Positions 1 to 64,000 of a DNA stretch of 64,000 bases are shown here, piece by piece (the first letter of the stretch is position 1; each line of letters opens with the position of its first letter). The stretch spans positions 1,922,001 through 1,986,000 of the forward strand of contig NW_026570230.1 of assembly GCF_019649055.1 (NCBI RefSeq), read 5' to 3'. The stretch comes from Paramacrobiotus metropolitanus. Taxonomy: Eukaryota > Tardigrada > Eutardigrada > Parachela > Macrobiotidae. The translations under genes were made by a program, and so were the position numbers. Under the pieces are notes generated by a model. The model had not been told where the DNA came from, ran no database searches, and saw only the letters and a list, made by a program, of their open reading frames with translations.

Positions 1-1316
1 CTTTTACCTGCGTTGCGCTGACTATCCGAAGTCGACTCCTTGGACGTGCCGGGCTGAGGCAGAGCTATGCCTGCTGCCATGGAAAACGGGAACTGCAGCA
101 ATTAAGAAGAGTATGCTTGCTTGTACCCATGATTGTAATATTCGTAAAACGTAGCTTGTACTCTTCAACGTTTTAGAGATTTCCCATTTGTACACCAAGG
201 AACACCATGGCTGGGGATTCCCGGAATATATCTCTATGGAGGCGAGTTTCATGTTAAAAGTCTGGGTTACGTCATACATGTTGTTCACGTAAGTTTGTCT
301 TCTCAGGAGTTACTGGATCCGTCGAAAGGCTACGTCAATCCCACGGATTTTTCATTGAAGCTGCAGATCCATGTGGCTGCTGAACCTCCTACTGGAATCG
401 AGTGATAAAGTGCGCGTGTAAACCTGTTGACGAACTGTCACATATTGAGTGATAAAAAATTGTCTTTGGTTTAAATTTATAGTTTATATCGTTTGCTGAC
501 AGATTATAATCGTTTCCGCACCTTGTGGAATTTTGTGAGTTTTTATTGCCACATTCTCGGTGATCCCGGAGCTTGTCAGCTAAATAGATGGGAGTTTTGG
601 TCTCCTAGCAGATGGAATGTTTTCCGGTTTTATAGTGAAAGAGTTTTATTTTTTTATAGATTATCGGCACAGTACCGTTGGTACAACTGTAGGCCGTTTG
701 CTTTTTCATTTGGCTACGAGTGTGCGATCTGACGCAGACATTTTCTATGGGTAGTTATTAAATCGATGTATTTTCTACAAGGAAAGCAGCACTTTTTGGA
801 GTTTAGCAATACATTTTAAAGCAGGGATTCACACTGTGCTGAAATTGCTTTTCGGAACCAGCTACATCCTTAATTGTACTTAATCACTGTTTACCCACTT
901 TCGACAGACATGTTCGGAGCGCAGTCGCTGAAAAGTAAACATATTAAACCGTTAAATAAGGTTTCCCAGACACCTGAGATGGGCTGACAGCCGATAGTTT
1001 GCGCCACAGAAGTATTTCCTTTCTTTGCCCGCGCCTTTGAACCGCGGTGTAATTTCCTGCGTCGCGAGTATAAGTTTCCTACATCCCAATACAAATACAC
1101 CAATTGTTCAAATGCCACTACGTACAGTACAGCATGTCACTTGTCGTGAAACGGATCGCGATGATTGAGTGCAGTATGAGATGCTTCGTTCACGTTAACA
1201 AAGTTAACAGTAGGTTTGTAACTAACGTACGGTACAATTGGTCTTGCTGTTAATTCACCCCTGCTTTGAAAAAAAGGTAACAGCAGTAGAAGTATAGTAG
1301 TGAAACTTCCTTTGCA
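1..1316. other. Left-edge intergenic sequence
   Basis: No supported gene. The short open frames here have no recognisable motif, and several start at non-ATG codons. The right end is the upstream region of the receptor gene that starts at 1317. I see no clear TATA box or repeat. Confidence 0.5.
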
Positions 1317-2806
1317 ATGGATGTCGCGCACACTCGGCTATATAAGCTGTGCAGTCCGCTGCTAACTTTACTGCGCGTCAGTGGATTGTTTTTCTTGCCA
1401 AAGGTCAATCCAGTCGACAAAGGATTCTCTGGCGATGCGGTAACAGCATTCAAAGCCCGAAAGCATAATCTACGCGAATCATTTTTCGAATTATGGAACT
1501 GCTGTGCAATCGTCGCTATACTGTGCTATTTGGGCAAAAGTGTGTACAGTGCACAAGTTATGATGCGTGCCGATGATCCCATCAGTAACAAAAACTTATC
1601 CGGCTGCGTTAACGTATTTTCCGTGGTAATTTGGTACGGCATCGTATTCGTGCTTAGTTGGTTTACCGTTCGCGCCTGCCGAGAAAAATTACTCGCGCAG
1701 TTGTTTATCGAATGGGAAGCTCTCAGATTCTGCCATACCAATTTACGGCATTCTCAATTACTGCAGCGGCAACGAAATTTCACGGTCTTTTCTACAGTAA
1801 TTCTGTTATTAATCAACCTGCTAATGACTTGGGTGATTCTCGCTATTGATAACGGGACATTCGATGGAGAACGAAATTTCATTTACGCTGGATTCGATAA
1901 CTACCGCACAGTGGCGACGGTGGTGACCTTAGTCGGTCATTTCTTCTCCACGTTAGCGTATCTGATACCGTTGGCTTTGCTGTATCTTCTTAGTTGTGCG
2001 CTTGCTTCAGAATTCAATGAGCTGACCGAACATCTTCGGAACAATGTCGTTAAAGGAGAATTAATTTCATATAGTGTCGACTGGTACCGGGAACAGCACG
2101 AAAAACTGTGCACATTACTCGATTTTGTCGATGACATTTTTAGTAATATGGTGTTTTTGATTGTTTTTTTAAATGTTATCGCGGTATTTACGGTTGTCTT
2201 CATCGTGGCTGAGAACTGTTCGAAAGGTTTATTATCCATTCCAATGGCCGCTATTCAATGCTTCTGGTGCTTGTTACATGTTTTACAACTAGCCATCATT
2301 ATTGCAGCTGGAGTAAAGGTCAACACTGCGGTAAGCGCTGTCACTTTCGCCGCTGCACGCAGAAGCCTTTTCATATTTCGTTTACTTTTACTGTTGACTT
2401 TATCCAGTGGTTAGTGATACTACTTTACGCAGCTGTACTAAGCGGTTATCATTTTTTTACAGGCTCACACTCCTGCAAAAATTCTCTACAAATTAAGCTG
2501 TGCAAAACTGAAACCAGGAGAAATGCAGCACTTGCAGCTTTTTCTTAACAGATTATCGGGAGCTGGAATTGGACTTAGCGCCGGTGGTTTTTTTCTTGTT
2601 GATAAGGTTTTTGCAATGAGCGTAAGCAAAGAAGTCATTTTGCATGCAAAGTCAGCTGCTTGTTGTAGTTACTTATAGTTGACTGTATGGTTCTGTTGTT
2701 GGGTTAGATTATTGGAACGTACATCACCTATCAACTGCTGCTTTTCCAGTTGCAACTGGATTTAAGCTCATCAAGCCCGGCTCCAAACACAAATGCGACT
2801 GCGTGA
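1317..2806 (+). CDS. Gustatory-receptor-like 7TM protein, copy 1
   Basis: Probable chemosensory ion-channel subunit of the invertebrate gustatory receptor (Gr) type in the plasma membrane. Spliced model: exons 1317-2330, 2463-2621 and 2708-2806, all joined in phase 0 (GT-AG), giving 423 aa. Seven hydrophobic segments are visible, at about residues 62-85, 100-120, 158-178, 200-228, 272-297, 305-330 and in the last exon. The last exon carries TYQLLLFQL, which fits the family's C-terminal TYhhhhhQF signature. Other conserved blocks shared with the three paralogues in this window are DNGTFDGER and WYREQHEKLCTL. The start ATG precedes LYKLCSPLL, which aligns with the N-termini of the paralogues. 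The ligand is unknown. The family call rests on the C-terminal signature and topology; another divergent 7TM class is possible. Confidence 0.75.
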
Positions 2807-4199
2807 TCAGTACCAGTTTCGTGAATTCCGGTGATGATCTGGTTCATATTATTTTAATTTCATGGCACGTTTTCATGGCTGTACCAGATACCATACGTAT
2901 GCAATTAATATTACTAGTTTGTCTTACTGGCACCAGTAAAGATCCGTACCAACGGTGCATATTTATGCACCACTGGTGCATGCACCGTATGTTTTGTGCA
3001 CCATGAACCTGACCACTACTTACCTCACAATTGTCAGTTATTGTACAGAGTATAGTATCTATCGTCACCCCTTCGCCGCTTGCTACTCTGCCCATATATG
3101 CCCCTTATATTATGGTGCATGTTTATGAACATTATGGTTCATATTTTTGTGCACCACTGGTACTTGCATAATTGCATTTACAAGTATTTACGCTTCATTA
3201 AATTTTTTCAGGTTGTTTATCGACATCGAGAAAATTCACGTCGTGTTCGAGCACTGGGGCATATTAAGGGTATAACTTTGCATTACTAAAACTCTGACCC
3301 ATAAACCAATTTAAAATTTAAAGCCTTAGTTCAATAACTTCCATTGTTTTACACTCAACCGCAGTCGTACACGTGGGGTTTGGGGCAGCAGCATACTAAG
3401 TATTTTAGAGTACAGTGGCGCCATTAACTTCGGTCAGTATCATAGTACAGAAATTTCTGTACAGTATATTTCCTGTTTTTCAGCGAATTTTTTTTATTTG
3501 TGATTACACAGACTGTTTGCACTGCAGTCATACTGATTCACATGCTGCTTTTCTTAGATAGTTAGTGTATTTATTAAACTGTTATTAATAGATTGATAGT
3601 TAACTACAGTACTGATTTGAACCAGAATGCGCATTATTGGGCAGTACAGTACTCATGCAACCATAAAGCCCATACTAACTATTACAAAAACTTAGTCAGT
3701 ACTTTTACTGACAATAATGGTTTCTTTGATATCGCATGCTTCTTTAACAGTCGCTTGGAGACAGTTTGTGCTTAGTCAATTTTCGTCGCGATGAGTTAAC
3801 AAACTGTGTGTTAGTAAAAGGATGAGTATGAGTTGCTGTATGTTTATGCAACAACAGCAACAACACCAACAAACCGTGAGTTAGTAAAAGGGTTGTAAGA
3901 CAACGATGAGTACTACGGGTAGCAGTACTACTGTAAAACAAATGTGGTGCTAAATAACTGCTAATGCCATACTTGCACTGCGTATTATACACAAATTAAT
4001 ACTGGGCCAAGGTGCATACTGTATAATTTGCAGCAGCGCCTTGTAAGTCAACTTGAAAGCCGTCGGAATTACCTCGTAAATCGACCGATTTGTGGTGTGA
4101 ACGATGGCGAAAGCACTTTACAGTAAGTACTTACGCACTACAGATATTGCAGTATTTATTTCAAAATAATATAATACAGTACTACCAATACATTTTCAA
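2807..4199. other. Intergenic, short local duplications
   Basis: No supported gene. The stretch has small repeated pieces: variants of GTGCACCACTGGT around 2955-3005 and 3110-3170, and a direct duplication of about 24 bp at 3798-3821 and 3868-3891 (70 bp apart, shared core GTTAGTAAAAGG allowing a mismatch at its first base). Otherwise it is AT-rich and featureless. Confidence 0.4.
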
Positions 4200-4800
4200 G
4201 GTGATCTTCCCGAACACCGCCGAACATCCCGAAACAGGCGAACAGTATATGGGGCATTTGCACAAGTACTGCCCTGCTACAAAGTACTGCAGTACATTAT
4301 AATCTTCCAGTACCACCACACTACAACTAAAACATATTCTTTCCAAAAAAATTAAGGTAGAAAGTAGTTCTATACCTGAAAAATGTGTAAGCGAGGTACA
4401 ATCAGCTCGAGAAAAGTCTACCTTAATTACAGTATTTCTATTTGGTTTCATTGTGTGTTTTTTTATCAAAGATTAACTCTACTAATGAATCGCACATTTA
4501 TTCAGTACTAACTCGAATCCGATTGTTTATGGTAAACATTAAAAGCTAGTACTTAGCTGCAAAGTATTATAGTATTTTCAAAGCGTAGCAGCACTTTGCT
4601 TTATTCGGCACTGCAGTACTTTCAGGTGTCTCAATCACTTTGGTGCATCATTACTATGGCAGTATTATACCACTATCAAAGTACTGTTCTACTTTCAAAG
4701 TACTACAGTACATTCCAGGTGTCTCAGCGCTCAGTCATCTGTTTCGGCCTGTTCGGGGATGTTCGGGAAGGTCACTTTGGTGCATCAGTACGGTGAAAGT
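4200..4800 (+). repeat. Degenerate and inverted satellite units at the left array edge
   Basis: A decayed forward piece of the satellite monomer (CTTCCCGAACACCGCCGAAC...) lies at 4204-4245. At about 4619-4795 the monomer appears in the opposite orientation (GTTCGGGGATGTTCGGGAAG, then CACTTTGGTGCATCAGTA). The array therefore begins with inverted, diverged units before the homogeneous direct array to its right. Diverged edge units are usual for satellites homogenised by unequal exchange. Confidence 0.7.
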
Positions 4801-7800
4801 ATTACCCCTACGTCCAACTTTCAAAGCACTGTAATACTTCCAAAGTACTGATGCACCAAAGTGACCTTCCCGAACATCCCCGAATAGGCCGAAACAGGCG
4901 ATTGAGCACTGAGGCACCTGGAAAGTACTGCAGTACTTTGAAAGTAGGACAGTGCTTTGAAAGTACTGTAATACTTCCAAAGTACTGATGCACCAAAGTG
5001 ACCTTCCCGAACATCCCCGAACAGGCCGAAACAGGCGATTGAGCACTGAGACACCTGGAAAGTACTGCAGTACTTTGAAAGTAGGACAGTGCTTTGAAAG
5101 TACTGTAATACTTCCAAAGTACTGATGCACCAAAGTGACCTTCCCGAACATCCCCGAACAGGCCGAAACAGGCGATTGAGCACTGAGACACCTGGAAAGT
5201 ACTGCAGTACTTTGAAAGTAGGACAGTGCTTTGAAAGTACTGTAATACTTCCAAAGTACTGATGCACCAAAGTGACCTTCCCGAACATCCCCGAATAGGC
5301 CGAAACAGGCGATTGAGCACTGAGGCACCTGGAAAGTACTGCAGTACTTTGAAAGTAGGACAGTGCTTTGAAAGTACTGTAATACTTCCAAAGTACTGAT
5401 GCACCAAAGTGACCTTCCCGAACATCCCCGAACAGGCCGAAACAGGCGATTGAGCACTGAGACACCTGGAAAGTACTGCAGTACTTTGAAAGTAGGACAG
5501 TGCTTTGAAAATACTGTAATACTTCCAAAGTACTGATGCAACAAAGTGACCTTCCCGAACATCCCCGAATAGGCCGAAACAGGCGATTGAGCACTGAGGC
5601 ACCTGGAAAGTACTGCAGTACTTTGAAAGTAGGACAGTGCTTTGAAAGTACTGTAATACTTCCAAAGTACTGATGCACCAAAGTGACCTTCCCGAACATC
5701 CCCGAACAGGCCGAAACAGGCGATTGAGCACTGAGACACCTGGAAAGTACTGCAGTACTTTGAAAGTAGGACAGTGCTTTGAAAGTACTGTAATACTTCC
5801 AAAGTACTGATGCACCAAAGTGACCTTCCCGAACATCCCCGAACAGGCCGAAACAGGCGATTGATCACTGAGACACCTGGAAAGTACTGCAGTACTTTGA
5901 AAGTAGGACAGTGCTTTGAAAGTACTGTAATACTTCCAAAGTACTGATGCACCAAAGTGACCTTCCCGAACATCCCCGAACAGGCCGAAACAGGCGATTG
6001 AGCACTGAGACACCTGGAAAGTACTGCAGTACTTTGAAAGTAGGACAGTGCTTTGAAAATACTGTAATACTTCCAAAGTACTGATGCACCAAAGTGTCCT
6101 TCCCGAACATCCCCGAATAGGCCGAAACAGGCGATTGAGCACTGAGGCACCTGGAAAGTACTGCAGTACTTTGAAAGTAGGACAGTGCTTTGAAAGTACT
6201 GTAATACTTCCAAAGTACTGATGCACCAAAGTGACCTTCCCGAACATCCCCGAATAGGCCGAAACAGGCGATTGAGCACTGAGGCACCTGGAAAGTACTG
6301 CAGTACTTTGAAAGTAGGACAGTGCTTTGAAAGTACTGTAATACTTCCAAAGTACTGATGCACCAAAGTGACCTTCCCGAACATCCCCGAACAGGCCGAA
6401 ACAGGCGATTGAGCACTGAGACACCTGGAAAGTACTGCAGTACTTTGAAAGTAGGACAGTGCTTTGAAAGTACTGTAATACTTCCAAAGTACTGATGCAC
6501 CAAAGTGACCTTCCCGAACATCCCCGAACAGGCCGAAACAGGCGATTGAGCACTGAGACACCTGGAAAGTACTGCAGTACTTTGAAAGTAGGACAGTGCT
6601 TTGAAAGTACTGTAATACTTCCAAAGTACTGATGCACCAAAGTGACCTTCCCGAACATCCCCGAACAGGCCGAAACAGGCGATTGAGCACTGAGACACCT
6701 GGAAAGTACTGCAGTACTTTGAAAGTAGGACAGTGCTTTGAAAGTACTGTAATACTTCCAAAGTACTGATGCACCAAAGTGACCTTCCCGAACATCCCCG
6801 AACAGGCCGAAACAGGCGATTGAGCACTGAGACACCTGGAAAGTACTGCAGTACTTTGAAAGTAGGACAGTGCTTTGAAAGTACTGTAATACTTCCAAAG
6901 TACTGATGCACCAAAGTGACCTTCCCGAACATCCCCGAATAGGCCGAAACAGGCGATTGAGCACTGAGGCACCTGGAAAGTACTGCAGTACTTTGAAAGT
7001 AGGACAGTGCTTTGAAAGTACTGTAATACTTCCAAAGTACTGATGCACCAAAGTGACCTTCCCGAACATCCCCGAACAGGCCGAAACAGGCGATTGAGCA
7101 CTGAGACACCTGGAAAGTACTGCAGTACTTTGAAAGTAGGACAGTGCTTTGAAAGTACTGTAATACTTCCAAAGTACTGATGCACCAAAGTGACCTTCCC
7201 GAACATCCCCCAGAATAGGCCGAAACAGGCGATTGAGCACTGAGGCACCTGGAAAGTACTGCAGTACTTTGAAAGTAGGACAGTGCTTTCAAAGTACTGT
7301 AATACTTCCAAAGTACTGATGCACCAAAGTGACCTTCCCGAACATCCCCGAACAGGCCGAAACAGGCGATTGAGCACTGAGACACCTGGAAAGTACTGCA
7401 GTACTTTGAAAGTAGGACAGTGCTTTGAAAGTACTGTAATACTTCCAAAGTACTGATGCACCAAAGTGACCTTCCCGAACATCCCCAGAACAGGCCGAAA
7501 CAGGCGATTGAGCACTGAGACACCTGGAAAGTACTGCAGTACTTTGAAAGTAGGACAGTGCTTTGAAAGTACTGTAATACTTCCAAAGTACTGATGCACC
7601 AAAGTGACCTTCCCGAACATCCCCGAATAGGCCGAAACAGGCGATTGAGCACTGAGACACCCGGAAAGTACTGCAGTACTTTGAAAGTGGGACAGTGCTT
7701 TGAAAGTACTGTAATACTTCCAAAGTACTGATGCACCAAAGTGACCTTCCCGAACATCCCCGAACAGGCCGAAACAGGCGATTGAGCACTGAGACACCTG

Positions 7801-9625
7801 GAAAGTACTGCAGTACTTTGAAAGTAGGACAGTGCTTTGAAAGTACTGTAATACTTCCAAAGTACTGATGCACCAAAGTGACCTTCCGAACATCCCCGAA
7901 CAGGCCGAAACAGGCGATTGAGCACTGAGACACCTGGAAAGTACTGCAGTACTTTGAAAGTAGGACAGTGCTTTGAAAGTACTGTAATACTTCCAAAGTA
8001 CTGATGCACCAAAGTGACCTTCCCGAACATCCCCGAACAGGCCGAAACAGGCGATTGAGCACTGAGACACCTGGAAAGTACTGCAGTACTTTGAAAGTAG
8101 GACAGTGCTTTGAAAATACTGTAATACTTCCAAAGTACTGATGCAACAAAGTGACCTTCCCGAACATCCCCAGAATAGGCCGAAACAGGCGATTGAGCAC
8201 TGAGGCACCTGGAAAGTACTGCAGTACTTTGAAAGTAGGACAGTGCTTTGAAAGTACTGTAATACTTCCAAAGTACTGATGCACCAAAGTGACCTTCCCG
8301 AACATCCCCGAACAGGCCGAAACAGGCGATTGAGCACTGAGACACCTGGAAAGTACTGCAGTACTTTGAAAGTAGGACAGTGCTTTGAAAGTACTGTAAT
8401 ACTTCCAAAGTACTGATGCACCAAAGTGACCTTCCCGAACATCCCCGAACAGGCCGAAACAGGCGATCGATCACTGAGACACCTGGAAAGTACTGCAGTA
8501 CTTTGAAAGTAGGACAGTGCTTTGAAAGTACTGTAATACTTCCAAAGTACTGATGCACCAAAGTGACCTTCCCGAACAGGCCGAAACAGTCGATTGAGCA
8601 CTGAGACACCTGGAAAGTACTGCAGTACTTTGAAAGTAGGACAGTGCTTTGAAAGTACTGTAATACTTCCAAAGTACTGATGCACCAAAGTGACCTTCCC
8701 GGAAATCCCCGAACAGGCCGAAACAGGCGATTGAGCACTGAGATACCTGGAAAGTACTGCAGTACTTTAAAAGTAGGACAGTGCTTTGAAAGTACTGTAA
8801 TACTTCCAAAGTACTGATGCACCAAAGTGACCTTCCCGAACAGGCCGAAACAGTCGATTGAGCACTGAGACACCTGGAAAGTAGTACTTTGAAAGCACTG
8901 TAATACTTCCAAAACACCGCAGTACTTTCAAGGTGTCTCAGTGCTTAGTACTTTGAAAGCACTGTAATACTTCCAAAACACCGCAGTACTTTCAAGGTGT
9001 CTCAGTGCTTAGTTGCCTGTTTCGGCCTGTTCGGGGATGTTCGGGAAGGTCACTTTGGTGCATCAGTACTGCAGTACTTTGAAAGTAGGACAGTGCTTTG
9101 AAAGTACTGTAATACTTCCAAAGTACTGGTGCACCAAAGTGACCTTCCCGAACATCCCCGAACAGGCCGAAACAGGCGATTGAGCACTGAGACACCTGGA
9201 AAGTACTGCAGTACTTTGAAAGTAGGACAGTGCTTTGAAAGTACTATAATACTTCCAAAGTGCTGATGCACCAAAGTGACTTTCCCGAACATCCCCGAAC
9301 AGGCCGAAACAGGCGATTGAGCACTGAGACACCTGGAAAGTACTGCAGTACTTTGAAAGTAGGACAGTGCTTTGAAAATACTGTAATACTTCCAAAGTAC
9401 TGATGCACGAATGTGACCTTGCCGAACAGGCCGATTAAGCACTGAGGCACCTGGAAAGTACTGCAGTACTTTGAAAGTAGGACAGTACTTTGAAAGTACT
9501 GTAATACTTCCAAAGTAGTGATGCACCAATGTGACCTTGCCGAACATCCCCGAACAGGCCGAAACATGCGATTGAGCACTGAGACACCTGGAAAGTACTG
9601 CAGTACTTTAAATGTAATGTAAAGC
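4801..9625 (+). repeat. 137-bp satellite array, about 34 units
   Basis: Tandem repeat with a 137-bp period: the landmark CTGATGCACCAAAG recurs at about 4849, 4986, 5123, 5260 and onward, with rare units of 136 or 138 bp. Each unit contains the 18-bp perfect palindrome AAAGTACTGCAGTACTTT. Two unit variants alternate irregularly (AACAGGCC...GAGACACC and AATAGGCC...GAGGCACC). Around 8925-9066 units run in inverted orientation, and to the right they decay up to about 9625. The minus strand has no stop codon in any frame of the consensus monomer (no TTA, CTA or TCA on the + strand), so very long open frames appear. I regard these as a by-product rather than genes: they change frame every unit and show no domain or intron signals. 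Confidence 0.95.
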
Positions 9626-11196
9626 AGTACTTTGAAATGGTTGTAATTTTTTTAAAGTACTGGTGTACGAGAGTTACCTTACCGAATAAACCGATACAGA
9701 AAAAACCGATACAGACGATGCAATTAAAGATTGTTCAGTCTTATGAATTTAATAACAGTGACAATACTTCTTATTGTACCATGGTGCTATATAGTGCAAT
9801 AAACATGCAACGACGACGACGACATGTTAATTTTAATGAGTTTACTGTTAGGCCATAACAGTAATGTAATGCACCATACTGGTACAGATCTTTACCTTTA
9901 CCGTCTTACTTTATATTTAATCATTTTCCACACACTTCCAAATGTGACAGGCAAATTAAAACCGATACGGACTGCACTGACTTACTAATATTACTGAAAG
10001 GCAGTGTATTGTATTTAGAAAACATGCAACCAAATAGAATCGAAAAAGAAAAACCGCTCGCTTTCATTGACGAAGGTTTAATTGTCGCACCTCACTGCGC
10101 ACTTTGACAGTAAACCAATAACCAATAATCAAAGCTTCGTTGCACGGTCGCGTATATATAATTATGATCTAAAACTGTAATAAAGAGAAAACAACATAGC
10201 TAAGGTATTTCCCTTTGCAAATACAAGTATCAAAACTAATTTTAGCTGTCCACTTATTGACCGCACTGCCCAAACGCAGGTTCTTTAGCGGCTTTTCCAT
10301 AATTGCTCTCTTGATTCAGTTTTAGAAATGTTTTGCGCATCTTACTTCGCTAATAACATGTTACGGAACGCAACCTGCAAGAAACTGTCATAAGACGGTT
10401 GACATATTTCGACGAAAATACATAGCGGCTTGCGTTAGATTTCCGCTCATTTCGGGGCGTGCCGACTGGCAGATGCTATGGACCCATAAATTAAAGGGCT
10501 GCGGCAAGGTTGTCTGGTTAATCAGCCGTCGCCCGAGCGATGTAATCTTTTAATTAGAAATACCTACCCCGCATGAAAGTGATGCGGAAAAATTATGCTG
10601 ATTTGGTCGTGTTTCTGTATATTTCCAATTAAACTTTGCGCAAATTCGAGTGTTGCTATTATGTAGTTAGTTGGTCGTCTCTAAATCGCATACCAGGTAT
10701 GCGCTCAGATACGGACGTTTCATCGCTTGCGCACATTTTAACAGCACTTTGCAGAACGTCCAATTTTCCAACGGAGCTGGCGCAAAATCCGATCGACTTC
10801 GACCATTGACTTTCTAGCCAACTGGGCTTTTAATTGAAGGAGAAAAATATAATAGCAGAGATTTTTTAAAAGTCGTTAGTTTCAGAAATTGTGCAGAATA
10901 AACGAATCCAGAATGCGCACGTTCGCATTCTGACCGCATCACTTTCGTGTGGGCCTACAATGCTAAGCTGCCGCGTCGGCACAGACAGATCACAAACATG
11001 CTCACAGATTCCTCGAACGAAAACGGAAAATATAATTATGTGACGTGTTTCCTCGATTTTATGCAGGCTGGGTATATCAGTGATGAAGTCTACGCAGATC
11101 CGCTTCCTGACCGAATTTCGCCTGGAGAAACAACACGAAGAGCAGAAACCGCTAAATACGCACCATACAGAGAAAGGTCAATTTTTCAGTATAACT
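9626..11196. other. Intergenic between satellite and GPCR pseudogene
   Basis: No supported gene. One small perfect inverted repeat sits at 10909-10932 (CAGAATGCG, 6-nt loop, CGCATTCTG). The rest shows no coding signal or tandem structure that I can support. Confidence 0.4.
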
Positions 11197-12147
11197 ATGT
11201 CGGGGAATTATACAGCGATCAGCGCTGTATTACATAATACCACATTAAATATTTCCATCCAAGCCGGACTAGTAAAACCATAGGCTGCCGTCTACCTGTT
11301 TTTGTGCTTTCAAGGAGCGGTTGGCAATCTCCTAATCGTTTATGTGATCCTGTCCAACCCGAAACTCCGCACCGGTTGTGGCTTACTAATCGCACATTGC
11401 CTTATAACTTATACGATCCAATGTGGTTTCAGTTTTCCCATTGTTGGCACCAGTGTTTATCGCAAACTCTTATTCCACTGGCAAATGAACCCGAAGCACT
11501 GCAAAGTGTACCAGTGGATACAGATGGGAGCGCGTTTCGCTTCCCACTGGTTTGACCTTTATATCACTCTTAACCGCATGGTGGCGCTGATTTTCCCGCA
11601 TTGCTATCGTAGATTTTCTTGTAAAGCTATCCAAGGTTTTGTGATGGCTTTCATATGGATGGGAGCGTTTGCAACTTCCCTTTTGGGCTGGTTTGATTGG
11701 GGCTTGACGTTTATAATGATACCTTTAGGCACGTGTGCTTGTGTTCCAAAAGGCCACTATGGAATGATACTGTACAGGATTGCTTTAAAGCATCGGATAT
11801 GCCGCCAATCCTGTAAGCAAGCAAGTACTGTAATACTCGATAAACTGCGTTTGTGAGAAAATTCCGGGAAGGGCGTATCTGTATAAGCGCCGAGACGCGT
11901 GTACGCAGGCATAAAGTATAGCAGTCTTTTTTGTCAGCAGACTTGTAGCAGCTAATTGTGGTATGATAAACAAGGACGGTAATTTGTTCTAGTAAATGTC
12001 ACTGCAGCGCTCGTATTGGTTTTAGGTGTACTACCTGTATCTTTCTTGTTTTAGCTGATTTGCTTCCTAATGAACCCCCGCTTCCGGCATACATTGCGGC
12101 AGTTGATCTTTCGCGTTCTTCTGGTCCGGACTTCCACAGTTCACTGA
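11197..12147 (+). pseudogene. Broken rhodopsin-class GPCR (paralogue of the 22780 and 57793 genes)
   Basis: From the ATG at 11197 the frame gives a short N-terminus with NXT/S sites and then hits TAG at 11281. After the stop the same frame continues as a clear receptor: YLFLCFQGAVGNLLIV (TM1), GFSFPIVGTSVYRK, then the TM3 end LYITLNRMVAL, up to LGTCACVPKG at about 11755. TM5 and TM6 are then missing or scrambled. At 12055-12147, after a TTTTAG acceptor, a final exon beginning LICFLMNPRFR matches the TM7-tail exon of the intact paralogues (VICFAMKPDYR). The gene therefore has a nonsense codon where the 22780 paralogue has Trp, plus internal loss. It is very likely a dead copy of the same orphan receptor family. 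Confidence 0.8.
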
Positions 12148-12918
12148 AGCGCAAAATACCTGGAAAGCCTTTGAAAAGTGTGAAATTTGATGGAACTCAG
12201 AATATCAGGAATGCAACATTATCTGTGAATATCCCAAATATAATAAGGCACCCATATCAAAATTTGGTGAAAGTCAAACGCTCTGTTCCACTTGCAGTGC
12301 CGTGTGGCTGTAGCGAAACAGCGTGTTTGGCTTTACCATACAGATAGAGTGGCGTACAGTGATCCCGAACAGCAAGATGATGCCGAGCATAACAGAATTA
12401 GTCAAGCAGAGTTAATTTTATACGGATGCTATTTTCTGAAACATATGGGCATCGCCCCTCTGGTGAGGGTCAACTATAATTTGTAGCCGCTGCACGTTAC
12501 TTTACCTTTTGGAAAACAATGTACGTCAAGCGATCATGTTTCATATGCAGCCTACGCAATCCTGACGTTTTTCTGCTGAAAATATGTATAATAATTATTA
12601 TGTAAGTACAAAGTACATACACGGTTTAGATGCGCGTTACCAGCAGCAGCTGTGATCATGAGCACCTTCAAAATGCATCTTTTGTATACGTTCTTTAACT
12701 ACAGAAGTTCTAAGAAAAATGCAGTATGTGCACTTGTATTAGTTTTACTAAATGTTTATGTACGAATGTTTTTTGCTAGGGCTCTGAGCATCCTGTGTTC
12801 CTACTACTATAATAGTCGCAGTACAAATACAATGCAGTTCAGTACAGTAATACGGGTTTAAGTGTAAAAGCGTTGTCGAGCGGGAAAATAGCATTCCGCA
12901 GTCAAACCTCATCTGGTA
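12148..12918. other. Intergenic
   Basis: No supported gene. Open frames continue through here, but they run in frames unrelated to the receptor exon and show no known motif. Confidence 0.35.
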
Positions 12919-13227
12919 ATGGAGACAAGAATATGGATTGGATATGGATTGGAATATGGAAAGCCGCATGCTGATTTTTGCGTGCGCGGTATTCCGCGCG
13001 TTGCAAATTCACGATTCAACAACGCAAAAGAATACAACAACTTTCTCGCCGACCAACTAAAGGCAAACGGGATTTCTACACGATTTGTGAGTGTCTTCAT
13101 TCCGCCTCTTGGCGACAAGCGAACGTCCACATTTGCCCGCATTGGAACTTTCAAAGACATGTCCGAGAAAATCCTGGACCCGAAAATCTGGCCGTCAAAT
13201 GTTTTTGTTCGTGAATGGGTATACTGA
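12919..13227 (+). CDS. Short unidentified ORF, possibly a retroelement fragment
   Basis: A 102-aa ATG-initiated frame with protein-like composition. I do not recognise it. The C-terminal IWPSNVFVREWV faintly resembles a WP-x-x-VxVRxW pattern seen in some gag or nucleic-acid-binding retroelement proteins, but this is weak. There is no partner ORF nearby. It could equally be a chance frame or an exon of an undetected gene. Confidence 0.3.
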   Translation: METRIWIGYGLEYGKPHADFCVRGIPRVANSRFNNAKEYNNFLADQLKANGISTRFVSVFIPPLGDKRTSTFARIGTFKDMSEKILDPKIWPSNVFVREWVY

Positions 13228-13377
13228 TTGGTCTTGCCTAAATGTTTTCCTGCCTACGACTCCTTCTTTCTACCTTTGCCCTTTGGTAATATCCTGAATG
13301 TATCCCAGCATGTACTTAATTAGATACTGCAGCTCTCTAACGCTCATGATTAGTGAATATATTCCGGCGGCCCGCGC

Positions 13378-13700
13378 TCAAGCTCTGACTCAGACTCTGA
13401 CCGCTCAAACTCTGACTCTGACTACTCAAAGTCTGACTCTGACTGTCCAAACTCTGACTCTGACTGAATAACCTAAGAATAACTTAAGAAACCTAAGAAA
13501 ACAAAGAAACCTAAGAAACCTAAGAATAACTTAAGAAAACTAAGAACCTAAGAAGCCTAAGAAACCTAAGAAACCTATTAAGAAACCTAAGAAACCTTCA
13601 GAGTCAGAGTCAGACTTTGAGCGGTCAGAGTCAAACTTTGAGTAGTCGGAGTCAGAGTTTGAGTGGTCAGAATCAGAGTCAGAGTCAGAGTTGGAGTCTA
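13378..13700. repeat. Long inverted repeat (CTCTGACTCTGACT)n / (AGTCAGAGTCAGAG)n around a CCTAAGAAA minisatellite
   Basis: The left arm, about 13378-13470, is built of CTCTGACTCTGAC blocks separated by ACTCAAA/GTCCAAA-type spacers. The right arm, about 13597-13700, is its reverse complement (CAGAGTCAGAGTC...). The centre, about 13473-13595, is a short tandem repeat of CCTAAGAAA-like units. The whole would fold into a long hairpin. On the minus strand the arm encodes Ser-Asp dipeptide runs followed by GFLGFL repeats from the minisatellite. An upstream minus-strand frame (starting near 13812) leads into this, but I cannot confirm that it is a gene. Confidence 0.75.
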
Positions 13701-14809
13701 GGCCTATTCGGGCCCATGTTTCCAGCTTTCTCTTTCTCGGTGTAATACGCAAGTGTTTAACCACTTTCCTGAAGTGATCTCCTTTTTTCCAAACTTGCTT
13801 AATGTGTACCAAAAGCTGTGCGTTTTTTTACTTTGACTAATTACTGTCTGAAGCCTCGAGGGGGCAACCGCTCCGTGCAAGGACAATAAACCTCCATTAT
13901 TATTATTATTCTCATATTAATCAGCATGTGAAAAAATTATGAGGTATTATTTTCAGTACTTGTAAAATACGCAAAAATACTTGTAAAATACCGCTATACA
14001 GTATTACTCGCTTCTGCAGTATTACTCGCTTCTGCAGACTGTACACAGTAGGTGTATTAATGAACGGAGAGCACGACATTATTGGTAGTGCAATAGTGTA
14101 TTCAATTGCGATGTCGTACAAGTCATGCATTATGTACCACACTAGAACAAAAAGCGCGTATTCAACAGGGTTTCGTTTAACTTTCCCACTTCCTGCGATT
14201 GTAGCGTGAACGCCGAGAACGCAACGCACGTCCCGTTTTCTACATGTGTACTAGATTTTCGGCTAAACTTTTGTCGGAAAAGTTATGTAAACGCACTTCT
14301 ATAGTTTGCTTCTTCGGCCGCTTTCCCAGTGTACGAAATATTCCTTAAATGTACCACAGTTTGGCTATTAGTTTTATGGTGTAGCATAAATCTTGCCATT
14401 AGTGACAAAAGACACAACTTTTGACTTTCGCACAGGTGGTGTCATTGCTGTATTCGTACGTATCATGGTTCGGGATTACGACAACAAATTACAGCTGCGT
14501 ACATAAGCACTTGTTTCCATGTTGTATCCGTAAAAGTCGGAAATTCTAGCAGGTCAGCCATTGCTCTGTCAGACGTTAATGTCATGTACAATTATACATC
14601 TGCTCATTTGTGAACATGCGACAGCTGCTTCCTTGTTACGGTGCGGCACATACCTGCAAACATAGATATCCCTACTAAGTACGACAGGTACAGTACAGTT
14701 TCAGTAAAGGTAATGGTATTCAGCATTCTCTTTAATGGTAAAAAATTTTATTTGTGGTTGTTTGATTTCGAAAACAGTCCTTGTTCATATTACCAAGACG
14801 TTTAAAAAC
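13701..14809. other. Intergenic upstream of receptor copy 2
   Basis: No supported gene. Around 13862-13915, GGACAATAAACCTCC is followed by (ATT)n, which looks like the 3' tail of an old non-LTR element, but no body is visible. A tandem duplication of about 20 bp (ACTCGCTTCTGCAG) occurs at about 14003-14036. Confidence 0.35.
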
Positions 14810-16240
14810 ATGAAACCTGAACTGCGGAAGCAGGCTGATACCGTGGAATTAGTGCTCAGTGGTGATGATTTATATGACCTGTGCAGACCGTTGTTGAGGT
14901 TAATGCGTATGGGTGGAGTGTTCTTCCTCCCAAAGATCCCGTCAGAATGTAATGATAGGAAGCGGAACAGCGGATACGCGCGCAAAACACACCATCACAA
15001 TCGTCGAGAACGGCTGTGTGTTGCATGGAGTTGGTTCGTAATGCTGACCACGCTGTGCTACTGTGGGACAAGCCTATACACTGCTCAAATTGTCCAACGC
15101 TTTAACGGAATAAATCTGTCTAGTTTCGTCCATGACATTGCCTATGTGCTGTGGTTCCTCGTTCTTTTCGCTTTTAGTTGGTTTGTAATTTGTGCTTGCT
15201 GGAAGAACTTGTTTTTGCGCTTATTCATGGAATGGGACGCTCTCAAATTCCGTCTCCGTGATGCGCGTCGCGCCCGCATACTTAAGCGCAAGCGAAACTT
15301 CATCGTTTTCTTAACGATCGCGTTAGTATTTATAAATATCCTGACAATGTGTGTGACCATGTTTGTGGATAACAGAATGTTCAACAAGGAACTTGATGTC
15401 ATCAGTACTGGTTTCGCGAATCAGCGCGTTCTCGTTTCTTTGATGACCTTAGCAGGTCACATTTTCGCTACGTTGATTTACGTAACACCGTCAGCCTTGC
15501 TTTATCTGCTGGCATGCGCTGTTGCTTCCGAGTTCAAGACATTGACGGAAAGTATGCGCTCAAATATCGGCAGTGGCGTCCTGCACGGCTACGGTGTGGA
15601 ATGGTATCGTGTTCAACACGAAAAATTATGCACGCTTGTATGCTGTCTGGATGACCTTTACAGTCCGCTTGCGCTTCCGGCTGTCTTCCTCAACTTGACT
15701 ATCTTTTTCATGGTAGTGTTCAGTGTGGTTCAAAACGCGGAGTCCGCATCCGCTATGGGTATCGTGGAGTGTATTTGGTGTTTGTATTGTGTCCTCCAGT
15801 TGGTCACTTTTATTGCAGCAGGCATTCTGATTAATACCGCGGTAATGATGATTCACTTGCTGATTTACATGACATTGTATTAAAACAGCCGTCGAAATCG
15901 TAATTTTTTACGTGACTGCATGAAATTTTCAGCTACATTCTCCACTTTCCGTTGTTTACAAGCTGAGCAGCGAAAAACTGCAACCCGGCGAAATTCATCA
16001 TCTGCACACTTTTCTTAATAAGCTGTCCAGGTGCCAGACTGGACTCACCGCAGGAGGAATCTTCGTAATCGACAAAAGCTTTGCTCTCACTGTAAGCGAA
16101 GACACATTGCACTCGCGATAGTATGGTTAACCTTTTCCTGTCGTCAGGTTACAGGAATGTATATCACATACCAGCTTCTGCTGTTCCAGCTGCAGATGGA
16201 TCTTGGATCGAATGTTGCAGAGTTCAACGCAACCCGCTGA
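14810..16240 (+). CDS. Gustatory-receptor-like 7TM protein, copy 2
   Basis: Same three-exon architecture as copy 1: exons 14810-15841, 15933-16091 and 16148-16240, all phase 0, giving 427 aa. The middle exon is again exactly 159 nt. The last exon carries GMYITYQLLLFQLQ, the Gr-type TYhhhhhQF-like motif. I prefer the ATG at 14810 because it gives an N-terminus of the paralogues' length; an in-frame ATG at 14735 would add 25 residues. It is the most diverged copy: the DNGTFDGER block has become DNRMFNKELD, and the usual YREQHEKLC is YRVQHEKLC. Expected to be a plasma-membrane chemoreceptor channel. It is head-to-tail with copies 3 and 4. Confidence 0.75.
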
Positions 16241-16742
16241 CTGCAGAATCCAAAACTAGTACTCGCATCGTAACTGAATAAGGGGTATCGCCGGAATAAC
16301 AATCATACTTTACACACCAATCTGCTGGTTACAAGAAGGGGGTCATGGGCAATTACAAAATGGATTTGAGCAAGCGAATATCCTTAGCATACAGCACGCA
16401 GTTTGTTATCGTCGGTTTGTTGCAGAATCAGCAGTTCTCTACTGCGCCCTGCAAATTCATTGCGATTGCAGTTTTTCGTCGACCTTTGTGCATATTGTCC
16501 TTCTCACGAGAACACAATGTCATAGTGTAGAAAGCAATCACTTTAACACGCTTTACTCGTAAGTAAATAAGAACAGGTAGTTTGCTCATGGACCCATGTA
16601 GAATACAACTAACAATAGAAAAACCTTTTCTCGCAACGTAACTCACAGCTACACGCAGCAAAACAATACCCACAATTGTTTCAGATGTTGGTTTACAGCC
16701 GTTAATAAACTTTAAGATTGAGTACGTTGTATAACTACCAGA
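16241..16742. other. Intergenic between receptor copies 2 and 3
   Basis: 502 bp without a supported gene. It presumably holds the 3' end of copy 2 and the promoter of copy 3; I see no distinctive element. Confidence 0.4.
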
Positions 16743-18216
16743 ATGGACTCCACATTTTCTAATGACAGCCTCTATAAATTGTGCAATCCACTTCTTTTTT
16801 TAATGCGCATTGGCGGGTTCTTTTATCTCCCAAAGATCGAGCAAGAAGATTGTGCAGAAGATGCCGAAAGTACCACCAAGGGACGCAGCCATGACCGCCG
16901 GGAAGCATTCTTCAAAATCTGGAGTTGCATCGCGATGGGCTTTACAATGTGTTATTTTGGTAAGACTATGCACAGTATACAGACGATTCTGCGCCCCCTG
17001 GACAATGTGTTCGCCAGTGAAAATCTCTCGACTTTAATCCACGCTGTCTCGACTGCTCTTTGGTTTTTCGTTATTTTTATTTTTTATTCGCTCGTTTTGC
17101 GTGCATGCAGTAAGCATTTATTTGCCCAGTTATTTACTGAGTGGAAAACGTTGAAATTTTGTCGCCCTGATTTGAGCCGTGCTAAAGCACTACAGCACAA
17201 GCGAAAGGTCATCGTTTTGGTGACAGTCCTGGCTTTGATTATTAATTTATTACTGACATGGATAATCGTTCTCGTTGATAACGGAACATTTGATGGGGAA
17301 CGTAGGATTTTTTACGCGGGTTTTGACCGCAGTCAAGCAGTCGCTTCAGTGTTGACCTTTATCGGTCATTACTTTGCCAGCTTCATATTTGTGCTGCCGT
17401 CGGCTTTGCTGTATTTATTATGTTTTATTGTGGCATCGGAATTTGACGCTTTAACGGATAATCTTCGTGCTAACATCAAAAGTGGCGAGCTAGTCGATTC
17501 CGGCGGCGTTGAGTGGTATCGGGAGCAGCACGAGAAACTCTGCACGCTTGTCGATCACGTAGATGAAATCTTTAGCCCGGTGGTATTTCTGGTAATTTTC
17601 TTCAATGTAGTATCTCTGTTTACGTTGGTGTTTATTGTGGCCGAGTACTCTGCAAAGGGAGTGTTTACGATTGCCATGGCCGGCATCGAAGGTATTTGGT
17701 GTCTGTTTCATGCCCTCAATATGATGATAGTTATCACAGCTGGCATAAAGGTCAACACTGCGGTAAGGATTACAACCTAAGCAAAACGGCTTCGGTAACG
17801 AGCATTGCTACAATTCCACCAAGATCGACAGTCTGACCATATTTTACAGGCACATTCTCCTCAAAAACTGCTATACAAACTGAGCAGTGCAAAACTAAAA
17901 CCCGGTGATATTCATATTCTGCACACGTTTCTCCATAAGTTGTCCGGAGACCAAATCGGACTCACCGTAGCCGGATCTTTCACAATTGATAAGACGTTTG
18001 TTTTCAGTGTATGTAAAATACAATCTTATATTTCCCATATTACGATGAATACGCAGACTCATTCCGTGTTTTCAGATTGCAGGAATGTACATCACCTACC
18101 AACTGCTGCTTTTCCAACTTCAAATGGACCTTGGAGCCGTAGGTGATCCGGCATTTTGTGTTGGTTGTCGAAACGGCACCAAACTGAACTCAACCGTTCA
18201 AATATCAATGTACTAA
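16743..18216 (+). CDS. Gustatory-receptor-like 7TM protein, copy 3
   Basis: Exons 16743-17762, 17850-18008 and 18076-18216, phase 0 throughout, giving 439 aa. Seven hydrophobic segments run in the same order as in copy 1. Conserved blocks are DNGTFDGER, WYREQHEKLCTLVD and, in the last exon, GMYITYQLLLFQLQMDLG. The middle exon is again 159 nt and ends with a GT donor after FVFS. The C-terminal tail is longer than in copies 1 and 2 and has an NGT and an NST sequon. The ATG at 16743 sits directly before LYKLCNPLL, matching the paralogues. Function inferred as chemoreception; ligand unknown. Confidence 0.78.
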
Positions 18217-19130
18217 ACGAAATAACAGCACTCAAATTATTATTAATGTGCTGTATTCGTATGTTAGTACTAGGATAATGTTATGAATGATGTGGTGAGC
18301 ATTTGACTGATTGGGCTAGATAATAATACTCGTACAACGGAATTCCTTTCTTATGTACCTACTCGTAAAATTTGTAAACGGACGTTTCAATCGGTTGTTC
18401 ACATAAAACTTGGTGAACAAAAATTCACATGCTACAGCACTTCGAACTAATTTTGCCAATATCCTTGGAACTAAAAAAGTTAACTAGAAATTTTCGCTAT
18501 TTAAATGAAGATCTTCACATCCTTGGTCTTCTCTAGCATACGGTATATCTGTATGTGGTGGAAAGCCGAAGTTAAGACTACTCGCAGTATTGTCCTCGCG
18601 GTCAGTTTCATAAAATTTCTGATAAAAGCACTTCCCTAACTACGTACCTAGATGTTACAAGGTACCGTTCAGCATATGTGATGTCACATGGTTCTCCATC
18701 CTAAGAAAACAAGATTCTACTGTTAGTTCACTCACTCTTCAACAGAAGTATGCTAAGTGTGTTTACGCTTTATATAGTGTGTTTACACTACGAAATACTG
18801 CACCAGTGCAATAAGCACCCTCTGCGGGTAGATCTCTCTGGGAGCGGAATTTACGCTGAAATGTAAACGGTTTTCGCCACATGAAATTTGCAATCGCTAC
18901 TGCCATTTGCAACCGTGAAATCATTATACATACAGCATATGCATATGTATACAATGTCATTATTTCGTTTCACATCCATAAGAAAAGAGGAACCTGGAGT
19001 ACAGTACTGCAGTGAAAGTTCATTTTATACTGATCTTACAGCCACCATCCATCGAACCTTTGTAGTAAATTTGTTAAGCTTGAGCGATTCTTACAACGAA
19101 AAGTATGTAAGCGACTAATTGTTATATACC
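18217..19130. other. Intergenic between receptor copies 3 and 4
   Basis: 914 bp with no supported gene. It is AT-rich, with no tandem repeat or clear promoter element that I can point to. Confidence 0.4.
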
Positions 19131-20616
19131 ATGACAAACAAACTGTTTTCCCTTACGGAGAAAAAATCAGCGCTTCGACACACGGGAACACTGTACAGCT
19201 TGTGCCGACCGCTTGTAATTCTGATGCGCATTGGTGGCATATTTTATTTACCAAAGGTCAAGTCTAGAGAGAAGTACGCCCACGATTACGACGACGCACG
19301 GGATGAACGACAACATAATGCCCGCGAATTGTTCTCCCGAATGTGGACCGGGTTTGCCATGATCAGCACCGTGTGCTACTTTAGCAAAAGTCTGCACAGT
19401 ACGCAGACGGTATTTCGCTCCATCGAGCATCCCTTCAGCAAGAATAATCTCTCCGTGCTGATTCACACTCTAGCATTTGTGATGTGGTTCGCCATTCTCT
19501 TCGCTTTCAATGCCATCACCAATCGCGCCTGCAGGAAAAAACTGTACTTTCAGCTGTTTGCCGAATGGGACGATCTCATATTCTGTCTGCCCGATTTACA
19601 TCGTGACCAAACGCTGCGGAGAAAACGCAACGTCATCACTGTAGCAACTATCATTTTTCTAGTAATAAATCTTTTAATGACATGGCTAATCGTTCTCGTT
19701 GATAACGGAACCTTCGATGGTGAACGCGATGTCGTATTTACTGGATTTACTGACTACAAAATGCTGGCAGCGGTCGTGACCTTAATCGGGCACTTCTTTG
19801 CCACATTTGTCTACTTGGTACCACTGGCTTTGCTGTATCTTCTCAGCTGCGCTTTAACGTCCCAGTTCGACGTCTTAACCGATCGGCTACGCAGAAATAT
19901 TAAGAACGGCGAACTTGTGGATCATAGCGTGGAATGGTACCGGGAACAGCATGAAAAGCTCTGTACACTGGTGGATATTGTTGATGATATTTACGGCCCG
20001 ATGACCTTTTTGTCGATCCTGTTCAATGTGGTCTCGTTGTTCATGATGGTGTTTATTGTGGCGGAGAACTTGGCCCAGGGATTATTTACGCTAGTTATGG
20101 CGGTTATCGAGTGTGTTTGGTGCTTCTTTCATATTCTGCATTTGGCAGTTTTTACTGTATCTGGAATCCAGATTAACGAAGCGGTAGGGGTCCGAACTTT
20201 TGCACTGTCTCTTATGATACAAACACGTTCACGTTTATATTTGCCAACGTAACGTTTTTGTTTGCAGGCCCATTCTCCCTTGAAAGTTTTATACAAACTA
20301 AGCGGTACGAAACTGAAATCCGGCGAAATTCATCATCTACACACCTTTCTCATGAGATTGTCAGGCGATCGCATTGGTCTGAGCGCGGGAGGATTGTTTA
20401 CGATCGATAAGGTCTTCGTCCTTAGTGTAAGGGAAACGTGAACCGCAAACTGCAATGATTCGCGTTTTTAGTTAACGTTTCCTACGGTGTCAGATCACAG
20501 GAATGTACATCACCTACCAATTACTGCTCTTCCAGTTGCAAATGGATCTCGGATCAGTAGACGATCCGGAACCGGGTTACACACTTCCAACCAATTTGGC
20601 CAATTCGACCCTCTAA
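19131..20616 (+). CDS. Gustatory-receptor-like 7TM protein, copy 4
   Basis: Exons 19131-20183, 20268-20426 and 20494-20616, all phase 0, giving 444 aa. The start is the ATG at 19131; the open frame extends slightly upstream but without another ATG. Blocks shared with the paralogues are DNGTFDGER, WYREQHEKLCTLVD and TYQLLLFQLQMDLG. The middle exon again has exactly 159 nt. The N-terminus is about 12 residues longer than in copies 1 and 3. It is the last member of the 14.8-20.6 kb tandem cluster, which suggests recent local duplication. Expected plasma-membrane chemoreceptor. Confidence 0.78.
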
Positions 20617-22779
20617 CTGTATCAACGAATCATTAGTAATGACTGTTTAGTTGCAAATGGGTAATTGTTCATGCAGTAGCTAATAAACTATTGCTGGCTT
20701 GACCTTTCCATTTTTTTGGATATATCTGGGTATAGCAACAAGTACGGAGACTAAACTTAGCAGTTATTCAATGACGAATTCGAATGACTTTTGTCCAGTA
20801 ATAAGTTGATTTTCGGTTGCCACAGTAATACATTTTTAACAACACAGCAAAAGCAAAAAACTGGGTAGCGTGGGCCGTTGGAAAAAATACTTTGTATAAC
20901 AATACCAACAAGCGTTTGAATTCGACTATGTATAGTACAAATTGCAATTGGAAAACGTCGACGATATACACAGATGGAATAAAAATACTTACATACCCGA
21001 CATTCTTATATTTTATTAAAACACGAGCTACTGAACGAAGCAGAACTGATCACACATTTATTCCTAAATTTGAAAAGGCGGTTGAATCGATACACACCTT
21101 TCAACAAAGCCACAGTACTACCAGTTTTGAGGGAACAAAGGACCGTGGAAATGTTTCCCGCATCCGCGTATGCAGTCGTACTCGCACAACGTCATATCCT
21201 GTTATCCACGTTGTAGTGTTGTAGTTGATGATTCCGAGTATCTCTCTGCCCGGAAATTAACGACATGTTTTGAAGAATTTATTTTCAAAAAGGAACCTCA
21301 TTCGTCGTCCTGAATTGTATTGTACTCCGTAAAATTAATACTCCGATGTTTGTGCCTAAAGTAAAGCTAGAGTGCAGTTTCAGTTAAGGAAAACGACGCA
21401 GACGTTCTGAAATCGGTGCGTCTTTGTTCTATCGGCATTTAATAATCTGTCTGGACTCTCGTTACAGTACCGGAAATTTGCTTGCAATGGTAACCGAACA
21501 TAATGCTTAAGAATCTCATTCAGTCTATTGCCAAGTAAACGTACCGGTATGGTACATGTATAACATATTCGCACTCATTTTGCCGGCGACCGCGGTAGGC
21601 AACCTGCAGCGTGTTTCTAATTACTCAGCTTCCAGGTGATAAAATAAACTAAAACCTTCGGATTCGGGATTCCCACATTGTGTTAATTTGTAATTGTGTA
21701 TGTCTATTATCGTTTACTTATGCGTATCGCATGCTCACTTGCACCGTGGTACGGTTTTGACGGAAACAGACGACAAAGAACATTATCGTGTCCTGCCTGC
21801 TATATGACGCAACCAATAATCCTGACCGTCGGATCAATGTGCGTGTCTCGTGCAATGTGCGTGTCGACGACTATCGTATTGTTACCTGGAGGCTGTATCA
21901 TACCGTCCAGAAAGTGCAGCTTATATTGGGATGCCGACTGTGCTCGCATAATGGCTGTTGTTAATATTTGTTACTGATTTCTTTTGGAAACGCTTCGGTG
22001 TTTCTAGACGGATCTGGCTGTTACACAACAACAGGATTTGTATTGTCCTGGTTGACGACAGAAACCTGACACGCGGCGCTACCCACTACCCACGGGATAT
22101 GGTGTCCAAAATAAATACCGATGTTGTACGCGTAGGTGGCGATCATTTTCATTTACGCTCCCGACTTACCGCTAGTCCCAAATTAAACCAGATTTGATCA
22201 CTGTAAATCAGAAGTGGCTGGGTGGTGTCCCAGTTACGGACAAAGCACACCCGGTTTCTCAGCAAATTAGCGGTGTTCTGGATTCGTTATTTATTTACTT
22301 ATAAGACACACCCTGGTGTCAGAACTGTTCGACTAATAAAACCGTATCGTAACCGGATTATTTCCGTCGTGATTTGTGGTTGGTGCATTACTACACTCAT
22401 TAGCAACAAATCTCTGGCGATCCACCGTAATGCTACAAATCTTCTACAGCTGCTGATCTGTCAGGGATCGGTACGTATGTTGTCAGCGGAAGCGGAAATG
22501 GAAGTACAGAAAGGAGAGCAACGACTTCCCACGTACGCTATGCACACTCGGGCGCTGCATTGTGCGCTCGTGCTAATTCGACTCGATCTACACCGCGTAT
22601 GAGCACTGCTAATCTCTACATAAGAGGAAAGCGCGGGTAATGTGGACTCCTGCAGAGAAATGTTGAAATCGATGGGCATTGTAACTGCGTCAGATCCCAG
22701 ACAGTATTACGCTTTTGTCAAAACCATAGCATTCGTGTTGAATTAATACCACGCAGCCGTTATTCCCAACAAAATTATA
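20617..22779. other. Intergenic, 2.2 kb
   Basis: No supported gene. Several short frames occur, but none has a motif, an ATG in a good context or consistent splice signals. It presumably includes the promoter of the GPCR gene starting at 22780. Confidence 0.4.
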
Positions 22780-23967
22780 ATGTCCTTTAACTGTGTGGCG
22801 GTACCGGCAAATGTCACCTGTTGGAATAATCTGACAACTAACAGATCCTTCGGTTCTCTCCCGGCCCGATGGATCCAGCCATGGGCGGCCACCTACCTGT
22901 TCCTCTGCTTCGAAGGGGCCGTTGGCAACCTGCTCATCGTGGGTCTGATCTTCTCTAACAGTAAAATGCGGACGGGATGCGGTGTATTAATCGGACACTG
23001 TCTCATTGCGTACTCCGTACTATGCGGCTTCAGTTTTCCCATTGTCGCGACCAGTGTCTATCGCAAACAAATGTTCCGCTGGCAGATGGATCCCAAAGAC
23101 TGCCGACCCTACATGTGGATACAAATGGGATGCCGGTTCGCGGCATACTGGTTCGATCTGTACATTGCCATTAACCGTGTGGTGGCGCTGTGTTTCCCAC
23201 ACAAATACCGGCAATTTTCCCGTGCACGCACCGAAATCCTGGTGGTCTCCGTGTTGTGGGTAGCAGCATTTCTGCTATCCGGTTTCGGGTTTTTTAATTT
23301 CGGGATGGTATTCATCATGTTGCCCTTAGGCACCTGTGCTACTTTACCTGTTGGGCGTGTAGGATCGGCTGTAGTTTTAATTGGATTTTATGGTCCCGGC
23401 GCTTTGACAGCGGGGGCGTATCTTTTTGTATATGCCAAGATTGTGCGCAGAAAACAGCAGACGGAACCCGAACGCACAACCAATGATAATAAGGCTAAGA
23501 AACAGACCACGCGGAAGCGGATGATCACCACCAATATGATGTGTGCGTCGTTTGTGTGGACAGCTGCCTGTTCCATGATCTTGCCGGTGATGATAAATAT
23601 GATAAATGTTGCCGAAACCGATTTGCGTTACCCGCTGATCGTCATATGGTTGGCGGCTGTGCAGCTTGTCGGATATGCTTCAAATCCGGTAAGCTTTATA
23701 CCAATTGATTAAATGCATTCAAAAAATATATCTCCTTGAATTTATGATAATCCAGAATTTTTTCAGGTTATCTGCTTTGCAATGAAACCGGATTATCGGT
23801 TGGAAGTAAAAAGAGTGTTTCAGACCTGGTGTTTACCGCATAAAGCTAGTCGCGCGAGAAAGGCTTTGGGAACCGGGAGTGAGCTGAAAGATGTCACTAA
23901 CACAGGAAACACTCGTTCTGGTACCAGATATAACACTCAAATAGCCTTAGCGATCAGGCACATTTAA
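22780..23967 (+). CDS. Orphan rhodopsin-class GPCR
   Basis: Two-exon model, 22780-23688 and 23767-23967 (phase 0), giving 369 aa. The N-terminus has sequons (NVT, NLT, NRS). TM1 carries the GN pair in EGAVGNLLIV. The end of TM3 reads AINRVVALCFP, so the DRY motif is replaced by NRV. A Cys pair (before TM3 and in LGTCATLP of loop 2) could form the usual disulphide. TM7 crosses the intron as YASNP then VICFAMKPDYR, an NPxxxF variant of NPxxY, followed by a basic cytoplasmic tail. Loop 3 is long and polar. Likely a plasma-membrane receptor of a lineage-specific family also represented at 11197 (broken) and 56328-57793. Ligand unknown. Confidence 0.85.
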
Positions 23968-24465
23968 GTTAGAAAAAAGGACCTAGTGATTGTCGAATAT
24001 TTCGAGCGTTGGGTGCTCGACTGGAACATGTTGGTGGGAGGGTGTTTGTCTTGTACGGTAGTACAGTACCTACAGTAATCATAATTTTATTGTCTGCTGT
24101 GTAGAATCCTGCTTGCTGTTTTTAAAGCTGACGAAAATAACGGTCTATGCATTGTATGGCTTCGTACCGGTTCGTGTAAGGACATGCGACATTAATATGG
24201 CACATGGAAGCTTGCGTTCCGTACAAATGTACTGGTACAGATGCAATGTACAGTACAGTAACTGCAGTAAAATAGACCTATCATAGGCGAATTTAACTCG
24301 CTTGGCGGGAGGGGCACTGAGAACCCAAGAACCCCAAAGACAGCAAGATAATTTACTACAAAACCTATAAAAAATTTTGTATAAAGTAGGATTTGAATCA
24401 AAATTGTTGGTAAAGTCGAAATTGTTGGTAAAGTTGGTAATGTCAACAGTACATGATAAATGAAC
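23968..24465. other. Intergenic
   Basis: No supported gene. A cluster of TACAGTAC-like words occurs around 24050-24260, a pentamer theme seen across this window. Confidence 0.35.
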
Positions 24466-24905
24466 ATTTTCGCGCGAAGCGCAAAGCCGCCGCACGATTT
24501 CATCGCAGAAAGCGCTAGAAATTGTATAAAAATTTGTAAAAATAAGTTAACTACGGATACGTGACTGAAATTTTTCTGCAGCGGATGTTAAACGGCACAA
24601 CAACAATGTAATATCATATATAAAGTTGAGAAAAATAGTAAAATTTCGCGCGGAGCGCGAAGCCGATGCACGCTTTTACACCTGGAATTGCTAGAAATTC
24701 GATAAAAAATAGTAGAATATTACGCGTTTCTGATAAAACTCCTTTAGGAACATGGTTTATTAACAAAAGATTAGGATGTATTCTCTGATAATGTGAGCTT
24801 CGTGGAAGACCGTAAACTGTACAGGAACCTTCGCGCGGAGCGCGAAGATAACAAACGGTTTGACTGAAAAAATCGCTAGAAATTCAATAAAAAATAGCAC
24901 TTTCT
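24466..24905 (+). repeat. Three diverged units of a ~182-bp repeat
   Basis: Near-palindromic TTCGCGCGGAGCGCGAA (first copy TTCGCGCGAAGCGCAAAG) recurs at about 24468, 24650 and 24829. In each case it is followed about 30-45 bp later by CGCTAGAAATTCRATAAAAAATAG or a close variant. Spacing is about 180-182 bp. The units are strongly diverged elsewhere, so this looks like an old tandem repeat or three relatives of one short mobile element. Confidence 0.6.
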
Positions 24906-24989
24906 GCATTTCTTTGCAAAGCCGGTAAATTTTTTCAAGCAGTACTTTCCCCTTTACTTTTTTGAAGTACCCATTTTTCCAAAACTTCC

Positions 24990-25011
24990 GGAGGGGGCAC
25001 GTGCCCCCTCC
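24990..25011. repeat. 22-bp perfect palindrome
   Basis: GGAGGGGGCACGTGCCCCCTCC reads the same on both strands. It lies 85 bp right of the repeat block, followed by CTAAATTCGCCCCTGA. GC-rich palindromes of this sort are common at the ends of interspersed elements, but no element body is identifiable here. Confidence 0.7.
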
Positions 25012-27198
25012 CTAAATTCGCCCCTGAGACCTATAACATTAAACCAAAAGCGCAAGAAAGTACTGTACATATACAAACTTCAACAAAATGTATCTGTACA
25101 GCTAATTTAATCGCTCTTTATCAATTAAAGTCACTGTTGTTCGCAAGCCCTCCAGGAAGTTCCTCGCTAATTCTTCCAAAGGGGACCTCTGTGAAAAAGC
25201 GATTTTTGAAGGGCAGGGAACTCTGTTCTAAACTACTTGTTAAAGAAACGTAATCCTGTACCAAATTTAAAAACCGTGTCATTAAAGCCTAAAGTGCGAC
25301 CAGCAAGATGCCAAGCTGTAATCTAGCATGAGTAGTGTCGTCTCAGAATTAGCAAGTGTAGACAAATACATTTCTGAGAAAGTCATAATCAGGTTTAATT
25401 TAAATTCAAAGCCACCTAAGTTTTTCTCGTTATAGCGGGGTGGTCCCTCCAGGGTAGTTTCTGGATCATAATATACTCCAGACAACGGCCATCCAGAAAG
25501 GCTTCTGACCGGCTGCAGCCATCCATTATGCAACCTTTCGGCAATTATGTCCATATAGCGTATGGAAATAATTGCCCAAAGGTTGCACAACGGATTGCTG
25601 CCGACTAGGAAACCTCTCTGGGACTGATTATGCGCTTTTATTGGTTTCTGTCTGACGGCATTAAAATCTAGGTTAAAATCTTGCCGATGCCTTGCCAATA
25701 AACATTCCATTCCAGTAAACTGCAATTCTTATTACCGATCTTCATGATGACGCAAGTTAATTTGCACATCACATGCATTATCCAGTTTGAGGGTTTATTT
25801 TGGGCTTTTGTACTTTTCTACATTATGTTGTGAATTTGCACGAAAAGTATTGAAAAGTTCCAGGTATTCATCATATGTGCATACGTATCTGATTGGGTAA
25901 AATTATTAGAATAATTAAGTATTTTACTCAGTGGGCGACATAGACGCTTTATAGTATGCAAGCGTGTATGTATTTGTTAAGAGGGATACACTTGCCGTAT
26001 ACTGTAGGAGCACATTAGCTATGCCGATAGGCAGTTTTAACGCGATGTTCTAGCGGCGTCCTCTGCCGCCATGCTTTGTAAACTGTTTCGCTTACGCCGG
26101 CTGTCTTATATAATTATGTCGAAAAAGGTCACTCCCATAATAGCATTAGTGCATAGAAATAGGATTATTTTGACATAGGAAGGATTATTTAAAATAGGAT
26201 TATTTTGACATATTTCGACATTTATTATGACATAGAAACAGGAATATTTTGTGAAAATATCGATTATGTTATGAAGATTATATAACTTCCTACGTCGGGC
26301 TTCTTTAATGTTCTTTTGTTCGATTGGACTTGAATATCTTAAGGTTTCGACCCTCCAAAGCCTGCTGTTGTTCCTGTCTTTCAAATTCCCAATGCGTTAA
26401 GGCGAACAAAGCCGATTCGCATCCCAGCCCTACTACAGCTGCCCATATTCCTCCTGTTTTCGACATGCTTTAATACCCATTGCTCATGCTAATTAACCTG
26501 AAACTAGAGAAATCAACACCCGCTGGTGCTGATTATAATCAGCCGGCGTAGGTAAAAGCAGCTGGAGACCTTTCCAGTTTCTTCACACTTCCCACTTTCC
26601 CACTGTACAAAGCAGAAGAGCAATCACAAGAAATAACTGGTTTCATCGATTACGCTTAATAAAGAATGTATAACCTGTAACCTGTTTCCGAAGGTATAAG
26701 AACATCCAGCGGAATGACGCAACTTCAAAATTCGATGTCCGACAGCGGACACGGGCGGCCAGTTATCAAGGTTAGAAAGGCGCCTTCTCTGGAATTCCTT
26801 CCCTAAGCAGCTAAGCTTACAAGCCTTTTTCTATGCTCATATTCAAATTTTTTAATTACAGCAATGATAGTAAATAAGCATAGGGTATAAAAATCAAAGA
26901 CCACAATAAATCAAACACTATTCAGAAACGTGTGCCAGCATCATAATTGATTTAGTCCTATGTACAAGTACAGTCTGCAGTATGCTATGTACAATACTTG
27001 TATAGATAGTCAGATACTGAGCTTCGTAGCGTATGCCAAATTTCCAACCGCATAACAAGAACAACAAATTAATAAACAAGCCGTGCGGGTCCTGCCCTGA
27101 TCTATTCCACATGAAACAGAAGCTTCCTTCAAAATTACCCATCTAGCAAACTACCACAACGTCCTGTCGGGATGTGAATCCATTTCAAATGATTCATT
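25012..27198. other. Intergenic, 2.2 kb
   Basis: No gene that I can support. A 142-codon ATG frame on the minus strand (25282-25710) has no recognisable motif, and I do not annotate it as a gene. A hairpin-forming stretch lies at about 25533-25570 (GGCAATTATGTCCATA / TATGGAAATAATTGCC). Around 26150-26250 the motif AGGATTATTTTGACATA is repeated imperfectly three to four times. Confidence 0.35.
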
Positions 27199-27935
27199 TC
27201 ATTCTCCCATACCGGCGCTCTCCCCCTTCGCTTGGACGAGTTGACTTTTATCGGACGATTCGGTCGACTTCTCCACTTTATCCCACATCGCACCCGCCTT
27301 GTGATGCTTCTCCACGGTATCCAGCAACGGAGCGGCACACCCGTCGAATGCCTCGCCCGGTGTGATCTTTCCTTTAATCGCATCTTCCGCGGTGGCAATC
27401 GCGGCGTCCATATAACGATTTCCAGCGTCACCACCTTAAAGGTCATCGCAATACGTTACCTTTCAGATTTTTCAAATCAAACTTGAAAGCCAGCTGCGGT
27501 TCCCGCATCACCGTTGCAATATGTTGTGTCTTCAAAATTTTTAAGTATGCGAGCCAATTGCGAAACATTACCTGTAACGGCCCCGCCCAAACCTCCCACA
27601 GCCAATCCCACGATAGTTCCTCCAATGACGGCAGTGGAGCGGCTCGCGGCCTTCATGGCGCGTTCACCCTGAGGATGATCACCCATTGCGTAATGCACAG
27701 CACCCTTAATGTGGCCCACGCCAGGAATCACGTCGGCCAGCGCGTTGCAGACGGTGTCTGGACGGCGTTCCTGTGGTGGTACAGCGTCCTCAATGGCATT
27801 GCGCATGTGGCTGATGATTGGACACTGCCGCGTAAAGTTCTCCTGCGTCTGCAGAGCGCCGTTCATGTCCCCACAACCAGCCTGCACAGCAGATTTCAAC
27901 TGGGATACCACGGGGATGCTGTCCGCGTTTCCCAT
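27199..27935 (-). CDS. Gly/Ala-rich MGN-protein of unknown function
   Basis: Two exons, 27935-27572 and 27434-27199 (phase 1; acceptor CTTTAAG), giving 199 aa. It starts MGNADSIPVVSQLKSAVQ, so Gly2 could be N-myristoylated. The middle holds a helix-forming, Gly-rich segment with GHIKGAVHYAMGDHPQGERA and, later, a small-residue hydrophobic stretch (VIGGTIVGLAVGGLGGAV) that could pack in or against a membrane. The second exon is polar and charged. I recognise the general style (MGN start, QLKSAVQ, a GD-x-x-GA repeat, then a Gly-rich hydrophobic patch) from an uncharacterised family in several invertebrates and protists, but I know of no assigned function. Exon joining was chosen by phase and by uninterrupted family-like sequence across the junction. 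Confidence 0.7.
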
Positions 27936-29520
27936 TTTCGGTCGCTTTATAAATTTTGAGATTAGGGAAGGGTGGAAAATGGGGACGCACACGAACACTG
28001 AAGAAAACCTGGTTACAAATAACTGTAGCCTGTAGGATATGACCTTACTCTGCCTAGGGTAGTCGAAAGAATCGCAAAAGTACAGTAAATATTCGTACTC
28101 GTACAGAAACTTTACGGTACAGTAAATACAAAAGTACAGTAAAAAATTCGTATTCGGACATAGGAAAGAAACTACATAGAAAACTTGTTTCCAGTTTCGC
28201 TTTAAACTGGCAAGAGAATTTTTTAAACGGTAGCTTACCTGTTAAAACTATCCGGGGAAGTATCGATCTAAGAAAAGAAACGCTTTGGTGATTACGATTA
28301 TGGTAAAAAAATCAACGTGAACGATGTAGGATTAAAGGTTCTTCACGTTTCTTCTGGTTAGAATTTCAAACTGGGGACTGATGACTGAGCGCACTGTCAA
28401 GTGTCAACTGTGTGCTTTATGAGCGGTACCTGCTGTCGGCAACCGTCAGTGCAATCAGTGCCGCCCCGCTGACTCACAATTCGTGCAAAGTTTTTAGATC
28501 CTATAGGTGGGCGGTTTGATCAAAGCTTTTCTTGCACCCGGCTAACACTAACCATAAGAGGTATGACGCTAAAAAGGCGCCACTACACCAGCATATAATT
28601 ACAGTAAGTATATACAAACTTCGTACGTACGATATCAGTTTTAGCGCCGTTTTGAACTTTTTCCAACTTCAAAGTCAATAGGAACTTAGGAAGTAATTGC
28701 AAACAGAGGTCACTACGTACACGGCCGGGGACAATCGTAACAACCGTAGACCCCAATAGTGCCCGTTAGTGTCAGAGAATTGGTTTCCTTTCGAAATTTA
28801 ATTCAGTAAAAGTGCAGCACGTTGGCGCTTGGCATCTGTTAGTATCCGTTAGTAAAAGTGTAGAACGTTAGTTACTTCCGGTAAACACGAACGACATTAA
28901 TGAAGCAAAACAGTTGCCATATTTTATCAATTAGCGACCCAGCGCTCCTCCGCATATTACCTAACGGGTTTGGATGGGTTCTACATTTCTGGAAGGCTTC
29001 TGTCTGTGAATCGGGAGGGCATTAATGGATAAAATACTGTATATTTGTACCGAAGTACTGTACACTGGATTTGTACCGAGGTTATTCTTTGACCTTCTAC
29101 AGTATGTGTATGCGCTCGGTTTCACGTAATTTGCGGTAACTTCTGCGATGACTTCGTGTGGCATCTTAAATGTTCTGGACCTTCTGCGTCCCAAGAAATT
29201 TTTAACCATGCGCTACAGTATGTTAACGGTTGACAAATGTCGTTTAGAAATTCCCGGTTGGTGGGATATGCGCGACCAGAACTCAAGTAGACATATAAAA
29301 GGGGAATTGCTATGTCAGTTTTTGCGACACGAAAATTCGACGGTACTGACGATTTATGTTTAAAGTGGATGAACGGGTTTTTTTTGAAGCCACTGTACCT
29401 TTGGACAAGGTCACAAGAGATACACCATAAAGCATGGTTACATCCTCAAATAATGCACTCTGATTCTTTAAATAATCAGAGCGACGATTATAATGCCGGA
29501 GGGGGAGCCGAAATAAGAAA
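27936..29520. other. Intergenic left of the Polinton
   Basis: No supported gene. It contains several AGTACAGTAAA words (28078-28145). It ends at the Polinton target-site duplication TATGTT at 29521-29526. Confidence 0.45.
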
Positions 29521-29526
29521 TATGTT

Positions 29527-29792
29527 AGTAGTAGAGGCATTTGTTCGTATACGCGTTTTTGAGTGATAGGCTAACCTGAACGAGTTTTTTATTATAAGGA
29601 GGGTAACCTGTACATGTTGTTCAAGAGGAGGCTAAGTGGAACGAGTTTGCTTAATATATATGGGTGTAGCGTATGGGAACAGCTAGATAGCTGTGATAGT
29701 GGTAACCACCCTTTGGTGATAGTTACTAGGTGGTGTAAAATATTGTAACCCTGCGGTATAGTACTGCAGGGTGTAAAATGTAACTGCTACTT
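29527..29792 (+). repeat. Polinton left TIR
   Basis: 266 bp, the reverse complement of 52134-52399 with no difference that I can see. It starts AGTAGTAGAGG and is flanked on the left by TATGTT. The inner end carries two copies of the element's recurring motif (29729-29750 and 29769-29784). The TBP-like gene stops 6 bp inside the TIR boundary. Confidence 0.97.
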
Positions 29793-29797
29793 ATTTG

Positions 29798-31023
29798 TTA
29801 GCCGTTAAGATGGTTGTATTTGTTGTACATACTCGTACATACGTACACACTTCGCCACCGGTACAGTTTTGCTTTTAATTCCAATAATGCAGCGTCTAAA
29901 TTCTCAGCGGACTTGGCGCCCAAGAAATTACATTTCCCAGAATGAAAAAGAACAGCAGTGCATGTCGATAAGCGAATAGAGAGACCAGTAAATAGTTCAG
30001 GAGTATAGGATAAATGCAGGCGATTACTAATATCTTCTAAGCTTAATTTATAACCAAAGTCAAAAGTACCAATCATGTTGACCACTCGAAAATTATGAAA
30101 TAAACAACGATATCCAAGCGTACGCAATAAACTAATGAAATAGTGTAGTAGAATACGAGCATCCCGTCTGGAGGTGCCTCCGTTTACCGTAATCCGTCCA
30201 TTGGTGTATAGCTGGCAGTGACCTTTGAATGGTTGGTTGGTCCGCAGGAGCAATCCGGAAAATCTATGCGGTAGATACTGGGCCATCGGTAGTTTCCGCT
30301 CCAGGTCCGGTAGGTTTAGCGTGCAGCTTAACTCCGCAGTCACCACAACATTCGTCACCTTGACTGTCTGTATAATACGAGTACATTTATTAGCAAATTG
30401 TTAGTTAGAGTAAAGGTAAGCAATGACCAGTCCTTACCGCGCCAATAATCGTTTCCACATTCGCATTCATGCTTGGTCAGCTGGGTTTTGCGGGCGGGCA
30501 AAGCCATCATGCAACTGGGGCAGATCGTCGGATCCTTGCTTAAATATACTTCGGTCAGCCATTTTGCGTAGGCGGCAGGTTTGTTGTACTTGCTGGGGCG
30601 ATCATTGGACAGGTAACGGAACGGTGGGCAGTCCAAATCGTCCAGATTGATAACAGCAGCCGGTCGCAAGATAGGAGCGAGTAGCGCACACTTGTCGGCT
30701 CCTTTGGCATAGAACTTTACGTCATGCTCCACAGCGTAGGTGTAGTCCCGGTCATCGTCAGTACCATTAAACGTCACAGCGTACCAGGTGTCCAGAGTAT
30801 TCCGTAAACTGCGTCGGTTTTCCGACAACTGCATACCGAACAGTACTCCCTTATTAAGGTTTTCTAAACCAAACTCTTCAACAATGTAATCTTTAGACGG
30901 AAAGAAAACGTTTGAAAACATGCTGCTGGCTCGCTCAGGGCAAATAATGGCCAAATGTTTAATGATCTTAACGTTTTGCATCTCAGTATACTGCGCATCG
31001 ACAACACAGTGGAGAGGAGCCAT
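29798..31023 (-). CDS. TATA-binding-protein-like protein with zinc-binding N-terminal domain
   Basis: Two exons, 31023-30438 and 30363-29798 (phase 1; donor GTAAGG, branch-like CTAAC, acceptor ACAGACAG), giving 383 aa. Residues about 197-375 read as the two direct repeats of a TBP saddle. Repeat 1 is VVVTAELSCTLNL...HRFSGLL...QLYTNGRI. Repeat 2 is NMIGTFDFGYKLSLE...YTPELFTGL...AVLFHSGKCNFLGAKS. Three of the four DNA-kinking Phe positions of TBP are kept (HRFSG, ELFTG, VLFHSG) and the fourth is Tyr. Residues 1-195 are not recognised; they end with CPSC-x15-CEC, a probable zinc ribbon. Established: TBP nucleates promoter recognition. Inference: the element brings its own promoter-binding factor. 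It is divergent from the PC4-like gene. Start chosen at the ATG of MAPLHC. Confidence 0.72.
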
Positions 31024-31117
31024 TTTCTCAGCACTGTCAATTGACGGAAAAACAGCAAAGAAAAAATAGAGCAACTAAATTAACTACTGTATCATATACT
31101 GTAGTCAAATTGTACAA

Positions 31118-31167
31118 GGTTGTAAAACGGACACGGTACCATAACGCAACGGTTGCAAAATGGACCC
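31118..31167. promoter_or_regulatory. Two copies of the Polinton upstream motif between the TBP-like and PC4-like genes
   Basis: GGTTGTAAAACGGAC (31118-31132) and GGTTGCAAAATGGACCC (31151-31167) lie in the 351-bp divergent spacer, 95-144 bp upstream of the TBP-like ATG (minus) and 208-257 bp upstream of the PC4-like ATG (plus). The same core recurs in other gene-start regions of this element. Whether it is a promoter, an enhancer or a replication site is inference. Confidence 0.5.
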
Positions 31168-31374
31168 GTAGTATTTTTAACAACGCTGTCTAACTGGGTA
31201 CCGGCTTGAGCACAAGTGTGGTAAGGTAGTTTACCGACTAACGATCATTTGTAAACGACCGCTTTCATTATCAGTTAGACCTCGCTGTAGTCAGTTAGTT
31301 TGAATTTTTGTTCTACATCTTTGGCGGGTTTTACTTTTGCAAGTTCGGTTAAATACTGAAGTTTCGATTTTACA

Positions 31375-32433
31375 ATGGAGTTCCTCGCTGATATTCCATC
31401 AACACCCCGGAAGAACCCCAAGCGCAAGTTGACCTTCAAGTTCCCCAAGGACCGCCCGGAGGACCGCACGGAGCTGGAGCCCATCAAGCGCCAGAAGCTG
31501 GTTAAGCAAGAAGCCACCTATCCACCCAGTAAGCACACGCGTTTCGCTTTTACCGAACAGGGACTGCCGGTTTACAAGATCGGGTTCGACAAGTTCGCTC
31601 TGGTCCGCTGGCTGGGAGGAGAGACGAAGGTCATCCTGGCCGAGTTCAAGGAGCAGCCTGATGGGACGTTTAAACCGACGGATGCCAACAAGTACATCGC
31701 CATGACGGTCAACAATTTTTTTCGCCTGAGCGGTTTAATCCTGACCGGGAAAGCTGACCTGGACTCGAACACGTCATCATTTGACAACGGTAAGCTGTCG
31801 CCGCATTTCTGCTTGGACGACAACCTGTACTTTCGCTGGAGCCGCTACAACGGTATGGATCTGGCTACTGTGCGTCGCTTCAACCTGACGCCTAACAAGG
31901 ACCTGTACCCGACCAAGATGGGGATTTCTTTTGGACGCAAGGCCTACGTAGGACTGAAGGAGCTCGTTGTGGATTTTACCTTACTGAAGGAAATCCGGGA
32001 CATCAATAAAGCTCATGACATTACTCCGGATCCAATGCCTGGGCTCGCTTCAGTCAGTTTGAAACAGGTGAATCAATGATTGTGTGATTATTGTATATTA
32101 TCCTTATTATTTTATTTCATCCTTATTATGTATTGTGCAGCATTTATACTGTTTTAATTTTTTGTTTTGTAATAGGAACTGGCGGAGATTATGTTTCGTA
32201 AAATTCGTGAGCACCGGGAAAGCACTATTGGACGCACACCAATGCGAGGAATTGCCACCGATGAAGAATGGACTATGGCCGAAAAAGACATTTTGGAAAA
32301 GAAACAAGTGCATGGTGTGCTTTTGATGTTGAATCAGGTTAATTACGAACAGCTGCTGGCATTAGATTTGGAAGGTTACATGACGCAGTTTCGCACCGAA
32401 GTGCGCGCTCAGCTGGATAAAATGATGATGTAA
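31375..32433 (+). CDS. Tandem PC4-like (SUB1-type) coactivator protein
   Basis: Two exons, 31375-32067 and 32176-32433 (phase 0), giving 316 aa. The N-terminus is basic (KNPKRKLTFKF, KRQKLVKQ) and could direct nuclear import. Two segments match the PC4 fold pattern: about residues 65-117 (YKIGFDKFALVRWLGG...VILAEF...DGTFKPT...YIAMT) and about 150-205 (LYFRW...ATVRRF...DLYPTKMGISFG). PC4 proteins bind single-stranded or melted DNA and stimulate pol II initiation. The second exon is a charged helical tail. It is one of the few + strand genes of the element, divergent from the TBP-like gene, so the two may act together in transcription of the element. Alternative: a ssDNA-binding replication protein built on the same fold. 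Confidence 0.6.
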
Positions 32434-32479
32434 TTTTCACTACGTGTGATTTTCGCAATACCGCTTTTTTCGCATTTGT

Positions 32480-32995
32480 TTATTTCACTAAGCGAGAAAT
32501 TTGATTCTCGAGAAATTTACTGTTACATATTTGTGTATTTAAATTAAAATAATGGTTAACATATCGACAGACCATCTTGTCATTATTAATTTTATTATCA
32601 TTAAATATTCTGATAATCGCTCCGAACGGCTGACCACTACACCGTTGTAATAAAAAAAACATACAATATTGACCACAAACGGTAGAGTAATCAGACTGCA
32701 ACACTTCACTTTGAGTAATCAATCGATCGCCATTGCAAAACCGTTTCTGCAGAGCTTCGCTGTAGTACGCTGGATTTTTGCCGTACGAATCGAATATTTC
32801 CATGACGTCTGGCCGATCTTGGTAAACGGCAATCCAGTGTTCACCGGGTTGCTTGGCTGGGTCGGTATTAACAATACACGTAGCGGGATAGGGTCGTAGG
32901 TCCAACGGAACTTGATCGGCAGCGAACACGCCACGAAAATGAGCATTTGTAATGGCATTGGCTCGCATTGCCGCTGATATTTGCTCCGAGTTCAT
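32480..32995 (-). CDS. PRO: Adenovirus-type maturation cysteine protease
   Basis: 171 aa, single exon. The catalytic triad of the adenain/Ulp1-like fold is visible in order: His in GEHWIAVY (about residue 53), Asp in EIFDSYG (about 69) and Cys in CGQYCMFFL (about 111), with the preceding Gln of the oxyanion hole region. It processes virion precursor proteins in adenovirus-like particles. The ATG overlaps the stop of the major capsid gene (ATGA). Tail-to-tail with the PC4-like gene. Length is a little shorter than adenovirus protease (about 204 aa) but usual for Polintons. Likely located in the assembling capsid. Confidence 0.9.
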   Translation of the reverse strand: MNSEQISAAMRANAITNAHFRGVFAADQVPLDLRPYPATCIVNTDPAKQPGEHWIAVYQDRPDVMEIFDSYGKNPAYYSEALQKRFCNGDRLITQSEVLQSDYSTVCGQYCMFFLLQRCSGQPFGAIIRIFNDNKINNDKMVCRYVNHYFNLNTQICNSKFLENQISRLVK

Positions 32996-34335
32996 GTTGA
33001 AAAGTCAGCAATTAATTGTCGATGCTGGTTAAATTCAATAATGCTATCAAATACCATCATACAAACCATCATTAAGGATTTTGTATGTGATTTTGCAAAG
33101 GTCACCGATACGCTTAAATTTCCCTGCTTGATTAAAGTCAGCGGTCCTCTTCCTGTGTGACCAGGCGTTAGATCAAAACCAAAAATAGCATAACCTTCGT
33201 TATAGCCATTACGATCCACTGTCCAGCATCCACTAGGATGGTTTTTAGCGCCCAACGCATCCAATAGACCATCGTAGCATTCTAATGATTGGGACTTTGC
33301 AAAATCGGCATTGTAGGGTTTAGTAGGATAACTCTGACCATCTACTTCCACACTGATTTGACGTACGTCAAAATGATGAAAATTAAAAGGATTTTTCTGA
33401 TAATTTCCATGAAAGTCCTCACTATCTAGAAAACCGATAAATACCACCTTCGGTATTTGTCCAATCTGCAGGTTGGTCACCACTGTGCTCTGTGTGTTCT
33501 TGGGAATATCGGCCACACGCATTACGATGCGCTCGATATGATATTTCACCGTCCGGTTCAGCAGTTGACCCGCTACGGCTGTCATAAAGTCCGGAGCTGG
33601 TATATAGCGCCGGACTGACAACCGAGCATTGCGGATAAAAGGTTTGTATGTTTTAGTGTCTTTGTCCGCATCGTACACGCGTAGACAAAATTCCGGTCGA
33701 TTCATAACCAGACGTAATTGGACTGGTATTCCGGTACATAATGGTTTACTTTGGTCGAATAAGTCGGCAAATATTTTACCGGACAGTTGAACATACTCAC
33801 CTTTACCGAAAAGGTCATGGCGCCACAATTCACCCGTGTTGTCGGGATTTGTAGCCATTTTTCCCGGTGTATCCAGAGCAAAGCATGCTGAGGTCAGCTG
33901 TGACCTTTGAGCTTCCGGTGAATGAAATAGTAAAGATTCAAAATAAGCACGATAGGGGTAAAACGTGGCAGCATCTGAGATTAGGCGGTTGGCTACAGTC
34001 ACATGCACCGATTGGAACAGAGAATGTAGAAAGTTATTGACAGGGGCGACCCCCTCCGCGGCAGTTATTACTTCAAAATTATTCTGATTATTTTTCTTGA
34101 CTTTGATGGCTACTTCTAGTTCCAAAACCATGTCGCCTAAACTCAGCAGACCCGCTGTACTAGGGGGAATATAAAAATTAATGTCTCCAGCAGTACCGTC
34201 TTCCGTAAAAATGGTGGTGGGATTCAGTTTCTCATGTTCAGTTCGCCAGCGATCCGTCAACGTGGCCGGCAATGCAAACAGTTGATTCTCTAACTGCATT
34301 GCTGGCTCCGAGTTGGGCATCATCATCATCGCCAT
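32992..34335 (-). CDS. MCP: Double-jelly-roll major capsid protein
   Basis: 447 aa, single exon. Conserved Polinton/adintovirus hexon-like block: NNFLHSLFQSVHVTVANRL followed by FYPYRAYFESLLF (about residues 100-135). The C-terminal domain includes IPKVVFIGFLDSEDFHGNY. In this family the protein forms the pseudo-hexagonal capsomers of an icosahedral shell. It starts two bases after the stop of the small virion gene upstream, and its own stop overlaps the protease ATG, so these genes are packed like a polycistronic block. The fully open frame suggests the element can still make capsids. Confidence 0.88.
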   Translation of the reverse strand: MAMMMMPNSEPAMQLENQLFALPATLTDRWRTEHEKLNPTTIFTEDGTAGDINFYIPPSTAGLLSLGDMVLELEVAIKVKKNNQNNFEVITAAEGVAPVNNFLHSLFQSVHVTVANRLISDAATFYPYRAYFESLLFHSPEAQRSQLTSACFALDTPGKMATNPDNTGELWRHDLFGKGEYVQLSGKIFADLFDQSKPLCTGIPVQLRLVMNRPEFCLRVYDADKDTKTYKPFIRNARLSVRRYIPAPDFMTAVAGQLLNRTVKYHIERIVMRVADIPKNTQSTVVTNLQIGQIPKVVFIGFLDSEDFHGNYQKNPFNFHHFDVRQISVEVDGQSYPTKPYNADFAKSQSLECYDGLLDALGAKNHPSGCWTVDRNGYNEGYAIFGFDLTPGHTGRGPLTLIKQGNLSVSVTFAKSHTKSLMMVCMMVFDSIIEFNQHRQLIADFST

Positions 34336-34337
34336 AA

Positions 34338-34736
34338 TTATAGAAAATCTGGAATATCGGTCGGGGGAATTCTACGAGTGCGCTTAACAGATTTACGTGG
34401 TTTACGGGAACGTTTTTTCCGAACACCTTCGCCTTGCTGTATTTGCTTATTAAGGGCTTCGCTAGCTTTGGCCGCTACGTCTTTAATAGCTCCGGTCGCT
34501 GCTTCTTGCAGGTGCGGTGTGGCTGCTTCGAGTGCTGCTTTAGCGTGAGGTGCTGCTTTTCGTATAATAGGTTTAGCAAATGAAGTTATCTTGGCAATAA
34601 TATTCTTTAATACTTGCGCAAAACCAGAACCATTCTGCAGAGTACCACGATAACGCAGAAGAGGGCTACCACCAGTTTGCGCCACAAAAACATCGTCATA
34701 ACGCCGGGGATCAGGCACGTACGGTACCAGAGGCAT
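34338..34736 (-). CDS. Small basic virion protein with candidate protease sites
   Basis: 132 aa, single exon. The N-terminus has two candidate adenain-type cleavage sites, QTGG|S (residues 20-24) and QNGS|G (34-38). A cationic amphipathic helix region follows (FAQVLKNIIAKITSFAKPII, about 39-58), then Ala-rich helices, then a strongly basic tail (GVRKKRSRKPRKS...KRTRR). This layout is like adenovirus minor core or membrane-lytic proteins (pVI, pX) and is commonly found between the capsid genes of Polintons. Likely role: DNA condensation and/or membrane penetration after maturation. The exact homologue is not certain. Confidence 0.6.
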   Translation of the reverse strand: MPLVPYVPDPRRYDDVFVAQTGGSPLLRYRGTLQNGSGFAQVLKNIIAKITSFAKPIIRKAAPHAKAALEAATPHLQEAATGAIKDVAAKASEALNKQIQQGEGVRKKRSRKPRKSVKRTRRIPPTDIPDFL

Positions 34737-34737
34737 C

Positions 34738-35736
34738 TTAAAATAATTTCTGAGGGCGAAAATGCAGTTTTACTAACGATTTACCGTTTTCGAATTTGGC
34801 GTTCTCTCCCAAGTCATCAGCTAGAGTAAGGTGTACTGTTTCAAAGTGTTGAGCTATAACAGGGACATAGTGCGCTTTATCAAATCTTGCTTCCACGAGT
34901 GGATCAGTTCCCCCTCTAATAGGTACATTTCGCAAAAACTGCGCTGCCGTATCTCCAATTAGGCTGTAGTCAGCCACGTCACAGTACACAAATACATTCT
35001 GATTTTGCAGGTGTGCATTTGCCGTTTGTTCAGCAATAAATTGACGAGTTTCAGAATAATTTTCATCTTTGCAATTCTCCATAAATTTTTCAACAATACC
35101 ATCAAGCGCTAAGAATGCCTCGCCTTCTTTTGTGAGATCCCAAAAATCTGTTGTTAAATGGGATTTTCGGAATCCTAATATTTTTTGTATTGCCAAGGAC
35201 TCGGGAGGAAAGTGCACAGTGGTTCGAGGCGTTCCCACGGTCAATTTGACCCGCAGATTTTTTCTGTTGTCGAAACTTGCATCCAGATATTTTCTTTCTG
35301 GCAGAATGCTCAAGTTCTTAAGATAGGCCCCATTAACACGAAAAAATGTATCGTCATTATCACTCATAACCGGTGTGTTTTTATTGATAACGTCCAATAT
35401 CGCTCCCACATTTTTATAATTACCCGCGGGGATAATAATATCGGTTGTTTCGGTAAGTCGTCCAATTGCTTCCGCTAAATTATCCGTGTTTGCTTGTTTC
35501 TCTCTATTCCATACCCTAGTGTAACACAGGTCGTATATGGTTTCCAAAATAATATGCTGGTCATGGCTCAGTGTGTATAGAGAATTATTGCACTGAAATT
35601 CCACCAAAGCCATTTCCCAGCGGCCTTTAAGAGTGATTGGGTGCTTTAGCCGTGTTGTCCAGTCCGATGCCGTGTTCTCCGAGAAGCTGTTGACATCGCT
35701 AGGTAGTGTTAGGTAGAATGGCGAACCTTCAAACAT
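34738..35736 (-). CDS. Minor (penton-type) capsid protein
   Basis: 332 aa from the ATG of MFEGSPFYLTLPSD; the open frame extends 15 codons further only through a GTG, so I use the ATG. The N-terminus has the family-typical block of a short beta strand, then SFSENTASDWTTRL and LKGRWEMALVEF. The C-terminus ends with a pattern of short strands culminating in KSLVKLHFRP. In Polintons this single-jelly-roll protein occupies the capsid vertices. It overlaps the 3' end of the integrase gene by 28 bp, and its stop is one base before the next gene's ATG. An IRGG|T sequence (273-277) fits the protease consensus but would remove a conserved strand, so it may not be used. Confidence 0.8.
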   Translation of the reverse strand: MFEGSPFYLTLPSDVNSFSENTASDWTTRLKHPITLKGRWEMALVEFQCNNSLYTLSHDQHIILETIYDLCYTRVWNREKQANTDNLAEAIGRLTETTDIIIPAGNYKNVGAILDVINKNTPVMSDNDDTFFRVNGAYLKNLSILPERKYLDASFDNRKNLRVKLTVGTPRTTVHFPPESLAIQKILGFRKSHLTTDFWDLTKEGEAFLALDGIVEKFMENCKDENYSETRQFIAEQTANAHLQNQNVFVYCDVADYSLIGDTAAQFLRNVPIRGGTDPLVEARFDKAHYVPVIAQHFETVHLTLADDLGENAKFENGKSLVKLHFRPQKLF

Positions 35737-36764
35737 TTTTCCTTGATCCACGAGTCGTGCTCTGGTCCGTATCCTAACCACCTTACTAATGCTTTTCCCT
35801 TACTACGTTTAATAACAAAATCTATAGTGTGTTCCTTATTCTCAGCATTCCGTACACGCGATAATTCTTGCTCGTAAAATTGGCCTTTAATAATTACGCC
35901 GCGTTCATCTTTTAATCGGTACACTGGCACAGGATGCCGAACGATTTTGGTAATGGTAAATATTTCTTCTTTGAAATTATAGTTGTATCCTTTCTCCAGT
36001 TTTCCTTTATTAACGGCTAGTCGAACTGTATCACCGATCTTGAATTTGGGTTTCTGTGGAGTGCAATCTTTATATAATTTATTGAAAACGTCCAGAGAAT
36101 TTTCTGGCGTAACATCGACCGGGCGCATTCCGTGCGCACGATGCACAGAATGGTTGTACGAGTCTATTAAATCTGCCAATTTGTCTGTGTACCGCGTAGA
36201 TACCCTGTGTCGGAATAGCCGTACCATTCGGGACTTTATCGTTCGAATAACTCTTTCTACCATGGCACATTTAATATCATCGTTTTCAGAAGTAAAAAAT
36301 TCAATTCTTTTAGCTTTTAGGAATTGTTGAACGACATCATTGACAAATTCACGACCTTTGTCAGTTTGCACTCGCATTGGCTCTCCGAGCTCATCAAACA
36401 CTTTTTCCAAGGCGCTGCGAGTTTCGGTCGCATTTTTACTCTTCATTTGAATTACACACAGCTTTTTCGAGAAGCAATCAATGGCAAATAATAAATATTT
36501 AATACCATCATTTTCTTTATAGTACTTGGAAAAATCCGCTAAATCAATCTGGTATTGCATCTGCAGATCTGTCACTATGATCTGGTTGCGTTTAAAGCGC
36601 TTAGGTCTATCTTTTGTTACCGTGTATTCATCCAGCTCCTCCAGTAGCTCCTTGGCTTTCGCACGGTTCAGTTTGGGTTGCTTGATCGCTTGATAAAATC
36701 TTTCTACGCCTCCAAAGCTTCCGGGGTTTTTGGCGTCGAGGTATTTCTTCAGGAGTTGATTCAT
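35709..36764 (-). CDS. INT: Retroviral-type integrase with C-terminal chromodomain
   Basis: 351 aa from the ATG at 36764; the open frame upstream lacks an ATG. The rve core has the acidic triad: Asp in YQIDLADFSKYY, Asp in QTDKGREF and Glu in MVERVIRT, with 34 residues between the last two. GIKYLLFAIDCFSKK is the typical core strand. The C-terminus carries a chromodomain (VIKRSKGKALVRWLGYGPEHDSWI region, quoted here by its ends VIKRS and DSWI), which can direct insertion through histone marks. It catalyses insertion of the linear element and creates the 6-bp target duplication seen at the ends. It sits within the packed minus-strand block. Confidence 0.93.
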   Translation of the reverse strand: MNQLLKKYLDAKNPGSFGGVERFYQAIKQPKLNRAKAKELLEELDEYTVTKDRPKRFKRNQIIVTDLQMQYQIDLADFSKYYKENDGIKYLLFAIDCFSKKLCVIQMKSKNATETRSALEKVFDELGEPMRVQTDKGREFVNDVVQQFLKAKRIEFFTSENDDIKCAMVERVIRTIKSRMVRLFRHRVSTRYTDKLADLIDSYNHSVHRAHGMRPVDVTPENSLDVFNKLYKDCTPQKPKFKIGDTVRLAVNKGKLEKGYNYNFKEEIFTITKIVRHPVPVYRLKDERGVIIKGQFYEQELSRVRNAENKEHTIDFVIKRSKGKALVRWLGYGPEHDSWIKEKCLKVRHST

Positions 36765-36838
36765 TACAACACGTTGATACACAGTTAATCTTAAAAATCC
36801 GACAGAGGCGTAGAACCGATGGTAAGAAGGCAGACATA

Positions 36839-37288
36839 TCACGGTAAAGTAATCCACTTTAGCCGTGGATTACCACCACCTCTCTGTGCTCCTTTTGTCT
36901 TTCGGCGAGTGCGATGAGCCGGTGGTGTATAGAAAAGCTCTTCGGATATTGGATCCACAGGCGTTGCGGGTGGACTCAGTTGACGCTTAGGAACTCTACG
37001 TTTCGGTTCTTTTGTCGGCTCGGGCGCTTTAGGAGTGACGTATTTGGGTATTTGCACCGGATTTTCTTCAGGAATGGCACGCGGTTTTAAAGCTAGAAAA
37101 CGTTCTAAGGTGGACGATAGCTGATTGGCCTTCTCATATTCACTTATATCTTTGCGCTGAATGATCTGGGCCACCAGATAATCTAGCGATATTACTTCGG
37201 CAGCTTCCGGTGGTTGTTTGTTCAGCTGAATTTTTGTTGCCAATCGGTCATCCATGACTCGCTTCGGTACAATTAAAAATTCATCCAT
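36839..37288 (-). CDS. Small Polinton-type protein, basic/Pro-rich tail
   Basis: 149 aa, not recognised by a named domain. The N-terminal half is helical (SLDYLVAQIIQRKDISEYEK, then LSSTLERFLALK). The middle is Pro/Lys-rich and the tail is basic with QRGGG (135-139), which fits the QxGG|x rule of adenovirus-type proteases, followed by NPRLKW. Proteins of this size and layout occur next to the ATPase in many Polintons and are thought to be virion components, but I cannot name the role. The start overlaps the end of the upstream small gene by 8 bp. Confidence 0.6.
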   Translation of the reverse strand: MDEFLIVPKRVMDDRLATKIQLNKQPPEAAEVISLDYLVAQIIQRKDISEYEKANQLSSTLERFLALKPRAIPEENPVQIPKYVTPKAPEPTKEPKRRVPKRQLSPPATPVDPISEELFYTPPAHRTRRKTKGAQRGGGNPRLKWITLP

Positions 37289-37625
37289 TACCTATAAGAC
37301 TGGTTAAAACGCCAGCAAAAACGGGTAGCAACGCACCGATAAAACCACCTTGCTGTAAAATCTGTCGCTTTTGTTTGGAAGGATAGCGCCGTAGCGCGAG
37401 CAGTCTCAGTGACTTGCGGTGTCTTTTACAGGTATCCAAATGTTCCGCCGGTAACGTAATAGTGTTTTTAATAATATTCACAGCAATCTCTTCAATGGCC
37501 TTAAGCTGATTCCGGTTGACATACTCTAATAACACCTTTCGCTGTTTCGGTTTAAGGCTCCGTAGGGTAATAATATATGGCGCAAGGGCTTTTACTCTGT
37601 CCGACATGGTTTCGGTAAACAACAT
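37281..37625 (-). CDS. Small Polinton-conserved protein with hydrophobic C-terminus
   Basis: 114 aa. Pattern: LRSLKPKQRKVLLEY, then EEIAVNIIKNTITLP, then KSLRLLALRRYPSKQKRQIL, QQGGF and a hydrophobic end with ALLPVF. I have seen this KP-x-QRK...KR-x-IL-x-x-GGF layout as a conserved small gene in Polinton/adintovirus-like elements; the function is not established. QQGG|F (91-95) is a candidate protease site that would release a 20-residue hydrophobic peptide, possibly membrane-active. Its start overlaps the ATPase gene end by 34 bp. Confidence 0.6.
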   Translation of the reverse strand: MLFTETMSDRVKALAPYIITLRSLKPKQRKVLLEYVNRNQLKAIEEIAVNIIKNTITLPAEHLDTCKRHRKSLRLLALRRYPSKQKRQILQQGGFIGALLPVFAGVLTSLIGNG

Positions 37626-38281
37626 TCGTTCTTGCTTAAATAGATTCGCATAAACTGTTCAGGCATTACGTGTGAGCGAACCCTTAAATAGTCGGGGCAG
37701 GTACTTCTTAGATCTAGAATAATTGGCTGGTACGGTTCAGAGGTCACTTTGCGATACGCATCCACCAAATGCGATAAGCCCATCTGACGAGCCAAGGTAC
37801 TTATCTGATTTACATCACGGACATTTTTAAATAATACTAAGTACTGACAATTTAGCATAATATCACGCATTGCCTTTCCTTGTTTGTAGAGGTTTTGCAG
37901 TATCAAGAGAACAGAAACGTTCTTATGATGTATGCCTTGTGTAAAAAGCTTAGTGCAACGCAAATCTTTGCTTATGACATGTGAAAGGTCATCAATAATA
38001 AGCAGCGTATGCTGATTAGTGTTAAAAAAATCGTCTTTGCCTAGTACTTCTTCGACACCTTGAATAAACTCTACGGTCGGCACGGCTTCCAATAGTACAT
38101 CAAATCCTTTTTGGTATTCACCGTAGCAGTACACAATACGATCAGGCGGACGATCAATCATTTTTTCTCTGTTTTTAATTAGATTAAACACAAATTCACT
38201 TTTGCCGGACATGGTCGGCCCGCACACACAACAACCAAAACATGCTTTGAACCGCGGATCGCTGTCTAACACTGAATACAT
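37592..38281 (-). CDS. Genome-packaging ATPase (A32/FtsK-HerA type)
   Basis: 229 aa, single exon. Walker A GPTMSGKSEF (about residues 21-30) and Walker B TLLIIDDLS (about 92-100), followed by a conserved LILQNLYKQGK sensor region. Members translocate the DNA genome into preformed capsids using ATP. It is the first core gene after the BIR gene on the minus strand, and its 3' end overlaps the next gene. Length and motifs are typical for Polintons and large-DNA-virus relatives. Confidence 0.92.
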   Translation of the reverse strand: MYSVLDSDPRFKACFGCCVCGPTMSGKSEFVFNLIKNREKMIDRPPDRIVYCYGEYQKGFDVLLEAVPTVEFIQGVEEVLGKDDFFNTNQHTLLIIDDLSHVISKDLRCTKLFTQGIHHKNVSVLLILQNLYKQGKAMRDIMLNCQYLVLFKNVRDVNQISTLARQMGLSHLVDAYRKVTSEPYQPIILDLRSTCPDYLRVRSHVMPEQFMRIYLSKNECCLPKPCRTE

Positions 38282-38359
38282 GATTACACCAGATTGTTAA
38301 CTCACCAAAGGCATTACAATACATAACGCTGATACAAATGCAACGAAACACTTAAATAC

Positions 38360-38698
38360 TTATGTCCACCATTCCAAAGGTTGCGCTCCTCCCGAAAGTC
38401 TGTTGTGAACCTCATCAACCCAAGCACTCCCACGCATTTCCAGAAGGTACTTGCACAAAGGGTTGAGGGTGACATGCTTTCTCCATGCATCGATGCTGAC
38501 CCGATCATCTAGATCCAGTTGACACTGGCAGTGAACACAGGTTGCAGACCAATCCCCCATGTAAACAAAACCGGCTTCTGCTAATTGGCGTGACAAGTTT
38601 TGCTTGCAAGGAGACTTCCAAAAATCGTATGTAGCTAGCCTAGATTCATACGTGGAGAATACCCCGTCACCCATACGAAAACTTTCCATAAAACTCAT
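38360..38698 (-). CDS. Single-BIR protein (inhibitor-of-apoptosis type)
   Basis: 112 aa. One BIR zinc module is evident: RLATYDFW at the start, LAEAGFVYMGDWSATCVHC, then the ligands CVHC-x17-H-x6-C (WRKHVTLNPLCKYL), with an Asp/Trp-rich loop. There is no RING or CARD domain. BIR proteins bind caspases or IAP antagonists; stand-alone viral BIR proteins block death of infected cells. Inference: the element may use it to protect the host cell during a productive phase. It lies upstream of the ATPase in the same direction, directly downstream of three copies of the element's upstream motif. The C-terminal LSGG|A (101-105) fits the protease consensus. Confidence 0.8.
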   Translation of the reverse strand: MSFMESFRMGDGVFSTYESRLATYDFWKSPCKQNLSRQLAEAGFVYMGDWSATCVHCQCQLDLDDRVSIDAWRKHVTLNPLCKYLLEMRGSAWVDEVHNRLSGGAQPLEWWT

Positions 38699-38827
38699 TT
38701 TTGTGTTTATTTAAGTGCTGGACAAAAACCTTATAAAAATCAGTTTTAACTACCACAACTAAAGAAAGGCTAGAAATAAGTTTAGGATGTCGGTGGTTTA
38801 TTTTGAGCAGTTCGGAACACTAAAAAA

Positions 38828-38878
38828 GGGTTGCATAATTGTCCCGGGTTCAAAATGTAACGGTGCGAAATGGAAACC
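38828..38878. promoter_or_regulatory. Three tandem copies of the Polinton upstream motif
   Basis: GGGTTGCATAATTGTCCC (38828-38845), GGGTTCAAAATGTAAC (38846-38861) and GGTGCGAAATGGAAACC (38862-38878) are directly adjacent. They lie between the divergent BIR (start 38698, minus) and small membrane protein (start 38954, plus) genes. This is the only such cluster upstream of the whole capsid block, so it may drive that block. Confidence 0.5.
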
Positions 38879-38953
38879 ATAATATTAGCAGAAACACTAA
38901 TTTAATAACTCCAACTATTTAAGCAGGTTTTTTTCTGTTGAACTTATAACAAA

Positions 38954-39184
38954 ATGGCCAACGTCCAAGGAATGATTCCCAGACTGGACCTTGTCGAGCG
39001 GATCGACAACCGTCTGGGAAAATTCTGCATTGGTATTTTATGGTTAATTTTAGTTCTTATTTTAATTACATTTATTTGTGCGGAAATTATTATCAAAATT
39101 ATCGCTCATCGACCCCGCCTAGTTGACCTTTGCGTGAATGACACAGCCTGCAGCGTCTTCGTTGCCAGTAACACCACTGCTTGA
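38954..39184 (+). CDS. Small single-pass membrane protein
   Basis: 76 aa. The ATG follows a short upstream region with an ATTTAAG box and the motif cluster. The N-terminal 22 residues are soluble (MANVQGMIPRLDLVERI...). One long hydrophobic helix covers about residues 25-50 (IGILWLILVLILITFICAEI), and a short tail has two Cys and an NDT sequon. No recognised family. Its position in the element and + orientation suggest an accessory membrane protein, for example for release or entry, but that is a guess. It could have a further exon downstream; I see none that is convincing. Confidence 0.5.
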   Translation: MANVQGMIPRLDLVERIDNRLGKFCIGILWLILVLILITFICAEIIIKIIAHRPRLVDLCVNDTACSVFVASNTTA

Positions 39185-39520
39185 CTTACCGTCTTGATCT
39201 TCATCAGTTTGACCTGCTGGGGCATCCATATACGAAATCTACAAAGAGTTAAACTGCAAAGAACCGTTGGGAGACTCAAGCAGCAGGACTTACATGGCAA
39301 TTCTCCTTCCAACCAGTGGGAGATGGGGCAGTCGGAATACTGGGAATTTTTTTTTATTAACTCGATTTAAATGCTTAGCTCGCTAGTTTTGTGACACTGT
39401 TAGCGGAACAATAACATGTGGAAATGTAAAAACGTTTTGTTCGATTTAACGCCTGTCAGCACGTGTCAGAGTTTCTCAACTTGTTCATTAAAAATTCAGA
39501 ACCAAAAAATGTCACGCTAT
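39185..39520. other. Polinton intergenic spacer
   Basis: 336 bp between the small membrane gene and the 3' end of the polymerase gene (tail to tail). No gene seen. TGTGGAAATGTAAAAACG at about 39418 is a poor match to the recurring motif. Confidence 0.35.
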
Positions 39521-42500
39521 TTATTTCGGTACATAACCAAACGGTAGCGTGTTCCAGTTTTCCACTATTCGCCGCTTATCATAAGTCATCCGAAGTGTTT
39601 TAGACATATTGTACTGTTGTAAAGTCAAAGTAGGTTTATCACGCTTAATTAAATCAGGATAATTAACGGAAAGTTCTTCACAATTATCTAACATTAACAA
39701 CATCTTCTCAAAATTTATTACTTCACTAGTCTGCCCATTCAGCGTGAATCCTTTGACCTTTACCGTATTGGCGTTGTCGTTGGTCACATAGGCGTACGTC
39801 TTCGGGCCCAAGCTGACAAATTCGGTAATGTACTGGCCCGGCTTTAGTTCGTCGGTTAGGTCGCCCAGAAATTTACCCGTTGCTGGTTTCGGTTTGTCTG
39901 GCTGATCCACAAAAATTATGGAATCTAAACAGATATTACTGCAGTTTTCACTGTCCAACAGCACACGCAGTACGAACCCACCTGTATCAAAGTATAACAG
40001 GCGGTCTTGTACGTGTTCCATAAACTGCAGTAAATGAAGGCGAGCCCAACATGTGGTGAATCTAAATTCCAGAGTTGACCTTTATGCGGTTCAATTAAAA
40101 AAAGAGATATACATACGCTGCAAGGACCACATTTGTACTCGGATCTTCTTCGAGAAACCCTTCTTCCTTCGTAAACATCACCTGCAGCACTTCCTCCCCA
40201 AACATGTCCCACGAATGAACGTGGTACTGACCGGAGAGTAGCAATTCATAAAAGCGTGCTGGCTCGCTAACGTACTCCGTGATCAACCTATCACTCTGCA
40301 TTCCCAAACGCCCCCAAAAACTAACAAAAAAAAATTTGTATATTTTTGATTTTTTTTTTCAATAAACTGGTTCACCTGTTTAGCATCAATTTCGCCAGGG
40401 AGCGTAATCCAGGATTCTCTTTGATCTTTTCCCGTTCCAGTTCAATACCCTCTTTACTCTTGTACTCGGTAATATACTGAGATTTCTGGGCTTCCGTCGT
40501 CACATCTACAGGCCATCCGCTGGCTTCGGTTTTAATCTTGAGGAATTTGTTGATATATCCCTCAAAAAGACGATCTTCGTGTTGATCAAACTGCCAAACT
40601 TCGTGAATCGAACTCATTATATAACCACGATCCAATGCAGCAATAATTTCTGGTGTGCACCAGGTCCCAGTAAGCATCCGCTCTTCATCAGTATGCTGGC
40701 AGGGAGCATTGATGCGGTGGTCGGCACATGTACGACACAACGGGAACGTTAATTTGTCTTGGCTGCGGTACGGTAGTACTGGCAAATAGAGATCTGCAGG
40801 CGGAAGTATATCGCAAGACATCAAACCGAAATAGCTGCGCGGGTCTGTAAAATTGTTAGTAATCACCCGAGGATGGCTGGTGGGATAGCACTTGGTTTTG
40901 TTGACAAAAGGATACTCGCTGCAGACGTCATAATAGCAGATTCTTTCATTGCCGTTGATTTTATAATGAAGCCGAGTGGCATTCGTCCGTCCTCCGTAGA
41001 AGGCGTCACGCGGGTTAATTCCGGCCCGGATCTTGACCATTCGGATGAATTCATTGATTTCTGGCTCGTCCACGCATAATCTATCGTACTCGTGCTCCCA
41101 GATAACGACCACCTGAAATCCCAAATCTCTAAAATACTGATCTCTGTCCAGCGTTTCCTTGTAGATGTCCGACATCTTTATTCCACGGTACGGATGTACT
41201 GTATCAGCAGCGACGCACTGAGGACAGCCGTGGAACCAACAACCATGAAATTCGTAAACAGTTTTAGTTTCTGCGCAATATCCATCAACAAAGTATGTAC
41301 CAATCTTGTACTCTGCTCCGGATAGTTTGGTCTGCAATATGCACATGTTCTCGGCTTCCGACCACTGTAACCATCGTAAGGCCTTGCTAGACTGGGGACG
41401 ATTGCGGTTATATCCATGATTCGGAATTAATCCAATCTGCTCTGGCTGGAGTAAGAACGTTCGCCAGTAATTACTGCAAACACCGGCGATGGTGAAAGCT
41501 GAGACGAAAGGGTTAAGTCCATCGCTTATTTCCATGAATAGTTGACAAAACTGCTGGCAACACTTGCGAAGAACCGTGACGTCATTACGACAATAGCCCT
41601 CAAACTCACGGCGGAAATCGAACAATCCATTTTTGTCAACCACTTCAGTTTCGTACCAGTGATCAAAGGTAATCCGGTCTTTTTGTTTCATGCTGGTATA
41701 GCCGTACTCGTCCTTTGACGGGAAAGGAACAATCTTGTTCCAGTTCTCCTCACGGTTGAATCTGTGCGGAAAGGTACCTTTACTCGTGTCTTCTAGACCG
41801 AACGTAGCTGGCAATTTTGAAAGGCTTTGTGGGTTATAGCTATAGCTATCACGAAAGTGTATGTCGTAAGGCGCCGGCACGTCCAGCATCAAAATCTTGC
41901 CCCCGTTCATGATCACTTTGGGAACAATCCCATTGCGTAGTAGCCAATTGAGGATAAAATAACCATCAAAACCCTGTAAAAGTTACCGCTTAAGGTCACC
42001 GAATAAAGGTCACCGACCAAAGGTCACCGAATGCAAACGTCAACTCAAGGTCGGTCGCCAACTACATAGGTTACCGAAGAGAAAGGTCACCAGTTACAGA
42101 GGTCACCAACGCTACGCAAACTCACTTTGAAATTATGTGCGATGACATAAAATCCCTTGTGGTCTTCCTGGAAGAGGAATTCGCAAAGGTCATTGGTAAC
42201 ATCACCTGCAATAGGAGTAGTGGAATCAGGAAACGTCCACTCTTCCCCATCCCTGTTCTGGACAACCTGTTTGATAAACACAGCATGAAACACTGCAACG
42301 ACAATTAGGTCGGTCGCAACTCACCGCCAAATTGGGCACCAGTTCACCAGATGCTGATACGTACGTCTCAAAATCAAAATAGAGAAACTGGGCAGAACTG
42401 CAGCGGGCTTTTCGATCAGATGTGAAGGGTTTCGGACGCATGAAACAACGATGCTCGGAGGGCAAATCAAAAATGCTACACACTTTGCATTTGGTTTCAC

Positions 42501-43755
42501 CACAGCGATGTGGATTGTCAGGTTTGCGCTGAGCGTTCGAATATATACAACGACACTGGACACACACCTTTACGGTATCACACAGGGCTATCCGTTTCTT
42601 ATGCCGACCTTTGCCACTACCGAGCTTGTGGTGATCAAAGCAGTTCTGACCAGGAAACTGTCGGTTGCAGTCCATACACGTGATAAAATTAGCCGTATCT
42701 TCAGGACAATCAACACGCAAACACAGGGCACACTTTCCTTTACAACGGAGTTTGACCCGACTACTGTATCCTTTCATACAGTCAAAGCACCAATAACTGC
42801 GTTTGAAAAAGGCGGGAAGAGATTTCAAAAGATCAAAATGACCGTCATGATGAAGTAAAATGATATGCTTTTTATGCTTATGACCTTTATGCACGATAGC
42901 GTTCGCATGATCAATGCTGACAACAATAATACGGTAACCTTTGAGAACTTTCTCAAATGCTGGAATGTCGCTTAGACTTAATGACCGCTCCGGTAAACCC
43001 GCTCGCAAAATCAAAAGCTTAGCTAGCTTGGTGATTTCTCGCTTACCCCTCCGCAGGCTTCGAAAACGTTTGGAATTCTTGTCGGCCAAAGCTTTTCCCA
43101 TCACCAGTGCTCGGGCCATGCAAAGGTCATCATCTCCATTAACAATAACCACAGACTGCATCTTCATGAGGCGGCGCCTCAAAAGGATAGGAACATCTTT
43201 CACACAGCGACCGGAGGGCAGCTGCGTATGTTGAGCGGTGATTTGAAAGGAGTCATCAATAACAAACTCTTCATGGCTATTCAGCACGCGCTGTATATCC
43301 GTCACCCAGCGTTTGACGCTTAGCTCGGAACGAAGCGTCAGCGAAGTGTACAAAGGGCGATTAAAATGCCGAGAATCAATCCGTAAACGCACGCGATCCG
43401 TATCCTTAACACCGTTCAAAACAACAAATAATATATACTCAAGAATAGAAACGATAGTCTCAGGGACATCACTAACATCAACATCTTCGAGATTCGAAAA
43501 TTTAATGTTAAAAGTATTTAGGTGGATACGAAATTTTGGAGAATACTTGCGACCAATACACTGGATATCGACATTTTCTATAACACTGATATTACCACCC
43601 CATTGAGGCACAGGATCTTCATAAACCCAATCGTCTTCAGCAGCTAGAAGCGCGGCAGCGTTTAATGTTTCAGCATCTAACGCTACAGGGTCATCATTCC
43701 ATTCACCATCGGCCAATAAAGCGACCATATCTACGTCTGATAACATGTAGTCCAT
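39521..43755 (-). CDS. POLB: Protein-primed family B DNA polymerase
   Basis: Six exons: 43755-42325, 42266-42126, 41973-40376, 40320-40117, 40061-39982 and 39924-39521. All junctions are GT-AG and the phases sum to one frame of 1285 aa. Motifs in order: Cys-rich N-terminal region (WCFDCM, CKGKCALC, CMDC); exonuclease I FDFETY; exonuclease II HNF-K-GFD, formed across the second intron; exonuclease III GYCRNDVTVL; polymerase A YYDVCSEYP; B KLMLNSFWG, formed across an intron; C YFDTDS, formed across an intron. Three catalytic motifs are thus interrupted by introns and restored only by splicing. The enzyme replicates the linear element from its TIRs with a protein primer. Two copies of the element's upstream motif lie 80-140 bp before the ATG. 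Confidence 0.93.
41985..42110 (+). repeat. AAGGTCACCGA short repeats inside a polymerase intron
   Basis: The second intron of the polymerase gene (41974-42125) is almost entirely made of imperfect repeats of AAGGTCACCGA (clear copies at about 41991, 42005 and 42021, with degenerate ones up to 42105). No other intron of the gene has this. Confidence 0.7.
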
Positions 43756-43836
43756 TGTAGCAACTAGTTCAGTAAAGCACCATAAAAGTGTTCTCGACTA
43801 ATATTTATTAACACTATTCGTGCACCACTATATCTT

Positions 43837-43894
43837 GGCAAGTACAAAATGGAAACCGATAACCACCATACACACCGTGGAAAAATGGAAACCC
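43837..43894. promoter_or_regulatory. Two copies of the Polinton upstream motif before the polymerase gene
   Basis: Cores AGTACAAAATGGAAACC (ending 43857) and GTGGAAAAATGGAAACCC (43877-43894) lie 80-140 bp upstream of the polymerase ATG at 43755, in the short spacer after the 3' end of the next gene. Same core as the copies at 31151, 38862 and in the TIRs. Confidence 0.5.
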
Positions 43895-43901
43895 AATACG
43901 C

Positions 43902-45241
43902 TTACAACATTTTAAACGCTTGATCGCAACAGTACTTGCGCACTTCGTCATTGTTCGCAAAAGCAGCAAAAGAGCAGTCGGTATAGTTCGGTAATAACTC
44001 AATTAGAATGCTATAAAAGCTAGCGGTATCCAGTTGACTATAAACCAGCCATCGTATATTGTCCTCCGACGGATAGATATCCTTCACCTTGGCCAGATGG
44101 ACGCACTCCATGACCAGGTACGAGCGATAATCATTCCAGAATTCGACAGGTAAATCTGAAAAATAGTTATCAGAAATTTAGTTTGCAATCCGACATGCAG
44201 AATAAATTCAATGCAAAAATTAAGATTCACTGAACACTGAACTAAATTTATAGGGTTCAGTGAACATTGAACTGAATTTAATGAACAATGAACTTTATGA
44301 ACATTGAACTGAATTTAGTGAACACTGAACGTTATGAACATTGAACTTTATGAACATTGAACTGAATCAATTGAACTTTGAACTTGTTGAACATTGAACG
44401 AAACGGTGACCTTACCTCGTGTCCCTTGGGAATATCCCGGGAAGAGCTGCAACAACACTGGATACAAGTCCATCTTTCGCAATTTTCGAACAGCGTCCAT
44501 GCTGATCCTGGTCGTCGAAACGCTGATGTTGGCCTCCCCTACGCGGCAAACACGCAGCAGGCGTTTGCAGTCCGCTTCCTGACGCACCCATGCGGCATGC
44601 AAGGATGGTGAAAACTCCCGGCGGTATTGCTGGTCCACGAGCTGACACTTCTTAACGTTGGGTGAAGTGCTGTGGCGATTCATGGCGTCACATTCGGTCG
44701 AAAGCACGAACCGCAGGAGCGCGCGCAGCTCGCTTATGGCCATGTCGCAGCGTGGTCCCTTCCGTCCACGGTGCGCAACAACCGTGCCGTACTGCGGTAT
44801 CTGGTTCTCTAGAACCAGCTTGACGGTCAGGGTGCCGGCACGGACCAAGGTGGCGACCTCTAGGTTGACAAAACCGATAGGTCGCGAGACAGGTCCTGGT
44901 TGGAGAAACTCGAGCAGTGCCGCTTGCTCATCGTCGGTGAGCGGTTGTGGGAGGAAATCAGGAGGCAGGTCATTCACGCCAGGCAACTCCGGGAGATGGA
45001 CATGGATGGCCGGCGGTTCCGAAACGGGTGGTGACAGGGACTCGAAGCGTGGACAATACTCCGGTTCAATCGACGTGTCGGGATCCGCGTAAGCAGGTCC
45101 TGCTGTCGGCGCATTAGGATCGGGAAAAAATTCGGCCAGGAAATCTAGATTAGGATCGCTGTGGTTCAGAAAAAAGTCCGAACCGTCAGCTTCGTTTCGC
45201 AGCCAGGCTTCCCAGTCAAAAGTGTCAACGTTATCCGACAT
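43902..45241 (-). CDS. Acidic Polinton accessory protein, unknown
   Basis: Two exons, 45241-44416 and 44155-43902 (phase 1; donor GTAAGG, acceptor TTTTTCAG), giving 359 aa. The first about 110 residues are Asp/Glu/Pro-rich, like an activation domain (DWEAWLRNEADGSDFFLN at the start). The rest is helical and soluble, with two similar pieces: DLYPVLLQLFPGY near the end of exon 1 and ASFYSILIELLPNY near the end of exon 2, perhaps two copies of one small domain. No recognised family. It is followed in the same direction by the polymerase gene. A role in transcription or replication of the element is only suggested by position and acidity. Confidence 0.6.
44228..44402 (+). repeat. TGAACATTGAACT minisatellite in an intron
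   Basis: The intron of the acidic accessory gene is filled with GAACATTGAACT / GAACTTTATGAACATTGAACT units of about 12-24 bp, roughly ten copies with spacers such as GAATTTA. It is a low-complexity expansion. Confidence 0.75.
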
Positions 45242-45324
45242 TTTAAAAAATATTGTTGTTAATCACTCGTAAAAGTTAAGACTAATTAACAAAAATGTTT
45301 TGAGAACTTGTTACAATTTATCAA

Positions 45325-45343
45325 GGTAGCAAAATGTTACACC
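45325..45343. promoter_or_regulatory. Single copy of the Polinton upstream motif
   Basis: GGTAGCAAAATGTTACACC, 84 bp upstream of the ATG of the acidic accessory gene (45241, minus). Same AAAATG core and GG...ACC ends as the other copies. Confidence 0.45.
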
Positions 45344-45397
45344 TGTGCCGATTCGCTAAGTGTTGCCGTGGCAACCTCCAGAAAATAAAATTGCTCG

Positions 45398-45796
45398 TTG
45401 CAGACATCTACACTGTACAATGGGGATGTATGCGGACGCTCTTCCCGTTTCCCGTGGGAAAGTGCGCAGCAGTCGCAAACCGCAATACCAGTAGAGAGCA
45501 GCACGCAGCAGACGTATGCTGCTTTCGAGACGGAACTGCTTGCAATTTTACGTGAGCTTAATAACTGGTTGCAGTGTGACGCTACCGATGCTGCCGTTCA
45601 CTTCCAGTTAATTAAAAGTGAGTTTTCTTTGATTTAATTTAGTTTTTCATTTTATCAATGGTTCCTGATTTTTTATGCAGGTGGAATTGCACACCGAGCG
45701 TACCGCTATCATGCAGACGCAGCAAGAGCCGCCGGTAAAGAATCCCGAAATTTATTTCAATATTTTGAATTTTTGAAAGAAGAGAAACTATTATGA
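45398..45796 (+). CDS. Possible spliced helical protein, + strand
   Basis: An open frame (TLYNGDVCGRSS..., AAFETELLAILRELNNWL) runs to a donor AAAA|GTGAGT at 45618-45619. After an acceptor TTATGCAG (ending about 45680) it continues in frame to a stop at 45796 (SGIAHRAYRYHADAARAAGK... ending EEKLL). Both parts are helical and charged. No ATG opens the first exon; a TTGCAG just before it could be an acceptor from an unseen upstream exon. Unknown family. Listed because the splice phase and protein-like composition agree. Confidence 0.35.
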
Positions 45797-45924
45797 TGTT
45801 ATTTGTTGCGATTGTTTGTATGAAATTACAATGAGAATAATAAATGTAAAGCGCAGAACGAGTGTCACTTTATTGCTGTCGGACCAAACCACATAAACGC
45901 AGACACTTTCAAAGAGAAAACAAT

Positions 45925-47248
45925 TTATTCAAAGTTATCTTCCATGTCCGAATCGGAAAACAATGCCTCCGCCTCGCTGTCGGATCCCGCTTCCGATCCC
46001 AGCTCCCAGTCTGGATCTGCAAATAGTTGAATTTATTTTACAGTTGTAGAATTTTTTGAAACAATTTCAAAATTTAATACTGAATTTGTTTTGAAATATT
46101 CCGGAATTTATTTTTAAATTTATCTTACAATTACTGAATGATTTTAAATTTCCAATGATTTTATAATTTTATTTTATTTCATTTAATTTACCTTCTTCCA
46201 GTGCACGCACTGCTGCCGCCATTTCCACCGAATCCTTATCGCTTTCCTCTTCGAACTCACTTTCTTCTACAAAAACTTTACCGTTCATACTACTATCACA
46301 CAAACAATAAACAAAATACAGAAAAAATATACCGGTATCGGTATCCATTTCTTCTTCGTCCTCGTCGTCGCTCTCCTCCAGTGCGCTCTCGTCTGCCATC
46401 AGGTCCAGGATACTGGTGACGACTACGGTGTGGGCCCGGGGGAACAATAGCTCCATCGCTTCCTGCAGCGAGGAGCAGTGAGTCACCGGATTGAAACTGA
46501 CGTCGACCCACTCTAGCGGCAACTTGCGAAGAGGAGCGAACTGCTCAGCGCTAGTGAAGCCGTTCCCCTTCAGATGGATTTCCGTCAACTTGATACACGG
46601 GCGCAGCGCCAGGAGGGCGTTGCCGGCGAGCTCGTTGTCATCCAGGTGCAAGGTTTCCAGGAGGTCCTTGCACGGCAACGTATCCAACGAGCGCAGGCCG
46701 CAGTTCTCGGCGGAAATCGAACTGTAAACGGCAGTAACTTATTTTAATTTATTTTTCCATTTTTTACGCATTTCATACATTTTTATTTATTTTGAAATCC
46801 GTAAGGTTGAATTAATAATTAAATATAATGAAACAATTAGCTAAAAATCTTACCGGATGTTGGTGAACTGCAGCAGCAGTTCGGTAATCGGGATTGCCGG
46901 CATCTTGATCCCATCGAATTCCAGGATCGCCGCATCCGTCGACTTGGTCAGCAGGTACGCGTTCACCTTCGCCGCGATAACAGCATCGGCCGGAAACTCC
47001 TCGACAGCATCATCGGCGTCGTGGACCAGAGCGGCGGCATCCTGGACCGGTGCGGCATCGTCCTGGACCGGTGCGGCAGCGTGGTGGACGGCAATGGCAG
47101 CGTGGACCGGACCGTCGGCGTTCTGTACCGGTGCGGCAGCGTCCAGGACCGGTGCGGCAGCGAGGTGGACGGCAATGGCGTTGTGGACCGGTGCAGCGAC
47201 GTCAGGAACCGGTGCGGTAGCATCGCAGACCGAAGCGCGGACATCCAT
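45925..47248 (-). CDS. Leucine-rich repeat protein with acidic tail (ANP32-like)
   Basis: Four exons: 47248-46854, 46721-46333, 46266-46192 and 46016-45925 (phases consistent, 316 aa). The N-terminal ~95 residues are an Ala/Pro/Val/His/Asp repeat (units like AAAPVQDAAAPVHNA). Then come about four LRRs (LLLQFTNIRSI, LLETLHLDDNELAG, KLTEIHLKGNGF, LEWVDVSFNPVT) and an LRR cap, then a long Asp/Glu tail (EESDDEDEEEMDTDT..., ending with DSDMEDNFE). LRRs followed by an acidic tail is the layout of ANP32/LANP nuclear proteins, which act in chromatin, mRNA export and as polymerase cofactors for some viruses. Probably a captured host gene. Alternative: another short nuclear LRR protein with an independently acquired acidic tail. 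Confidence 0.6.
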
Positions 47249-49326
47249 GGTGAAGGGTAAAAGCGCTTTTATATTAAAAGAAATTAGAAATCGAATTCGA
47301 TTTTGGACAATCGTTTAATAAAATTATCCCTGGATCAACCATCCACACTGATTCCTGAAGCGGGCCTTGTGGATGGTGTTCGATTTTTCAACCCAATTAT
47401 GGGTACGTAATTTATTAATTATTTACTAGACCAATGGAAAAATTTGAATTAACATTTATATTTTTGGTGAGTTTTTTCCTTTAATTATATTCCTCGGGGA
47501 GAGATCCCTGGGATCCGCCTCTTGGAAGATTCCAACAATACGCAATGGTTTAATAAATGAATGAATGAATGAATGAATGAACTGGTGTCAAGCTAGCAGT
47601 AAAAACGTAACAGCAGTTGTTACCGTATATACGTACTGTACTCTTAATTTATTAGTTTAGCCAGCAGCACCTGAAACTGTGCAATTCGCTTTATGATGTA
47701 CAGTATCAGGGTAATGTACGTAGGTACTCGTACAAATGTTGTACCAGTATCTGTGAATCTGGATGATGTCCTATGGATAATGCATCGTGGCAACGGGATA
47801 GCAATGTTCACTGTTGTGATTATTTTTCGCAGATACAAGCCCGTTTTCAAACCTGTAGACCGTTGTAAGCGCGACGCAGTGAATAGCGCACAGTAAGGCT
47901 ACATTTTATCTGCTCTACACTGGATGCATTGAATGCACTGGCTCAAGCTCACGTTTCTCTAATATCCCGCTTATAGCGGTCTACAGGTTTGAAAACGGGC
48001 TTGTAGATATGTCGTTAAATCCGTAGCATACAGCACGGTTACGTAGTAGCACTCAACAGTACTAGTACTAGTATAAGTACTAGTACCAGTACGAGAACCT
48101 ACTGCTTAACAAAAAAGCTTTACTTACGCTTAGCTTTAGCTTAGCCTCGATCATCACCGGAAGAAGCTTCAGTGATCGGCACAGCTGGAAAGGCCCTGCA
48201 CTGCAGAATGCGCATGAGCGCTGCCGCACTGCAGCACCGTCCCAGCTAAAAAATAGCATGCAGCCAGCCACAGTAATCCAGTAACAACTGGGTAAAATTT
48301 GGGAATACCAAGCCGCCGAAACTTGATTATCACAAGGTGATGCCCGCCGGCCGTGCGCTCTGCTCTGCACAGTATGCAGCCGCTCTCCGGTAACGTCTGG
48401 ATGAAATGACTCGTTCAATAAATCCCGAACATCGCTCAGCAATCGATCGGCGGCGACGCTGTTGCTTTTTCTATACAAACAGGAAATCACCTTGGTAAAA
48501 ATTACTGTTAAATAATTGGCTAATAAGTAATCACAAAAACTTCAGGCGTGTAGATAGATACTCTTATGCGTGTTGCCAGCGTTAGTGAGTATTTTATGGA
48601 TGTTGTCGAATAGTTTACCCAATCGTTTGCGAGATTAAGCGAATAAATATCGATCAGTAGTTGTCTTTATGGATAGTTAATTTTACAGTATCGTGCACTT
48701 GGCACTCACCCTGTAAAGTGTAGACGATCCGACTGTGAGAAGCACAGCAGTATTCATAATACAACCACTGGTACAGCATTATACGTTATGTAAAATTGTT
48801 CATCACACAATTTTACAATTGATACAATTGTTTTTACAATTGTGCATCACACTGATTCACACACACACACCGACAGTGAAGCATATTATGTCGCCAGAGT
48901 TTTTTCCTTGCAAACCAAAAGAGTCAATATGGGTATTCGAGAGTGGTGCCGACTGCTTAAGAATTATCAGCCCCTGCTGACAAACGTTTACTCAACTGCG
49001 ACGGGCAATACGGAACCACCTTCACGACCAGCTAATGTATTTATGAATTTCGAATGTTAAATAAATAGACTGCGGAATGTAAAAGCTTCATTTTACACAA
49101 CGGCCCCGACATCCACGTTATCAGCGTCGCAAAGCAACACGCAAATAAATTTTCATTAATTTTTTCCACCGATATTTCTTCTAATAATTCTTCCACCAAT
49201 ACGTCAAAATACCTCTGGTGCCATTTATCAATTTTATTACCACTCACTGTGCATGAAAATCACATAAAATTTGTTCTTGTCGCTATGACTATTTGAAATT
49301 GAAGCAGTTACACTTTTTGAATACGC
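47249..49326. other. Polinton region without a supported gene
   Basis: TAAAAGCGCTTTTA (47258-47271) is a perfect palindrome just upstream of the LRR gene. At 47490-47582 a short stretch ends in (ATGA)n, like the tail of an old SINE or LINE. An inverted repeat lies at 47834-48005. AGTACTAGT words cluster at 48058-48095. A 136-codon frame at 48080-48490 (minus) shows no motif, and I do not call it a gene. Confidence 0.4.
47834..48005. repeat. 29-bp inverted repeat pair
   Basis: TACAAGCCCGTTTTCAAACC... (47834-47862) and its exact reverse complement (47977-48005), separated by 114 bp. The arms could form a stem. This may be a remnant of a small MITE nested in the Polinton, but no target duplication is evident. 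Confidence 0.7.
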
Positions 49327-50204
49327 TCACTCCAGATTTCTAATGCCTGCGGTTCCAGCTACATAAATTTCCGTTTTCTCCCATCCATCTTCCGGTATTA
49401 TCGTCATAGCTTTATCTAGACACGGCTTCCAGGCTGCCCGCAGCCGCTGCGACTGATTCCTGAATTTTAATAGTATGCCTGCAACAGTGCAGCGTAAATA
49501 TTTGCGACGACTTAAATCCAATATCAAAATCGATAACATCCACCATATCACAAGGCATAACATAACGCGAAAACCGATTTCAAATTCAGATCTGATCATA
49601 TCAGCCAAGGCTTTCGAAATTCGAGTGAAGACCTTAACCACGCAAATTTAGAATTCAAAGTTAATGGCACATGTGCAAAGCCAGATTAACGGTGATAATT
49701 CCCACTTTGCCTTCGCGCAGCTTGTACTCGTACAAGTAACTGTTTCGCAGTTAAGAGTTAACGAGACAATCAATAATTTTTGCTATCTCAGGCATTCTAT
49801 CGTATTCAATTAAAGATTCCAGCTAACTGATTCAGGAAAACCAGCAGACACTTCAAAAAGATTTGCAAAACTTTCAAAGAGCATTCAAATTTCTGAGGTT
49901 ACTATAAAACACGGAACCGTAAGGGAAATCTCTCGTGATATACGGTAAGATTCGGCAGTAAGTTCTCAAACACTTACCAACGCATTCCACAAATTCTTTC
50001 TGCTCAATATAGCCCGTCCCGTTGACTTTATCCCCGCAATAATGAAAAACATGAAATCTGGTATGCGTACATCCAGCATCCATAATAATAACATAATTCT
50101 CCGGAATATAGCTGTAGCGAAAGTAAAAAATCACCACAGAGACAACACAACCAGCGCCCAGGATTAAACCATTGATGATCAAGAGAAACACTCGACGATT
50201 GATC
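49327..50204 (-). pseudogene. Ecto-apyrase (ENTPDase/CD39-like) gene fragment
   Basis: Two coding blocks on the minus strand. Block 1 (about 50204-49978) has an N-terminal anchor helix (RRVFLLIINGLILGAGCVV) and then PENYVIIMDAGCTHTRFHVF, which matches apyrase conserved region 1 (DAGSTHT type). It ends at a GTAAGT donor. Block 2 (about 49500-49335) has KPCLDKAMTIIPEDGW then IYVAGTAGIRNL, which matches ACR2 (GATAGMR type), and ends at GTGAGC. No convincing ACR3-5, start codon or continuous splice phase is visible. Intact enzymes hydrolyse extracellular ATP/ADP, a danger signal. So this is either a decayed captured gene or one with exons that I cannot place. Confidence 0.5.
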
Positions 50205-50803
50205 CTGCAAGGTCTGCGGGTTCCCCGCAGCCTGGTATAAGTTGAGATGCTTTCTCATTCGGCCGCTCGACTAGTTTAGATTTCCCAGAAGGCACCATAC
50301 CATCATACGCGCTCGAAAAATTACTGGATGTTTTCATACCAGTCAACGCTACAGTTATGCAGAGAACTATTTTCAAAAACATCAGAATGAGAAAGGCAGA
50401 ACACTTGCAACAACGGTGGGTTAATGCAGGTTTGCTTAAACGTGTGGCATCACAAGCTCCTGCACCAGTAGCGAGGTGAGATTATTGCGCAGCACGCTTG
50501 TACTAGCATGCTGCAATATTTAGTTAGGGTTGTGAACACCTAGCTGTGTCCGGCGCGTTGCGCTGCAATTTAAATAAATTCATAATTCTATTTCTTTTTA
50601 CTGAACAGTTTTATTGACATTACAGATAGAAAAAATTCAACATTTTGAACGTAACAAAAACAAGCACATCTCAAGCAGTAAACTCAGGATCTTCAGACGG
50701 TTCTCAACGCTAAACGCATAACACTAACCGTACCGAAACGCAACTCGTAATAGGCATAAATTGCTGTGTTAATGCGATAGAAATTACGGACGAGCTTGCC
50801 AAC
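50205..50803. other. Polinton spacer
   Basis: No supported gene. It may contain the missing 5' exon(s) of the apyrase-like gene: an ATG frame on the minus strand (near 50382) begins with a hydrophobic, signal-like stretch, MFLKIVLCITVALTG, but I cannot join it in phase. Confidence 0.3.
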
Positions 50804-51389
50804 TTAGGCTTGGCCTCCACCGTGAGCGCCGTGGTTGTTCCAGTGCCCCCTTTGATAAAAGCACATTTTTAAATAAATTAAATATACATAAGACTAGGAT
50901 TCATATAATTATTTCAATTTGGGTATTGAAGTACAAAATCTTAACTGAAAAACGTTAATATTTACCAGGGATGAGGGTTGACCTCCCCATTGCGAAAAGC
51001 CTCGGCATCCGGCCGGAGTGCCTCCTTCTCGCGAATCTTCAACTAAGAATAAAAATATTCCTTGATACAGAATAAAAAATTAAAGTTTTACCAATCACGC
51101 AGCGGTTCAAAAACTGAATAATAAAATCAGTGCACAGGGATAACCAAGAACACATTTAATGCGCATAAATCGCCAGCACTGGGTTCGAACGTATTTATCC
51201 ACATATTATACATCAAAACGAAATTTCTCTTTTTATAAATCGTTATATCTGCATTCTAAAAATTTAAATAAACAACTTTACCTGGAGCTGTTGCTCCAAA
51301 GAATGGATGAGCTCGTCGCGCTCGTCGATTCTCTCCTGCAGCGCTCGGTTCTGCCAACGCAAGCGGAAATATCGCAACAGCAGCTTCAT
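50804..51389 (-). CDS. Small coiled-coil protein, three exons
   Basis: Exons 51389-51282, 51042-50966 and 50849-50804, in consistent phase, giving 76 aa. The N-terminus is basic and hydrophobic (MKLLLRYFRLRWQNR), followed by a heptad-rich helix (ALQERIDERDELIHSLEQ...), then an acidic/basic linker and a His/Gly-rich tail (GHWNNHGAHGGGQA). The central helix recalls the short leucine-zipper dimerisation segments of cGMP-dependent kinases, but this is weak. Unknown function. Three exons agreeing in phase over only 231 coding bases is the main evidence that it is a real gene. It lies inside the Polinton near its right end. Confidence 0.5.
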
Positions 51390-51658
51390 CTGCAGATGTT
51401 ATTGAATTGATTTTTTAGTTGAATAAATATTTTTTTTATTGTAATTCAAGTAAACTTACTTTGTGTTAGAGAACAACCAGAAAACGAAACCCACAACAAG
51501 TAAAATAAACAAAACCAAACAAATATTAAAATTTAAAATGTTGAAACCACCAACCGGTGTTTGTGTGAGTGTGTGCTTGCGTGTCGTGTGAATTTCTTTG
51601 TCGTGTGTCCCTGCACTATGAAAACGTGAACAAAATCCCATTCCACACTCATCGAATT

Positions 51659-52066
51659 TTATTGGAATTGGAACTGACTTATGCCCAGCAACAGCTCCGC
51701 CGCCTTCTTACGGCAGTCAGAGCACTCCCAGAAAACTACACTGCTATTGGCAGTATTCTTCGCTATAAGAACATTTGCTGCATTACCACAGTTACATCTC
51801 AAAATTTCTTTTTGCTCCGGAGTTCTTGGCTGGTTCATCGGATTCCGAGGCTGGCATCCGGATCCGATCTTTGAAGTCCCTGGCTGGCGTGCGCTGCATG
51901 ATTCCCGGAGGTGCCGTTTCAGGCACCTCTTACGCATGGATACAGAGCAATGTATACAAGTGACATTACAAAGCCGATAATGCTTTTCGCGTAAGTGACG
52001 ATCATAGTCGCCCTTACGCTTGAACTCGCTCTTGCAAAAACTGCATTCAAAATTTGCTGAACTCAT
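51659..52066 (-). CDS. C2H2 plus GRF-type zinc-finger protein
   Basis: 135 aa from the ATG of MSSANFECSFC; the upstream extension has no ATG. It has two C2H2 fingers (FECSFCKSEF...HLREKH and VTCIHCSVSM...HLRESC), a Pro/Gly linker, then CNCG...WECSDC (about residues 90-118), resembling a GRF-type zinc finger found in DNA-repair and transposon proteins. Likely DNA- or RNA-binding. It is the outermost gene at the right end. Its ATG is 68 bp from the TIR, and the two TIR copies of the recurring motif sit 76-131 bp upstream of it, so the TIR itself may be its promoter. Confidence 0.7.
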   Translation of the reverse strand: MSSANFECSFCKSEFKRKGDYDRHLREKHYRLCNVTCIHCSVSMRKRCLKRHLRESCSARQPGTSKIGSGCQPRNPMNQPRTPEQKEILRCNCGNAANVLIAKNTANSSVVFWECSDCRKKAAELLLGISQFQFQ

Positions 52067-52133
52067 TTTACAACTGTAAAATGTAAAGTTACAAAACAAA
52101 CTGAGAAATTATTTTTTCGACTGCATTTTTGAA

Positions 52134-52399
52134 AAGTAGCAGTTACATTTTACACCCTGCAGTACTATACCGCAGGGTTACAATATTTTACACCACCTAG
52201 TAACTATCACCAAAGGGTGGTTACCACTATCACAGCTATCTAGCTGTTCCCATACGCTACACCCATATATATTAAGCAAACTCGTTCCACTTAGCCTCCT
52301 CTTGAACAACATGTACAGGTTACCCTCCTTATAATAAAAAACTCGTTCAGGTTAGCCTATCACTCAAAAACGCGTATACGAACAAATGCCTCTACTACT
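52134..52399 (-). repeat. Polinton right TIR
   Basis: Reverse complement of 29527-29792, 266 bp with no difference that I can see. It is followed by the target duplication TATGTT (52400-52405). Motif copies lie at 52142-52157 and 52176-52197. Confidence 0.97.
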
Positions 52400-52405
52400 T
52401 ATGTT

Positions 52406-52812
52406 GTTAATGAACACCAGCTTTTATTTGCGGTCAGAAAATGCAAAGCGTCTTTCATATCCAGAAGACCGGAGCTACAATCATCGCAGACGTGCACATG
52501 CACTATCGTATTGTTACGGGAATATATATTTTAGGTATCTAACATTAACAGACACCTGTCATGATTAAGGAGTGGGGGAAGTCAAACATGAAATACTTTG
52601 TGTTGCTCGTGGTAAATGTAAAGGTGATCTCAGAAGGCGAAATAGGTTTCTGCATTTACCAACATTCATCGTAACGTAACCTGGACATGCCTTTATGGGC
52701 TCCCCCATCAATTACGTTTTTAGTGATATTGCTCTGAGACCACATACTGTTACATACCGCATGCCATGTGACGCATGCATTTCTGTTTGACTGTGTCCAA
52801 TAATCTTGATAT
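52406..52812. other. Host spacer between the Polinton and the LTR element
   Basis: 407 bp of host sequence with no supported gene. It ends with ATAT, the 4-bp target duplication of the LTR element. Confidence 0.45.
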
Positions 52813-53130
52813 TGTAACATGGGCTGCGCCTTTAGCATTGTTTAGCGATGATTGGTTCTTTCCAGCGGTAGTTCATTTCTGTTCATTCCTGTTCGTTAGC
52901 GCTGTATTTGCGGGTTATGCGGCTTCGCCGAAACGGAGGATTTTCAGTCTTGTTTCTCGCTTTTTGAATAAAGGTTTCCTTTGTTTAGAAAGTCGGGATC
53001 TGGGACTTTTCGAGTGTTTTTCAGTGGTTTCCGTGCCGATTCATTTAGATTAGGGTGGTATTTGTCAGTGATCACGATTTAGCAGTCAGATTTGCCTTCA
53101 TTTTCCGTTTTATCATTTGTCTCTGTGACA
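52813..53130 (+). repeat. Left LTR (318 bp)
   Basis: Starts TGTAACATGGG and ends TCTCTGTGACA. No difference from 55648-55965 that I can see by eye. It contains AATAAA near position 160 of the LTR (a possible polyadenylation signal). Confidence 0.93.
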
Positions 53131-53347
53131 AAGTGGCGCTCCTGTAATCAATCACCCATTTTCGGATGTAAACAGCAACGGGCTGTTGAATTTTGACGCC
53201 AAGCCGTTCAGTAGGACGAAGGACCCCGTTCCCTTTTTTTTTAGTCCGTGGAGACGGAATTCGCACGGACGCTCGGCGGAGTCGGCCGATCGATTTCGTT
53301 CGGTGTGCAACAGATACATATTCACTGCGAGTGGCCTGGTTAGCGTG

Positions 53348-54056
53348 ATGGGGTCACGAAATAATTCGACTATTTATCCGTGCGCTGCGTGCCGAGCAGC
53401 AATACACGCTCGATTCCAGTTTTCGGGTCAACTGGTGACTGACATCTGCACCCATACGCAATTCGACCAGGTGTTTTTCCGTGCGCTGGAAACCGTCTCA
53501 GACGAAGGCACGCGCTACGCGATAATTGCCGCTGCATCCAATATTCCTGCGGGATTCCAGCGTTTGGCTGAGCACTACGTGTATGCCGATAAGGCTCTGC
53601 AGACATTTGTGGACGATTGTGCCGTGGCATTTCCCATGATCCGTGAAGAAGCGCGTAATCTACGACTTGATGAACGCTTCGAGTCGCTGTTTCAGCGTGA
53701 AGAGGTATTTGTGACACACTGACCTAACATTGGTTTATCGTGTTCCGTTGTCACGTTTTTCTGAACGTTTATTGCGCATTTATGCGGCAAGCAACGGTAG
53801 ATAATACTTCCTTTTGGTATGTGGAGTTTTATTTTCATATCACTCAAGATTGTCAGCTTTAACGCAGCACCGGATGCCTGCCGCGTGTTCCGGCGTATTT
53901 TGCGCAAACTGCGTCATGCATCTGACCGGTGCTCCATTAGCGCGAAACAGTGCGGATTCTTTTCGAACTGTCTTGGTCTCGTATTTTTACGATGACGTGC
54001 GCAGTAAATGCGAAAGACTGATAGCTGCACATGGTATTAAACGTGCTACGCGTTGA
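53348..54056 (+). CDS. LTR-element cargo ORF1, Cys-containing
   Basis: First ATG at 53348 (MGSRNNSTIYPCAAC). The frame either stops at 53722 or is spliced from GAG|GTATTT (53704) to the acceptor TTTAACGCAG (53867), giving 181 aa ending at 54056. The spliced form is attractive because both parts have Cys pairs (PCAACRAA; CSGVFCANC) and helical, charged sequence (VRSKCERLIAAHGI). No known domain. It could be a divergent gag-like nucleic-acid-binding protein. Confidence 0.5.
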
Positions 54057-54164
54057 GCGATGTGGTTCGCCCGAACGGCGCTAGGCACTTGCTCTTGCAG
54101 TGGTTTATCTAAAATAGTTCAGCGTCTCGTTACATATAGTATTAAAAGTGCTACGCGTTGAGCG

Positions 54165-55490
54165 ATGTGGTTCGCCCGGGCAGCGCTAGGCACTCCGCTG
54201 CTAAAAAGGTTTTACCGAAATAGATCAGCTTCGACTTTCGCGGGGCGTCGCATAACTGCGTCAGACGCTGCTCTAGTTGTTTTGTTACAGCACGGCACCA
54301 CGCGTCCTGGCTTGCTGCCACTGCCGCATGTGAGCACATTGATGGAGTTTGAGGGCTTCCGCACTATGCCTAACGTGTACCAGCGTGGGTTGGCCATCAT
54401 GTTGAAGAGGAAAGGCAACAAGAAAAATTCCCCGCCGCCCCAACCGGCATGCAAGCCGCCAGCAGCTGTGCAGTCCAACGGCGTAACTCCAACCTGGGCG
54501 GGTGGCCTGCTCCCGCGCCCGGGTGCCCTAAGTCTGTTGCCAACGCCTTCCCAGCAGTTGTCAGCCGTTTACAAGGCAGCTGGTGCACAGCCGGCACAAC
54601 AACATCAGCCTGAAAGTGTAGCGCCATCGGACACCGCTAACTTGTCAGCTCAGCCGGGAGGTGTAACCACAACGGCCGCCGTCAACTCGTCAGCACAGCC
54701 ACAAGATGGACGCGGTCCACCCATGCCGTGGCTCCTGCGCGATATGCGGATGGATGCCTACTGGGACTTCCTTAGCCAGCCGACTCTCACCGACGAAGAG
54801 TACGAAGAGCTCCAACGATTTCCACTCGTCCCCGGAGACCCCTGCGTAGTTCGCTGGTATATCGGACCACCGACGCTGCTGGAGCACCAGTACAATGGCT
54901 ATCCGTTCCACTATAACGGCAGCCGTTCACTCCCAGCCGACTCCTCTCTTCGCGAATGGGTAAGAATCCATCATGCGTTCGTCACCGGCAATGCCGAGAA
55001 GTATCTGGCACTGGCTCGCCGTATCAAGATTGTCGCAGGGTTTGCGCCGCTGATGGCTCGTATGATTTTGCAACTGCCAGTTCCGGCTGGCTGCCACACT
55101 GCCGTAGAGATTGCGGCGCAGCAGCGGTTTCCCATTCCGACCAATACCCAAGTAAAGCCATCTCCGGTATACTACGAGCAGTGGGACGGGTTTGGTTTTT
55201 CTTATACTTTTCCGAACCCGTCAAAGCCAGACGACGGCACCTCCGTGTATGTGGATGTAGACTACGATCGCTATATTCCGCTGGTCCTACGAAATCGTCC
55301 GCTAGACGACATCCGGCTTGAAGCCGCGGAGCGCCGACGAAAAGCCGAAGAGCAGCGAGGCGATTTTGGGTCAGAAGAAATGTTGGTCGACGCGCAGGGT
55401 GAAGAAGCCCATAACAGCGGCGACGCGGAGATGTCGGGAACACCGCAAGATGCAAAGAAAGAGGGCCTTGGCGCGGAGGATCCGAAATAG
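54165..55490 (+). CDS. LTR-element cargo ORF2, large unknown protein
   Basis: 441 aa from ATG 54165. The N-terminal ~60 residues are basic, then a Pro/Gln/Ala-rich low-complexity linker (about 95-200). A folded-looking part follows (YWDFLSQPTLTDEEYEELQ..., CVVRWYIGPPTLLEHQ, YLALARRIKIVAG), ending in a very charged tail (EAAERRRKAEEQRGDF). No zinc knuckle and no RT or protease motif. A structural gag-type role is possible by position but not shown. The start region is a near-duplicate of the end of ORF1 (54036-54085 versus 54139-54188). Confidence 0.6.
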   Translation: MWFARAALGTPLLKRFYRNRSASTFAGRRITASDAALVVLLQHGTTRPGLLPLPHVSTLMEFEGFRTMPNVYQRGLAIMLKRKGNKKNSPPPQPACKPPAAVQSNGVTPTWAGGLLPRPGALSLLPTPSQQLSAVYKAAGAQPAQQHQPESVAPSDTANLSAQPGGVTTTAAVNSSAQPQDGRGPPMPWLLRDMRMDAYWDFLSQPTLTDEEYEELQRFPLVPGDPCVVRWYIGPPTLLEHQYNGYPFHYNGSRSLPADSSLREWVRIHHAFVTGNAEKYLALARRIKIVAGFAPLMARMILQLPVPAGCHTAVEIAAQQRFPIPTNTQVKPSPVYYEQWDGFGFSYTFPNPSKPDDGTSVYVDVDYDRYIPLVLRNRPLDDIRLEAAERRRKAEEQRGDFGSEEMLVDAQGEEAHNSGDAEMSGTPQDAKKEGLGAEDPK

Positions 55491-55647
55491 GTGTTATTGT
55501 CTCTTACTGACGACTGTATTTTTAAGTGCGCGATGCCTAGCAATTTTTTCGAAATGTTCGCAACATGAATGCGTATCATTATAGTTTGGTTATTCTGTTA
55601 CTTTTCTTTGTGCGTCTGGGGTCCAGCCTTTTCGTCCCGGGGGGACG

Positions 55648-55965
55648 TGTAACATGGGCTGCGCCTTTAGCATTGTTTAGCGATGATTGGTTCTTTCCAG
55701 CGGTAGTTCATTTCTGTTCATTCCTGTTCGTTAGCGCTGTATTTGCGGGTTATGCGGCTTCGCCGAAACGGAGGATTTTCAGTCTTGTTTCTCGCTTTTT
55801 GAATAAAGGTTTCCTTTGTTTAGAAAGTCGGGATCTGGGACTTTTCGAGTGTTTTTCAGTGGTTTCCGTGCCGATTCATTTAGATTAGGGTGGTATTTGT
55901 CAGTGATCACGATTTAGCAGTCAGATTTGCCTTCATTTTCCGTTTTATCATTTGTCTCTGTGACA
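55648..55965 (+). repeat. Right LTR (318 bp)
   Basis: Same sequence as 52813-53130 by eye. Preceded by a purine-rich GGGGGGACG tract and followed by the ATAT target duplication and then GGTATAAAAAG of the host. Confidence 0.93.
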
Positions 55966-56327
55966 ATATTTCAGCGGTATAAAAAGCAGAACTATTCACT
56001 CGTCCCTTTGCGTACAGCTTATACTGGGCGTTACCGCGTTCGCTAATTACCGACAACGCGATACTACCGCTTCATAAAAATAAGCGTCGGCACAAAATAC
56101 ACAACAAAACAGCCAAACCAGTCAAGCCAAGATTGGAGTAAGCAGCGATAATTGTGTATTTTATTAGGTTTCCGGATCAGACTGACTATTAAAAATTGCC
56201 AGAAACCAGGTAGCGAAAATCTAAATGGTAGAACACGTCTGTCTTCCTTGACGTATGCTAACCATAAGGTGTGCCAAAACGGTGGTTATAAAGTCTCGAT
56301 CTGCCAAGCCAAAATTAAGCAGTGCAT
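55966..56327. other. Host spacer with a TATA-like box
   Basis: GGTATAAAAAGCAG at 55976-55989 looks like a core promoter TATA box on the + strand, now directly abutting the LTR insertion. I see no supported + strand gene after it. The rest runs up to the 3' end of the minus-strand GPCR gene. Confidence 0.4.
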
Positions 56328-57793
56328 TCACCCAGTTTGATTCGTAGTCCGTCTGTTGCTTAAAAAACCGGGGTCCGGCTTGGGTGTTCGCGTATTCGAT
56401 CCGTATGGAATACCGTCACTTCCAGGACCAACACGCTCTGATCTTGCGCTTTTTGTGCAGAGCACGCGCTTGAGCTCGCTACGGTAGTCGGGTTTCATTG
56501 CAAAACAGATCACCTGCAATGCAAATGCCATCGCGATCACACGCACATATTTACAGTATACAGTATACATTCATTGACCGTATACACATTATACGTAACT
56601 ATATTTTCAGTTTTTCATGAATGTAAAAAAATACACGTACATATAATATCTAAAAATATGAATATGTGTAACCATATGCATTCGTATATTATAAAAAAGT
56701 ATTTGCTCATATAACTATACCGTATATATAATTCCATGTGTTCATAAATCAGGTGTATATTTATTTGCCACTATCAATCCGGTAATTTTTACAATGAATA
56801 CCTAATTTAATAAGTGATATATCACTTATTAAATTAGGTATTCATTGTAAAATTTACCGGATTGCTAGCGTATCCTAACAACTGGACAGCGCCCAGTCCA
56901 ATGACCAGCAGCGGATACTCGTCCTGTGCGACCTTTACAAAGGGTGCCGTTACCGGCAGAATCATGGAGCACGCAGCATTCCACACAAAGGAAATACACA
57001 TCATGTTCGTTGTCACTATACGGGCGCGCTGGTTTGTACGCTTGTCCTTCAGGACACCTTTAGTATTCCTCGAACTCTCCCGTTCAGTTTGTTGCTTGTT
57101 CCCGTGTAGCGCAAGAATTTTCATATAAATGAAAATGTAAAAAAGCGCAGTGAGAACACTCGGCAAATACGTGGTAATCACTAGGCTCAACAATGCGAAA
57201 CGCCCACTCGGCACCGTTGCACACGTCCCCAACGGAAGCATAATAAAAGTCATCCCTAGATCAAATAAACCCAGCGTGGCGTAAAGACAGGCTGCTATCC
57301 ACAAAATAATCAACACCGTCACTTCGAAGCGTTTACGCGAGAAACTGCGGTATTTGTGGGGAAAACACAGCGCCACGACACGGTTAGCGGCAATGTAAAG
57401 GTCAATCCAGTAGCCGGCATTCCGGCAAGAAATTTGAATCCACTGCAGGAATTTACAGTATTTGGCATCCATCGGCCAGTGGGATACGTGTTTACGGTAA
57501 ATACTGGTCCCCACAATGGGAAAACTGAAGCCACATAGTACGGTGTAGGCGATAAGACAGTGCGCGATTAATAATCCGCATCCCTGGCGCAGTTTATGGT
57601 TGCAGAGGATTAAGATAACAATAAGCAGGTTACCGATGGCGCCTTCAAAGCAGAGAAATAAATACACCGAAGTCCACGATCTGATAAAAATTGCCGGTAA
57701 ATAACCGGATGACAATGTACCATGTGAAGAATTAGTAGCATTTTCGGCAATCCAGGATGAATTCCCTGGAAAAAGCGTAACATTCCAGGACAT
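56328..57793 (-). CDS. Orphan rhodopsin-class GPCR, paralogue of the 22780 gene
   Basis: Two exons, 57793-56858 and 56513-56328 (phase 0), giving 373 aa. The ATG at MSWNVTLF is used; the upstream extension opens at GTG. The N-terminus has several sequons (NVT, NSS, NAT, NSS). TM1 is EGAIGNLLIV; the TM3 end is ANRVVALCFP (DRY replaced by NRV); loop 2 is LGTCATVP; TM7 is split by the intron as YASNP / VICFAMKPDYR. The intron position is the same as in the 22780 gene and in the dead copy at 11197. The 344-nt intron holds a 90-bp palindrome covering the donor site. Plasma-membrane receptor, ligand unknown. Confidence 0.85.
56775..56864. repeat. 90-bp near-perfect palindrome over the GPCR splice donor
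   Basis: Arms 56775-56819 and 56820-56864 (45 bp each, one visible mismatch, no spacer), centre AAGTGATATATCACTT. The right arm includes the end of exon 1 and the GT donor of the minus-strand GPCR; the left arm is an inverted copy inside the intron. In the pre-mRNA this would form a hairpin hiding the 5' splice site. Confidence 0.9.
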
Positions 57794-59272
57794 TGCTGTA
57801 CAAGTACCATTAATCGAGTACACCGAATTCCGCTTCGCACAGTCTGAATGAGGAATTTTCACCGCAGAAAGAGTGACTGGCGAAACGTGACCGTTTTATC
57901 CAGTCAGATGGCTAAGCAGATTAATATAATATGAAGGATGCCCAATCTTGATCTATTGTATATTGTATAGTCTATCATACTGTGGATGCAGTTTAAAATT
58001 GTTAAGGTCACGACACCGCACAGCGGACTGCACAGCGTGAACATGCCGTGCGGTCATATTTTTCAGGCTATTCTGACGTCTCACAAAAGATCTTGTTGTC
58101 GAGACAAAGCAGGATCAGCTCCGAAATGTGCATACCGTATATGTGATAACTCTGATTAAAAGAAAAGGTATTGTCTCTCCCTGGTGGTACAACTGGCAAA
58201 CATAGGACACTCTGGCACTGCGCAGATGTATATGTAAAAATACAGTAATAGAAATAATGGAATCCTTTTCACTGTGTCCGTGTAGCGCCTCTTCCGTATG
58301 TGAAGAGTCGATCCCATTCCATAATAATGCTACGTACTACACTACCACAAGTGTCGGTTAATTTGACTACAGTATCAATAAAACGTTTCATAAACATTAC
58401 TTACTTATATTACAGTAGTAGGCATATAACACAATACCGGCTAAAGCCACTTTTTGCGCAGCACCTGTCTGATTTACTACGCCACATTTACACCTGTAAT
58501 TGATTTACTATTCCACATTTCGCGGGGGAAATGATTTCGCGACTGTGTTATACGCAACGCCGATCATTAAATTTCAGCCCACAATTTTATCTTTGTATGC
58601 TAAAGTCTGAAATGCGAGACTAATAACCAAGGAAGTCGGAATCGTTGCCAGTTACGAGTCGATGTCGTCTTCAAGTGTAACAACACTCTTTAAATTACGT
58701 AACGAATTGCATGAGTAATACTATATACGCAGTACATACTACATAGCCGTGGCCGAAAAACGCGGCCTATTAACTGCATACAAAACATATCGTAGAACAT
58801 AATATCTTTCAATATAACTATAACAACAATATGACAAGACTGTTCTGTAAAATTTTAAATTATAAGTTGCTGTTGAAATTCAATACCATCAAAGTTATCG
58901 ATTTGGTGCCGATTCTTTACGAGAAGTCTTATGTATATGTCAGCAACCGACGCAAAAAAAACGTACAGAACTGTGTACTACTCGGCAACCACTGTATTGT
59001 ACAGTACTCTGCAGCAAAAAGTGCGCTAAACCAGATAAAAATATGAAGTTGCCTTCGAAAATGTTTTGGCAAAAGCCAGCAACCTCGCTTTAATCACAAT
59101 CGCACTTGGTCGCACCAGATAAGTATTTCAAATTTCAAAGGCATGCGAATTTCAACGTACAAACTTAACAAAAACAAAACCGCGTATTCACTTAGAAAAA
59201 CATACTGTATAAAAAACCACAGAAAATAGGACAAAAAGGAACCGAATTTGTATAAAAAAAATCAACTTTGGT
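57794..59272. other. Intergenic, 1.5 kb
   Basis: No supported gene. It contains the upstream region of the minus-strand GPCR. It is AT-rich, and I see no structured repeats. Confidence 0.4.
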
Positions 59273-61409
59273 TTACGCCAACTGCTGATACGTAGCCCGC
59301 CCAGAATCCGTAATCCGCATCCCCGGAAGCGACGCATCCGGCACGGACGGCGACAGAACGGTGAAAACGGTCTGCTGAAACGGCGGCATGGACATGCCCA
59401 TCTGCATGAATCCCGGCATCAATTCCGCATGATTGCCGGCGACAAACGCACCATTCGGATTGGAGGGACCAGCTGGCGGCGTGAAATAAATCACCGGCAT
59501 GTTGGCGTGCTGGACAGCGGCCTCATTCCCTCCTGACCACGGACAAGGCATGCTGACCGGCGGGGGAGGCGGCTCGGGATGCGACAGACTGGCGGCGTGC
59601 ATGCGGTGGAAGGGTCCCAACCGACTACTGCTTCCTACCTGCAAATCCGAAGCATACCGTTCGTTAACACCAGATTTGATGACAGATGTATTTATTGATT
59701 TTTACCGGAAGAGGCGCTGCATGCGTAACCGGATTGGCCGGTTCCGATGGCTGGACGTGATTTACACCGTTGTTGACGGGAAGAGGGATGTCTTCCATAC
59801 GGTCTTCCGGTGGCTCTGCTCGTTCCTGATCCGCTTTACGTTTCTTCTAAAGAATCACACAGTTGTTACATGTTGTTTATTCTACGGATAGCGCACAATG
59901 CCAGAATGCCTCCACTTCTTAAGTGTTCATCAATCATCAGCAAACCTATACTGCGAGCTGACCAACGGATGGACGGACCGCACAGTAAAACTGCCAAAAA
60001 CTTTTGCAAATGAAAAAGATTAAATACTGATATTTATTCGGCTTCAGTATGCACAAAACTGTTAATATCGTCACTGTCAACAAGGCTCACAGGATGACCT
60101 ACGTCCATATACAGCCCACACACTACATTTCCGCTTTCAGTATGCATGAAAACACAACGGATGTTATCAAGCGTAGCCATCTACGAACTACAATGAAGTT
60201 CTTGTTTTCCTAGAAAATTAACAGAAATAGGGTTAAATGTGGTTTGAAATTATGATTTAGCGATTTATGGTTGGCAAAAAATCCAATGCGGCATATTCTG
60301 AAAAGTAAAAAGGAGGATACCACATACAATAGCGTATTACAAAGATTTCTTATTACGGACCACGCCATCGTTTTTCAGCTACTACAAACAGCACACATAC
60401 TGCATTGTTTATGTGTTTTTCACAACATTCGGTGGCATTTACCGCTAGAATAAACTTACCTCATGCTTCTCCATGTGCAACTTGAGATTCCTCCGTACTT
60501 TGGTCTTGTAATGGCAATCACGGCAGTTGTACGTGATATTAGCATGCTTGAGATCCATGTGGCGCATCTTGGTTTTGTACACTTTGAATTTCTCATGGCA
60601 AATATGGCATTCGAAGCGCTTCTGGCCCTCGTGGACGACGCGGACATGCTCACGCAGGCATTCCGGCACTTTGAACTCCTTCCCACAATGCTTACATCTG
60701 CCAAAGAAAGCCGCATAATTAATTCACCAGCAATCCCAAAAAATATTAAATCGCTAGCGATCACTTCATATCTATATTAATCTGTGGCCTTACGTATAGC
60801 ACTCGTTGGGTAATTTGCGGAACGTCGATATGTCCCGATGGTGCCCCAGATGCCGCACCATATTCAGCCAGATTTTACAGATCTTCCCACATTCCCGACA
60901 TTTGAACAGTCGTTCGCCACTTCCTGTATGATAAGACGTTCATACCTAAATTTCCTTTAGATATGAAAGTTACGTGTACGTGCAAATCAACAAATTATTC
61001 AGTGCGTATAAATTTAACAAATCGTTTGGACAGTTTCGTACGGCGCTGCCATTCGTTCCACCGTGACTAAAATATCAGTCACTGGAATTACCAAAATATG
61101 TATATCTACTCTGTACAGACATTCTCAATGAAAAGCTAATGTAAAATAGTTTAATTTAAATGCTAACGTAGAATTGTCTAAAAGCTAATGTAATGTAAAA
61201 TTAGAAACGCACAACGATTAACGGCTAAGAGCAGTTTCTACCAAAAAATCCATTTAAAACCGTGTGCAGACTTACCTTCATCAACAGTATGACATTCCAA
61301 ATGCAAATCCAATTCCTCTTGACACGTCACGTACGTGTTAGGACATTCTGGGCATTTGACTTTCAGAATATCGGCACGCTTTCTCTTCCGCCGGTTCTTT
61401 GATTTCTTC
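59273..61409 (-). CDS. C2H2 zinc-finger protein (3' exons)
   Basis: Four 3' exons with consistent phase: 61409-61276, 60923-60794, 60697-60460 and 59638-59273. Fingers: CPECPNTYVTCQEELDLHLECH (as C...C...H...H), CRECGKICKIWLNMVRHLGHH, CKHCGKEFKVPECLREHVRVVH, CHICHEKFKVYKTKMRHMDLKH and CRDCHYKTKVRRNLKLHMEKH. The last exon is Pro/Met-rich (HPEPPPPPVSMP) and ends ATYQQLA. The first of these exons starts with a basic stretch (KKSKNRRKRKRADIL), a likely nuclear localisation signal. Probable nuclear DNA-binding regulator. The 5' end is uncertain; an ATG frame at 61788 (MRKAENRRK...) could be an upstream exon or part of the integrase-derived remnant. Confidence 0.75.
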
Positions 61410-61690
61410 CTACAAACAACCAGCAGAACTAAATAAATTTATGCACAAATTATCAACCCAAATAACTAAACTATCCAAAAGGCAAAACGGACGTAGTTTG
61501 ACTGTCCGCTGTCGTTTTGGCGACTTTCTTCTTAGATTTCCCCTTTTGCAATTTCTTCCGCTGGGGCTTCTTTTTCTTCTCCACACCAGCACCATTTTGC
61601 TGTTTTTCATTGTCCACACTGGCAGCAACAATAACTTCGCTGTCCGGAACGGTAGCACCCCGACTGCGCAGATTATAGGCTTTCTGATTA

Positions 61691-63250
61691 CTAGAAACCA
61701 CTTCCGACGACCGACGAACCTCCCACAACGCTTTCCGCGTCGCTATCCGTCTCCTTCCCATTTTCCTTCGATTTTCTGCTTTTCTCATTGTGATTCAACA
61801 GTCTAAACACTTCGTGGATCCCTGTCAGCGACCGCACGATCAGTTCTCTCCCGGTGACCGGCACCGGATTCCGTCCCAGCATTAGATGATGCGCGGAGTA
61901 GCCTTTATTGCATACCGCCACCGCCGTGCGGAGATTATATAAAAAACCCTCCTAATTTCACGTCCCAGTTGGTGGGATTGGCCGACACGAAGGACAGGAA
62001 GTCCGTGTCGAGATTCGTGGGGTTCACCGTCGTGGTGGAGCGCTGGATGACGGAGCGTTTGGTGTTCTTCAGGGAGGGATACTGGGGAATGGGATTGAGC
62101 GGATCAGCGTCAGTGAAGAGAGCGGCTTGAGACGGAGGGAGCTGCATGTCGGCACAGCCGATCAGCAACCCTAAAAGAAACAATAATTTTTGGTAAAATT
62201 ATATGCAGAAAAATTATTTAAACTACAGAAAGGAAAGCGGTATAATTTTTGATTCAGAGGAGCAACTTCCTAAAGTACATTACATCTACTCCAGTCCCGA
62301 TACCAACACTTTTCTTTGTATGCCTCCACACTACACTTGCGCGACAAGCGGACGGCTGAGATTAACAGTGAAAGAGAGTTTGTTACGGATGTTGTTGAGC
62401 AAGTACTTTCGGCATTCAAAGCAGTAATAATACGAGTAGAGTAGGAGACAAAACTGGCCGAACGCTGCATTTCGTTTAGATCAATATTGATGGTGAAATA
62501 CTTGTTTAAGCTTTAAAACAAACAGTATTCACATGGTTTGTAGTTTGTAATTTCGTAGCTCTTAATCGCGAATGCAAAACATGACAGAGAAGTTTACAAA
62601 CTAACTGCATTAATCTTTTCTAGGAAAACATTTCTTAAAAGACAAAATTACTGTTTTTAGGAAAAATTGGATTTCCGTGTAAGTTGGAAGAAAACAAGAT
62701 TTACAGCAAGAAACCTGCAGATTTGTTTCTAACGCCGATGACAGCAACGCCAACACGATGTACGTGTTTGTACTTTATATGCATATCCCCACATAAATAT
62801 TTTATCTGTAGGGTAAGATGTACTATGTCAGCCAGGTAATTAATAACTGCAAAACCAACACCACCCACCGTTCTTATCCAGCGCCATACCGCCGGTGGTG
62901 ACACCGGCGTCCGCCCCGCGATCCTGCAGGACAAACAGCTGATCCACACCGTACTGCGTGTGCCGCAGGACAGCGGTATCCGGGGTAGCGGGATGGATGT
63001 CGTGCTGCTGCAGGAGCTCGCGGAAACACTCGGCCACCTTCTGGCACACCGCGTACTTCTGCTTGCTCACGCTGATCTCGCAGCGTCCAAAGCGAAAATA
63101 CAGCGATAAGAGGAAGCGCGCGATGGCCTCCGGGCTGCTCTCGGGGAGGGCACGGGCCTCTGTCCAGTAGGTGCAAGTGTCCACGGCAAAGATCAAGTAG
63201 CGGTGGCCGTCGGGGGTGGGTGGGAAGTTGCCCAAAATTTCCACGCGGAT
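61691..63250 (-). pseudogene. Retroviral-type integrase-derived gene, broken or domesticated
   Basis: Exon 63250-62869 reads as an rve core (VEILGNFPPTPDGHRY, FAVDTCTYWTEA). The first catalytic Asp is present, but where the second Asp of S-D-x-G should be the sequence is SVSKQKYAV, and the third acidic residue is not evident. A phase-consistent next exon starts at 62170. At an A6 run (61941-61946) the frame breaks: the following coding sequence (LRTAVAVCNKGYSAHHLMLGR, typical of the integrase end) is in another frame. A second frame change lies near 61690-61745, before YNLRSR. Either a decayed Ty3-like copy or a domesticated gene with homopolymer sequencing errors. It lies directly upstream of the zinc-finger exons. 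Confidence 0.6.
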
Positions 63251-64000
63251 CTACGAAGCAACAACCGTTAACTGGGAATGGGCCGATTAACAAGCCCAAA
63301 GTAAACAATAATCAAGGCAACAATGGGTGTCAGGGTGTAGAAAAAATGTTTAAAATATAGCAAGGAAAATCACTTTCCGAAAGTGGTATATCTTTTAACT
63401 CAAAGGCGCTACTTCCCATATTGGACATATGTAGCCCGAATGCAGACAAGTATGCCTCTACACTACACTATTACTACACTTATTATTTAATATTTACCAA
63501 CTCGCCGTGTTCACTGCTCAGTGAGCAGTGCTCACTCTGTTATAATGCGAAGACGCTCACTATTTAACGTGCAATCATGAATCCTTCTCTCAAAATTTCT
63601 GGAATGCTTTGGATTAAAGGCTGAATTTACAATTCCATAAAAAACCAATGCCTAGGTGAAGTTGCACCCTTTCTTGCTCTAGCACGCCTCCATAAAAATC
63701 ATAAAATGCGAATTTTAAGGAGACTGAAGCGCAGCACATAACGCAAGCGCCATGGGTACCCATGCATTTACTACAAGTTCTGCCTCAAAAGTAAGCGCAG
63801 CTCAGATGCTGGCAAAATATTATTAATAGTGAATTTCTGATCCCTTTGCAACCCTTCAAATTCTTCTGCTTTAGGCCTTCAGCTGATCTCAATCATCTCA
63901 TGAATTACTTATTTACATTTTACAATTTACACTTTTTACAATACCTTCTTCCATACGTTGGGCAGCACTGTGGCGTAAACAAACAGGCTCTCCATGACAT
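63251..64000. other. Right-edge sequence
   Basis: No supported gene. At the very edge (63943-64000, minus) an open stretch with SLFVYATVLPNVW ends at a GTATTG donor and could be a further upstream exon of the integrase-derived gene, but the window cuts it. Confidence 0.3.

Follow-up and report, generated by a model that had tools for sequence, protein, structure and literature searches.

A TATA-binding-protein gene resident in tardigrade Polintons, with an altered DNA-facing surface

Polintons are thought to be viruses. Does one of them, in the genome of the tardigrade Paramacrobiotus metropolitanus, carry a TATA-binding protein (TBP) as a gene of its own, and what might such a protein do? 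The question arose from a sequence-only reading of a stretch of 64 000 nucleotides, hereafter the window, which proposed that a Polinton there encodes its own TBP-like factor, fused to a zinc-binding domain, and so can select its own promoters.

The element and its TBP gene

The features of the element are as follows, in window coordinates.

29521–29526, target-site duplication TATGTT, left copy, 6 nt
29527–52399, Polinton (Maverick) element, ~22.9 kb
29527–29792, + strand, left terminal inverted repeat, 266 nt, 100% identical to the right end
29798–30363, − strand, exon 2: complete TBP core with both repeats, not preceded by an ATG of its own
30364–30437, − strand, intron, 74 nt, with tandem acceptors ACAG/ACAG/TC 4 nt apart
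30438–31023, − strand, exon 1 (the 'N-terminal half'): predicted DnaQ/RNase H-like fold, CxxC...CxC end
31375–32079, + strand, PC4-like gene, divergent from the TBP gene (PF02229, 28.4 bits, cut-off 25)
32480–32995, − strand, adenovirus-type cysteine protease (PF00770, 1.4e-5, 25.3 bits, cut-off 21.3)
32992–34335, − strand, putative major capsid protein, 447 aa
34741–35736, − strand, putative minor capsid (penton) protein, named by position; no Pfam match
35712–36764, − strand, retrovirus-type integrase (PF00665, 3.5e-13), weak chromodomain match
37592–38281, − strand, packaging-ATPase-like gene (Pox_A32, PF04665, 3.5e-4, 20.6 bits, below the cut-off of 22.8)
39521–43755, − strand, family B DNA polymerase in several open pieces (PF03175, 6.2e-39 on 40375–41982)
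52134–52399, − strand, right terminal inverted repeat, 266 nt, 100% identical to the left end
52400–52405, target-site duplication TATGTT, right copy, 6 nt

Long terminal inverted repeats with a 6-bp duplication, an rve integrase, PolB and an adenovirus-type protease are all present, as expected of a Polinton, and the repeats, integrase, PolB and protease are held in common with animal Polintons, Mavericks and adintoviruses. The major capsid protein is named from its position and size because no profile matched it; Pfam, NCBIfam and PDB sequence searches returned nothing meaningful, and homologues lie at at least 90 loci in the genome. The putative penton protein, with either the window protein or its counterpart at locus L049 as query, has matches in other Polinton copies. 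A PDB sequence search with the PC4-like protein gave no match, and the window's own copy is not among the 10 matches listed by a PF02229 search of the genome; PC4-like relatives do adjoin TBP in other copies of the element.

Further features were observed in and around the element. Within it are a gene with a BIR (inhibitor of apoptosis) domain (38363–38710, − strand, 3.4e-10) and an open frame with a weak match to GDA1/CD39 nucleotidases (49877–50254, − strand, 23.3 bits, cut-off 24.9). Older inverted repeats, 72–77% complementary, flank it at 22900–23273 and 57285–57658, and given these the Polinton may be nested in another element. A near-perfect palindrome with 49-nt arms lies at 56771–56868.

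The assignment of the TBP core is secure at the level of profile and predicted fold. The window protein matches PF00352 at 103.5 bits (cut-off 22.9) in two stretches corresponding to the two TBP repeats, so that both halves seen by the sequence-only reading are borne out by the Pfam profile; the profile also matches 35 of 35 aligned relatives, and structure prediction returns the TBP saddle. The exon-1 protein is modelled with an RNase H-like fold of the DnaQ type. It lacks the DEDDh catalytic set, as we take that motif to be defined, D9 being the sole invariant acidic residue in 15 copies. Relatives of exon 1 are found in other copies elsewhere in the genome. At L049 (487–1296, − strand) there is also a stand-alone paralogue, separated by ~6–7 kb from the TBP pair, whose tail read in another frame (MTKETDVASAVALC) bears a faint likeness to the start of TBP.

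TBP genes across the genome

How general is the gene? In the genome searched (170 Mb, 533 contigs), the best 150 of 493 candidate matches were scored and merged, broken frames included, into at least 122 loci, comprising at least 121 of TBP type and one host TBP. Copies of the gene are present on contigs C131 and C196. In a random draw of 14 loci from 115, a relative of the ATPase or PolB lies within 2 kb of TBP in 12; the remaining two belong to the window clade and have PC4-like and exon-1 relatives beside TBP, and a relative of the capsid gene lies at 2.6 kb in one and 3.4 kb in the other. Exon-1 relatives were found at 10 of the 14 and PC4-like relatives at 7. Among the matches listed for both genes, a scored TBP locus lies no more than 15 kb from 66 of 90 capsid-gene loci, where the share of the genome within 15 kb of listed capsid genes is 1.7%, and 67 of 121 TBP loci have a capsid locus within the same distance. 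At least two of the 24 other capsid loci (on C1 and C26) carry an unscored TBP copy (L011 and L016).

Comparison of codons 25–166 of TBP gave dN/dS of 0.06–0.17 in 9 of 13 pairs, those nine having a finite dS of 0.14–2.7; the pairs share rows and are thus not independent; two of the remaining pairs are saturated, and two recent ones give 0.36 and 0.59. On these ratios the gene is under purifying selection. A tree of 50 rows sets the Polinton-type TBPs apart, at moderate branch support (92/87), from those of the host, human and E. cuniculi and from eight further TBPs taken from databases; some rows, L061 and L069 among them, lie on long branches. L069, L070 and L071 (and L061 and L066) make up a divergent subfamily of TBPs whose C-terminal tail is long and in L069–L071 reads RKKRKS...FTLTQCEKLVAQ.

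Relatives are found in other assemblies. A profile search returned 55 proteins, drawn from ena, jgi and lgn, with three also or only from ncbi; 43 of them share 43% identity or more with the window TBP. Contigs of five matching sizes (20036, 6732, 1728, 1439 and 827) are common to the TBP and exon-1 hits, and therefore the pair is probably linked in those assemblies too. Searches of viral_contigs with the TBP, the capsid protein and the exon-1 alignment found no relatives.

Judged from its recurrence across Polinton families and its pattern of substitution, the TBP-family gene is a genuine resident of the Polintons and not a host gene caught by accident, and the proposal that the element encodes a TBP-like factor of its own is upheld.

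Overlapping frames and the question of a fusion

The claim that this factor is fused to a zinc-binding domain is not supported in the form proposed, and fares differently according to the family. Outside the window clade, ten loci encode the N-terminal protein and TBP as genes that overlap in different frames, with TBP beginning at its own ATG; on this evidence we reject the fusion as the ancestral form. In the window clade the first part of exon 2, read in another frame, encodes the zinc tail of the exon-1 protein, and a fusion is possible there through the second of the tandem acceptors. Elsewhere, two loci (L065 and L068) have the exon-1 part and TBP in a single frame.

We rate the chance that the exon-1/TBP fusion is the working product in the window clade as substantial, though somewhat below even. 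None of the seven window-clade frames scored has an ATG before the TBP core, yet dN/dS among such frames is 0.09–0.17; 7 of 11 copies have the second acceptor, and the single-frame loci L065 and L068 provide a precedent. Against this, both NCBI gene models examined for the clade (P0001 and P0011) use the first acceptor, giving the zinc tail instead of TBP, and the second acceptor is missing from 4 of 11 copies, of which two (L015 and L017) nevertheless keep an open TBP frame. A phase-0 exon spliced to the first acceptor would, moreover, give TBP as well. In place of the lost ATG stands ACA, ACT or ATA, and because these differ among copies the ATG was possibly lost more than once, later than part of the divergence.

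Are the overlaps constrained in both frames? Between L050 and L051 only 0.5 of 12.3 synonymous sites are changed over the overlap, compared with 70 of 96 outside it, and between L050 and L065 the figures are 2 of 11.8 and 73 of 96. Such constraint was not clearly seen in the six other pairs, including window/L017 and L054/L062; because it is unclear in pairs such as window/L017, dual coding is not established for the window clade.

The DNA-facing surface, the candidate box and possible roles

We compared 39 Polinton-type TBPs with those of the host, human and E. cuniculi, using yeast numbering transferred through host-TBP motifs in our own alignment. The kinking phenylalanines F99, F190 and F207 and the dyad residue N159 are each retained in 39 of 39, in agreement with the earlier observation that three of the four are kept; the fourth is replaced (F116Y, 37/39). 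The base-contacting surface around them is changed: T124N in all 39, T215L in 38, L114Q, T112H, V122T and V213N in 37 each, L205V in 35 and V203T in 31 (serine in 6). The divergent L069 row has Tyr, Phe, Ile and Thr at T112, F116, V122 and V213. With F116Y and T124N this is not the set of base contacts and four phenylalanines of a canonical TATA-box reader. On this alignment the DNA-facing residues are conserved among the Polinton proteins but altered with respect to cellular TBP. Of the TFIIB contacts, E188 is retained in 35 of 39 and E186 in only 17; a basic residue (K/R) occupies position K133 in 18 rows and K138 in 14, and lysine occupies K145 in 7. The choice of contacts relevant to TFIIA and NC2 is one that we assume. 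The TFIIB family of the genome is not expanded, with 6 matches in only 3 loci.

Cellular TBP (the TFIID subunit; PF00352) differs from the Polinton proteins in several respects. The latter are 27–30% identical to host TBP, with Tyr at F116 and polar residues at L114, V122, T124, V203 and V213, and in the window protein one stirrup loop has an extra residue while the other lacks two. F116Y, T124N, V203T and L205V, singly or combined, are among the yeast TBP changes listed as abolishing DNA binding in Table 1 of PMC2265533. Another system to compare is ORF24 of KSHV, which mimics TBP, has a polar face rich in Asn and is described as reading TATTWAA at late promoters (PMC12529657). Like the Polinton protein it is a TBP-like domain in a virus-like element, with a polar DNA face and a TATTWAA motif; it is described as differing in its additional Pol II-binding and C-terminal DNA-binding parts and in lacking the TFIIB-contact glutamates, a loss not shared by the Polinton TBPs in view of their E188. 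African swine fever virus B263R is likewise a virus-encoded TBP-like protein (PMC5825884), in a large DNA virus where ours lies in Polintons of an animal genome. The likeness to ORF24 and to B263R is drawn from their descriptions in these sources.

Is there a sequence that such a face might read? The candidate is TATTWAAG, of which the window has the following sites.

34605–34612, − strand, TATTAAAG upstream of the putative capsid gene; a further copy starts at 34488
37683–37690, − strand, TATTTAAG(G) inside the 3′ end of the ATPase gene, 65 nt before the next ORF
38351–38358, − strand, TATTTAAG, candidate promoter element, 77 nt before the ATPase ATG

Counts were made in 15 pieces of Polinton DNA (96 kb, or 88 kb with shared stretches masked), which represent fewer families, as several share stretches (L063/L074, L061/L073, L061/L070 and L018/window; L061 and L073 have 438 nt in common at 99.5%). 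TATTWAAG is enriched in the Polinton DNA sampled, with 36 occurrences against 10.2 expected unmasked and 31 against 9.4 masked; 47.5 kb of other DNA has one, with 4.4 expected. TATTTAAG (21 against 5.1 unmasked, 17 against 4.7 masked) and TATTAAAG (15 against 5.1, 14 against 4.7) both contribute, while TATAAAAG is not enriched (6 against 6.8, 5 against 6.2). After masking, TATTTAAG ranks 24th of 54 101 8-mers by excess, and together with its complement first of the 2245 8-mers present in at least six pieces. The test of TATTTAAG is partly after the fact because the word was spotted by eye before counting, and TATTAAAG was counted once the ORF24 reading of TATTWAA was known from PMC12529657. 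In a holdout TATTTAAG occurs 14 times against 2.9 expected, where L074–L076 are near-identical and L063, used earlier, is 99% identical to part of L074; reduced to one copy per family the count is six, of which two fall in the stretch in common with L063.

As to position, only 6 of the 21 TATTTAAG sites fall in the 120 nt preceding an ORF start, a zone that takes in 9.2% of random points. TATTWAAG also occurs away from the element ends, and is absent from 7 of the 15 pieces, each shorter than 4.3 kb. At the end of the ATPase, YLR is written TAT TTA AGR in four families, those of the window, of L049, of L053/L064 and of L063/L074–L076; this is not so in L059, and the word was not found there in L061, L066, L073 or L077.

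Other words were considered. AAAGGTCA is enriched too (22 against 3.3 expected, masked pieces); it resembles what we take to be a nuclear-receptor half-site, and 14 of its 24 unmasked copies are in the window element (29793–52399). YAAAATG, with 23 copies in the window element and 14 in flanks 1.8 times as long, was rejected as a box, being present in only 4 of 11 other regions examined, with GYAAAATG in none of the 11. TGTAAA, to which yeast TBPm3 is reportedly linked, was likewise rejected (31 in the element, 30 expected from the flanks). By eye, short family-specific repeats are seen between the PC4-like and exon-1 genes (L051 1357–1836, L046 2098–2446 and L018 1073–1494).

We give a little better than an even chance to the reading that the resident TBP marks the element's own promoters, acting with host TFIIB and RNA polymerase II at a box different from that of host TBP. 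A TBP that cooperates with host TFIIB but prefers other DNA is suggested because the altered base face is conserved, E188 is kept and the TFIIB family is unexpanded. We infer that the protein is made and binds DNA; most likely it would bend and mark the element's promoters and would recruit host TFIIB and the polymerase to them. Unlike host TBP it would read a TATT-type box, for which TATTWAAG is the candidate binding site. It comes from a cassette with the zinc protein of DnaQ-like fold and often the PC4-like protein, and in the window clade would be expressed through the second splice acceptor. Several observations count against this reading: the poor retention of E186 and of the basic residues at K133, K138 and K145, the few TATTTAAG sites close before ORF starts and the pieces that lack TATTWAAG, the enrichment of other words, the copies without a second acceptor and the lack of relatives in viral_contigs. 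The earlier suggestion that the element selects its own promoters thereby gains indirect backing, from the conserved but altered DNA face and from the enrichment of TATTWAAG; the autonomous viral phase that it was taken to favour stays a conjecture.

Other roles have to be weighed against this. A TBP fold might instead bend DNA for replication or packaging, marking ends or origins, with the PC4-like protein binding single strands. The nearness of the cassette to a PolB or ATPase gene in 12 of the 14 sampled loci, and the family-specific repeats, would suit such a role; retention of the TFIIB contact E188 and the occurrence of TATTWAAG beyond the element ends would not, and we consider it unlikely. 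A little less likely still is a decoy for host shut-off, titrating TFIIB off host promoters without starting Polinton transcription. For this, E188 is kept while several base contacts carry the changes listed for yeast as abolishing binding (PMC2265533, Table 1); yet a decoy need not keep a DNA face, and the conservation of Asn159, the three kinking phenylalanines and the new polar residues therefore counts against it. That the gene is a recent, functionless passenger copied from the host TBP gene, which does exist in this genome, is scarcely credible given its low identity to host TBP, the moderately supported branch that sets Polinton-type rows apart, the purifying selection and the relatives in other assemblies.

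Returning to promoter marking by the resident TBP, a bolder version is tentative, and we would hold it the less probable side of the question: an orthogonal core-promoter system of animal Polintons, in which a polar-faced TBP reads TATTWAAG and ignores host TATA while still using host TFIIB, convergent with the TATT box and TBP mimic of herpesvirus late genes. TATTWAAG boxes would then stand before Polinton genes, perhaps late, structural ones; the cassette would overlap a gene that resembles an exonuclease but has lost the customary catalytic residues, and a splice choice of 4 nt would, in one clade, switch between zinc protein and TBP extension.

Among the titles and abstract openings listed for Polintons and Mavericks, also in combination with tardigrades, we found no earlier report of a Polinton TBP, a scope that does not establish its absence from print, and the main texts of PMC11071308, PMC11071296, PMC10120064 and PMC8097293 on animal Polintons, Mavericks and adintoviruses mention neither TATA nor TBP. 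PMC10675990 describes TBPs as sporadic in elements of an alga; these elements, which yielded no double jelly-roll capsid gene, it links to mirusviruses.

A selectively maintained Polinton TBP, whose DNA face differs from those of the host, human and microsporidian TBPs compared, offers a handle on how Polinton transcription starts, and a natural TBP that combines several changes known from yeast DNA-binding-null mutants. The tardigrade genome has at least 121 scored TBP-type loci, some of them broken, beside a single host-type TBP locus. A virus-like mobile element, present there in many copies, may switch on its own genes with a start signal of its own.
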